Source: Terebella lapidaria
Taxonomy: Eukaryota > Annelida > Polychaeta > Terebellida > Terebellidae
Assembly (NCBI GenBank): GCA_949152475.1
Contig: OX424560.1
Location: forward strand, 2,170,001-2,234,000
Length of the DNA stretch: 64,000 nt
Reading direction: 5' to 3'
Shown: positions 1 through 64,000 of the stretch, one piece after another
Position numbering within the stretch: the first letter of the stretch is position 1
Layout of the letters: each line of letters opens with the position of its first letter
Program-made: the position numbers and the translations under genes
The notes under the pieces: model-generated
What the model was told of the DNA's origin: nothing
The model's input: the letters and a program-made list of their open reading frames with translations, nothing else
Database searches by the model: none

Positions 1-168
1 TATAAATTCTAAAATTTCGAATGGAACTCTAAATATATGCTTAACACGAATGCTCGTCAACAAACAAGAAGCATCTTAGTTTCTTATCGAACTGTGTACA
101 TGTACTATATTTCTGTAAATAATATATTATACAACAACATGAAGACTGAAGTCACACGTTTTGCAGAT

Positions 169-1433
169 CAGACATGGGGCATTCGTATTCGGTATTCGAA
201 TATATTCGAATACTATTTTTAAAGTATTCGTATTCATATTCGAATACATTATTCAAAACTCAGAATATTCATATTCATATTCGAATACATTCTGAAGTAT
301 TCATATTATGAATACTTTTACGAATACTTTTGAATACATAGAGTACAGCCATACATAACCGAAGTTCTTGCATCTATCGCTTATTCTCTATTAAACTTTA
401 GTTGCCATACATGTGAATGACACATAATTTTTTTCTCCTACTTTCTGTTAAAGATTCTGTATTGATACGTGAACCTGATATATTGACAGTGTAAAACATG
501 AAGCAATTATTGAGCAATTTTCTGTAATATTGTAAACCCCCGACACTCTAAATATTACAGATGTAATCGCTATACATGAATGCACAGTATAGACACTGAC
601 TTATCGCCAGCGGGCCGACATCGCCACCCCCCCCCCCCCCCCCTCACACACACACACACCACAGATGTGATGTTCATCACTGATCAGATTGTCATCAACT
701 AGTAATCACCGGTGAGGCTTTTATCAAGAGCAATTATTATGACTCCGCTTACTGATTGATGTCATTGTGGGCTCTGTGGCCTGGGCATCTGGGCCATTGT
801 CAAAGCACCCCGACTGAGAAATCTCACAAGACATCTCCATTGGATGACCCATGCATACATATCTATAACCACATTTCTACAATAGTACACAGGTACACCG
901 CTGTGACTTGTAAATTTGTGACTGAGTGGCAACCGCAGCTCTACAAACGGATTAACATCTAACGGACATTGGATTACATAATCACGAGAAAATGAAGCAT
1001 AGTAATCTAGTCTTGAACAGATGTGATGTGAATGGGTGTGTGTGTGTGTGTGTGGGGGGGGGGGGGGTTACTGATAACTGATTATCATGACATAAACAAT
1101 AAAATGTATTTTTATCAGATATCATCACCTTTGTATCAATGTTTGTATCAATGACATAACAATATAATACTTGTATCAATGTACTGTATCTGGACATTAC
1201 TAGTAGGTAATGTATCATGAGTTGATGACATAAACAATAAATGTCTAAACATGCCAATTGTCTTCTCTCGGAAAAGTATTCATGAATGTATTCACGAATA
1301 CTCTTGAAAATATTCGTATTCATATTCGAATACACTCTAAAAATGAGTATTCATATTCATATTCGTATCCATTTCTATAGTCAGTATTCGTATTCATATT
1401 CGAATACATCTCAAAGTATTCGCCCCATGTCTG
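169..1433. mobile_element. Non-autonomous hAT-like DNA transposon
   Basis: The element has perfect 12-bp terminal inverted repeats: CAGACATGGGGC at 169-180 and its complement at 1422-1433. A perfect 8-bp target duplication TTGCAGAT lies at 161-168 and 1434-1441. An 8-bp duplication with CAG..CTG ends fits the hAT superfamily. Both ends carry subterminal clusters of TATTCGTATTCATATTCGAA-like words (about 178-340 and 1270-1420), as expected for transposase-binding sites. The middle holds a poly-C/CA tract (629-660) and a GT/poly-G tract (about 1036-1067) that are roughly complementary. No transposase frame is present. The paralogous block at 50230-50300 lacks the element and about 100 bp of adjacent sequence. 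Confidence 0.85.
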
Positions 1434-2783
1434 TTGCAGATACATGAATGAAATTGGCGTCAAATCAGCTCACTTTGTGAAACGACAATTCCAGTGAATG
1501 ACATTTCTTTGATATGGTCGCTCTTCAAGGTCGAACCAATTTGCTTCCAAAATACACACTTCAATAGAATCAGAATGCTGCACACGATTCTCTGTAACAA
1601 AGGTCATTGATCTATGATATTGTCAGGAATATACATATCACTTGAAGGAGCATATGAAATGAATACCCCCAAACAGTGTTTCTCCCTGTTGATAACATGC
1701 AAATCATCATATTGAAGGTTGGAAGGAATTCATTGGATTGAATCAATCCCCACGACTCTAAATACGCTGTAATTTAACTGATGAGCGCGGTCAGTGCCTG
1801 CCTCTCGGGAACGTCAAAATCTCGTGTCAAAGGGGGCTCAAGTTTTTTCTTCACATGTTTTTCTGTTTTGTTCACATCAATGTTCGAGCTTTGATAACCG
1901 AATCGTTTTATTTCCTCAAGTTTTCCATAATTGGTTGGCACCATATTTAATATACCAATTACATTTGACTGTGTGTGACAGGTGAATGTAAGTATCTGTA
2001 TTTGTGAAGTGTTCACAACTGTTTTATGGGCTCTTAATGTCTTTGTCGTCATATTATCTGATATCCTACACATCTGCTTGTGAAAAGTTGGCCTTTTGTG
2101 TAAAGCAGACAGAATAACAAAATTTCCATATATCATAGCATGTATTGTCCAAAGCAGCTGTTACTCGAGATTAGTAGGATGATATTCTTGGATAGATATT
2201 CTTGGATGATATTCTTGTCTTTTGTCAGGGCAACGCCTAATTTTACCCTTTTCTTCCAGTGACGCTGTACATTAGGCGCGCCTATGCAATATCCGACATT
2301 TTCCTTTGTAAAGGCCCCATTAATCATGTTCGATGTAGAATAAGACAAATAGATTAGGATAACAGTGACAGTTTTGTTGACCCTTTGTATCTTCTTCAGC
2401 TTACACTGAGTTTAATGAGTCAGGAAACAGAATGACCATTCAATCAGCAGCGCTAACAAGTTTGTGTATAATGTGAGTTATTTATTCCTCCAATAAATGT
2501 GCATCAATAAGACACTATGAACACCAAAGATATAAAAATGTGGTAATGTGACCTGGTGTGGATAGGAAAGTATGTCTGTGTCTCATAAACAGGCAATCAC
2601 TCCCACGTATCAGTGATATACATGTAGCTACATTGTGGGAACATCCGACAGATGGAACAGCACTGAATATTAGTGCTTATTAATGCTTCTGTTTTCTGTA
2701 TGATATTTAAAAAGGCAGTCACTCCCATGTACCAGTGATATACATGTAGCTACAATGTCGGAACACTGGGCAGATGGAACGAC

Positions 2784-3043
2784 ACTAGATCTATTTTCAT
2801 GTTAATTTTGGAGAATTCATGACGGGTGCCACTAGTGGGGCAGGAAATGCTCACTCTTTCCGGAACACCTGATTTCACCTCCTAATGGCCATTTTTGGGG
2901 GTTCATGAGTTTCCCTGTCCTTTTTGTTTTCTCTCACTTCGTATGCCTGATATGACTTTCTGTCCCCGGACTATGAGATTGGATAACGGACCCTGTTTTG
3001 TTTGCTCGGAATACTTAATACTGGGTATTGATTCCACGTCTAC
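2784..3043 (+). mobile_element. Penelope-like element, 5'-truncated 3' end
   Basis: This is the reverse complement of about 61345-61610, the 3' end and trailer of the Penelope-like element at the right edge of the window. It starts just inside the last codons and ends at the shared terminus GATTCCACGTCTA. The paralogous block A copy (52400-53290) lacks it, so it inserted after the block duplicated or was lost from the other copy. Strong 5' truncation is usual for target-primed retroelements. Confidence 0.75.
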
Positions 3044-3049
3044 TACCAA

Positions 3050-6000
3050 AATGTTTTCTGTATAATAATATTTCTGTTGATAATACGTGTCTGGTCGTGG
3101 ATTTATACTCGATAGCAGACAATGAACCACGCAGTGTAAGTATACCAATTATTATGTCAGCCACATTACCCATATCAGATCATAGGTAAAAATATTTAAG
3201 TGTCACTGGATCTCATCTTCTGGCGGTTCATGATTGAAAAAAGTCGATGTTGATTGCACCTGAATTTGAAAAACTAGTTATATTAGTTTACTTCCGATAT
3301 GTGAATTGTTATCGCAGGTGGTGTACATTTATCCCACCTCCGTTTTTCGCCGCGATATCTGGCTTCTCACACAGAAGTTGGGGTCTTGATGTAGAAACAC
3401 TAGGCAGATGACAGTAGACAACATCCTGCCATTCAACTCACATGTCCGCTGTAGTGAATATAGGCATATATGAATCTGCCCTTATCATTTTCCTGTTCAC
3501 ACGAGAAGACCTGTCGTTATATAACTTTCTTGTGAGATGACCAGCATGTGTATACGAACGAGGATACCATGATCCTGAATGACAGATTGTATACGTGTGT
3601 ACAAAGAACACTGATTGGGATCAATCTGATTCCGATTGATATGCTAATTCTAAAATCATAACGCTCCTAAAATCATGTCAAAAGGAGGGTTCACACATCA
3701 TGATTCTGCCATGTAGCATATCACTGGACATATAAGGCATCGTATGTACCGCCCTTTAAAGGTCGCAATATATTTTGTCAGTGCATTGCCTACTTTATCA
3801 GTTTACTCCAGTGTTATTACACTAGGAGCGCCTTCTCGTCGACTTATGTCACAATTTATATTATTATTTTTTTGACAACGAAAGTGAGTCAAATTTTATA
3901 GAATCATTTTCATGTTTCGCTGCATACTCCACAATTACATGAGTCTGTCGTTAATATAATTACACTGAACTGTATGTAAGAGGATATCCCTAATGTCCGT
4001 GCTGTGTATCAAAGTCAAATAAATATTCGCGTGCAATAACCGTGTAAAGCCAACAATATCGACATGATTGGAGTGTCATTTCTAATATCCTTCCAATATA
4101 AATATAATAAACACCACCTTCCACCACTTGCTGTCCGAAATCCAATCTTAAATAAATAGTTTTCTTCTTTCCTACAGAAACTATCGTCACAGAAGTTATT
4201 TAAAACCGGTTTGTGCCCTTGGGTTAGTTTTGGGATGGTTATAGTGCTACCAAGTGATGAAGTGCCCGTAGGATTATTGATTGTTTCTGATAGGATTGTT
4301 TCATATAAAGAGCCTCAAGATATGATAATGATTGGAAGTATATTGGTGGATTGAGGAAACTGAGGGAATGTGGACGTCCTGGAAAATGGGTGATGCTTTG
4401 ATGATCAAAGAGTGGAAGTTTATTTCCTAGTGTGTAGTGTGAACAAACCCCCTATTTTCTTTTCAGTATTAGGATGCTGATCATTTACTCTATAAAATAA
4501 TGTTTTTTTGAAGAGATAATATTCACCAAATGACTTTTAAATTTTGACTCTCCGTTACCTCACTGTTTGTAGCGGACTACGTTAACAAAGAAAGGTGGTG
4601 TTGTTTTCGCAAGTGTATTTATCCAGGCCCCTGTACCACCCTCTGTTTAGGTTTGGATACATCGCTACAACACTAATCCATAATCGATGGACTGGAAAAA
4701 TCGTTCAAGTGATGACGAAATTATGTCATCACATCGACTAATTGTCACCTGGAGTAAATATAGCACACCGTGATTCTGTCATTGTCTGTGCTATCATGCT
4801 GATGCATAACATACAGCAACACGTGAAATTTTACAGACATAACTTGTTTATTAATAGACTATTCAGAACGAATCATAAACAATTCCAGAACAGGTGGCCA
4901 CTTTTCTCCGTCTGCTTTTGTAAAAAATAGTGTCACGTGTGTTGATATGAATTACACAAGTAAAATTATTTGTATGAATATTTGATATGATGTGTAACGG
5001 GGATTTTGATTCGAACAAAAGTACAGGCCAATAGATTTCCCACTCCTTGGGTGTTTTTCTTCCATTCGAATTCACAGGTGGTCCAATAAATTCGACTATA
5101 CAGTGCTATTCTAATCTTGATCCTCTAGTCAACTGCTAGTACTGATAAATCCATCGCTGCTGCTTTATGTAATAGACCAATATATACATTCAAAACATCC
5201 ATTTGAACCTTTGAAAGTTCAAAAGCTTCAAATTATATCCTTAAGTTCTTTTGTAGCAAGAGAAGTAGTTACTGTCAGTTAGGTGTTATAAAATATGTTG
5301 TAGTATAGTTGGGAGCTACGGGTCGTCTAAAGTGCAACTTCGAACTTTGATTCTATTAGCTGCATAAAGCAACCGGACATCATTACACTGATTAAGGTGG
5401 CGTGGTATCTGTCTGGCGGATGGCTCGAATAAGATGAAAACTGGTCTGGTGGAAATTCTTACAAATTACATGCGTTAATACAAAAACATTAATACAATAT
5501 TGTCTGGTGTCAGATGAACTGGATGCTGTGGTGAGGTGATGATATTATGCCCACGTGAAAAGAACAAGAAACGTGCACTCTCAATAATTGCACTTTAACT
5601 GTCAATTTTGCACTTTCGAAGACTTAAACAATCTGTCTGGTGAATGGTAAAAAACGCGTTGAAATATGTGTTTTATGTGTGCTCTAGATGATATAATTCC
5701 CTTTCGGGTGTGCTGTCTGGAATTTCAGAGACTCGATGAAAAAAGGAAAAAAAACAGACTCTGGCAAAATGATTTTTTCAAACACAGGTCCCTTCAGAGC
5801 CACCGTACAAAATGCAATCAGTCCTGGGACATGAAGGCCGGGTCGTCTCTCCAATCAACTCGGCCTGTCCAATTTGACATGATGCACGGCACTATTTGGC
5901 GCCTCACGTTGCACGTCATGTCAGTTGTTGGCGGACAGTGTTTGACCAAAATGTCAAGATTTACATGTATATATTTCTTGTAGATATAGTTCCTAATACC

Positions 6001-7690
6001 AATAATTTAGCATAATATACCAGAATATCGAACCAACTGGCTGGCGTACCAACCAGCCCTGTCCAAGTCGGCGTTCCCAAATATCAAAACCGTGACGACC
6101 AAACCTAATCAACCTCGCATCCGGAGATCGTGAACGGATGCGCCTTATTCATATCCCTTTGTGAATACAACAACAGCCAGAACATGGCTCTCGATAAGGC
6201 CATAACATCGATTGCACTTTTGTTGGGGATTCGTTTGAAGCCTGTGAACTGAATAAAGGGAAGAAACACGCTCTGAGATGATCACTGCATAATCAGTTAG
6301 GTGACACACATGGTTCAACACTTGCAAGAATGATATACGATATAAAAGCAGTCAATAATTCCATCACATCATACAATCCTGCTTTACTGTTGCATATTCA
6401 AGCCTGGTAGAATAATGTGAGTTGAGACAGCAACAAAAAAAGTACTACGAGAGAGCAAGAATCCGAAGGCATACAGCTACATACCCATTATGTGTTCACG
6501 GCGAGTTGGTGCTTGTTGGTCCAGGCTTGAGTGTTATGTGCCTGGGATGTGTTTATCCGGCATATCGATCGGTTATTTTACGAGTAGAAAACAAGATCAC
6601 CATTGCTATTTCTGACAGTGATGGCAATATATTGTTATCTTATAGCATGGAAAAGAGTTTTTGTTATTGATAATAACATGTGTTTATTATATAAAAAACA
6701 CGACCACAGTAAGGATTCAAGATCAGCGCGAGTCTGAATGTAGCCTATGATGAATTGCTTTGATAGATTGGACAATAGCAAACATTTCATTTTCTCTGGG
6801 GCAAGCAGTTTTGTCTGTGTTTGTGTTCGACCAATTGTCTCAATTGCTTCAACCTCTTAGCGATCACCAGGATTTGAAGCCTGATCCGGAAATTGTATAT
6901 TCTTATTCATAATTTATCTGTGTCAGTTCGTTGAGAGAAACACGAATTTGACATTCACAATAGTATGGGTACATGCCTGTGAATATTTCTAATGATACTA
7001 GCCGAGTATATTCGTTTTTTATTTCAGTCACATTGACAACGGTGACAATAATTAAAGGACGAGATGATGTCGCTACTGTACTGCATACAACCACGATAAC
7101 GTTCATAACATATATAATAATTTGTGAAAGGGAGAACTTGTAAAATGTGGAAAATCTGTGAACCAGATGTATGTGTAACTATTTGTTTGGTATGTGAATT
7201 TAATGCGCATTTACTGGAATGCAAATAGGTTTGAAGCCTTTTGTGAAACAAAAACATTATTATATAGTTTAAAGGTTTAATTCTCCACAGCAATTTACAA
7301 ATGTCTGAATTTCCACTGAAACATTACTGGACTTTGACATTGTCAGGCATTGGGTTTGTTTTGTAAACCACCATTATTAAAAGAAACATTAAATGTTTCA
7401 TTTAATAATGCTGTATTTGAAGCTGCCCCTGATTTGAGAGGCTCAGTCTCAGTGGACGTCAACAACACCTGCGTCTTTCCTAGCGGGGGATGTTTGAACA
7501 GCACATGGGAATAAAGTCCCTTATCTTAAAACAAGTTGACGTTAAGTGTTTAACGGGAAATCTGAAGCATTTTACAAACTCTCTGAAACAACTCTGACAG
7601 TGAAATGGAATGTAGGCATGGAGCGAATATTCTCCAGTCATTAATTGACAATTGTGCTTTTCTTCCAGGTCAAACGAATGCCAAACGTAC
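3050..7690. other. Block A interior without a supported gene
   Basis: I see no gene, RNA gene or element end here. Short open frames at 4742-4930, 5666-5983 and 6422-6670 are not preserved in the second copy of the block. A word resembling GAGCRCCTTCTCGTCGACT occurs at about 3824, again at about 8730 (the start of block B) and at about 54100, marking a small dispersed repeat that may have guided recombination. Confidence 0.6.
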
Positions 7691-7695
7691 ATCGT

Positions 7696-8170
7696 TGTGG
7701 TCGTACATATATAGCTATGTTGTGATTTAAGTTATATGTTATGTGTTCTAGTAGACCCCGGAGTTGATAAGTTACAGGCTGTGTGGTTGTACATAGCTAT
7801 GTTGTGATTCAAGTTATATGATATGTGTTCTGGTAGACCCCGGAGTTGATAAGTTACAGGCTGTGCGGTTGTGCATAGCTATATTGTGATGTAAGTTATA
7901 TGGTATGTGCCCTGGTAGACCCTGAAGTTGATAAGTTACAGGCTGTGTGGTTGTACATAGCTATGTTGTGATTTAAGTTATATGGTATGTGTTCTGGTAG
8001 ACCCCGGAGTTGATAAGTTACAGGCTGTGCGGTTGTGCATAGCTATATTGTGATGTAAGTTATATGGTATGTGTCCTGGTAGACCCTGAAGTTGATAAGT
8101 TACAGGCTGTGTAGTTGTACATAGCTATGTTGTGATTATATATAATTTATATATAAGTTGATAAGCTACA
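7696..8170 (+). repeat. Minisatellite, about 82-84 bp, 5-6 units
   Basis: Five to six head-to-tail units read GTGGTTGTACATAGCTATG ... GTTGATAAGTTACAGGCTGT. They begin near 7696, 7782, 7866, 7951, 8029 and 8112, and the last is partial and drifts into AT-rich sequence. The equivalent place in the second block A copy (about 59600-59760) has only two units, so copy number changed after the block duplicated. Confidence 0.85.
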
Positions 8171-11150
8171 GGCTGGGGTTATCTGTTCTCTTACCTCAGG
8201 TTGACATACTATATTAGATGTGTTACTCAGATTAGCTGCATACATCACGATGATATCTTATTAATAATAGTCTCATACTGTGTCCTTAGGAACGACACTA
8301 TAGCACTACATTTGACACATGTATATATTTCTGGTGGAAAATATTGTGAGCATCTTTCCATGCTGATAACTTGATGTGCACGGTTTCGTGTACATTTGAT
8401 GTGTATTTGGGTAGTAGCAAAAAGAAATGGTGATCGTTTCTAAAAAAGAAATTTGGATTAAAACGCATGAACAATTTTATTATGCTGGTCAGTTCAGTTA
8501 TTATAAACATACAGCGGTATGATTTCAAGCAAGCGACGATCAAATGGATTCCTGTTACGATGGACATCAGTCATAATAACCTTATCCACTCAAACAAAAT
8601 AAATCGATTTGTATAGTGAGAAGAAGTTTCAGGAACTTTGATATGGTTTCGAATAATCATAAGAGTTGTTCAATGGTTGTAGCTAATCTAACATATATTT
8701 ACTGGCTCATTTTAGTGTTGATACACACCAAGAGCACCTTCTCGTCGACTGATGTCACAACTGATGTTATTCATGTTCAGTATTGACAACGAAAGTGACC
8801 TTGACCCTGCACGTGAGTGTTACACACAGATCAGTGCCTCGTGCTTACCGCAGTGCCTCGATCTATACTTTCACACTCTGGCCTCGACCGTTTGTAGGAA
8901 TCCATACCATCCACTTTTGAGGACGTTTCCAGGTCGGTTACTCTCACACTTCATGTTGTTGAACAAAGTTCCCCATGACAGTTCGTCGATCATTGCAGGA
9001 AATACATAAGCAGGGAACTAATATCAGTGGTGTTTCTTTAATTTTGTGGTCGTATTCAGGAATGTAAACAAGACAGACAATAAATTTTAACGAATTTGGT
9101 TAAGCTGATAATTATCACTCTCGCTACGGCACAACCCACCCATTAGCATCCTTGTCACATACTGTGAATTAGACACACTGTAATATGATCACAGTTCTAT
9201 TTCTTGAGTGTTCCAAAATTTACTAAGAAGTCTTTTATGAATGTAATTCAAAATCTGGGACGATACTTCTATATGGGACTATTTTGTCACATTACATGTA
9301 GGAAAAAAACCCAGAAAGGCCATAACTCAAGGTACAAGTATTTGATTTCAGACCTTATATATTTCGACCACTGCTGTATAAATTATACCAAAATAGACCA
9401 GGCAGACTGGAAAACAAACTCCTTGGTCAAAAGTAAACAAATACAAGCTCAGCCAGGAAGCCACGGAATCTCGTGTTAAGAATGATGCCCACTGGGCCTA
9501 TGTGAGTTTGTGGTTGTTCGTCAAGGAGGCCCAGATATTGGCTGTAGTCTGTGTCTGGGGCGTGTTTGACAAAGGATTCGGCATTGAGGTGTTGTTACTA
9601 GATGGTCGGAAACAAACTTCAACATTGCACTATATGTTTAATGTTAGATAATGTTTGTATTAATGTGTGGCATGGCAGTTTTGCTTGCAGAGCGAATTAA
9701 CATAATTGTATCGTCCTTTTGAATATTAAAATCAACGTGTCGTCTGTATTACAACTTGTTTCAATATATGTAGTCAATAACATAATATTCTATGGGGAAT
9801 TTTTAGAGAGAACAGAACATTATTCGAACAATATTTTGTTGGCCCGTGTGTCATTACTGACCATGAAAGCCCACGATACTCACTGGCTAATGGTTCTCAC
9901 ATGCTATGAACACAGTTTGAGGGTTGGGAGTTCACAGAATACCGCTTCCGTCTTAGATTGTCAATGTCCGATGAATCCCTGACAGTATAGGCGGCTGTAA
10001 CATTGTGGCTAATGTCAGGACGTAATGGTATTGTGTGCGAGATGTAACACTGCTAATGGGCAATACAATCTGAATGAATATATGACTGAATTGTCAGGAA
10101 TACATGCAAAGGGCTATTACATGTCGGTAACGGCTTTGCTAATTGTTGATATCTTGTACAGCACAAGATCACAGCCGAGGTGGTGAGATCAATTTTTTCT
10201 CCCTCATCTTTGACGCTGGATAAAGCACGTATAATACAACGTGGTACATTGACGTCTTTCGTGAATATTCATTTTTATTTGCAGTGGAATATTCGTAACG
10301 AAAAACATTGTTAGTGGGGACTATCTACTCAATGAATAATAATGTTTTTTTTTTCTCCCCCTCAAAAGGACTATTTATTGAGCAGGCTCGGTGAGTACGT
10401 CTTATTCGGGAGGGAACGAATTCACCGTCACAAAGGTCAATATTTGTATAATGTTGTTACCTAATACACTGTGTTTTCTTCTGATGTTTGATTTGTCTAA
10501 TTTCGGTGGCCAAGATGTCAATGCAAAATATTCTTATCGAACATTGCTATCAAAATGTATGTGGTGTCATTTATGTATCGTAGGTGATCGTAGGTATAAC
10601 AGTACAGAACATCAGGACTAATTCCCTGTTCACTGTCCGGAATCCGTTTCGGCAGAGGATATTGGGAAACGATATTTTTCGGTTGGGAAACGATATGTTC
10701 GATTGGGAAACGCCAAGCTGCAAGGGGGTATGAGTTGTTTTCATCAATAAAGTATGAAAAAATAGGTGTAATTGTTAATCAAAAGAAAAACAAACATGCG
10801 CTAATGTTGTATAAAGTCTTCAGTGTCTACCAAACCTGCTATAATAGGCTATACTTGATGTAATATCGTTTTTGGGACGTGAAATACGATGAAAATAACA
10901 CCGTTTTGAACAAATGAACACTGATGATTAAATATGTGTCTGATGCACACGAAAAGTATCGCGAGTCAAGAGAAAGATGTATTACATGATCCCACATGAT
11001 TACATGAAAAAGAAACATTTTACATCGTCTCATTAATAAATATTTGCTGATTTTCTGAACCATTGATGTTTCGGTCGGTAAACGATACATATAGAGAAGG
11101 CACCGGTTGGTAATCCATGCTGTTTCGATTGGGAAACGGAAAATTTTGTA

Positions 11151-12165
11151 CAGTGTAACTTGACCACGCGGTCACTTGTTTAACACGGGCACTTGTGCAT
11201 TAAGGGCAGTCTGGCTCAGTCTGATAGATTTTCAATGCTTAATGATACGGCAGTTAGCTTCCTGAAGCGGTCACTTGCCCAATGTGGAATACGGTCAGCT
11301 AATCCAGTCTAAACGGGCCTGACCGCACTGTTAGTAACGGGCATTAGGCCAACGAGGATCGTTGATTAGGCTCCTCCACCGGCAATCAGCACTCGATCAA
11401 TGATCATAGATATCGCTCAGCCAATCTCAGCACTGGGCTCCACGATCAATACTGTGAAGCACGTGAGAAGTGGGCGGGTTTTACGACCCTCAGCCAATCA
11501 GCGATCGTTGTTTACTCAACGTCATTTAAAGTTTCCCCACGGGCAGTGCCGCATATCCGCGTGTATGTTTTCTCACAATTATCCCACCCATATCACGATT
11601 ATCAGACCATGAATAGCCCGACATTAAAGATACCAAAATGTCCCTAGAATAACAGTGATTACGGCTTCTATGTCAACACAGAAAGCAGTCAGACGAGACA
11701 TTATAGCGCCAGTAAGTCGCGTGTCCGATTCCAAATCAGCTCGAGCAGATTGCCCGCTAGATTGTGTTTTCCCGTGAAACTTGCAGGCCATTCACATGCT
11801 ATAAAAATGGTGCATTCTACAGGCCATTCAGATCATTTTGTGTTGCTGACTGAAGTGTATCTCTCAAAATGTCTTCTAACAAAAAAAAACCGCACCGAGT
11901 TATCACTGGACAAAAAAATCGACCTGATAAAGCACAGTGATGGCAAAAGCCACCGTCAGTTAGCTGAACTTTATGGCATCGGCAGAACACAAGTCGGATC
12001 CATCCTGAAACGAAAGGCTGAGTTCATGACAGCCTTTGAGGAAAATGCGCCTGTTACAAAAAAACGTTTCAAACCCAGTTTCCAATATCAAGATGTTGAT
12101 AAATTGACCTGGGAATGGTTTGAAGTGCAAGAAGTTTGAACATGCCTGTGTCCGGCCCTTTCATG
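11151..12165 (+). mobile_element. Tigger-type transposon fragment
   Basis: The second CACTGTCC copy (31265-31290, reverse strand) gives an uninterrupted version. There, sequence ending TTTTGTA runs directly into CACATGAAATACGAG, whereas here about 1 kb intervenes and TA dinucleotides flank it (11149-11150 and 12166-12167). The left end, CAGTGTAACTTGACCACG, has the CAGT start typical of pogo/Tigger elements. The right end has no matching inverted repeat, so the 3' part including the DDE domain is missing. It contains the helix-turn-helix coding remnant at 11865-12165. Confidence 0.65.
11865..12165 (+). pseudogene. Tigger transposase N-terminal DNA-binding remnant
   Basis: The frame reads NRTELSLDKKIDLIK ... 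SHRQLAELYGIGRTQVGSIL ... KLTWEWFEVQ, which is the CENP-B-type N-terminal helix-turn-helix of Tigger/pogo transposases, binding the element's own inverted repeats. The homeodomain-like recognition helix (YGIGRTQVGSILKRK) is clear, and the VDKLTWEWF block begins the second helix-turn-helix. After this the frame ends at a stop near 12137. The other frame resumes with SLNMPVSGP, a phrase expected next in the family, so there is a single-base shift. The element then stops short, and the catalytic DDE domain is absent. The start of the open frame at 11750 is not credible as a family start; a start near 11868 (after CTCAAA) fits better. Confidence 0.8.
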
Positions 12166-12999
12166 TACTTATGAAATACGAGATCAACTGTTATACACGA
12201 GCAATACTGTGTGGTCTTTAGTGAAAGGTTACCTCGAACGAATTATAATTTTATGACTGTATGCACAACATTTTGGGTGTGAAATAAGGTGAATCATGTG
12301 CCCGGGCTCGACATAATAGAAAAAGTTTTGAGATTTTTGTTTCAAAACACGCTAATTTGGGTCTTTGACATTGTGTATAAAGATGGAATGCCTTGACGAT
12401 CGATAGGCCCAATATTTAGGCTCAAAAGGCCCAAAATTCAGTTTTTAGCTGTTTTCTCAGAAACTGTTTGATCAGTTTTGAGATTTTTGTTTAAAAAGAT
12501 TCCTCTTATGTACCTTTCTGAAGTGTATAAGTTTCGTTGCCCTTGAATCGCCGGTCTGCATGTGGTGGCCATTTTGAATTTTCGACAGGTTGTTGAAAAA
12601 AACTACATGTATTCGTTTTGAGTGATATCCAACCAAGAAAAATTTCCCCCTTTGAAAACGTTTTTGGATTTCACGCAATTTTTCCTTGATAATGGGAGTT
12701 GTATGGAGTAAACTCCTAGAACACTTCAAGATAGAGCGTAAATATTGGCACATTCAAATAGGAATTCATATATTGTGGTTCCGGTGGTGATCATGAATTT
12801 ACCTTCAATGACCTTGAGACGCCCTTCTTTGTCAGAAAAACAGTCAATTTCGGACTTTGGCGGCCATTTTCTCAAAAATTGTTCAGACGCTTTTCAGATT
12901 ATCGTTTGAAAAGATCACCCTTATGCACCTTTGCGACATGTCTAAGTTTCTTTGCCCTTGTATCGCTCAAAGTGGGCCATTTTGGCCCAAACTTGGCAC

Positions 13000-13640
13000 A
13001 AATGGGACTTTCCCATGTTAAATTCTTTTATGCTTCATAATGGGACATATTGTTGCTAATGTCTCACTTAATATTGAGATTAGATAGGAATCAATTGTGG
13101 ACATAAAGGAAATGATATGTGCTGAATATTCTCATAACCTTGAATTTCACATTCGACCTAATTTTCAAGGTCACAGGACAAAATGAGTAATATCTCGCTC
13201 CTTATCGACTATATGGCTTGGGAATCAATTGTGGACATATAGGAAATGATATACGTCAAATTTTCTGATGACCTTGAATTTGGCCTCGATCTCATTTTCA
13301 AAGTCACAGCACAAAATGGCCAATATATTGCTTATTATCGACTTTACTGCTGAGGAATCAATTGTGGACATATAGGGAATGATATATGCTTGGAGTTTCC
13401 GTGACCTTTGATCCTATTTTCGAGGCCAGACAACAAAGTGGCTAATTTCTCGCTTATTATCAACTTCAGAGCTTAGGAATCAATTGTGGACATATAGGAA
13501 ATGATATATGCCGAATATTCTCATAATCTTGAAGTTGACCTTTGACCTTATTTTCAAGGTCAGAGCACGAAATGGCTAATATCTCGCTCATTATCGACTT
13601 TCCAACTTAGGAATCAACTGTAAATATATAGAAAACAATG
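13000..13640 (+). repeat. About 130-bp tandem array with AGGTCA half-sites
   Basis: About four to five units begin at GGAATCAATTGTGGACATAT (near 13087, 13211, 13350, 13475 and 13608). Each carries TGACCTTGA- and TCAAGGTCA-like words. It is the same array as at 23868-24840 and, inverted, at 26660-27380. The block preceding it (12300-13000, with 'ggcggccatttt'-type words) also belongs to element X, whose hairpin end lies at about 13724-13737. Confidence 0.8.
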
Positions 13641-13734
13641 TTCCCCTTGGGCAGACATTGTTGAAAAATTACCATTGCAGACTTTGAGACCTTAACACTG
13701 TACAATTCTCGGGTAACATTTCTTAGCCTTTGGG

Positions 13735-13885
13735 CTAATTTTTCCCTGTTTCCTCATCCACAGCGGGTCTCAGTATAGAAAAGGTTTTTTCTTGGTGTTT
13801 GTCAAATGAGTGCTTCACAATGTGGTTAGTCTTCAAACTTGGAATGACAGTTATAACACCTGGCCTTGAAGCCGCGAGACGCCAT
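13735..13885 (-). pseudogene. C2H2-finger exon remnant in CACTGTCC copy 1
   Basis: This is homologous to the intact small frame at 26429-26581. It retains the splice-acceptor-like CTTCCAACAG immediately before ATGGCGTCTCGCGGC and the downstream coding text (HSFDKHQEKTF ... RPAVDEETGKN). A 2-bp deletion relative to the other copy ('gaagactaacc' against 'gaagactctaacc') breaks the frame between the zinc-binding pairs. It is probably a leftover of an autonomous parent's coding region; its function in the parent is not known to me. Confidence 0.55.
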
Positions 13886-16756
13886 CTGTTGGAAGAAATA
13901 ATAAGAATGAATGAATAATAGCCAAAAACGAGCCTTAACGGGCAAAAATTTCCAATAAAATATCGTTTACTAATCGAAACACCCATATCAGAACTGTTTT
14001 CCAATCGGAACAGTATCGTTTACCCACCGGAACATCAATGGTTCAGAAAATCAGCAAACATTTATTAATGAGGCGATGTAAAATGTTTCTTTTCGGTGGG
14101 GATCATGTAATAAACCTTTACTCTTGACTCGTGTTACTTTTTGTGTGCATCAGACACATATTTAATCATCAGTGTTCATTTGTTCAAAACGGTGTGATTT
14201 TCATCGCATTTCACGTCACAAAAACCATATTACATCAAGTATAGCAGGTTTGGTCGACACTGAAGACTTTATACAACATTAGCGCATGTTTGTCTTTCTT
14301 CTGATTAACGATTACACCTATTTTTGTATACTTTATTGAGGAAAACAACACATATCCCCTTGCAGCTTGGCGTTTCCCAATTGAACATATCGTTTCCCAA
14401 CCGAAAAATATCGTTTTCCAATATCCTCTGCCGAAACGGATTCCGGACAGTGTGTTTGTTCGAGAGGTAAAATGAAACTTACATATTATTTCTTACACGT
14501 CGTTATTTTTAGAAAGTTGTAGATAACATTCCATAACCTGACAGATGAGTACAAAGGACGATCGACAGCTTCTACATATAGCTTCGTGTAGGCGTGTTCT
14601 GTAAAAAAAGTTGACATTTTACTTTATACATAATCGTGTATAAGTTAAATCAAAATGTCTGTATACCGATTCCAGTTATGACTGTTTCGCAATTTAGATG
14701 TTTGATGTGGCGCCCACTTGCCATGCCTGATGGCCTGTGTCTCACGATGTATAGTGAAGTATTCACGCACCAGTGAATACAACGTTCAAGCTTCAGGAGC
14801 ACATCAATATCACGGTGACATATTGTTCCACGTCATTAGGCACAGTCCATTAATTGTCATATGAATTACGACACGGGGACGAATCATTATCAATATTGAA
14901 TTAGGTACTACCATTATATGCTGGGAAATGAAGTTGACATTGTTCCTGATGACATTGCACGTGTACAGGGTAATAAATCACTTCCATCTGAATCTTTACT
15001 GATGATTACAATGATACTTTGCGAGGTTTATAATTAAATGATGCATACAATGTATTGCTCTTGTGTTATTTGAAATAAAAATTGACGTTGTTCCTGATGA
15101 CATTGCACTTGAAATCAATCATTTCCATTTGAATCATTACTGATGATATTTTGCGAACTATATAATTAAATGAAGCATATACTGCTATTTGTTGTTGTGT
15201 TGTCTCTTTGATGTCCCAGTGATACCGGTACATATTCGAATACATCCCTAGCTACTAGTCAGCCATTGTAGTTTGACCAAACATCATCACGAATGAAAAC
15301 TGTGGAGTGATATTGTCAACAAAATCCAAAATATGAACATAATTCACGTAGTTCACGTTGGTTTTGTGAATGCCATCCAAGACCCCTTTTGGTGTGTTAC
15401 TGGGTAATGCAATATTTGTCACTCACCAAATTTGTCGGGTTTGTTTTGGTTTTCGACTGTGTATAACGTTTCACTTGGGATACCCCGGATGGATTCTAGA
15501 TTCTCTTGACCTGCACATATCCTTCTGGCACGTAGTCCCATGTGGAGAAGATTCCTCTTCACACGGAAGCATTCGATATGTGTGTTGTCTTTTTCGTAGA
15601 AGGTTCCGTGCTAAACTCTCGGCAATCGATGGGAATTTTGTTTAATTATGTTTTTTATACAGGAGCTATCACATGTCAGTTAATGCTGAGGTACTCGAAC
15701 TTGTACTTTTAACTTGCCATTATCGACATGCTTTTAAAAGTGCTTAAAAGAAACGATCATCATCGAATCGAATGAAAGAACAAGAAGTACAACTTAATTT
15801 TACATGCTAAAATGTACACACATTCAAGTTGACACTTTTGGGACAGGGAAATAGTCTGCTAGATTAGCAGGCTGGCATCATTCAAATGTACCCAGGTTCC
15901 AGGGAGAGGGTTGGATATGTGAAATCAAGGATTGAAGAATTTGACTGGTGAATGTTTTTATTATCTATACCCATGATCTATAATAACCATCAATTGTGGT
16001 AGTTCCTCTAACCGTAAATCATCTGTCTACAAAAATATCTATCTGTAATCATTTGTACCATTTCACTCCGCGAACAACGGAGCGCCACTCGGCGAATGTA
16101 CAAACACGCCATCTAGAAAATGCGATTCTGCAAAAAAAAATAGTCAGTGAGAAGGTGGACATTTTCTGCTCGTGGAACATTTCCTCATTATTCCCTACAT
16201 TTTTGTGAACAATGAATAAAGAGAAAAGCGAAAGTACGTTTTTTTTTAGATATGTTGAGATGTTCTATTCCAGTATGAGTAGCTGTCTGTCACTCGTAGA
16301 TTATTAAATAGCTGGTCTATTCTGGCATATGGTATTAGATAACGAACTTGTTTTTGTAACACCATAGTTGGTGCATAGATGCTGGCGGATTTATAAGACA
16401 TTCGGTGTAACTCCAGTAATGGGGTATACCTCTTTATCATGGGGTCGCCGAACTTTATCGTGGGTCGCCGAAGTATAGGATAATGCACAGGGACTAGAGC
16501 CTCCTTCCAATTGTGCTCTATTGGCGAGAGATCCGCATCCCCGTGCATTATCTGACTGAGTGCATGGGTTCCTATCCGCAAGAGGTGGTAACGCTCTTCA
16601 ATAGTAAGCAGTCAACAACAAAATAAACAGCCCCAAATTGTTATTGGTTCAACTATCAATAATGTTCCGTTTTCCGAAGTTACCTATTTTACCTTGAATA
16701 ATAGTCTTCAAAATATATATTGAAAGAATGCAAGTATTATAACATAGTCAATTGTG

Positions 16757-17047
16757 TGGCTTGTGATTAGGTACTTATGTACTTGTCATATATCTATTCC
16801 ATGGGGTTTGTTTCAGATTTCTAAATTATTTTCATAGGTTGTTGGGCAGTTGTATACTAATTCCATCATGTGTAGAGTAGAAACAACTACATTTAACACA
16901 CTGTCTGCCCCTGATGACGCCAGTGTGTCTTTATATAAACTATTTGGTCGGGGTTTTGTTTCTATTGCAAAAATGTTGTGTTTTGCGTTTGTTATTCGCA
17001 TCATCGGAATCTGACAATTGGTGGTAATAGATTGATTCTTACATAGT
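16757..17047 (+). mobile_element. Retroposon-like 364-bp family, 5'-truncated copy
   Basis: This matches the tandem units at 37017-38187 (reverse strand). It ends at the family's fixed terminus 'aatagattgattcttac', directly against the target duplication of the CACTGTC element at 17048. That element therefore inserted at the very tail of this copy. The 5' end starts within the unit at 'ggcttgtgattaggtac'. Confidence 0.7.
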
Positions 17048-18377
17048 CACTGTCAGAACCCCGACAACCGTAACGTCACGTTACGGTAGTCATTAAGATG
17101 GCGGAAGGTATGTCGATTCGTTTTGTTTCCTATCAATTTTTCTTGATAAGTTGTGCGATACAGTGTCAAATTGGAACAATTTTGGAGCCACGAAGTGTAT
17201 GCAGTTATCAGGCCCACTAGAGTAGCCAGAGTAGCGAGTGTACGTGTGATATTCGTTCGATAAGAAAACAATGACGACTACCGTAACGTCAGGTAGTATC
17301 AGAGTAGTGACTACCGTAACGCGAACGGCCGACTACCGTAACGTTACAAACCATGCAGATCATTGATGTGCTATTTTGTTTCATATACTAATTCTCCACA
17401 ACAAAAATCTCGTTTTCTTTTGTGGGTATACACCTGCCAGGTTGTGTATCTGTTGCCAGTATTATATTGTTCATGTAGGGCTACAAGTAATGACATAGGC
17501 AGTCCCACTGTTGCAAATAATGATATGTATAATCCTATTTAATTACAGGGCACGTATCGAATAGCAATGGATATATATTGTTGCAATGTTATATAGCCCT
17601 TTATCAATATATAGTTAATATTATATAGCCCTTTATCAATAACTATACAGACATTGTATGTAACAGCTCCTTGCTTGTCGTTGACTGATATGTTCATGGA
17701 TCTGGAGCTCGAAATTCGGATTTGGACTTGATTGCCTGAAATTTATGCCTGCTTCGCATCTTGACTTTGTTGAATCTATAGCAATTATCTGGTCATAACT
17801 CTGGTAGTTTAAAATTTCGTGATCAACGTAAGGTATTAGTGTATTGAATACGCAAACATCCGAATTTTCAAGTTGTTACTCCAAAATAGGCATAGGTTTT
17901 ATGTGTGTGAATTTGATTTGTAGATCATCGCAGCAACTTTTACAGCGGACGGTTTGAATATAGATATCATTTTGTTATATATATATTTTTTTGTCATTTG
18001 TTCTGCATCTGAAACCCATCTCTGTAATGATGAGAATGATTGTTGTTTAATTTTACGTGCGTATTGGCCAAATCACAGTAGTGACGTTACGGTAGTCCTA
18101 ATCTGCAGATCGGACACGTTACGGTAGTCGGACCGAAACGTTACGGTAGTCAATAGCAAATCTTATCAACGACTTTTATCCCGAAAATGCCGTTACAGCC
18201 TATTCTGCATGACAATATATAAATTCTAAATGTCTTATACTATATGTCTGTGAAATAGTTCGTGTCAGTATATTATTGTTAGCAAGAAAACAGCAGACAA
18301 TTAAACGAATCGATTTACCTTGCGCCATCTTCATGACTACCGTAACGTGACGTTACGGTAGTCGGGTTCCGACAGTG
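17048..18377. mobile_element. CACTGTC-ended MITE with palindromic subterminal motifs
   Basis: The left end is CACTGTCAGAACCCCGAC and the right end is the complement of CACTGTCGGAACCCGAC. A perfect 5-bp target duplication ATAGT lies at 17043-17047 and 18378-18382. The inverted repeats run about 65 bp and contain two ACCGTAACGT words facing each other, so each repeat is itself a palindrome, followed by an AAGATGGCG word. Further GACTACCGTAACG copies lie just inside the left end (about 17274, 17310, 17331) and, inverted, inside the right end (about 18081, 18117, 18138), giving a mirror-symmetric layout. No coding sequence is visible. Confidence 0.85.
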
Positions 18378-18382
18378 ATAGT

Positions 18383-20722
18383 CACACTAATCATCTTATA
18401 TCTGAACTGCTGTGTCAAGGGCATATTTCACCAAGATTAATAGTTAGCTTTAAATGATGCTATGGTACACCAAAGTGGATAATTTTATCACGCCTATAGA
18501 AGCCACAACTACAAATGAAAAACTGGATTGATAATTTGACGAACTGTTTATACATATTGTGACATTGGGTTGGGTTTGACCATAACAAACTGGATTCTTC
18601 TGTAAAAAAATGATATTATGTGTGTCTGTCTGATTCTAGATTGTATGTTATCAATGATTCACTTGTGGAAACATATATTGTGGTGCATAACTTTCGATTG
18701 TGCACCTTACTACAACCCTCACGTTCCTATTGAATTTAGTACGTCTGGTATATACTAGTATTAGTATACTAGTATTAGTTTCGAATCCATGATGAGGCGA
18801 TATACTCAAATACGATAAAAACGGCCCATGGATAGACGCGTTTGTCCGATCCTGCTGTCAGAGGGCAGAATTTGTTTTGAAAATATTAGTCTCAACCATC
18901 AGGTGGAAGCAATCCCTCAAAAATTATTTCCGTTAGTTTGTATAACGTTTCCAAATTTATCATGCCTGATAACCGCAATATAGTGCGAGTCTTTCGATAG
19001 TTTTGACCGACCAGACAGCGGCTCCCGTGAAATTCCCCGATTCCGTGATCCACGATATGACTCGTTCATCATCATCATTGCTTGAGCACTGTTCCGGAAG
19101 ACATCGTTCTTGAATGAAAAGGTTCATGGCCGGACAGTTATGTTATTGGTCGGGAAAAGTTTTGTTAAAAAATTGTCGCACGTAACGGATACCGCTCAGC
19201 GATGTTTCCTATTCCACTGGCAGTGATAATTTTTGCAGAAACCCAATGCAAAAGCAAAGCTCTAACACGCAACCTCATTGGCCGATTTGTTCCTAGGAGA
19301 GCGATAGCTGCTTTAGCCAGCCAATCAAGCACATCGTATCAACTGATTTTCACCGGTATAATAGCGCACATCAATAACTTGTAGAAGTTAACACTCTTTT
19401 GTCTTTTCAGCAGCAATTTGACAATAGCTTCAATAATATGAAATTTGTATTTATCAACATCTGTTCCGATCAAACCCACATAATCTTTATGGGATTGCCT
19501 TGACATGACAGCTAGTTGAAAACTAGCAAAAGGGATCAAAACGTCACAATCTATGTATTCATTTTCTGGGCACCGATGTCAGGGTGAACAATGCTACGCG
19601 GACATATGTTTTATAAAGGATTTTTGTATTCGATGTAGTTACGAAATATTTCAGCCAAAATATTGTTTGGAAGTCAATATCAATATACAGATGTTAGATG
19701 CATGTTAAATTTATATTTAATAGTTACCATGCATAACTTGTTTTTGATTTGAGAGCGTGGGGGTTGTGGGGATTTGGAATTAATATGATCTGGAAATTGT
19801 TCCGTTTCATGCCTGGAAAGTCCTTGATTTTGTTACCCCCAAGTGTGGGAACCCTGTGACTGTATTTGCAGAAGGTTATGACTCCTTTAGTTCAGACTCA
19901 AAAAATTCCCCGGTGCCCTCACACTGGAATCAAGCTACGCACTGCTCAGAGGCGACACATGTCTTTTACTGCATTTCCTGACGCTTACTTGTATATAAAT
20001 GTGATATGGCCACAATGAATCACAAAATCGACATATACATGTATAATATAATGTATAATGTAATATGTTGCCGATATCTTCATACCCATTTGAAGTTTAT
20101 CATAACTTGCCTGTCATGCACTATCTACATCACCATTATTGGGTCCCACTGTTTCTGTCTTTGATTCCTCGAATGGAACCATCTCCCAGACGTTACGGCA
20201 TTTGATGTCCCGAGTTTGTGCACCCAACATCAGCTGGATCAGTGGGCAAGTAGTTAGTGATGAATTTTTGTCTATTAAATTACGGCGCAAATACAGAAAA
20301 AATATATCATTACTATTTTATATTCTATACAAAATAGTAATCTGTTTCTGTGTGGAATAATGAATCCTGGATATTGTTGTGGTGATTTGTTTCAACCCAT
20401 CATAGAGATGCGTATGCATCTGCCATACATCTGCAATATCCCGCACAGTTGTTCTTGGGTGCTCACGTGTACACTCTGCAGATGGCAGCACACCGTGTAA
20501 TAATTACATAACAAGGATATATTATTATAGCACAAATGGATAAGGACAAATTCAACCCAATGTGTGTCAGGACGCGAAAGATATGTTATGGACAAAGGCA
20601 TGTTGTTAACGTTGTTAACAGACGATATCCGCTAGTTACTTGGTTCCAAACCTTACGACAGTTACAATACTGTACCCTTTTGAATGAATGTATGAACATG
20701 CCCCAATAAAGACATACATCTC
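18383..20722. other. Stretch with no recognised feature
   Basis: This AT-rich sequence has no convincing open frame, RNA gene or element end, and I see no match elsewhere in the window. A short TACTAGTATTAGTATACTAG inverted stretch lies near 18752-18775. Confidence 0.6.
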
Positions 20723-21548
20723 TGCTGATTCCACAACCGCCAATCCCTGTACTCACAACTCTTCTGTACTGTGACGTCACATGGTCTCTTGGGATGCTAC
20801 CGTTGCTTATTCCACAGCCGCCAACCCCTCTACTCATAACTGTTCTGCACTGTGATGTCACATGTTGTTTTGGGATGCTACTCCTGCTAATTCCACAGCC
20901 GCCAACCCCTATACTCATAACTCGTTTGTACTGTGACGTCACATGGTCTGTTGGGATGCTACCCCTGCTGATTCCACAGCCGCCAACCCCTATACTCATA
21001 ACTGTTCTGCACTGTGATGTCACATGTTGTTTTGGGATGCTACTCCTGCTAATTCCACAGCCGCCAATCCCTATACTCATAACTCGTTTGTACTGTGACG
21101 TCACATGGTCTGTTGGGATGCTACTCCCGCTGATTCCACAGCCGCCAATCCCTATACTCATAACTCGTTTGTACTGTGACGTCACATGGTCTGTTGGGAT
21201 GCTACCCCTGCTGATTCCACAGCCGCCAACCCCTATACTCATAACTGTTCTGCACTGTGATGTCACATGTTGTTTTGGGATGCTACTCCTGCTAATTCCA
21301 CAGCCGCCAACCCCTATACTCATAACTCGTTTGTACTGTGACGTCACATGGTCTCTAGGGATGCTACTCCTGCTGATTCCACAACCGCCAATCCTTATAC
21401 TCACAACTCGTTTGTACTGTGACGTCACATGGTCTTTTGGGATGCTACCCCTGCTGATTCCACATCCGCCAACCCCTATACTCACAACTCGTTTGTACTG
21501 CGAAGTCACATGGTCTGTTGTGATGCAACATCTGCTGAATCGACAGCC
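20723..21548 (+). repeat. 81-bp CRE-bearing minisatellite, array 1
   Basis: About ten units of 81 bp each contain CCACAGCCGCCAAYCCCTAT and a TGTGACGTCACA or TGTGATGTCACA core. Two unit types alternate: type a (CTCGTTTGTACTGTGACGTC) and type b (CTGTTCTGCACTGTGATGTC). Because 81 is divisible by three, long frames stay open on both strands (342 codons on minus, 270 on plus). I regard these frames as by-products of the period rather than genes. Confidence 0.9.
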
Positions 21549-22352
21549 ATCATGTGGTGTCCATGGTACATCGGCGACCTTGACCTTGCACGAGTGGCGA
21601 CCTTGACCTTGCACGAGTGTTACACACAGGTCATCCTCTCGTACCTACCGCTGTGCCTCGATCTATACTTTCAATCTCTCGCTTTGATCGTTTGTAGGAA
21701 TCCATACCATCCACTTTCAGGACGTTTCCAGTCCAGTTACTCTCACACTACATGTTGTTGAACAATTTTCCCCATGACAGTTCGTCGATCATTGCAGGAA
21801 ATACATAAGCATGGAAATGATATCAGTGGTGTTTTCAATCTTTGTGGTCGTATTCAGGGATGAAAATAAGACAGACAATAACTTTTAGTGAAATGTACGA
21901 TCACATTTCCGGGTTAGGCTGATAGTTATCACTCTCGCTACGGCACATTCCAGCCATTATCATCCTTGTCACTTACTGTGAATTACACTGTAATTCAATA
22001 TTTCTTCAGTGTTCCAAACGTTACTAAGCAGTCTTTTATGAATGCAATTCAGAATCCCATACTTATGTATGGGCCTATTTTTTCATATTACATGTGAGAA
22101 AAAAAACCCAAAAAAACCATAACTCCAGTATTTGATTCCAAACCATATATATTTCGACCACTGCTGTATAAATTATACCAAAATAGACCAGGCAGACTGG
22201 AAAACAAACTCCTTGGTCAAAAGTAAACAAATACGAGCTTAACTAGGAAGCCACGGAATCACGTGTTAAGAATGAAGCCCACTGGGCCTCTGTGAGTTTG
22301 TGGTTGTTGTCCAGGAAGCCCGGATATTGGCTCTAGTCTGTGTCTGGGGCGT

Positions 22353-22530
22353 GTTTGACAAAGGATTCAGCATTAAGCGGTTGTTACTAGATGGTCGGAA
22401 ACAAACTTTAACATGGCACTACATGTTTAATGTTAGATAATGTTTGACAAAGGATTCAGCATTAAGCGGTTGTTACTAGATGGTCGGAAACAAACTTTAA
22501 CATGGCACTACATGTTTAATGTTAGATAAT
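22353..22530 (+). repeat. 89-bp perfect tandem duplication
   Basis: The segment beginning GTTTGACAAAGGATTCAGC at 22353 is repeated from 22442 with no difference that I can see. Block B copies 1 and 3 have one version, so this is a recent local duplication next to the element X insertion site. Confidence 0.85.
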
Positions 22531-23311
22531 GTTTGTTAGGTTACCGGACCTTTGGTCCGATAACCTATTGCCATGGCGTTGCGTCCGGCGTCCGGCCGTC
22601 CGTTGACATTTTTATCTTTGAAGTTTATGATGGAATATTTCTGAAATTTTGCACAAAAATACCTAAAAATATTTCCAGGAAAGGGTTTTTTTAGTTTTTT
22701 GATTTTCGCATTTTTTTCAAAATGGCGGCCGTTTTCGTCGAAAAATGGCCAATTTTGGACTTTGACGGTCGTTTTCTCAAAATCTGTTCAGTAACTTTTT
22801 TTCTTATCGACGCATGACACTCCTCCCATGTACCCCTGCGACATGTATAAATTTCGTTGCCCTTGAATCGCTCGAAGTGGGCCATTTTGGGCCCAAACTC
22901 GGCCCAAATGGGACTTTCCCATGTTAAATTCTCCTATGCTTTATAATGGGACACATTAAGCCTAATATCTCACTTAATATTGAGATTAGAGACTAGGAAT
23001 CAATTGTGGACATATAGGAAATGATATATGCTGAATATTCTCGTGACCTTGAATTTGACCTCTGACCTTGGTTTCAAGGTCATAGCGGCCGTTCTCGTCG
23101 AAAATGGCTAATTTTGGACTTTGATGGTCGTTTTCTCAAAATCTGTTCAGTAACTTTTTTTCTTATTGATGCATAACACTCCTCATATGTACTTCTGTGA
23201 CATGTATAAATTTCGTTGCGCTTGAATCACTCGAAGTGGGCCATTTCGGGCCCAAACTCGGCCCAGATGTGACTTTCCCATGTTAAATTTTCCTATGCTT
23301 TATAATTAAGC

Positions 23312-23857
23312 TACGGAGCCCCTGAGGTGACATACCGAAAATATTTATTAATCCGTGTGCACGGTTTACCAATCCGTGCGCACAGTTTACCAATCCGTGC
23401 GCACAATTTAACAATTCGTGGCCACGAATTAACAATCCGTGGGCACGATTTACTAATTCGTGGGCACGAATACTAATTCGTGCCCACGAATTGGTAAATC
23501 GTGCCCACGGATTAGTTATACCAATCTGTGGCCACGAAATACTAATTCGTGCGCACGAAATGTTAAATCGTGCGCACGAATTGTTAAATCGTGCCCACGA
23601 ATTATTAAATCGTGCCCACGGATTGTTAAATCATGCCCACAGATTAGTTAAGGTAATCCGTGCGCACGGTTTACCAATTCGTGGCCACGGGTTACTAATT
23701 CGTGCGCACGGGTTACTAATTCGTGCGCACGGTTTACTAAATCGTGGCCACAGTTTACCAATTCGTGGCCACGGTTTACTAATTCGTGCGCACGGTTTAC
23801 TAATTCGTGCGCACGGATTAATAAATATATCTGGTATGTCACCTCAGGGGCTCCGTA
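23312..23857. mobile_element. MITE built of 22 palindromic 21-bp units
   Basis: The terminal inverted repeats begin TACGGAGCCCCTGAGG and run about 45 bp each. They are flanked by TTAAG at 23306-23310 and 23858-23862, a TTAA-type target duplication as in piggyBac or Kolobok elements. The whole interior is about 22 units averaging 21 bp, each centred on a self-complementary CGTGNNCACG core (GCGCAC, GGCCAC, GCCCAC and GGGCAC versions) joined by AATTNNTAA-like linkers. The 21-bp period keeps frames open on both strands (repeats such as NRAHELV); I do not consider them genes. A related host site without the insertion lies at about 22935-22955. Confidence 0.9.
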
Positions 23858-23867
23858 TTAAGCCTAA

Positions 23868-24840
23868 TATCTCACTTAATATTGAGATTAGAGACTAGGA
23901 ATCAATTGTGGACATATATAGGAAATGATATATGCTGAATATTCTCATGACCTTGAATTTGACCTTTGACCTCATTTTCAAGGTCACAGGACAAAATGGC
24001 TAATATCTCACTTATTATTGACTTTACAGCTTAGAAATCAATTGTGAACATATAGGAGAGGATATATGCTGAATATTCTCGTGACCTTGAATTTGACCTT
24101 TGACCTCATTTTCAAGGTCACAGGACAAAATGGCTAATATCTCGCTTAATATCGACTTTACAGCTTAGGAATCCATTGTGAACATATAGGAAATGATATA
24201 TGCTGAATATCCTCGTGACCTTGAATTTGACCTTTGTCCTCATTTTCAAGGTCACAGGACAAAATGGCTAATATCTCGCTTATTATCGACTTTACAGCTT
24301 AGGAATCAATTGTGAACATATAGGAAATGATATATGCTGAATATTCTCGTGACCTTGAATTTGACCTTTGACCTCATTTCCAAGGTCACAGGACAAAATT
24401 GCTAATATCTCGCTTATTATCGACTTTACGGCTCAGGAATCAATTGTGAAGATATAGGAAATGATATATGCCGAATATTCTCGTGACCTTGAATTTGACC
24501 TTTGACCTCCTTTTCAAGGTCACAGGACAAAATGGCCAATATCTTGCTTATTAGCGACTTTGCAGCTTAGGAATCAATTGTGAACGTATAGGAAATGATA
24601 TATGCTGAATATTCTAGTGACCTTGAATTTGACCCTTGACCTAAATTTCAAGGTTAGTCATTTTATTTTCAAGGTCAGAATACAAAATGGCTTATATCTC
24701 GCTTATTATCAAATTTACAGCTTAGGGGTCCATAGTGAACATATAGGAAATGATGTATGCTCAATATTTTGGTGATCTAGAATTTGACCTTTGATCTCAT
24801 TTTCAAGGTCAGAGAACAAAATGGCTAATATGTCGCTTAT
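23868..24840 (+). repeat. 134-bp tandem array of nuclear-receptor-like half-sites
   Basis: About seven units of 134 bp begin at GGAATCAATTGTGAACATAT (near 23898, 24032, 24167, 24301, 24435, 24569 and 24725). A typical unit holds TGACCTTGA, then TTGACCTTTGACCTC, then TCAAGGTCA. On the other strand the middle word is AGGTCAAAGGTCAA, a direct repeat with one-base spacing (DR1). Four units have it exactly (near 23955, 24090, 24359 and 24490). Binding is inferred from motif only. Confidence 0.9.
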
Positions 24841-24848
24841 TATCATCT

Positions 24849-25367
24849 TTACATCTGCCCCTGATGACGCCAGTGTGTCTTTGGATAAACTATTTGGTCG
24901 GGCTTCGTTTCTATTGCAAAATGTTGTATTTTACGTTTCTTATTGGCGTCATCAAAATTTGATTGTATTGGTGGTAATAGATTGATACTTACATTTATAC
25001 CACTGAGTCGGTATCACTGCTGGCGGACGTTAAATCTGTCCCCGAGGATACCATCAACTCAGTAGCCTTCGGGCTTGTGATTGGGTACTTTTGTACTTGT
25101 CATGTATCTATTCCATGGGGTTAGATTCGGATTTCTAAATTATTTTCATAGGTTGTTGGGCAGTTGTATACTAATTCCATCTGGTGTACAGTAGAAACAA
25201 CTACATTTAACACATTGTCTGCCCCTGAAGACGCCAGTGTGTCTTTGGATAAACTATTTGGTCGGGCTTTGTTTGTTTCTATTGCAAAATGTAGTATTTT
25301 ACGTTTCTTATTGGCATCATCAAAATCTGATTGTATTGGTGGTAATAGATTGATACTTACATTTACA
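24849..25367 (+). mobile_element. 364-bp family, 1.4 tandem units inside element X
   Basis: The copy begins TCTGCCCCTGATGACGCC at 24848 and repeats at 25208, ending at the family terminus AATAGATTGATACTTACA. Flanking words TTTACA appear on both sides, as expected for a short target duplication. It interrupts one 134-bp unit of the array, so it is younger than the array. Confidence 0.75.
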
Positions 25368-26428
25368 GCATAGGAATCAATTGCGAATATAGAGGAATGA
25401 TATATACTGAATATTTTCATGACCTTGAACTTGAACTTTGACCTCATTTTCAAGGTCACATCACAGAATGGCTAATGTCTCACTTATTATCGACTTTACA
25501 GCTGAGGAATTTATTGTGGACATAATAGAAGTGATATATTTGTTGAAAATTTCATGGCCTTTAATTTATCAGTGACTTTATTTTCAAGGTCACTGGACAA
25601 AAGGCTAATATATAAAATGTATATTGTCCGGTAACCTTTCTTAGCCCTTGGGCTAATTTTTTGACGTGTGGCATGGCAGTTTTGCTTGTAGAGCAAGTAA
25701 CATAATTGTATCGACCTTTTTTAAATATCTTAATCAACGTTTCTTCTGTATTACAACTTGTTTCAATATATGTAGTACTATGACTCAATAATATAATATT
25801 CTATGGAAAAATTTTAGCGAGAACAGAACATTATTCGAACAATATTCTTTTGGCCCAACGTCACTGTCCGGAATCCGTTTCGGCAGAGGATATTGGGAAA
25901 CGATATTTTTCGGTTGGGGAACGATATGTTCGATTTGGAAACGCCAAGCTGCAAGGGGGTATGTGTTGTTTTCCTCAATAAAGTATGAAAAAATAGGTGT
26001 AATTGTCAATCAAAAGAAAGACAAACATGCGTTAATGTTGTATAAAGTCTTCAGTGTCGACCAAACCTGCTATACTTGATGTAATATCGTTACTGTGACG
26101 TGAAATGCGATGAAAATCACACCGTTTTGAACAAATGAACACTGATGATTAAATATGTGTCTGATGCACACAAAAAGTAACACGAGTCCAGAGAAAGGTG
26201 TATTACATGATCCCCACAAAAAAAAACCATTTTACATCGTCTCATTAATAAATGTTTGCTGATTTTCTGAACCATTGATGTTTCGGTGGGTAAACGATAC
26301 TGTTCCGATTGGACAACAGTTCTGATATGCGTGTCTCGATTAGTAAACAATATTTTATTGGAAATTTATGGCTCGTTAGGGCTCGTTTTTGGCTATTATT
26401 CATTCAAACTTATTATTTCTTCCAACAG

Positions 26429-26581
26429 ATGGCGTCTCGCGGCTTCAACGCCAGGTGTTATAACTGTCATTCCAAGTTTGAAGACTCTAACCACGTTGTG
26501 AAGCACTCATTTGACAAACACCAAGAAAAAACCTTTTCAATACTGAGACCCGCTGTGGATGAGGAAACAGGGAAAAATTAG
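26429..26581 (+). CDS. Small C2H2-finger exon of the CACTGTCC element
   Basis: This 50-residue frame begins MASRGFNARCYNC and ends RPAVDEETGKN before TAG. It has CYNC and, 15 residues later, HSFDKH, which makes a plausible C2H2 zinc-binding finger. TTTCTTCCAACAG precedes the ATG directly, a good 3' splice site, so this may be an exon after a 5' untranslated intron. The same exon exists in copy 1 (13735-13885), broken by a 2-bp deletion. The stop codon overlaps the hairpin end of the adjoining element X sequence, so the natural downstream coding part may have been replaced. I do not recognise the full protein; a DNA-binding N-terminus of the parental transposase or an accessory protein is an inference. 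Confidence 0.4.
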   Translation: MASRGFNARCYNCHSKFEDSNHVVKHSFDKHQEKTFSILRPAVDEETGKN

Positions 26582-26659
26582 CCCAGTGGCTAAGAAATGT
26601 TACCGGAGAAATGTACAGTGTTAAGGTCTCAAAGTCTGCAATGGTAATTTTTCAACAAT

Positions 26660-27380
26660 GTCTGCCCAAGGGGAACATTGTTTTCTTTATCTTTACAATT
26701 GATTCCTAAGTTGGAAAGTCGATAATGAGCGAGATATTAGCCATTTCGTGCTCTGACCTTGAAAATAAGGTCAAAGGTCAACTTCAAGCTTATGAGAATA
26801 TTCGGCATATATCATTTCCTATATGTCTACAATTGATACCTAAGCTGTAAAATTGATAATAAGCGAGATATTAGCCACTTTGTTGTCTGACCTTGAGAAT
26901 AAGACCAAAGGTCACGAAAATTTCATCATATATAATTCCCTATATGTCCACAATTGATTCCTCAGCTGTAAAGTCGATAATAAGCGATATATTAGCCACT
27001 TTGTTGTCTGACCTTGAAAATAAGATTAAAGGTCACGAAAAAATTCAGCATATATCATTCCCTATATTTCCGCAACTGATTCTTCAGCTGTAAAGTTGAT
27101 AATAAGCGATATATTGGCCATTTTGTGCTCTGACTTTGAAAATGAGATCAAGGCCAAATTCAAGGTCATTAGGAAGTTCGATGTATGTCATTTCCTATAT
27201 GTCCACAATTGATTCCCAAGCCATAAAGTCGATAAAGAGCGAGATAATAGCCATTTTGTCCTGTGACCTTGAAAATTAGGTCGAATGTGAAATTCAAGGG
27301 TATGAGAATATTTAGCACTTATCATTTCCTTATGTTCATAATTGATTCCTAATCTCTAATCTCAATATTAAGTGAGATAT
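26660..27380 (-). repeat. About 134-bp tandem array, inverted copy
   Basis: This is the reverse complement of the array at 13000-13640, with about five units showing CACAATTGATTCCTAAGC and TGACCTTGAAAATAAGGTCA words. It is cut at 27382 by the pogo-type element, and the sequence resumes at 30457. Confidence 0.85.
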
Positions 27381-27862
27381 TAGCCACAAGCCACCAGTGA
27401 TCGGACACCAAAACCAATGTTTCTGTTCGCTGTCAAAAGTATTGTAAAATATTTATACATATTTTATGCTCAAATGAAGAATAAAGACTCGCCTTTATTT
27501 ATTGTGTTCTTTTTTTGCATGAATGTGTGATATTAACAACCACATTGCCACGCATAAATAATGAATGTGGCGTGATGTAGCATTGAAAAATGGGTACCAG
27601 TGATCGGACACGTTATGATTTAGTCACCGCATGAACTCATGAATAGATCAGCATGAAATATGTTGTTATTATTGATGTGATATGAATTGGAAAAAATATA
27701 CTATGACATCAACTACATATCCCTGTTACCACACAAGATTTATTATAAACCGGATTAAAACAAATGATATTTTGAATAAAATTACGTATGAAATATGTTT
27801 CAATTTGGCACTGTATGTATTGTCCTTGAGATGATGCAATAAGCATCCAGTAGAAAAGTTAT

Positions 27863-28303
27863 TCATCCACAGTTGTTGCACTTCCATTGGGTCTTGCATA
27901 CGATCGAAATGTCCACCTCTGTCTGGACATCAGAAGGTAGGCAGCCGTAGTGATACCACTCTGGGCACAGGTCGCACCCAACCCAGTGCCCAGAGAAGTC
28001 TGTGAAGCAGACCGCGCAGACGGCGCCTTCATCGAAAGGTTGTTCAACAACTCGTCCTTCTGGGGACATCGCAATTGACGCATCTCCTGCTGCGAAGGTG
28101 TCAACACTATCAACTATAACTTCGGCTCTTTTCTTCTTTTTCTGGGGTCCTCGTTCAGGTTGTTTCGATGGGCCAGGAACTTGGGAATCTTGTGCTTCCT
28201 CTTGACCTTGTGACTCCTCAGGATTCTCGTCGGGAATGATCACTCTGGACACACACCTCTCTGTTCGTCTGCTTTTTGGGCATCGGTGGCTTTGGTGTGA
28301 CAA
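27863..28303 (-). pseudogene. C-terminal PHD finger of the pogo transposase
   Basis: The frame has a charged linker (PSKQPERGPQKKKKRAEVIV), then CAVCFTDFSGHWVGCDLCPE, WYHYGC and WKCNNC, then a stop. The Cys4-His-Cys3 order (C..C, C..C, H..C, C..C) is that of a PHD finger, a module that in other proteins reads histone tails. It lies directly downstream of the DDE exon on the same strand, joined through a stretch (about 28250-28408) that is open in a third frame (PPMPKKQTNREVC). Two small shifts therefore separate it from the catalytic part. In an intact relative it would form the C-terminus of one protein. PHD-tailed pogo proteins are, as I recall, known from invertebrates. Confidence 0.75.
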
Positions 28304-28389
28304 GGATGTCCTCCAGTTCCTGTGGGATGAGGCCCATTCTCACCAGAGGATTTTCCTTCACTTTTCCACAGGACTCACATGTTTCCACA

Positions 28390-29903
28390 TCAGCAGGAAT
28401 CGGTTCTGGGGGTCATGAGCTGTTCATCTCTCACAGCATTGCGTCGAACTGGATATATCCCTGGTGCAGAAAAGGCGCCCCTGATATCCCCAGCTGAAAT
28501 TTTGCTACAGGCAAATCGCAGGCAGTCCACAAACTTGCTCTTTGGTACGAGCCTCATACCTCCATAGCCAAGGCCAACTGCGATTTGTGCCATGTTTGAC
28601 TTCAGGGCTTTGGAGAATCTCTTGTCGAGAGGTTGGAGGAGGTGGGTAGAGTGTGGGGGCAGGTAAAGCAGTATCACGCAGTTTGTTCTTGCCATATCGA
28701 TGAGCTCGGTTGACAGGTGTGAAATATGGTTGTCCATTAGGAGCATCACCGGTCGATCTTTCGTGCAGTTCGGCAGGAATGTGTCGCGGAACCACTTCAA
28801 GAATAGTTCGTTACTGATGTAGCCGTTCTTGCTGTGCTCGATCATCTCTGTCCCGTTACATTCTGCAGGCTGACTCTTGCTGAAGATGACCATGTTGGGA
28901 ATCATCTGCCCACTTGCTGAAATGCACGACAGCACTGACGTGTGACCAGGAAATGCGACTGTGCGCTGATAAGTGTGTCGAGCACCTCTCTTCACGATCA
29001 CTTTCTCTTTACTGGATTCCTTCCCGCTGAAGCCGGTCTCATCACAGTTATAGATGCGAGATGGTTTGCCTTCTAGATCATTGGTATGCAGCGTAGTTTC
29101 CAGCAGATCAAAGAAAGTTTCCACCTCAGCACGTGTTACTGCTGCGCGATCCCTGTCCACAGGGTCAGGTCGACGTATCGTGACTTGTCTGTGTGACTTT
29201 ATGAACGAAGTCACCCACTTCTTTGAAGGCCCCTTTTCGATGTCTATCAAAGTGCTCTTGTTTTCTTTCTTCAGGACATCAACCACTAGCACCTTCAGTA
29301 GCTTCCTACAATGAATGAAATAATGAATGTGAATGAACTAATATTATGAGGGTCTTTCAGTACATAATGTCATAATTATGGTACACAAATATGTACATTT
29401 TCACAAATACCACTTATGCAATTTTGTGTACCTGGAGAGAGGGTATCCATGGTCAGACATATATATCAGGTAATTCACGATAGCTGCTTCATTGTCCGGA
29501 CTCAGTGACCTCTCCGGATCAAAGGTGGTATCGTATCCTGCATATTTTCCTCTACCTGAAGTAAAAGTCGCAATATTAAATAAGACATGATATATCAAAT
29601 GTTTATCATAATTCCAAAAGTAATTCTGACGGGTAACAGTAAGTATATATATTTCATTCAAGCAACAACAATCAATGAACTATAATGTGCAAATGATGGG
29701 TTTCGAAATACTGTAACTCATTATATAATAGTCCTGATATACAAAATAATGTACATTAAATTACCGGTATGATCTGCTAATGTTGAAAATGGCACTCCGT
29801 AGATTCTTGCAACGGTTCTCTTCGACAGGTTTGAAGTCTCAAATAAGTGGATTGCACCATTGAGTTTTTCCTTGTCATACTTTAGCTTACTTTGATTCGG
29901 CAT
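28390..29903 (-). CDS. pogo-type DDE transposase, three exons
   Basis: The product would cut and rejoin the element's ends in the nucleus. Exon 1 is 29903-29765 (starts MPNQSKLKYDKEKL; helix-turn-helix ... VARIYGVPFSTLADHTG), with donor GTAATT. Exon 2 is 29555-29432, with acceptor CTTTTACTTCAG and donor GTACAC; it encodes YAGYDTTFDPERSLSP ... VNYLIYMSDHGYPLSR. Exon 3 runs from 29305, with acceptor TTCATTGTAG. The introns join in phase (1, then 2), giving LSRKLLKVLVVDVLKKENKS. Counting from the methionine at 29292, the catalytic aspartates are D84 (YNCDETGFS), D187 (LLMDNHISH) and D223 (LLQPLDKRFSKAL), a DD35D spacing within the pogo range. A single-base shift in a CCCCC run near 28408 (EQLMTP) puts exon 3 out of frame and it stops at 28390; the next frame continues PEPIPADVETCESCG. 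Confidence 0.85.
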
Positions 29904-32869
29904 CCTGTATGATATAGAAATAATACCACTATTAATAACTTCATTACCTATTTATTACCAGTATATCTATATTATGAACATGTTTACTTCCATTCAATTT
30001 ATATTTGAACATTAACATAATAAATTTCATGACGAACAATTAACTTGTCAAATAATGCCCATTTGTCAAATTTACAGAATGAATAAATTTGTATGAAATA
30101 TCATTTGGCTAATGTATTTCATTTAAAATAGTGTAGTGCATGCGTGTATTTAATTTAACAATATAATATACGAACCTATGCGGTGAGACCGGTATGGAGC
30201 AGGAAAAATAGGCGAAAATGCAGACACGTTATGATACTATTCAAGATCATTCGATAGTTGTCGCTGCGGTTGCTAAGGTTTCTCGCGCATGCGCGACCAC
30301 CTCGGAAGTGAAAAGTCGCACGAGAAATGTAAACAGTGAACTGCGCAACTTGAAATGATATTTTTTAATATATGTGATATGTATTTTACTTTATTTAGAG
30401 CAATATTTAAAAGTGTCCGATCACTGGTACCCGTCCGATCACTGGTACCCTTCCCCTAGCAATAATATGTCCCCTTATAAAGCATAAGAGAATTTAACAT
30501 GGGAAAGTCCCATTTGGGCCAAGTTTGGACCAAAATGGCACACCTTGAGCGATTCAAGGGCAACGAAACTCAGACAGGTCGCAAAGGTACAAAAAGGTGA
30601 TCTTTTCAAACGATAATCTGAAAACCGTCTGAACAGTTTTTGAGAAAAATGGCCGCCAAAGTCCAAAATTGACCGTTTTTCTGACAAAAAGGGCGTCTCA
30701 AGGTCATTGAAGGTCAAATTCAAGATCACCACCGAAACCACAATATATGAATTCCTATTTGAATGTGCCAATATTCAAGCTCTATCTTAAAGTGTTCTAG
30801 GAGTTAACTCCATACAGTGACTTCATTTGGGACGAAAAGTTTTTTTTTCACCAACCTGTCGAAAATTCAAAATGGCCACTACATGCAGATCGGCGATTCA
30901 AGGGCAACGAAACTTATACACTCCAGAAAGGTACATAAGAGGAATCTTTTAAAACAAAAATCTCAAAACTGATCAGACAGTTTTTGAGAAAACAGCTAAA
31001 AACTGAATTTTGGGCCATTTGAGCCTAAACATTGGGCCTATCGATCATCAAGGTACTCCATCTTCATACATAATGTCGAGGACCCTAATTAGGGTGTTTT
31101 GAAACAAAAATCTCAAAACTTTTTTCTATTATGTCGAGCCCGGGCACATGATTCACCTTATTTCACACCCAAAATATTGTGCATACAGTCATATAATTAA
31201 TAATTCACTACAGGTAACCTTTCACTAAAGACCACACAGTATTGCTCGTGTATAACAATTGATCTCGTATTTCATGTGTACAAAATTTTCCGTTTCCCAA
31301 TCGAAACAGCATGGATTACCAACCGGCGCCTTCTCTATACGTATCGTTTACCCACCGAAAGATCAATGGTTCAGAAAATCAGCAAATATTTATTAATGAG
31401 ACGATGTAAAATGTTTCTTTTTGGTGGGGATCATGTAATACACCTTCTCTGGACTCGTGTTACTGTTTGTGTGCATCAGACACATATTTAATAAACAGTG
31501 TTCATTTGTTCAAAACGGTGTGATTTTCATCGCATTTCACGTCCCAAAAACGATATTACATCAAGTATAGCCTATTATAGCAGGTTTGGTCGACACTGAA
31601 GACTTTATACAACATTAGCGCATGTTTGTCTTTCTTTTGATTGACAATTACACCTATTTATTCATACTTTATTGAGGAAAACAAAACATACCCCCTTGCA
31701 GCTTGGCGTTTCCCAATCGAACATATCGTTCCCCAACCGAAAAATATCGTTTCCCAGTATCCTCTGCCGAAACGGATTCCGGACAGTGAACGTGTGTCAT
31801 TACTGACCATGAAAGCCCACGATACTCACTGGCTAATGGTTCTCACATGCTATGAACACAGTTTGAGGATTGGCAGTTCACAGAATACCGCTTCGGTCTT
31901 AGATTGTCAATGCCCCATGAATCCCTGACAGTGAAGGCGGCTGTGAGATGTACTGTGTGAGATGTAACACTGCTAATGGGTAATACAATCTGAATGAATA
32001 TATGGCTGTATTGTCGGGAATGCATGCAAAGGGCTATTACATGTCGGTAACGGCTATCCTAATTGTTGATATCTTGTACAGCACAAGATCACAACCGAGG
32101 TGGTGGGAATTAATCTTTATCATTCGTCTTTGATGCTGGATAGAACACGTATAATACAATGTAGTACATTGACGTCTTTCGGGGAATATTCATTCTATCT
32201 GCAGGGGAGTATTCTATTCCCCGTGAAATAGTACTCTTAATGAATAACATTGTTAGTGGGGACTATCTACTCAATGAATAAAAATGCTTTTTTGTTGTTG
32301 AGTAAGTCATCTTCTTTTTCTCTGCTCTCTCAAAAGAACTAATTATTGAGCAGGCTCGGTGAATACGTCTTATCCGGGAGGGGAACGCATTCACCCTCAC
32401 AAAGGTCAATATTTGTATAATTTTGTTACCTAATACACTGTGTTTTCTTCTGATGTCTGATCTGTCTAGTTTCAGTGCCCAAAATGTTAATGCAAAATAT
32501 TCTTATCGAACATTTCTATCAAAATGTATGTGGTATCAGCTAGTGTCGTAGGTGATCGTAGGTATAACAGTACAGAACTGGATGTTCGAGAGGTAATATT
32601 TCCTTACCTATTATTTGTTATAAGTGGTTATTCCTATAAAGTTGTTGATTACATTCCTCAACCTGATAGTTAAATGCAAAGGATGATCGACAGCTTCTCT
32701 ATATAGCTTCGTGTAGTCGTGTTCTGAAAGAAAGTTGCCATTTTACTTTTTTCATAATCGTGTATAAGTTCAATCAAAATGTCTGTATACCGATTCCAGT
32801 TATGACTGTTTTGCAATTCAAATGTTTGATGTATCGCCTACTTCCCAAGCATGATGGTCTGTGTCTCAC

Positions 32870-33665
32870 ATGTGATGTCACATGTTGTTTTGGGATGCTA
32901 CTCCTGCTGATTATACAGCCGCCAATCCATATACTCATAACTCGTTTGTACTGTGACGTCACATGGTCTCTTGGGATGCTACCGCTGCTGATTCCACAGC
33001 CGCCAATCCCTATACTCATAACTCTTCTGCACTGTGATGTCACATGTTGTTTTGGGATGCTACCCCTGCTGATTCCACAGCCGCCAATGTATACAGCAGT
33101 GGTATACTCATAACTCTTCTGCACTGTGATGTCACATGGTCTGTTGGGATGCTACTCCCCCTGATTCCACAGCCGCCAACCCCTATACTCAAAACTCGTT
33201 TGTACTGTGACGTCACATGGTCTCTTGGGATGCTACTCCCGCTGATTCCACAGCCGCCAATCCCTATACTCATAACTCGTTTGTACTGTGACGTCACATG
33301 GTCTCTTGGGATGCTACCCCTGCTGATTCCACAGCCGCCAACCCCTATACTAATGACTCGTTTGTACTGTGACATCACATGGTCTGTTGGGATGCTACTC
33401 CCGCTCATTCCACAGCCGCCAATCCCTATACTCATAACTCGTTTGTACTGTGATGTCACATGGTCTGTTGGGATGCTACTCCCGCTCATTCCACAGCCGC
33501 CAATCCCTATACTCATAACTCGTTTGTACTGTGATGTCACATGGTCTGTTGGGATGCTACCGCTGCTGATTCCACAGCCGCCAACCTCTATACTCATAAC
33601 TCGTTTGTACTGTGAAGTCACATGGTCTGTTGTGATGCAACATCTGCTGAATCGACAGCCATCAT
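32870..33665 (+). repeat. 81-bp CRE-bearing minisatellite, array 2
   Basis: About nine to ten units are of the same family as 20723-21548, with the same type a and type b variants. One unit (about 33080-33110) carries a small insertion 'tgtatacagcagtggta'. Frames stay open on both strands (226 codons on minus, 301 on plus). The sequence after the array (CGACAGCCATCATGTGGT) is nearly identical to that after array 1. Confidence 0.9.
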
Positions 33666-34445
33666 GTGGTCTCCATGGTACATCGGCGACCTTGACCTTG
33701 CACGAGAGTGTTACACACATCGTCTCGTACCTACCGCTGTGCCTCGATCTATACTTTCAATCTCTTGCTTTGATCGTTTGTAGGAATCCATACCATCCAC
33801 TTTTGAGGACGTTTCCAGTCCAGTTACTCTCACACTACATGTTGTTGAACAATTTCCCCATGACAGTTCGTCGATCATTGCAGGAAATACATCAGCATGG
33901 AAATGATATCAGTGGTGTTTTCAATCTTTGTGGTCGTATTCAGGGATGAAAATAAGACAGAAAATAACTTTTAATGAAATGTACGATCACATTTCCCGGT
34001 TAGGCTGATAATTATCACTCTCGCTACGGCACATTCCAGCCATTATCACCCTTGTCACTTACTGTGAATTACACAGTAATTTAATATGATCAAAGTTCTA
34101 TTTCTTCAGTGTTCCAAGAGTTACTAAGCAGTCTTTTATGAATGCAATTCAGAATCCCATACTTATGTATGGGCCTATTTTTTCACATTACATGTGAGAA
34201 AAAAAACCCAAAAAGACCATAACTCCAGTATTTGATTCCAAACTATATATATTTCGACCACTGCTGTATAAATTATACCAAAATAGATCAGGGAGACTGG
34301 AAAACAAACTCCTTGGTCAAAAGTAAACAAATACGAGCTTAACTAGGAAGCCACGGAATCACGTGTTAAGAATGAAGCCCACTGCGCCTCTGTGAGTTTG
34401 TGGCTGTTGTCCAGGAAGCCCGGATATCCTTTATAGATACATATA

Positions 34446-34498
34446 AAAGGACGATACAATTATGTTACCAGGAAGTAACATAATTGTATCGTCCTTTT
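34446..34498. repeat. Perfect 23-bp inverted repeat with 6-base loop
   Basis: AAAGGACGATACAATTATG..TTAC is followed by CAGGAA and then its exact complement. Block B copies 1 and 2 have only the right arm (about 9695-9718). The left arm therefore appears to be a local inverted copy, accompanied by loss of about 150 bp. Confidence 0.85.
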
Positions 34499-36557
34499 TT
34501 AAATATCTAAATCAACGTGTCGTCTGCATTACAACTTGTTTTGCTATATGTAGTACTATGATTCAATAATGTAATATTCTATGGGGAACTTTTAGAGAGA
34601 ACAAAACATGATTCAAACAACATTTTGTTGGCCCAACGTGTGTCATTACTGACCATGAAAGCACCATGAAATATACTCACTAGCTAATGGTTCTCACATG
34701 CTATGAACACAGTTTGAGGGTTGGCAGTTCACAGAATATCGCTTCCGTCTTAGATTGTCAATGCCTCAGGGCCCCCCTGGCAGTGAAGGCGGCTGTAAGA
34801 TTTACTGTGTGAGATGTAACACTGCTAATGGGCAATACAATTTGAATGAATATATGAGTGTATTGTCGGGAATGCACGCAAAGGGCTATTACATGTCGGT
34901 AACGGCTATGCTAATTATTGATATCTTGTAGAGAACAAGATCACAACCGAGGAGGTGGGAATTAATTTTTATCCTTCATCTTTGATATAAACGTATAATT
35001 CAATGTGGTACATTGACGTCTTTCGCGGAATATTCCTTTTTATTTGCAGGGGAATATTATATTCCCCGTGAAATACAACTTTTAATTAATAACATTGTTA
35101 GTGGGGACTATCTACTCAATCAATAATAATACCTTCTTGTTGTTGAATACGTTGTTACCTTTCTCTCCCTCAAAAGAACTAATTATTGAGCAGGCACGGT
35201 GAATACGTCTTAATCGGGAGGAGAACGCATTCACCTTCACAAAGGTCAATATTTGAATAATGTTGTTACCTAATACACTGTGTTTTCTTCTGATGTTTGA
35301 TTTGTGTAATTTCAGTGCCCAAGATGTCAATAAAAAATATTTTTATCGAATACTTCTAATAAAATGTATGCAGTATCGGTTATGTATCATTGGTGATCGT
35401 AGGTATAACAGTACAGAACATCAGGACTAATTCCCTGTTTGTTCGAGAGGTAAAATGAAACTTAAATATTATTTCTTACACGTCGTTATTTTTAGAAAGT
35501 TGTAGATAACATTACATAACCTGATAGTTGAGTACAAAGGACGATCGACAGCTTCTATATATAGCTTCGTGTAGGCGTGTTCTGTAAAAAAAAAGTTGAC
35601 ATTTTACTTTATACATAATCGTGCATAAGTAATCAAAATGTCTGTATACCGATTCCAGTTATGACTGTTTTGCAATTCAAATGTTTGATGTGGCGCCTAC
35701 TTGCCATGCATGATGGTCTGTGTCAATGGTCACAATGTATGGGACATATTCACGCACCAGTGAATACAACGTTCAAGCTTCAGGAGCACATCAATATCTT
35801 AGTGACATATTGTTCCACGTCATTAGGCACAGTCCATTAATTTTCATATGAGTTACGACACGTGTGCGAATCATTATCAATATTGAATTAGGTACTACCA
35901 TTGAATACTGGGAAATAAAAATTGACGTTGCCTTGATGACATTGCACATGTGTAAAGTGTAATAAATCATTTCCATCTGAATCATTACTGATGATTACAA
36001 TGATACTTTGCGAAATTTATAATTAAATGAAGCGTTTCTTGTATTGATATTGTGCTGTCTCCTCGTTATCCCAGTGATACCGGTACATATTCGAATACAT
36101 ACGTAGTTACTAGTCAGCCATTGTAGTTCGACCAAACACTTTCAGGAATGAAAACTGTGAAGTGATTTTGTCAACAAAATCCAAAGTATGAACATGATTC
36201 ACGTAGTTCACGATGGTTTTGTGAATACCAAGACATATTGGTGTGTTACTGGGTAAATTTATCGGGTTTTTTTTTTGGATTTCGAGTGTACCTATTGTTT
36301 CACTTTTTATACCCCGGCCTGATCCGAGATTCTCTTGACTCTTGACCTGTACATTTGCTACTGGCAGGTAGCCCGATGCGGAGAAGACAAGGAGAAACCC
36401 CTATCATTTCTCCACATGGGAGCATTTACTTCGATATTTGTGTTGTCTTTGTTGCAGAAGGTTTCGTGCTATGCTGTCGGCAATCGATGGAATATTAAAC
36501 TGTTTATACAGAAGCTATCAGTTAATGCTCTGGTATTCAAATTTGTACTTTTAATTG

Positions 36558-36724
36558 TAATTTGTTAATTGTTAATAATAATTGTAACTTTTTATATAGC
36601 GCTTTTCCATGTAACCATTGTCAAAGCGCTTTACAATTATTACCTCGAAAATATGGCCTGGAACCACATTCCGACCACCGTCCATTAGACAATCACATAT
36701 AAGTGGTTAGACAATCATCTATAA
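36558..36724. mobile_element. Short insertion with a TATAGCGCTTT/AAAGCGCTTTA hairpin
   Basis: Present only in block B copy 3; copy 1 near 15705 reads straight through ('gtacttttaacttgccattatcg'). It contains TATATAGCGCTTTTCCATG and CAAAGCGCTTTACAATTATT, which pair partially. Similar words are common in short interspersed or MITE-like repeats of marine animals. I cannot assign a family. Confidence 0.5.
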
Positions 36725-37016
36725 CTTGCCATTATCGCATTTAAAAGTGCTTAAAATGAAAGATAACGAATCGAATGAATGAATGAACATGAACTTCATT
36801 TTACATGCTTAAATGTACACATTCAAGTTGACACTTTAGCGACAGGGAAATAGTCTGTTGGTTTAGCAGGCTGGCATCATACAAAATGTACACAGGTCCC
36901 CGGGGGGAGGGTATATTATGTGAAAGGACTGCAGAATATGACTGGTGGATGTTTTTTATCATCTATAACCATGATCTATAATGGCCATCAATTGTGGTAG
37001 CTCCTATAGGTGTAAA

Positions 37017-38187
37017 TGTAAGTATCAATCTATTACCACCAATACAACCAGATTTTGATGATTCCAATAACAAACGTAAAATACAACATTTTGCAATAGA
37101 AACAAAGCCCGACCAAATAGTTTATCGAACGACACACTGGCGTCATCAGGGGCAGACAGTGTGATAGATGTAGTTGTTTCTACTGTACACCTGATGGAAT
37201 TAGCATACAACTGCCCAACAACCTATGAAAACAATTTAAAAATCCGAAACTAACCCCATGGAATAGATACATGACAAGTACAAAAGTACCCAATCACAAG
37301 CCAGAAGGCTACTGAGTTGATGGTATCCTCGGGGACAGATTTAACGTCCGCCAGCAGTGACACCGACTCAGTGGTATGAATGTAAGTATCAATCTATTAC
37401 CACCAATACAACCAGATTTTGATGATTCCAATAACAGACGTAAAATACAACATTTTGCAATAGAAACAAAGCCCGACCAAATAGTTTATCGAACGACACA
37501 CTGGCGTCATTAGGGGCAGACAGTGTGATAGATGTAGTTGTTTCTACTGTACACCTGATGGAATTAGCATACAACTGCCCAACAACCTATGAAAACAATT
37601 TAAAAATCCGAAACTAACCCCATGGAATAGATACATGACAAGTACAAAAGTACCCAATCACAAACCAGAAGGCTATCTGAGTTGATGGTATCCTCGGGGA
37701 CAGATTTAACGTCCGCCAGCAGTGACACCGACTCAGTGGTATGAATGTAAGTATCAATCTATTACCACCAATACAACCAGATTTTGATGATTCCAATAAC
37801 AAACGTAAAATACAACATTTTACAATAGAAACAAAGCCCGACCAAATAGTTTATCGAACGACACACTGGCGTCATCAGGGGCAGACAGTGTGATAGATGT
37901 AGTTGTTTCTACTGTACACCTGATGGAATTAGCATACAACTGCCCAACAACCTATGAAAACAATTTAAAAATCCGAAACTAACCTTATGGAATAGATACA
38001 TGACAAGTAAAAAAGTACCCAATCAGAAGGCTACTGAGTTGATGGTATCCTCGGGGACAGATTTAACGTCCGCCAGCAGTGACACCGACTCAGTGGTATG
38101 AATGTAAGTATCAATCTATTACCACCAATACAACCAGATTTTGATGATTCCAATAACAAACGTAAAATACAACATTTGGCAATAGAA
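37017..38187 (-). repeat. Tandem array of a 364-bp retroposon-like unit
   Basis: Three full units begin at 37017, 37381 and 37746, plus a partial one from 38103. On the minus strand each unit ends at AATAGATTGATACTTACA and is joined to the next by TTCATACCACTGAGTCGG. It interrupts block B copy 3 where copy 1 (about 16003) has nothing. Other copies in the window (16757-17047, 24849-25367, 47168-47303, 60745-60925) share the same 3' terminus but start at different points. This behaviour points to a 5'-truncating retroelement. Short open frames (SAPDDASVS.DKLFGRALFL) recur but prove nothing. Confidence 0.85.
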
Positions 38188-38370
38188 ACACATGTAACTC
38201 ATCTATCAGCAGAAACATCTATCTGTAATCATCTGGACAATGTTGCTCGAAATGTCGATTGCTTTCTCCATAGCAACGGAGCGCCACTCCACGAATGTTG
38301 GTGCAAACACGCCATCTAAGAAATGGGATTTTGAGAAAGCAAATCGGTGGACATTTTCAGTTCGTCCACA

Positions 38371-40380
38371 GTTTAACATGAAGATAATTCATGTATGAAT
38401 ATTTATTTATTAGTTTTACTCCGAATGAGTTCTAAACACTCGAATATAATGATTCATATGCCAGTGGGGGTTTGAGTACACAATGAACTGGATTTGGCCA
38501 TGGTGCATGATCAAAACGCAAAAAAATGTATGCTGCAAGAGACCTGTTCTAGTGATAACCAAAGCTGACCCAATTCCATCATCGTATACATGAGCTAACT
38601 TGAGGATGGTTCAACAACAGATGATGCGAGGCCGAAGTAGTAGATCTACTCACAGGTTCAGACCATAGAAATCAGACCAGAAATATATATACTGATTTTT
38701 TATGTGTGCGAAACCTATCACAAGGGTTTAGGCTTCTTCTCAAATCAATTTATGGATTAGAGTATTTGTTGTGAATACAAGACACTAATGGACAAAAATG
38801 TCGTTTCATATTTCAAGCCAAATGGGGATTTTCGGAACTAATTTTGCCGTAAATGGCAGTCCAGAAAACGTCTCGGACTTTGTGACATTATCTCCAGTGA
38901 TTGCGGAGTGGGTCTGCTTCGAATTAATGTAGGCCTAAAGAACAACATACGTAACACACAAACGTGTGTCTTACCAATATTTATATGTTTCTCCGTAAAG
39001 TTCAATTCATTCATTAGTCAGAGTGAGAGAGAGAAAGAGAGAGAAAGAGAGAGTGTATCCCTAGTTGGGTGCAGTTGTGTGCATTGAAAGACTGGGACTT
39101 TGCCTCCAGTAAACTGTTAAAGTGCAAATAAATCTGTAACATATCACATGTCACGTTAACATTGAACCTTCTCTCGATATCGCTCATTTATGAATATGTG
39201 TAGACTTGTAATTTTGATACAAATCTTCATTACAACCTACCTAAAGTACATTGAAAATTACCTAATCATACAGTCGTGTAGTAAGCGCAACGACACTCAA
39301 TACAGAGAGAGACACACACAAAAGTAGAAACCAACCAGCTCAGTGCCAGACTAGTCATTCATAATGTCATTACTGCATGAATTATCAATATACTTGAGAT
39401 ATAAACTGATACCCTGATAAAGATGTCATGCTGAAATCTGTAAATCAGCATAATCAGTTCCATGCCAGTACACGTATGTAAAAAAGTATTTAATCATTAG
39501 CTCTACTCCGAATGAGTTCTAAACACTTAAAATCATATCATTTTTTAAATAGTTATCGATCATTTGAACAGTCAGTTTGAACAACTATTATACTTCCTTC
39601 CTTTTTACAGACACGTGTAGGCCCTTGGTGAATGAACTGCAAGACATATAAATCGAGCTGGCACATGTGTAAAAGAACAGGACGAAAACATATGTTGTCC
39701 AGTAACTGTTATACTGAGCGAGAAAAACTAACCCAATTTCGCGAATGTTATAGATGATGTCCATGATAACAAGAAGATTGGGCCCACGTGAGATACAGAG
39801 GGCACAAGTTCAACCGTGTTGATTAGATGAAGTGTTCAGTCGAATCGAGAACATGAGATAATAGATATGGCAATATAAAGTATTTCATGGTCGTAACACG
39901 TGTACTGGTGCCGTGACAACCACTCTGCATTTATTATATACTTTATAACCGTTGCTAGGGGGCTTTGATTTGACCTAGATTGTACAATAATTTCGACGTT
40001 AATCATGTATTTTTTTAATAACTTTTGTTGTCCACATATCATGGCATCTTGGCCCCTGCAACCCAATCATGGTTGCTATGTGATATCTCAAGAATGGTTC
40101 CCAATGGCATAAAAAAATGTAACCATACACTGATGATGGCTGATGTCAATATATAATATAATAAGAGATAGAAAGAAAATGTTGAACAATGGATATTTGC
40201 AGAGTGAAACCTCTCTAGTCAGACATGTTTGCAGGTTGAGCAGTTTGGAATTCAAAAGTTCTATGTGCATAATCAACTATTTATGCATTTGTGACGTCAT
40301 TTATACTCATAATGGCACTTAATTAGCTTTAAGATTCGACAGGTAGTCTTTCACTGAAAGTTTCTATATCTAGACCTAAC
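38371..40380. other. Stretch with no recognised gene
   Basis: Two related words, TACTCCGAATGAGTTCTAAA, lie at about 38419 and 39506. A GA-rich simple repeat lies at about 39023-39055. I see nothing else. Confidence 0.6.
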
Positions 40381-42800
40381 TCGCATGTTGATAACTGACT
40401 AATTGATATGTTGTAAAAATTATAACAACCTGAAAAAAAACATTATATCGTTTGCATGTTATGTACAATGACAAGTCGGGTAACATGAATTGCAGGGACC
40501 CTCCAATTGTTTCTATGTACATGAGTCTCCATGACATCATGACATCAATTATTCCAACATCTAGATCTATCGTGAGATATTGACAAATCACTCAAACGGA
40601 CCACGTTGCTCATGTCATCACTGTTATGAACTTCATACAATAATCATGAAGTTGGTTTATTTTAAGAATCGTTCATCCTGCATGAGAAAAAATCACCTGT
40701 ACTTTTTCAGGACACAAAGGTCATTAAACTCTGCTCCACTGTCTATTTTAAGAGTGCCACACCGTAGATTTCCGCCACGACCCATTGATCAGACAAGCAT
40801 GCATAAATACCGTCCCCTCAGAGTGTTTTACATTAATATTAGATGATTGTCTATGTCAATGAATACACAAGATTATTGCACTAAATATCGCCTATATAGA
40901 CTCAACAGTCACAACAGGATGCACAAATAAGAAATAATTGGACAGTACTGTTTTGGAAATGCTTGCATCATTTGATAAATTGACCAAAAAAAACATGTAT
41001 TCTGTCTTGGTATTTGATTTCAAGGTATTATAAGAAATATATTGGATATGTTATGAGTGAAGGACGAGATTGTGTATATATGGATGTTAATGCAGAACAG
41101 GTTTAAAATAATGTCTATGTGTATTGGTCGGACTGAAACGAACAACAATTCATTGAAAACGTTATGATGTTTGTAGTGATGTAAGGTGCGAAGATATTGA
41201 CTTTAATTACAGGTGTTCACAACCTTCGGATTACAAGCTATGCTTTTGTGAATTATAACTTGTTATTACAATACAATACAATGTGTTTAACTTTCCACTG
41301 AATGGACACATGTATCGAACCTAATGTTCGGATTAGGTGAATGAACTGATAGTCCATCAAAGCTGTGGTCCTCGTAGGGAAAGTCCCCCAGCGGAAAGTC
41401 CTCCTACGCGAAGAATCTATATATTTATGATTGGCAATGTCATAGACCAAGAGAAATTGTAACATGAAGGAAGAAATGCCAAACAACACTCTATCCAAGC
41501 TGTTGATAGGATCACATCGGTCCAGGAAACAATATGGTAGATATCGGGGAGAATTATTCAGTGTAACAAGAAACAACAAAATGAAGCTAAGTTTTGCAGA
41601 TATTTAACAGAATTCGTGTGACAATATCCGTTAACTTCGTCGAAGGACAATGCTGCTGGCTGATCTATTTTATTAATATGGTTGCTTTTCAATAATCAAC
41701 AAGATCACACCTCCTAAAGTACACAATTTGATTGAACCAGAAAGCTACACGCGATTTTTCGTAGTGAAGGTCAAGGGTTCATGATAGTGTCAGATCTATA
41801 CATACCACTTTCAGGAACATATCACGGGAAGACATCAAACAATGTTGCTTTCTGCTGATAATAAATGTACGGACCGTGTTGTAGTTTAGAAGTGATTGCG
41901 GGTTAGAAGTGACTGTGGGTATTAAGTTAGTGAACACGGCTCTAGTTACTCTGTAATTGTGATGATGACCAGACGCCGGTCAGAGCCTGGATCCCAGGAG
42001 CAAAAAATCTCGTGTCGATATGGGATTTCAAGATTTTTTGTCCAATTTTTTTTAGGATTTCTCTCTCTATTTTCAGTTGTTAAATTCAACTGTTAAGAAC
42101 ACGTGAATATCAGTTCTAGTTATGTGACAACTTCCGTAGAGAGTTGATCCCACCTCTTTTCTCAAAATGTTATCTGTGATCTAAGAGTTGTCTTGTAAAA
42201 ATATTACTGAGCCGATGACAGAAAACAGCAGAACAAACGTTGATAAAGCACAAAATTCAATACATACGTCAGCCTTCACGTTATTATTTACCAAATGTAT
42301 GTAGTTTCCTTCACTGAAGATGATTATTTGGAAAGACTATGCATTGGCGTAGCACTTTTTTTTTTTGCTTCCACTATCAGTCATGAAAATGATGACGATC
42401 ATTGTTTATCAATTTCAATTGCGAACTTCACATTTACACGTGGTTGCCCTCATGAAATTACTTTGATCTATGCTGTAACGATAGAACACCAATGTCGGGC
42501 ATTGCAAGTTAAGCACAAAGTGCAATTTCCATGTAAGACCAACAACACCCCGAGATAATGAGTGTAGTGCCATTTCAAATATCCTACCAATGTAAATAAA
42601 ACAGAGACCGCATTTGCTGTCCGATATCCAATCTGAAATAAGCAGATTTCGTTTCGTGTTACATGCTTCGGGACAAAAGTAGACAATTCATAAATTTTTG
42701 GTGCACAATGCATAGGGTAGTGTTTGCAATAGTTCTCAGTATCACTGTTGTGAGTCATGGTATGGCAATTCGAAACAAGAATATATATATCATGTCAGGT
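40380..42800 (+). repeat. Old, decayed copy of block A (partial)
   Basis: The stretch at 40590-40920 resembles 43200-43570 and 49740-50060. The stretch at 41940-42020 ('cggtcagagcctggatccc ... aaatctcgtgtc') resembles 1780-1840, and 42560-42660 resembles 4060-4170. The order matches block A but much is deleted. No gene is visible. Confidence 0.6.
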
Positions 42801-43099
42801 ATGATATTTACCAAGCTCGTGATTTAGCAGATTCCAATCGACTGCTTTAACAGTACACCACTTAGATTATTGTGGATGCAGGTCAGCTAGATAAGGGAAA
42901 GGAATAAATCACATTGGCTTCAATTCAAATATATTACGGGGCTTTGTAAAACCATCATAGCTGGATCAATGAACACAGATGTACAAATTTTCAAGGACGA
43001 GTCAAGTAGTGATTTGTTGAATTCAATGGTAGGTACTTTTCAATGACGCGCTGATGAATTACAAGGACAATGTAATATAGTGTAAGTACACAATTCTTC

Positions 43100-46000
43100 C
43101 TTCACGATAATAACTACTAGTCTAGTACTTTTCAATTTGATCACTGTGTGGAATGTTCACATCAATCATTGGAGCAATACGCCTACATTTTATAATCGAC
43201 AAATCACTGTGATGAATCATGTTTCTGATATCATCACTGCTATGAGCTGAATTTAATGAATATGGAAGGAGTGCATTTTGATAAGGTTTTGTCCTGCACG
43301 GAAATGAGTTAAATGTTTTAAGACACAAGGGTCTATCACGCACCACACTGTCTTTTTTAAGAGTGATTTTCTTTCAGGGCATAATGACAATTCCATCCAC
43401 ATCACATTGGCAAGCCAAGCACGCATAACACCGACCCTGCAAAGTGTATTTCATTACTATCAGATGACTTAGTTCTTCTACGTCAATAACAATACAGGAA
43501 CATTGAACTCAATATTTGCACCTGAGAATCAACAGTCACGATAGAAAGACAATATCATGCTGAAGCTTTTATTCATTTCACAAAATAACTAATCGATGAA
43601 ATTTGTTTTTGATGTGCATGTATAGCACATCACAGCATGTCACTGACACTATATTACTAAATACACAAAATATATATATTGCATGAATTCGTAATTGTTG
43701 ATTGAAACTCTGCGTTGTATGTGTATTAATCATTCCACAACCGCTCATATATAAGTTTTTTCATGACAAATTGTGTAAATTAATGTATACTATATTACCT
43801 TTTTAGATTGTGGGACAAGAAATGTCCACTATTTTTTTTTAGCATATATGATTTCTACTCTTTGTTGCCATAAAGTGGGGGCCCATGACTATTCCTTGTC
43901 TACTGCACTCAACCACATCGATATACATGTATGGAACTAAATGCTAGACAGGGGGAACATGTGAAATGCCACTTCTCGTTCCTATTCTCTCTATTTGCAC
44001 CTATATGAAGCTTGAGGTCATAGTTGTTGCTGATAGTTCACATTCGGAGAAAAAATCAGCTGATTTCGTGACTATTCCAGAAGATGACTGCCATATTCAA
44101 TCAATGTAGTCGTTCGCCAAGTGCAACCAGATAATTCATTTCTCTCACCCATGGTACCTTCATCAAGTAATCAGAATACTACACACAATTCTTCTCAATA
44201 AAGGTCCAAGATCCAGGATAGTGTCACATGTTTTCATGTTTTGCTCTGATCTCCTTTTCAGGGATCATCATTTATAAGTATTCGAACTTGGTATATCAAA
44301 TATCTTGATATATCACACTTAATATTTCAAGTGTGATATTTCATCCATATGATGTCCCTATAGACCTATAACAAAAGTAAAAAAAGGCATTAGTGTACAT
44401 TTTGGATTGAATGTGCTTTGAAAGTGTGTAATATAATCATATTGTACATTGTGATTATATGATATAGTGACCTCATGGCAAAAACTCCTTTCACTATCAG
44501 ACCACAAAATATTGATGCTCTGATAAACATGCTGATGAGCGTTGCCGAGAAGGAAATCCTTCGGGCCAAGGGGCTTATGATTTTTCAAGGTTTATGATTG
44601 TTTAGATAGAAGTTTTGATTTTGGTTCTTTTCAAACATTGAGTTTAGGTAATGTATTCGGTTTTGATTGTCTCGACCTTTTCCATAAATGGTAGTTCCCG
44701 AGTGTTGAATCACATTCGTTAGCGTGCACATACATGTATATATTAGTTTTACTTCTGTATGTGTGATGTTTTATTACCGGTGGTGTGGGTTCCTTCCACC
44801 TGCTCTGTCGTCACATTATCTGTCACCCGACATATATGTTGCTGCATTCCTTGGAAGGTACTCGGCAGATGACAGCAGCCAGTGTAACAACGTCCATATA
44901 TCGTAGCATTTATTGCCCATAGCAGCTGTTACTTGATATTAGAGTGATGTTATTCTTGGATGTCGCAATATATTCCGTCGGTGCAATGCCTAATTCAACC
45001 AATTTATCCCAGTCGTGATGCATTGATAGATAAATGGATTGTTATAGATGTTGTGTAGAATGTGAGCTGTATAGCCTTCGCCTTCTAATAAATACACATC
45101 AATAACATATGAACACTGATTGAACAAAAATGTGGTATTATCAGTATCTATCTATTACCACCAATTCAGTCAGAGATTGATAATGCGACCTGAAGTGGAT
45201 CAGATAATGTACTTTTGTCCCTCAAATAAGAGACATACTCCCACCAGTTACGTACATGTACACTGTAACTGTAACTATAATGTGTGAACACTGGATGGAT
45301 GAAAGTACATGTAATAATAATGCCTGTGTTTTCCATATTCATGTTGTTTAATAAATACGCCTGGTGTCATGGATTGGTGCTCGCTCGTGGACAATGACAC
45401 CCATAAGGTAATTGCGTCAAAACTTATGTCAACACAATGGATATTTTAAATTAGAGTTAATAATGTCCTAAAATCACATAATCTCATCTTGACACGAGGG
45501 AGAGGGGGTTGAGAGTTCATGATTGTTCTAAGAAAAATAGTCAATGTTGTTTCATGTTGGACCTTGAGCTCGGATAACGAGGTCGGTTTTGTTTGCCTAA
45601 TTAGCAGGCATGAAGTGATGGATTACATTCAAAAGTGAATATGGATAATATCATGACATCTGTATGTGTGATTTGTCAATACATGAGGTATGGTAACCTT
45701 CTCTGTCGACTCATCATCTGCCGTTATAAAGAGATGCTGGATGTAGGAATTGACAGATGACAGCAGGCAACTTTATAACATGTAACAGTCAAAATCTACT
45801 TCTTTAAAGTTATGGAAATTGTTATACTGTAAGCTAATAGTTTTTGCATGACCAGTAATCATTGGTCCTTGAGACAACATGTTACAATGAAAATTATATA
45901 TATTGTAGACATTTATATCTGTCTATCTATTGACTGTCTATATTATTATTATATTCAGTTCGACATCATACTTCAACGATATTGATGAGGCGATCATGCA

Positions 46001-48240
46001 CATTCACATGATACTATCATCAGTAAACGACATAATCTTGAATGTTATTGAAGTACAGTAAAATTAAATTAAATTATTATCAAATTGTCCCATTTGAGAA
46101 CTGCTGTTTGGCATTTAACCATATGGTCGCCTCTCCAGAGATTCCTCGGCAGGTACGACACAGTGCCACTTTCAGACAGAAAAGGGTTTGCTAACTACAG
46201 TGTTCGCACCAGAGCGATCACAAGTTGTTTGGCATAGTCTGAAACTGTCATATCACATACATATAGAAAAAATTCCTGACAGTCAGTAAAACAGTGCCCA
46301 GAGGGTGAATTTGTCACAATTATTCCCAATAAAATTTATTCTATCCTAATAATTGACAGCTCATTCTTTTCAAATAAAGTAGTGGTCAAGCGAAACACAT
46401 GTCAATTCATCTTTCCGTTATCAGTGTTGCTAAATGTCCATATATATATATACCAATGTTTCATATTAATGTAACTTTTTTCTCGACCTTTGGATATGCG
46501 GTGAAGAGTCTGTTGCTACCGGCCCTGGTAGCCTGCTGTCGATTGCTGCTGCATTATGGTGCTTTGCTGATTATGCCATCCTGTGGAGCAATACATCTGC
46601 AAACATGCAGATGCAAAAAAGACTTGTAGCTGTAATGAAAGCATGACATACAGTACGACTTCAATACTGAAATTACTGGATAGTCCAGTTTTGTTCAACT
46701 GGACTTGTGGTTGTATACTGAATAAAGGGATGATCGATAGGTTCCACAACAAAGCTAGAATAATGGTCATCAAGGAAAAACAATACATGTATACTGTGTG
46801 AGTATGATATATACAAATAGTAGAGAAAACGAGATGCATATTACAAGATGAAACACGATGGAAATATTACATCAAGATGGAAATCCTTTTCTTGGGAAGT
46901 GAAATTTACAAGGGAAGGCAATGTTGTTGTCGCACCTGTATTTATCCAGTCCCAACCCTCTGTTAATTTTGGATACAATGCTACAACACTGATCCTGGAT
47001 GATTTCCAGCTGGAGTGAAAATATCACACCACTATATTATCATGGTATCTGTTGTCATGCTGTTGCATAACATATACAGTAAATGACAAGTCGCCAATTA
47101 TATGCGTCAAATAGATCCGAATAAGACAATCACCTAATCATTGTTATCATCATTGTTATCATTGTTATCACAATGTAGGTATCAATCTATTACCACCAAT
47201 AGTCAGATTTTGATGATGCCAATAACAAACCTAATATACAACATTTTGCAATAGAAACAAAGCCCGACCAAATATTTTATCCAAAGACACACTGGCGTAA
47301 TATATATAATAATATAGTATGCTAGAAATTGATTGGTAATTTTACGTTATTGTTCTTGACAGTGATGACAACATATTGTTTATGCAATTCAGGAACAAAT
47401 GATTGTTATTACTGATAACAACAGATGTTATTGTAACTACACTACATCGAGAGAAACACAGCGAGAAATAGCATTCATGAATTCTATAACATTCATGAAT
47501 TTTATATCTTTCGGCTGTGTTTGGCCACCTCTGTCGATTGATTATACCTTTTAGTGATCACCAGGAATCACTGCAAATCCGGCATTGTTTTTCGTAAATT
47601 CGGATTTATCTTTTTCAGGTCTTTTGAATACTCTGATAATCGCCGGCAGCTATTCAAATTCTATGTTATTTTTACAAATCATATTGGATGGATGGCGATG
47701 ATTAAATGATGACATTGTGTATCCAGGAACACTATTTTTTCTGTTAACGAAAATAGCAATTTGCGAATGTCTGAAGTTAGTTGGAACACTAGTTTTACAA
47801 AAAGTTCGGAGAATATGTCAAATGTTTATGTAATAGTGCTATATTCGGAGCTGCCAGGATTTTAGAGTCAGTCTCAGTGGATGTAAAGGATATGGTCTTT
47901 CGAGGCGAGGCATGTTATGTTTAACCCTCACATGAACATAAAGTCACTTATCTTCACAATATGATGTTAAATGTTTCAACAGTAATTCAGAAATAATTGC
48001 ACAACGCCGAAAACTGGGAGTGGAATGAAAATATTTTGCGCTTATTTTTTTATGTGTACATTGATATGTATTTTCCTGCACCAGTGGATACATCATTGAA
48101 GCAGGAAGAGCAGGAGCATCAATATTACGAGACATGCTTCCACATCATTGGACATCCTCCATTAGTTTTCATCTGACTTGAGTGCAAATCATAATAAATT
48201 TTAATGAGGCAGTACCATCATATACTGGGGAATACAAAGT
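43100..48240 (+). repeat. Old, decayed copy of block A running into block B-like sequence
   Basis: The matches are in order: 44740-45000 to 1990-2270, 46900-47070 to 4590-4820, and 47840-47930 to 7420-7510 ('tcagtctcagtggatgt'). Then 48060-48240 matches block B at 14760-14930. This shows that A followed by B was once one longer unit. No frame is conserved among copies. Confidence 0.6.
47168..47303 (-). mobile_element. 364-bp family, short 3' fragment
   Basis: On the minus strand the fragment ends at AATAGATTGATACCTACA and begins at CGCCAGTGTGTCTTTGG. Only the last 136 bases of the unit are present. Confidence 0.7.
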
Positions 48241-48242
48241 AA

Positions 48243-48340
48243 CAGACATAGAATCAATGCCCAGTATCAAGTATTCCGAGCGAACAAAACAGAGTCCGTT
48301 ATCCAATCTCATAGTCCGGGGACATAAAGTCATATCAGTT
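48243..48340 (-). mobile_element. Penelope-like element, short 3'-end fragment
   Basis: This matches 61350-61445 ('tcaatacccagtatcaag ... tcatagtccggggacag') in the same orientation. It keeps the 3' terminal region only. Confidence 0.65.
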
Positions 48341-48589
48341 TAGTTCGTTTGGAATACTTTGTACTTGGGTGTTGGTTCCCAGTTTAAAGTGGGATAATCT
48401 GTTTTAGTTTTCCGGTTGCAAGTTATCAATAGCTGTCCTAAGAACAGCTGTATAGTGCAAAATGTGCACACGAATTTGTATGAATTCGACATTGAAAATC
48501 GGATTTTAAAAACAGTTTCGCACATAACAGTTCCCATGCAGTTAGGCAAAATTACCACAAATAGCTGAACATATAGACAAAAAGTAACC

Positions 48590-49212
48590 CAAGGGCTAAG
48601 ATAGGTTACCGGACAATTTTGGTTCACCAGGTGCAAATGTGGGCAATTTGCGACCCAAAAGTGGCTGTTTTGACCTTTCAAGGTCATTTATGGCCAACTT
48701 CAAGGTCACCATGCAATGTCGCCAGATATGATTTCCCATTTGAAAGTGTCAATTTCTAAGCACTATCTTCAGGCGTTCTAGGAGTACAGTTTTGGCTTTC
48801 CTTATCAAGGAAAAAGTGCGGAAAATTGTCTGTCCAAATTTTTTTTTTTCGCCAACCGTCAAAAATTCAAAATTACTGCCACACGCAGACCGGCGATTCA
48901 AGAGCAACAAAACTTATACACAACATAAAGGTACAAATCTTTTAAAACAAAAATCTGAGAACTGATCAGACAGTTTTTGAGAGAATGGCCGCCAAAGTCC
49001 AAAACTGGCCATTTTTCGTCAAAAATGACCGCCATTTTGGAAAAATGCGAAAATAAAAAAACTAAAGAATAACCCCCTCTTAAAATATTTTTAGGCATTT
49101 TTGTGCAAAATTTCAGAAACAATCCGCTTGTACACTTTAAAGATAAAAACGTGGACGGACGCTGGACGACGGACGGACGACACGCCACCACAAAATGTTA
49201 TCGGACCATAGG
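48590..49212. mobile_element. Hairpin-ended element X, short form
   Basis: It begins at about AACCCAAGGGCTAAGATAGG and GGTTACCGGACAATTTTGG, and ends with GGACCATAGGTCTGGTAACC. The interior has 'atggccgccaaagtcc' and TCAAGGTCA words but no tandem array. It is non-coding. Confidence 0.75.
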
Positions 49213-51203
49213 TCTGGTAACCCAAAATTCACAGCCCTATCATTTGCAACTCGTATAAGTATGATATTTTATAGAGATGGAACCCCAAATATTCAGTTTG
49301 ATCCTTTTTTGTTGCAAATAACGACAATATAGGAAAATTCATGTCTTTGTTTAAGTTAGCGCAGATGTAAACAATTAGTTCACATTGTGCGTTTTTACTT
49401 ATGTTCAAAATCCATTGCAGGGTCATACGGACGTATTTTGGGGGTTGTAACGGTGCTATATCATCTAATATATGCTAGCCAATTGATTGATAACGAATTT
49501 CTGGAACCGATTATTCCAATTTAATGCAAGTCAGGTAGGGACAAGGTGAACTCAATGACACATACTTAGTGTTGCTATTCAATGGAACTTTCAGGAATCA
49601 CAAGAGCCATCTAATTGCTTGTATGTACACGAGTCTTTATTGACTGCAATGAATACTATAAAATTTGCCTACTGAATGAAAGGACTACAATACTCATTCG
49701 AACAAAACACCTGCACTATGATATTGACAGATCACGCTAGTGAATCATGTTGTTGGTATCAGCAGTGCTATGAACTTTGTACATTAATTATATAATTGGT
49801 CTATTTCAAGAACTGTTGGTCCTGCACAAAGAAAATTTTACCTGTATAAAAATGTCTACACCTCTGCCACATTATTAGCGATTTCCCAGGGTATAGCGTC
49901 GATTTCCGCATCATTATATTGACAAGGCATGCTTGCATAAAAACCTACCCCACAGAATGTATTCCTTTAATATTAGATGGATGCGCTTGTCTATGTAAAA
50001 AGTTCGTAGGAGTACCGCACTAAATGTTGCACAGGAGAATCAACAGTCATAACAGCATGCAAAGCATAGGACAAAAAAATTGTCAGTATTAAGCTTCGGA
50101 TTGTGACCATTTTTGAAAGAAATGTTTTTCATTTGAACTTGACCAAATATGTTAAACTGTGTGGGTAATATAGGTAATATATTGGGTATGTGTTTCACTC
50201 TTCGTTGATAGAACACATTTTTCAAACTATAAATTAAAATTTCGAATGGAACTCTCAAAATATGCTTAGCACGAATGCTCGAATGAAATTGGCGTCAAAT
50301 CAGCTAATTATGTGAAACGACAATTCCAGTGGATGCCTTCTTTGATATGGTCGCTCTTCAAGGTCCAACCAGTTTGCTTCCAATATACACACTTCAATTG
50401 AATCAGAATGCTGCACACGATTCTCCGTAGCAAAGGTCATTGATCCATGATATTGTCAGAAATATACATATGGAGCATATCAAATGAAGACACCAAACAG
50501 GGTTGCTCTGTATTGCTAACATGTATATAAACATATTGGAGGTTGGAAGTAAATCATTGGATTGAATCATTCCTCACGCCCGGTCAGTGCCTGCCTCTCA
50601 GGAACATCAAACTCTCGTGTCTAAGGATGTTCAAGATTTTTCTTCACTTGTTATTCTATTTTGTTCATATCAATGTTGAGTTTTGATAACCGAATTGTTT
50701 TCAATTCCACCAAGTTTTCCATAATTGCTGATCATCAGTTCTGACTCTGTATTGGTGAAGTGTTTACAACTGTTTTAAGGGTACTTAATGTCTTTGTCGT
50801 CATATTGTCTGTCATCCTACACAGCTGCTGTTGGCCTCTCGTGAAAAGCAGACAGAATAACAAAAGTTCCATATATCATAGAATATATTGCCCAAGGCAG
50901 CTGTTACTCGAGGTTAGTGGGTTGATATTCTTGGATATCGCAATGTACATGTATTTTGTTAGTGCAATGCCTAATGTTACCATTTTGTTCCAGTGACGCT
51001 GTACATTAAAAAAAATAGAAAAATAGATTAGGAAACCAGTGACACTTTTGTTGACTACTTCAGCATACACTGAGTTTAATAAGTCAGGAAACAGAATGAC
51101 CATTCGATCAACAGCGCTAACAAGTTTGTGTAGAATGTGAGTTATTGATTCTTCTATTGAATGCGAATCAATAACACAGTATGAACACCAAAGATATGAA
51201 AAT

Positions 51204-52274
51204 TAGCCCAAAGGCTAAGATAGGCTACCGGACAATTTTGGTTTGGCCATGGCAGCATTGGCAGGTAACAGACCTTGAGATTTACCATTCAAGGTTCACA
51301 GTGTGAACATGTGACCTTGAGATCTACCAATCAAGGTCATCCGTGTGAACTTCGATGTCACTATTACATTATATTAGACATGTATGTGTGTGGCATTTGA
51401 TATTCTATATGTTCATAATACAAAGATATATCTCTGGGTGGAATCGTTTAGGCCGCTCAGGTCAATTTATGCATTCCGAGTCAGACATTTGGCACTCAAG
51501 GTCATCTGATGTCAAGTTCAAGGTCATCATTTGTTGTGCCATATATGTCTTCCTATATGTTCATAATGCAAACATAAGCTCTATCTGCAAGCATTTCATC
51601 TATAGAGGCAAATCTCGGCATTTTTTTTACCCCAAAATGTCTGTTTTGACCTTTCAAGGTCATCGAAGGTCAAATTCAAGGTCACCACACAAATCGCCAT
51701 ATATGACTTCCCATTTGAAAGAGCCAATTTCTGAGCTGAATCTTCAAGTGTTCTATGAGTACAGTTCTAACAGCTCCCATAATGAAGGGGAAAAAGTGCC
51801 AAAAATTTTCTTCAAAGGGTGAAAAGGTTTTTTTTGCCTAGAAATGGCCCAAAATGGATAGTAATGTGATTTGGGGCGAAGAAACTTTTTTTGCCGACTC
51901 GTCAAAAAATCAAAATGGCCGCCACACGGAGACCGGCGATTCAATGGCAATCAAGCTTATGAATATCAGATAGATATATAAGGGGAATCTTTTAAATCAA
52001 AAATCTCAAAACTGTCTGAACAGTTTTTGAGAAAATGGCCGCCAAAGTTCAAAATTGGGCATTTTTCAAAGAAAATGTCTGCCATTTCAAGGAAAATGCG
52101 AAAATAAAAAAACGAGAAAAAAACCTTTCGCGGGAATATATTTAGCTATTTTTGTACAAAATCTCAGAAAGATTCGACCGTAAACTTTAAAGATAAAAAT
52201 GTGGACGGATGACGGACGGATGCCGAATGCAACGCCATGCCAATAGGTTATCAGACCATAGGTCCGGTGACCTA
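51204..52274. mobile_element. Hairpin-ended element X, 1.07-kb copy
   Basis: It begins TTAGCCCAAAGGCTAAGATAGG and ends with GGACCATAGGTCCGGTGACC and TAA. Block A copy 1 (about 2530) gives the empty site 'agatataaaaatgtgg', with A-runs on both sides here. Several TCAAGGTCA words and 'aaaatggccgccaca' words are inside. It is non-coding. Confidence 0.8.
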
Positions 52275-53564
52275 AAAAAGTGGTAATGTAACCTGGTGTG
52301 GATAGGAAAGTATGTCTGTGTCTCGTAAACATGCAATCACTCCCACGCACCAGTGATATACATGTAGCTTTGTTGTGGGAGCATTCGACAGATGGAACAG
52401 CACAGAATATTAATGCTTCTGTTTTCTGTATATTGAAATTTCCCTTGTCAAATACGTGTCTAGTAGTGGATTTATACTCGCTAGCGGACAATGAACCACG
52501 CAGTGTAAGTATGTCAAATATAATGTCCTCCAATATTCCCGTATCAAATCATAGGTAATAGTATCTAAGTGTAACCGGATCTTTTTTATATTTTTATGTA
52601 TTTTTCTGCAAAATTTCAGAAAAATTCGCCCGTAAACAAAAAAGATAAAAATGTGGACGACGACGACGGACGACGGACGACGGACGCAACGCCATGCCAA
52701 TAGGTTATCGGACCATAGGTCCGGTAACCTAAAAATCAGAATGGCCGCCACACGGAGACCGGCCATTCAAGGGCAACCAAGCTTATGAATATCAGAGAGA
52801 TATATAAGGGGAATCTTTTAAATCAAAAATCTCAAAACTGTCTGAACAGTTTTTGAGAAAATGGCCGCCAAAGTTCAAAATTGGGCATTTTTCAAAGAAA
52901 ATGTCTGCCATTTCAAGGAAAATGCGAAAATAAAAAAACGAGAAAAAAACCTTTCGCGGGAATATATTTAGCTATTTTTGTACAAAATCTCAGAAAGATT
53001 CGACCGTAAACTTTAAAGATAAAAATGTGGACGGATGACGGACGGATGCCGAATGCAACGCCATGCCAATAGGTTATCGGACCATAGGTCCGGTGACCTA
53101 ATAATGTGGTAATGTAACCTGGTGTGGATAGGAAAGTATGTCTGTGTCTCGTAAACATGCAATCACTCCCACGCACCAGTGATATACATGTAGCTTTGTT
53201 GTGGGAGCATTCGACAGATGGAACAGCACAAAATATATTAATGCTTCTGTTTTCTGTATATTAAAATTTCTCTTGACAAATACGTGTCTAGTAGTGGATT
53301 TATACTCGCTAGCGGACAATGAACCACGCAGTGTAAGTATGTCAAATATAATGTCCTCCAATTTTCCCGTATCAAATCATAGGTAATAGTATCTAAGTGT
53401 CACCGGATCTCCATCTTTATACTGGCGGTCCACGATTGTTCTAAGAAAAAAGCTTGAATTTGAAAATAAACAGTTATATTAGTTTACTTCTGATATGTGA
53501 ATTGTTAGCGCAGGTGGTGTAGATTTCTCCCACCTCCGTTTTTCGTCGCGCTATCTGGCATCTT
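51912..53564 (+). repeat. 826-bp tandem duplication spanning an element X end
   Basis: ATGGCCGCCACACGGAGACC at 51915 recurs at 52741, and TGGTAATGTAACCTGG at 52281 recurs at 53107, both offset by 826 bp. The duplicated piece joins the right half of element X to flanking block A sequence. A separate element X end (about 52584-52737) lies at the junction, which points to unequal exchange between X copies. Confidence 0.85.
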
Positions 53565-54254
53565 ACACAGAAGTTGGTATTTTGATGTAGAAATACTATG
53601 CAGATGGCAGTAGACAACATCATGTCATTCAACTCACATGACAGCTGTAGTGACTTTATTGTGCTGATATTCTCAGAGGCAGTACACGCAATAGGATTGT
53701 CGTTTGTGATACGTCGTACATGACAAATCAAACATGTAAATGAATTTGCCCTTATCATTTTCCTGTTCACATGAGAAAACCTTCAATTATATAACTTTCT
53801 TGTCAGACGACCTGCATGTGTATAGGAACAAGGATACCATGATCCTGAAAGACATATTGCATACGTGGGTACAGAAAACACTGACTGTGATCAATCTGAT
53901 TCCGAATGAAGAGTGGTGCACTGATTCTAAAATCATAACACTTTTAAAATCATGTCGAAAGAAGGGTTCACACATGATTCTGCCACGTAGCATATCACAA
54001 GCCATATACAGGCATCGTATGTACCACCCTTTAAAGGTCGCAATATATCTTGTCAGTGCAGTGCCAACTTTATCAGTTCACTCCAGTGTTGATACACACT
54101 AGGAGCGCCTTCTCGTCGACTGATGTCACAACTGATGTTATTCATATTCAGTATTGATCACAAAAGTGAGTCAAATTTTGTGGAATCATATGGAAGCATT
54201 AATTGATCATCCAGTTAACCACATAATTGTTCACGACCTGGCGTGTTCAGTATC

Positions 54255-54375
54255 ACAGTAAGACGTCTTGTCATGTTAAATATCATGGCAAGTCGTCATG
54301 TTATGAAAATCTCCTAAATTATAATGACAAGGAGACATACTGTGAAAATTTATCACGACAAGACGTCTTAGTCAA
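54255..54375. repeat. Possible small MITE with AAGACGTCTT ends
   Basis: AGTAAGACGTCTTGTCATG near the left end is matched, inverted, by CACGACAAGACGTCTTAGTC at the right. Block A copy 1 (about 3900-4010) has different sequence here. Target duplications are not clear. Confidence 0.4.
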
Positions 54376-54904
54376 ATGAATATTCACGTGCAATAACCAT
54401 GTAAAGCCAGCAATATCGACATATAGTGCCATTTCTAATATCCTTCCAATATAGATATAATAAACACCACATTCTACCATTTGCTGTCCGAAATCCAATT
54501 CAAAATAAATAGTTTGTTTTCTTTCCTACTCACAATACTGTCACCGAAGTTATTCAAAACCAGTTTTTTGCTCTTGGATCAGTTTGAGGATAGTTCTAGT
54601 GTTACAAAGTAATGGACTATTGTGCCCTAGGATTATTGTTTTTTTGTGACAGTATTGCTTCTTTTAAATAGCCTCGAGGTATGATAATGATTGGTAGTAT
54701 ATTGGTGGATTGAGGAAACTGAGAGAATGTGGACGTGCTGGAAAATGGATGATGTTTAGATGATTGAGTCTACTATCAAAGAATCAAAAGGTGAACGTTT
54801 ACATCCTAGTTTTCAGTGCATATAGAACTAACTGTACAAAACAAGAACGTTATAATGTTCCTCAACTCAACACAAAATGTTATAATTCACCTTAAATATC
54901 CTCG

Positions 54905-55500
54905 CACTAATGTCTATCGATCGACCACGTGCATGAGGAAGACCGGGCATGCACATGCGCAGAACAGCTTCTGGTGGAGAGAACAATATAAGGCAGCCAC
55001 AGCTCTCTGAGAGTCAGTCGGGGCAAGACACCACAGAAGACACATCTCCCTGAGACGGTTCTGTCCTCCTAGGACAGGCGAGGGAAGGACTTTGACTTTC
55101 TGTACCTTCGCACAACTTGATTTCCGCAGTGCGGAGCCCCAGACTCCATGTAAGGGAAATGTAACGGGGAAGGGGGTAGGTCCCAGATGATGACAATCCA
55201 ATGAATCCGGTCCACAAGCCCTTCAATATATGAACCCCAGCCCTCTTGACTCTTCTTGCACAGCAGTGCAAGCGTGAGGGAAGACTCTGGCGAAACTCCA
55301 CAACCCGTGGACCAGTGAGGGACGTCCCCTGATGTGCGGAGACACCCTGTCTCCACAGTAGACGTACCTCCGCATCCGCGGACTTGTGAAGGAAATCCTT
55401 GACGATACTCTGCACTCGCGGAGTGGCGAGGGAGGTCCACTGACTTGCATGTAAATCAAAAGATTTTAATGTGGTATTCATGGTGTTCGAATGAAGCAAC
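54905..55500. other. GC-rich island, possible solo LTR or promoter
   Basis: Compared with its AT-rich surroundings this stretch is GC-rich and is absent from block A copy 1. It has a TATA-like AATATAAGG at about 54988, followed by CAGCTCTCTGAGAGTCAGT, an arrangement seen in LTR promoters. It also has imperfect internal repeats of a 'cgcggac.tgtgaaggaaatcc' type. All three minus frames are partly open, as expected from composition. No capsid, protease or polymerase sequence adjoins it. If it is an LTR it is an isolated fossil; a plain CpG-rich promoter fragment is the alternative. Confidence 0.3.
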
Positions 55501-56347
55501 ATAAATACATGTCCAACTCAAGAGGGAATTCATAATAGACGTGTCTAATTTTAGATTTCCATGTACTTCAAAATGTCAATTTTTGTTTTGAAGTGTCAAT
55601 TGGGCACTGCTCAAGCATATACAAGAATGGGTCAGGATTTCCGACACCTTAACCTCCCACACATCTCCAAAAATTTCTAGAACACGATAATATTTATTTT
55701 GGGTACCCCATTAAAAGTTGATCTTAATGCAACGATGTATCCACTTATTGCCAATAATACACCTAATATGGTGCAATCGGGGACATGGTGTATTAAACTT
55801 TACTAAAGGAAATGGAAGGTGCACTTTGATAGTTGGCACTATACTGTTTGAGTATGATAAATGAGTATTGAGAAAACAAGATGCATGTTACATGCAAAAA
55901 AAACTTGGGAGTGTGACTTAACAAAGAAAGGCGGTGTTGTCGTATGTGTATTTATCCAATATCCAGGCCCCTGTACCACCATCTGTTTAGGTTTGGATAC
56001 ATCACTAATCCATAATCGATGGACTGAAAAATATCGTTCAAGTGAATGAAACTAGGTCATCACATCGACTAATTCCCAACTGGAGTGAATATTTCACGCC
56101 GCGATCCTGTCATTATCTGTGCTATCATGCTGTTGCATAACACACAGCAACACCTGTGAAATTTCCCCCAACACAAGTCGTTTATTCATAGACTATTTAT
56201 TTAGAATAAGAGTAGTGGAATGAATTATAAACAATACCAGAACAGGTGGCCACTTTTCTCCGTCTGCTTTTGTAAAAAAAATAATGTCGCGTGTGTTCAT
56301 GAATTACAAACATAAATTTATTTGTATGAATATTTGATATGATGTGT

Positions 56348-56738
56348 TTTGCTGGTTTGTCTGGAGTTTGCAACATAACTGGGATTCTGATCTGAATCTG
56401 AAAATGTACAGTGCGGAAGCCAATTCCGGCACTTAAGCACCCTGGGGCGAGAGCAGCGATGTACTGCTTAGCAGTACTGCTGGACTGTTGTGCGGAAGGT
56501 GTCACTGGATATAGATTCGACTATACTATTGTCCAGCTTATTCCAATCTAGAACTGTTCGTGCGAAGAATGAATTAGTGAATTGTTTAGTTTTGCCTAGG
56601 ATGGGCTTGAAACTTTGTGAATTGTTTGTGACAATTTTATCAAGGACGTTACTGAAATCATGGTGTCATTTGGGTTTAATTTGACGCCTAGGTCAAGACG
56701 TAACTATATAATCGTTTGCCTTGATAGCCATCGACTAC
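56348..56738 (-). pseudogene. LINE 3' end with C-terminal ORF2 remnant
   Basis: Block A copy 1 (about 4990-5020) lacks this insert. On the minus strand it encodes DFSNVLDKIVTNNSQSFK ... NSFFARTVLDWNKLDNSIVE ... DTFRTTVQQY followed by a stop. The 'FF.RT...WN.L...IV....DTF' pattern is the usual C-terminal tail of the second protein of CR1/Jockey-type LINEs, after the reverse transcriptase. Everything upstream is missing, as in ordinary 5'-truncated insertions. A stop lies just before the recognisable part. The insertion's exact target duplication is not resolved. Confidence 0.7.
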
Positions 56739-59103
56739 TTTGATTCCAATAAAAGTACAGGCCAATAGATTCCCACTCCTTGGGTGCTTTTCTTCCATCC
56801 CTATTCACATGTGGTCCAATAAATTCGACCATACAGTGCTATTTCAATCCTGATGCTCCAGACAACTGCTAGTACCTATAAATGCATCGCTGCTGCATTA
56901 TGTAATAGGCCAATATATACATTCAAAACATCCATTTAAACTTTTGAAAGTTCAGAAGCTTCAAAGTACATCGTTAAATTCATTTGTTGTACGAAAAGTT
57001 GTTACTTCAATCAGGTGTTATGAAATATGTTGAATTATACTGAATAGGTGGGAGCTACATGACGTCACACGTGCAGCTTGGAACTTTCATTCCATTAGCT
57101 GCATGAAACAACCCGCCATCATGACACTGATTAGAGTGGCGTGGTATCTGTCCCGAGGATGGGTCGAATAAACTGGTCTTGTGGAAATGCCATGCTATGA
57201 GATAACATGTAACATGCAGTAATACGGAAAATTTAATATGATATTGTCTTGTGCTTGGATGATGTGGTGGGGTGATGATATTATGACCACGTAAAAAGAA
57301 CAAGATACGTGCACTCTCAATAATTGCATTTTCTGTCATTGTTGCACTTTCAAAGACTTATTAAACAATCTGTCTGGTGAATGGTAAAAAACACGTTGAA
57401 GTTTGTGTTTTCTGTGTGCTCTAGAGGATGTAATTCCCCCTTCGGGTCGGCTGTCTGGGATTTCAGAGACTCGATGACTCATCTTTTGAGGACAAAAACA
57501 GATTCTGGCAAAATGCAGTCAGTGCTGGGACATGAAGGCTAGGTCGTCTCTCCAATCAACTCGACATGTTCGATTTGTCACGATGCACGGCAGTTTTTGG
57601 CGCCTCGCCTTGCACGTCGTGTCAGTTATTGGCGGACATTGTTTGGCCCAAATGTCAAGATTTACATGTATATAGTTCTTTTCGTTCTGTGAAAAGTCAT
57701 ACCCTGTAGGCATATCGGAGGATATTGAATAAATTTCGTAATGGGATCCATCAAGTTAATCAAATTGCTACATTATAAAAATCTGATATTTTTGAAACTC
57801 GGATACCGTGTCTTCTCAATCTCTAATACCAATAATTGAGCATAATTTACCAGAATATCGAAGCAACTGGCTGGCGTCCCAACCAGCCCTGTCCAAGTCT
57901 GCGCTGACCCTAAGTATCGAAACCGTGATGATTAAACTTAATCAACCTCGCATCCTCAGATCGTGAACGGATGTGCCTTATTCATTTCCTTTGTAAATAC
58001 AACAACCACCAAAACATGGCTCTCAATAAGGCCATAACATTGATTGCACTTTTGTTGGGGATTCGCTTGAAGTCTGTGAACTGAATAAAGGGAAGAAACA
58101 CGCTCTGAGATGATATCCAATTAGGTGACACGCATTTTTCAACACTTGCAAGAATGAAATACGTTATAAAAACAGTGAACAACTCCATCACATCATACAA
58201 TCCTGCCTTACTTGTGCATATTCACGCCTGGTAGAATCATGTGAGGTGAGACAGCAGAAAAAAGTACTCCGAGAGAGCAAGAATCCGAAGGTATACAGCT
58301 ACATACCCATTATATGTTCACGGCGAGTTGGTGCTTGTTTGTCAAGGATTGAGTGTATGTGCCAGGGATGTGTATATCTGGCATATCGATCGAATATTTT
58401 ACGAGTAGAAAACAGGATCATCATTGTTATTTCTGACAGTGATGGCAATATATTGTTGTCTCATAGCATGGAAAAGAATGTGTGTTATTGAAAATAACAT
58501 GTGTTTTTTTATACAAAAAACAGGATCACAAAAAAGGATTCAACATTAGCGCGAGGATGAATGTAGCCTGCAAAGAATAGGACTATATCGAACATTTCAT
58601 TTTCTCTGAGGCAAACAATTTTGTCTGTGTTTGTGTTTGCCCAATTGTCTCAATTGCTTCAACCTCTTAACGATCACCAAGATTTAAAGCCTGATCCGGA
58701 AATTGTATATTCGGATTCATAATTTATCTGTGTCAGTTCGTTGAGAATTACACGAATTTGACATTCATAATAGTATGGGTACATGCCTGTGAATATTTCT
58801 AATAATTCTAACCGAGCATATTTAGGGGCACATTGACAACGGTGACCATAATCAATAGACAAGATGATATCGCTACCATTGAATGTCGCTGTTTTTTTTA
58901 TATGCATCTAATGTTAATGAAACATATACTAGTAATAATGTGTAAAAGCAAGAACTTGTAAAACATGGAAATCTGTGAACCAGATATATGTGTAACTCTT
59001 TGTCTTCCGTGCGTTTACTCCACATTCACTGTAATATACATATGCTTGAAGCCTTTTGTGAAATAAATACAATACTATAGAGTTTATAGGTTCAATCACC
59101 ACA

Positions 59104-59225
59104 GCAATTTACAGATGTCTGAAATTCCACTGAAACAACTGTATCAATTTACAGATGTCTGAAATTCCACTGAAACAACTGTATCAATTTACAGATGTCT
59201 GAAATTCCACTGAAACAACTGTCTC
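59104..59225 (+). repeat. 42-bp tandem triplication
   Basis: Three copies begin ATTTACAGATGTCTGAAATT, with no difference in the first two junctions. Block A copy 1 has one copy at about 7296-7330. Confidence 0.85.
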
Positions 59226-59604
59226 AATCTCGACATTGTCAGGCATTGGTTTTGTTTTGTAAACCATCATTATTAAATAAAACATCAAATGTTCCATTTA
59301 ATAATGCGGTATTTGAAGCTGCCACTGATTTGAGAAGCTCAGTCTCAGTGGACGTCAACAACACCTGCGTCTTTCCTAGCGGGGCATGTTTGAACAGCAC
59401 ATGGGAATAAAGTCCCTTATCCTAAAACAAGTTGACATTAAGTGTTTAACGGAAAATCTGAAGCAAGTTACACACTCTCTGAAACAACTCTGACAGGGAA
59501 ATGGAACGTAGGCATGGAGCAAATATTCTCCAGTCATTAATTGACAATTTTGCTTTTCTTCCAGGTCATGAAACGAATGCCAAACGTACATCGTTGTGGT
59601 TGTA

Positions 59605-59760
59605 CATAGCTATGTTGTAATTTAAGTTATATGGTATGTGTTCTGGTAGACCCTGAAGTTGATAAGTTACAGGCTGTGTGGTTGTACATAGCTATGTGGT
59701 GATTTAAGTTGATATGGTATGTGTTCTAGTAAACCCTGAAGTTGAAATGTTACAGGCTGG
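59605..59760 (+). repeat. 82-bp minisatellite, two units
   Basis: This is the same unit as at 7696-8170, with two copies only. Confidence 0.8.
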
Positions 59761-60642
59761 GGTTATCTGTTCTCTTACCTCGGGTTGACATACTATATTA
59801 GATGTCTTACACAGATTAGCTGCATACATCACGATGATATCTTATTAATAATAGTCTCATACTGTGTCCTAAGGAACGACACAATAGCACTAAATTCGAC
59901 ACTTGTATATATTTCTGGTGGAAAATATTGCGAGCATGTTTTCATGTTGATAATATGATATTTACAATATGCAGTTGAAGTGCATTTGGGTGATAGCAAG
60001 AAGAAATTGTGATAGTTTCTAGAAAGGAAATTTGGATTATAACCTATGAACACTTTTATTATGCTGGTCAGTTCAGTTATTATAAACATACAGTGATTAT
60101 GTTTTCGAGAAAGCTACGATCAGAAACCCGTTTTTGGATTCCTGCTGCGATGGAAATCAGTCATAATTAACTTATCCACTCAAGCAAAATAAATCGATTG
60201 TATATGTTGTGAAGAATGTTCAGCAACTTTGATATGATTTCGAATAAGACTTGTTCAATGAAATGGTTGTACCTATTCTAACATATATTCATGAGCTCAC
60301 AGAAAGTGTTGTGGCGAACCCTGATATTTCACAATGTCCTAAAACAGCACATTTAACCCGATAAATACATTGTACGCAACATTTTGAATGAGCAAACATT
60401 TGTTATATTAGTCTTGTGTCCTAATTCTACAACCACACAATAAGCAATACTGCGCACAGGATGCATCATGATGTATGCCTACACAATGAGTCATAACGTA
60501 TCAGCACCACAAAGCCTGTAGCTCGGTCACGATATCAGGTACCAAACCGATTGTATGAAAAGAAAACACGAAAAGGTGCAAACAAGTGAGACAGTTGGTT
60601 AAAACAAAAACAGAAGCGAAGAGAAAAAGGTTCGGTATAATC

Positions 60643-60745
60643 GTATGCCTGATATGACTTTCTGTCCCTGGACTATGAGATTGGATAACCCTGTTTTGTT
60701 TGCTCGGAATACTTAATACTGGGTATTGATTCCACGTCTTCTACT
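60643..60745 (+). mobile_element. Penelope-like element, short 3'-end fragment
   Basis: CGTATGCCTGATATGACTTT through GATTCCACGTCTTCTAC is the reverse complement of 61345-61450 with small changes. It forms an inverted pair with the end of the full element across about 600 bp. Confidence 0.75.
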
Positions 60746-60925
60746 ATCTGATAAGTAGAAACTTAACACATTCCACACACTGATGACACCAGTGTGTCAT
60801 TGGGTAAAATTTTTGGTTGACTTTGTTTTTTATTTAAAATGTTGAAATTTATATTTGGTATTGGTATCATCAGAATCTCGTTGTGTTGGTGGCTACAGGT
60901 TGATACTTACAACGTTATACATAAA
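60745..60925 (+). mobile_element. 364-bp family, diverged 3' fragment
   Basis: ACTGATGACACCAGTGTGTC ... GTTGATACTTACA matches the family with many substitutions, making it the oldest-looking copy in the window. Confidence 0.6.
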
Positions 60926-61344
60926 CTTCGATCCAATAACATATACACAAAAGCACATGCTAATAGTGAATACTATTTAGCGCTGTGTAGACTTTTGGGG
61001 TCTTGTTTTTTTTTTCCTGTGCATGTGACATTCCCCTTAATAAGGAATCATCTCAGTGGCGCGAATCGGGTGATGTATTGTCGTTATTTCAGCCGTTGCG
61101 ACAGAAACGCATTAAAAAATGATGCATGTACATGGTAAAGTGGTGACCAGGCAACCACTTTATTTCTGAAAACCAATCCCAGACTCAACACATATATCTA
61201 CATATAAATTTATTATTACAGACCATATTATTTCGATAAAATCCATAAATGCTATGTGTTTTTAAACAGCATATTCACAATAAGTGCAATACGGCTTGTA
61301 AAAATGTTTCCGGACATATTATTACGCTTTCCATACCTACTATG
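60926..61344. other. Short stretch with no recognised feature
   Basis: I see no gene or element end between the 364-bp family fragment and the Penelope 3' terminus. Confidence 0.5.
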
Positions 61345-64000
61345 CATAGACGTGGAATCAATACCCAGTATCAAGTATTCCGAGCAAACAAAACAGGGTC
61401 CGTTATCCAATCTCATAGTCCGGGGACAGAAAGTCATATCAGGCATACGAAGTGAGAGAAAACAAAAATGACAGGGAAACTCATGAACCCCCGTAAATGG
61501 CCATCAGGAGGTGAAATCAGGTGTTCCGGAAAGAGTGAGCATTTCCTGCCCCACTAGTGGCACCCGTCATGAATTCCCCAAAATTAACATGAAAACAGAT
61601 CTAGTTGCATGGCAGACATGGATTTGCTGTATTTATCAACCAGATCATGATGACGTCCATAGAATTTCTTAAACGCAGCCATAAGTCTTGGTAAAACATA
61701 TCCTTGTCGTAGCAGTTTAGAGACTAGCTGGGCACTTCGATAGACAAAGTCCTCATATTTGCAACTAGCTCTGGAATAGCGTATAAGTTGAGAAACAAAC
61801 ACACCATATGCCGGTGACATAGGAATGTTGCTGCTTAGAAAAGGGAAATTGACTATGGAAAAATTGAAATCATCACGTTTGTCATATAATCTAGTTGACA
61901 GGTTAGAATCATTATCAATCTCCAACCTCAGGTCTAGATAGTTGGAAAAATTAGCGGATTCTGTAGTATCCTTAATTTCAAGTTCCTTAGGATATATGAC
62001 ATCCAAATAATCACCAAACTTGGGATTATTTAGCGACAATACATCATCTATGTATCGGAAAGTGAAATTAAAATTACATGTTAGTTTCTTAGAACCTCCT
62101 CTTTGTAAATGTTGGATAAAATCTGATTCATATGAGTATAAAAACAGGTCTGCCAATAATGGTGCACAGTTTGTACCCATGGGAATACCAATAGTTTGTT
62201 GAAATATTCGACCACCAAATTCCACAAAAATATTATCAATCAGAAAATTAACCATATTTATCACATCTATTTCAGTATATTTGTATGGGGCATCAGAGTC
62301 GCCTTTAACAAAATAAGCGTTATTATATTTAACTACAATATAGTGGTACCGACGTTGTCCCTTTTTAACGAATTATTGATTAGTTTTTTAAGCTTAGATT
62401 TCAGTTCAGAATGAGGTATAGTTGTGTACAAAGTGGAGAAATCAAATGTTTTGATAGACGTTACTTTTGAAAGTGTGTGAGAATGTAGATATTCCAATAA
62501 AGATTTGGAATTTTTTAATATCCACATTTGGTTTATACCACTTCTAGAATAGATGGTTTCAGAGTACTTTTGGAGACCCTGTTTAATTTTAGACAATATA
62601 GTAGTTAATATTTTAGAAAGGGCTTTGGTAGAACATGATGCTGAACCTGAAATATATCTTTGTTTGTGTGGACTTTTGTGCAACTTCGGGATCCAATATA
62701 AGTTCGGTAGATTAGAATCTTTACATGAGGTAGTAATACCAAACGAATGCAATACAGACAAATGATTTGATAAGATATCCTGTTTGGGCACGGTAATGGC
62801 TTGGTATGTACTATTGGAATTAGTATTGTTGGCAATACCCAGTTCGTCAAACAGGCACTGTATATAGTATGCTTTACAAACAAAAACAACATTATTAGAA
62901 GCTTTATCTGCAGGGACAATGACGAACCTCTCTTGAAGTTTCAACAAACTATAAGTAACCACGGGATCATTGAAGACAGAGCTATATTTAGTACTAACTG
63001 ACTTTGACAAAACATTAATGCGTTTGTTTACCAATGACCTAATCTGTTTGACCCATTCTGACAGAGAATCAGTTTCTGCCTTTTCTCGCTTTGTCCATTT
63101 TCTGGCATGCTCCTCAACTGCATCCATGATTAACTTAAAATTGTATCTCCATGAAAACGACGTGGGCTCTCTATATTTGGGACCTTTGGACAAAATGTCT
63201 TTCAATGATTCATTCTCCACTATATTGAGGTCGCCTGAAATAACATGCCCAACTGGATCGTGTATGAACGGAGAGTTAATGCAAGTGCAGGAGGGTGGGT
63301 TATGTAAGAGATCATCAATATCCAAATCATTCAATGTTTGTTTGTAGTTGAAAATCTTGGAAGCAACAGATTTGGTATATGAGTAGGATACAGATGGAGC
63401 AGCCGCGTCAGTGAAGTATGATGGTACCTGGGACTGAACAGACTTATGATGTAATATATTACCGATGTTAATTGCATCTATACCTTTATTGGCAAATTTT
63501 ATCTTCAGAAAAGACCGTTTGGGTGGTATATATTCGGAATTCTGTGTTGGCTTATAAAGCCGATGATAAACAATATCCATGATAATGGAATACAGACGAA
63601 ATTCATAGCTATTGGTATTTCTGATATAGTGGGTAGGACATTGGTCCTCTAGTTCTTTAAGTTTAACATGAGGTATGGCAAATAATTTAGTGCGAACATA
63701 GTGCAGTCCAAGTGGTTGTTTCAATATTTCGAGTAGACCATCAAAGGAAATATTATGAATAGATGGTCGATTATAATGTCGTTGTCCATGGCTTCGTTTC
63801 CTACGTTTAAATGATGTAAATAAATTCATTACATTGACTGAACTGCATCCTGGGCTTGTCAGGTTTCCCACTGAACTGATATTATCGTTACAGCCATAAG
63901 GTGTAGCTGTGCCTAGTTCACGTATCCAATGTTCTTCTCGTTTCCTGCGGGTGGGTGTACTTAATGAGGGACTATTAGTATGGTGGTATATTTTTTCTAT
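61345..64000 (-). mobile_element. Penelope-like retroelement, continues past the window
   Basis: The 3' terminus is at about 61345 (GATTCCACGTCTA on the minus strand), followed inward by an approximately 240-base trailer and the coding region. The 5' end lies beyond 64000. Three further 3'-end fragments of this family lie in the window (2784-3043, 48243-48340, 60643-60745). No long terminal repeat or tandem partner can be seen here. Confidence 0.85.
61584..64000 (-). pseudogene. Penelope-like protein: GIY-YIG remnant plus reverse transcriptase
   Basis: The protein would prime and copy element RNA at the insertion site. From the window edge down to about 63885 the frame is open and reads REEHWIRELGTATPYGCN, typical of the C-terminal part of GIY-YIG endonucleases of this group; the catalytic GIY and YIG motifs would lie beyond 64000. 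Next comes a conserved linker with CTC....GHVISGDLNIV and KGPKYREP (near 63240 and 63170). The reverse transcriptase blocks follow: IVPADKASNNVVF, LYWIPKLHK, KTFDFSTLYTTIPH with the first catalytic Asp (near 62440), GIPMGTNCAPLLADLFL, then FRYIDDV with the catalytic pair (near 62045). It ends at QLDLFSC. The reading frame changes once, between the first and second catalytic blocks; otherwise it is open. An endonuclease before the polymerase is the permuted order described for Naiad/Chlamys-type Penelope elements. Confidence 0.85.

Follow-up and report, generated by a model that had tools for sequence, protein, structure and literature searches.

Many short subterminal binding sites, present at both ends and overlapping the promoter, are a feature of the plant transposons En/Spm (TnpA) and Ac. 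These CACTA and hAT elements resemble the family described here in having subterminal arrays at both ends, but their short motifs are irregularly spaced, with no fixed two-turn array, and their transposases are different. Foldback elements such as Tetris, and the tandem-repeat MITEs of the clam Donax, reportedly have inverted ends or bodies composed of tandem repeats. Their repeat units are said to be longer and the elements to belong to other superfamilies. The piggyBac and piggyBat elements have a TTAA target and a transposase unrelated to the rva_4 type considered below. They provide the closest mechanistic precedent, since palindromic transposase sites lie inside their tips and are dimer-bound, both monomers contributing one C-terminal domain each to the binding of the piggyBac palindrome (PMC11707139). 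According to the same source, several systems need arrays of transposase sites, and up to three palindromes are present per end in piggyBac/piggyBat, in contrast to arrays of up to ~36 units in the present family (PMC11707139). The accessible description of the IS3EU/GingerRoot superfamily gives TA..TA termini, 6-bp target duplications and an rve-like DDE core without an N-terminal HHCC motif, with the first catalytic D at 100–300 residues from the N-terminus; subterminal dyad arrays, in which the present family differs, are absent from those parts of the description (PMC10045372). Mollusc tandem repeats linked to IS3EU offer a likeness of description: one source labels the oyster satellites CgiSat35 and CgiSat47, with 690- and 129-bp monomers, as DNA/IS3EU and gives the 21-bp CgiSat43 no transposon label (PMC8268682).

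The window, meaning the whole 64-kb stretch of DNA that was analysed, contains a short transposon whose body is an array of dyad units. Its features are listed below in window coordinates, with the strand given for the two inverted repeats.

23306..23311, left target-site duplication TTAAGC; the identical 6-mer is on the right side, and the empty site on C9 has the word once
23312..23857, whole non-autonomous transposon (MITE), 546 bp, TACGG...CCGTA; defined by end pairs and duplications across copies and by the empty site (205/206)
23312..23353, plus strand, left terminal inverted repeat, 42 bp, reaching the first core; matches the reverse-complemented right end at 39/42 positions
23354..23509, array block 1, units 1–8, 21-bp period, CGTGNNCACG cores; cores from 23354 to 23500, spacing 21 with one of 20
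23510..23526, first 17-bp junction, creating a 27-bp interval (from core spacing); it rotates the next block through roughly half a helical turn
23527..23641, array block 2, units 9–14; cores from 23527 to 23632
23642..23658, second 17-bp junction, creating a 27-bp interval (from core spacing)
23659..23815, array block 3, units 15–22; cores from 23659 to 23806
23816..23857, minus strand, right terminal inverted repeat; its 42 bp equal the left end of the 12.5-kb element described below (by eye)
23858..23863, right target-site duplication TTAAGC; from the sequence and the empty site
23864..24853, host tandem repeat with a ~134-bp unit, to the right of the MITE; found as a tandem-repeat array, of which a copy on C9 is the empty site

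The boundaries 23312-23857, the count of 22 units and the near-perfect inversion of the ends had been proposed in an earlier note on this DNA and were borne out. The first letters of the element are TACGGAGCCCCTGAGG, and the other end is their inverse. All 17 occurrences of the pattern CGTGNNCACG in the 64-kb window fall within the MITE, and the remaining five of the 22 cores have one or two mismatches to it. The earlier note had taken all cores to be self-complementary, but the palindrome is not complete in every core, the central two bases being self-complementary in only 14 units (CG in nine, GC in five). Of the 21 intervals between cores, 18 measure 21 bp, one 20 bp and two 27 bp. The proposed two-turn spacing thus holds for 18 intervals, but not every core lies on the same side of the helix: the two 27-bp intervals rotate the middle block (23527-23641) by roughly half a turn with respect to the outer blocks.

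Elsewhere in the window, a frame on the minus strand at 28390-29292 matches DDE_1 (PF03184, 1e-16) and DDE_3 and is a transposase remnant, which we take to be pogo/Tigger-like. Two arrays of an 81-bp tandem repeat, the unit of which is a multiple of three, are located at 20722-21548 and 32871-33660, and frames of 226–342 aa run over both of them on both strands. A 365-bp tandem repeat at 37015-38190 (3.2 copies, 97 % match) suggests a recent expansion.

The MITE is inserted in a host tandem-repeat family with a unit of ~134 bp, and another copy of this family, on C9, represents the empty site. When compared with the joined flanks of the window, the empty site matched at 205 of 206 positions and contained TTAAGC a single time, while this 6-bp word is present once on each side of the MITE. 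Together with the duplications found across copies, this supports the view that the element moved as one piece. The 1600 bp around the MITE (window 22812-24411) are 100 % identical to C6:2139696-2141295, 53 kb upstream, where the copy (L084) is flanked by TTAAGC too. The stretch either underwent segmental duplication very recently or is present twice through an assembly error, so the two copies represent one insertion.

Exact 16-bp ends were found 561 times (275+286) in the 761.6-Mb genome, and 25-bp ends with at most three mismatches 1070 times (517+553), with no match to the reversed-pattern control in either case. Hundreds of copies are therefore present, and the outcome that the earlier note had named as its refutation, the absence of any other copy, did not arise. 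The exact patterns gave 0 matches in viral contigs and prokaryote genomes. End pairs were compared in 51 elements, consisting of the window copy and 50 from 60 C1 loci; these loci derive from 100 of the 561 exact-end places, 98 of which are on C1 (94 within the 60 loci and four, from 84.78 Mb on, outside them). No end pair was obtained from 14 of the 60 loci, and four of these were later resolved and kept out of the 51: L012 and L013 (a nested copy), the L042/L079 copy, which has the duplication ATTGAC (by eye), and L045 (the 12.5-kb element). Further copies (L069–L076, L084 and L085) were also kept out, and L023 and L024 have common flanks, so they are not independent within the 51. The nested copy occupies a 16.8-kb stretch (C1:4647933-4664730) that was considered as a transposase partner and rejected as a MITE copy interrupted by a Gypsy-type LTR retrotransposon, with the duplication AATATA (by eye). 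In the surrounding sequence (L077–L078, C1:4646001-4666000), the retrotransposon splits the MITE near its left end, and the left end with its adjoining sequence is present twice, 3.5 kb apart.

The 51 elements range in length from 115 to 1226 bp, with 43 of them between 373 and 732 bp, and have 2–35 units each. The 27-bp interval recurs in them (72 of 932 intervals), and many have one common layout of unit orientation (by eye), as if they were copies of one design with units gained or lost. The best-scoring match of the window MITE among the 50 others was 92.1 % over 534 bp.

An exact 6-bp duplication abuts TACGG/CCGTA in 33 of the 51 end pairs and a further eight are one base off, giving 41 with at most one mismatch; in the other ten the flanking words are mismatched at three or more bases. 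Shuffling of partners produced a mean of 0.64 and a maximum of five duplications in 2000 shuffles, and exact duplications of 4, 5, 7 or 8 bp were found in 0 of 51 pairs. The 33 exact words are mutually different, with A or T in 30 of 33 at each of positions 3 and 4. The earlier note had read a TTAA duplication at the window copy. The actual duplication is TTAAGC, TTAA is directly present on both sides in 0 of 51 pairs, and the empty site agrees. A MITE mobilised by a piggyBac or Kolobok transposase with a TTAA target, to which the window copy lends itself because it happens to adjoin TTAA (within TTAAGC), is scarcely credible, having been refuted by the copies: the duplications are 6 bp long and varied, the empty site has TTAAGC once and the transposase linked to the family, described next, is of the rva_4/rve type. 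The proposed kinship to piggyBac/Kolobok falls with it.

The genome was searched with the Pfam family rva_4 (PF24764), and one of 133 matches was 0.6 kb from an exact array unit. The transposase-encoding partner is an element of 12,502 bp at C1:45529028-45541529 (L045/L101), with the ends of the family (one mismatch in 16 on the right), the 6-bp duplication AATTAT and a 21-bp array inside both ends, both arms being oriented alike relative to their own tip. Its array leads into a transposase gene on the minus strand, which in this copy is split over two frames. The transposase of this element matched rva_4 with E=3e-25 (over the cut-off) and rve with 0.001 (under the cut-off). A further comparison of the linked transposase gave E=2e-25 for rva_4 and 0.004 for rve (under the cut-off), and the IS3 NCBIfam matched with E=0.007 (far under the cut-off). 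Block 3 of the window MITE has the unit orientation of the right arm of this element (compared by eye). However, the left arm of the MITE has an inner end, CGAAAATATT, unlike that of the 12.5-kb element, and its units are oriented in the opposite direction, which indicates that the window MITE is no simple deletion copy of this partner.

Three more close copies of the transposase were detected by protein search, with 98, 97 and 94 % identity over the matched part. The end TACGGAGCCCCTAAGGTGACATACC and an array precede the ATG in all four close copies (L101, L103, L104 and L105), at an end-to-ATG distance of 425, 299, 299 and 425 bp, respectively, a difference of exactly six 21-bp units, and the last core is 16 bp from the ATG in L101, L104 and L105. 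Because 21 is a multiple of three and the unit has few stops, a reading frame is open through the array into the transposase in these copies; translated upstream of the ATG, it yields a repeat of seven residues such as ISKPCAR, which is probably incidental. Putative catalytic residues in L103, chosen by eye as a motif, are D135-58-D194-40-E235. Across lineages, the first 55 residues of the transposase are conserved and look like a helix-turn-helix domain by eye; no HHCC motif was seen in the N-terminus (by eye), and a PDB sequence search with the transposase core gave 0 matches.

Other observations were made at these loci. L103 contains a 1.44-kb element (L103:1253-2689), in which both ends with their arrays enclose an unbroken frame covering the transposase N-terminus and DDE core and joined to the array of the other arm; both ends are present and no target duplication is visible. 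A plus-strand frame in the 12.5-kb element, opposite the transposase (L101:1-702), has a HECT-type ubiquitin-ligase domain (PF00632, 6e-7, above the cut-off), and the element also has a 303-aa frame with no family above the cut-off. Just beyond the HECT frame is a stray end-like sequence on the minus strand (L101:752-767), with 15 of 16 bases of the family end and the orientation of the right end of the 12.5-kb element. A separate genome search with the IS3 family NF033516 gave 75 scored matches, mostly long frames of the LTR-retrotransposon-integrase type, as judged by frame length, and was set aside.

From 139 genomic transposase matches, the four close loci and 12 distant stretches were examined, picked from the ranking and not at random. 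For nine of the more distant copies (47–59 % identical), 1.5 kb upstream was inspected, and a 19–23-bp tandem array of at least three copies was present in seven; for three still more distant lineages (43–46 %), 661 bp each was inspected. In total, 8 of the 12 loci, from nine more distant lineages, have an upstream 19–23-bp array, in letters other than those of the window family: ATTTCGTTCCCTCGAAATAG in L106/107, GTTCGCTCAATATAATATATC in L108, TTATATCTCGATAATATCGAC in L110/111, TCGACTTACGTATCTCGATAAA in L114 and ATTAAATACGCGTACTTAAT, repeated 12.4 times downstream of a TACGG, in L122. The array of L109 is weak and of low complexity, and no tip was recognised there; L113 has 2.4 units and L112 two units adjoining the tip, while L121 and L123 have no array within the 661 bp, the L123 stretch being possibly intronic (by eye). 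The period varies from 20 to 22 bp and is not strictly 21. Clear arrays are present in six lineages (the window family, L106/107, L108, L110/111, L113/114 and L122). Among control tiles, arrays were found in 0 of 30 at LTR-integrase loci, in 1 of 42 in the window, which is the window MITE itself, and in 3 of 29 others from loci chosen for bearing the ends of the window family, to which all three arrays belong.

The tips of three sister lineages, TACGGAAGCG, TACGGAAGAGG and TACGGAGCCCCTAATA, are of the TA..TA form and recur in the genome with 344+323, 180+154 and 107+88 matches at no more than one mismatch (control 0). Long end pairs enclose transposase matches at C2:16041694-16050375 and C1:42243387-42253210, and in these two sister elements arrays are also present at the transposase-distal ends (L119 and L120). 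Arrays are also present in three sister-lineage MITEs, one per lineage (L116–L118), whose duplications, read by eye, are of 6 bp in L117 and L118 and 7 bp in L116.

These distributions bear on two alternative readings of the array. The first holds that it is the regulatory region of the transposase gene, acted on by host transcription factors or by the transposase itself, and only a passenger in MITEs. The array reaches close to the ATG in all four close copies and, because it does so, must form a promoter-proximal or 5′ leader region; its CGTG half-sites resemble bHLH-PAS sites, which would suit host factors. However, the array is also found at the transposase-distal end in three elements (L045, L119 and L120), and the differing letters of the sister lineages are ill-suited to one host factor. 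We consider this reading unlikely as a replacement for a docking role, with which it is nevertheless compatible. The second takes the array for a selfish satellite without a role, produced within a MITE by slippage or unequal exchange. The unit number of 2 to 35 and the shift of the end-to-ATG distance by whole units indicate that the array does expand and contract, as such a satellite would. This explanation nevertheless needs the array to have originated separately in several transposase lineages, each time in the same place and with a similar two-turn period, and such arrays were absent from all 30 tiles at LTR-integrase loci, so that it appears distinctly improbable.

When a periodic array equals its reverse complement, each period contains two dyad axes, which in this case are separated by about one helical turn. 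When the dyad of the consensus unit was compared with letter shuffles, nominal P values were 0.010 for the window family (16/21), 0.027 for L110/111, 0.038 for L114 and 0.005 for L122 (18/20), with no significant dyad in two of the six lineages (L108, P=0.19; L106/107, P=0.35); the Fisher combination over the six lineages was 1e-4. L106/107 was tested on its commonest unit, and a rarer, fully palindromic variant chosen by eye (0.002) and another variant (0.09) were not counted. In sister MITEs, neither the array of the L117 right arm (P=0.135) nor that of L118 (P=0.17) had a significant dyad. A pooled test of strand symmetry gave P=0.0002, but it pools units of both orientations and was set aside in favour of the per-lineage tests, because mixed orientations alone add symmetry. 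In 656 units that were not selected on their own core, eight core positions were 85–99 % conserved, the central two ~51 % and the spacer 44–98 %. Palindromic centres were in excess (0.567 against 0.425 expected), a comparison between units that are copied from one another and so are not independent. In several dyads, two CG steps lie at a distance of 8 or 9 bp from each other (CGTGNNCACG, CGTTCGAACG, CGATTTATCG and CGATAATATCG, by eye), which may be what is left of a shared recognition rule.

A third alternative is that the palindromes act through DNA structure, either as Z-DNA in CGTGCGCACG or as cruciforms extruded from the whole element. Single-strand folding of 23311-23859 gave −214.7 kcal/mol, compared with −76.7 (sd 5.0) for 100 shuffles (z=−27.8), but any inverted dyad array folds strongly. 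The alternation of purine and pyrimidine that the earlier note had pointed out is real in CG-centred units, but these make up only 9 of the 22 units in the window copy and 322 of 983 in the 51 elements. Sister arrays such as TTATATCTCGATAATATCGAC and ATTTCGTTCCCTCGAAATAG hold approximately the same period without alternation. A structural role is thus very improbable, and Z-DNA is unlikely as a general explanation, since sister lineages have the same layout in units that do not alternate.

The window element is short, has inverted ends and many similar copies, and its body consists of array units, as expected of a MITE. Termini, duplication and domain, rather than a tree or Repbase sequences, point to IS3EU/GingerRoot as its family: TACGG...CCGTA in the window MITE and the 51 pairs, with TA..TA tips in the sister lineages; the 6-bp duplication, exact in 33 of 51 pairs and supported by the empty site; and an rve/IS3-like DDE transposase with no HHCC and D135 as its putative first catalytic D, found in elements with these ends and this array rather than in the window copy. 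The earlier note knew of no named family built in this way. The termini and duplication do fit a named superfamily, but no description of the array architecture was found among the titles and abstract openings listed. These included no account of a two-turn dyad array with lineage-specific letters, which may be described elsewhere, and full-text searches with the unit and end sequences returned only papers unrelated by title. A MITE of the IS3EU/GingerRoot superfamily is ordinary; the interesting part is the recurrence of two-turn dyad arrays with changing letters.

The reading that we favour, with a probability of about 0.68, is that the array is a docking platform for the transposase in an IS3EU/GingerRoot-like family, of which the MITE is a non-autonomous member moved in trans. 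We infer that a DDE transposase of the rva_4 type would recognise the TACGGAGCCCC...GGGGCTCCGTA ends, make the 6-bp duplications and mobilise the MITE. The body of the MITE would then correspond to the subterminal region of the family, with tandem dyad units that recur every two helical turns (21 bp), and the MITE would retain only the tips and the platform. Transposase dimers may bind successive dyads, probably through the helix-rich N-terminal domain, and dimers aligned on one face of the DNA would gain avidity, could form a filament or multimer at each end and might help to pair the ends. At the transposase-side end the bound array may also repress transcription of the transposase's own gene; such self-repression is plausible because the array in coding elements would lie over the promoter or leader. 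Against a platform, the piggyBat account states that an extra subterminal site can restrict, and not help, transposition (PMC11707139).

More tentatively, and at slightly less than even odds, IS3EU-like transposons in this genome may follow a common rule, in which an array of dyads about two turns apart is placed between the tip and the transposase gene, with spacing kept and letters specific to the lineage. The letters would then be an address code that changes with the N-terminal domain of the transposase and keeps the enzyme and MITEs of each lineage separate. If the array is a docking site, six lineages of this genome offer a natural series in which each protein is paired with its own DNA array, the period staying close to two turns while the letters change, and co-change of transposase and ends would be directly testable. 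It would likewise be testable how a transposon is kept from mobilising the MITEs of its relatives, and why tens of subterminal sites, and not two, are retained in some transposons. A docking role would also explain how a 546-bp element made almost entirely of palindromes can be mobile, since the parts kept are those that would be recognised.
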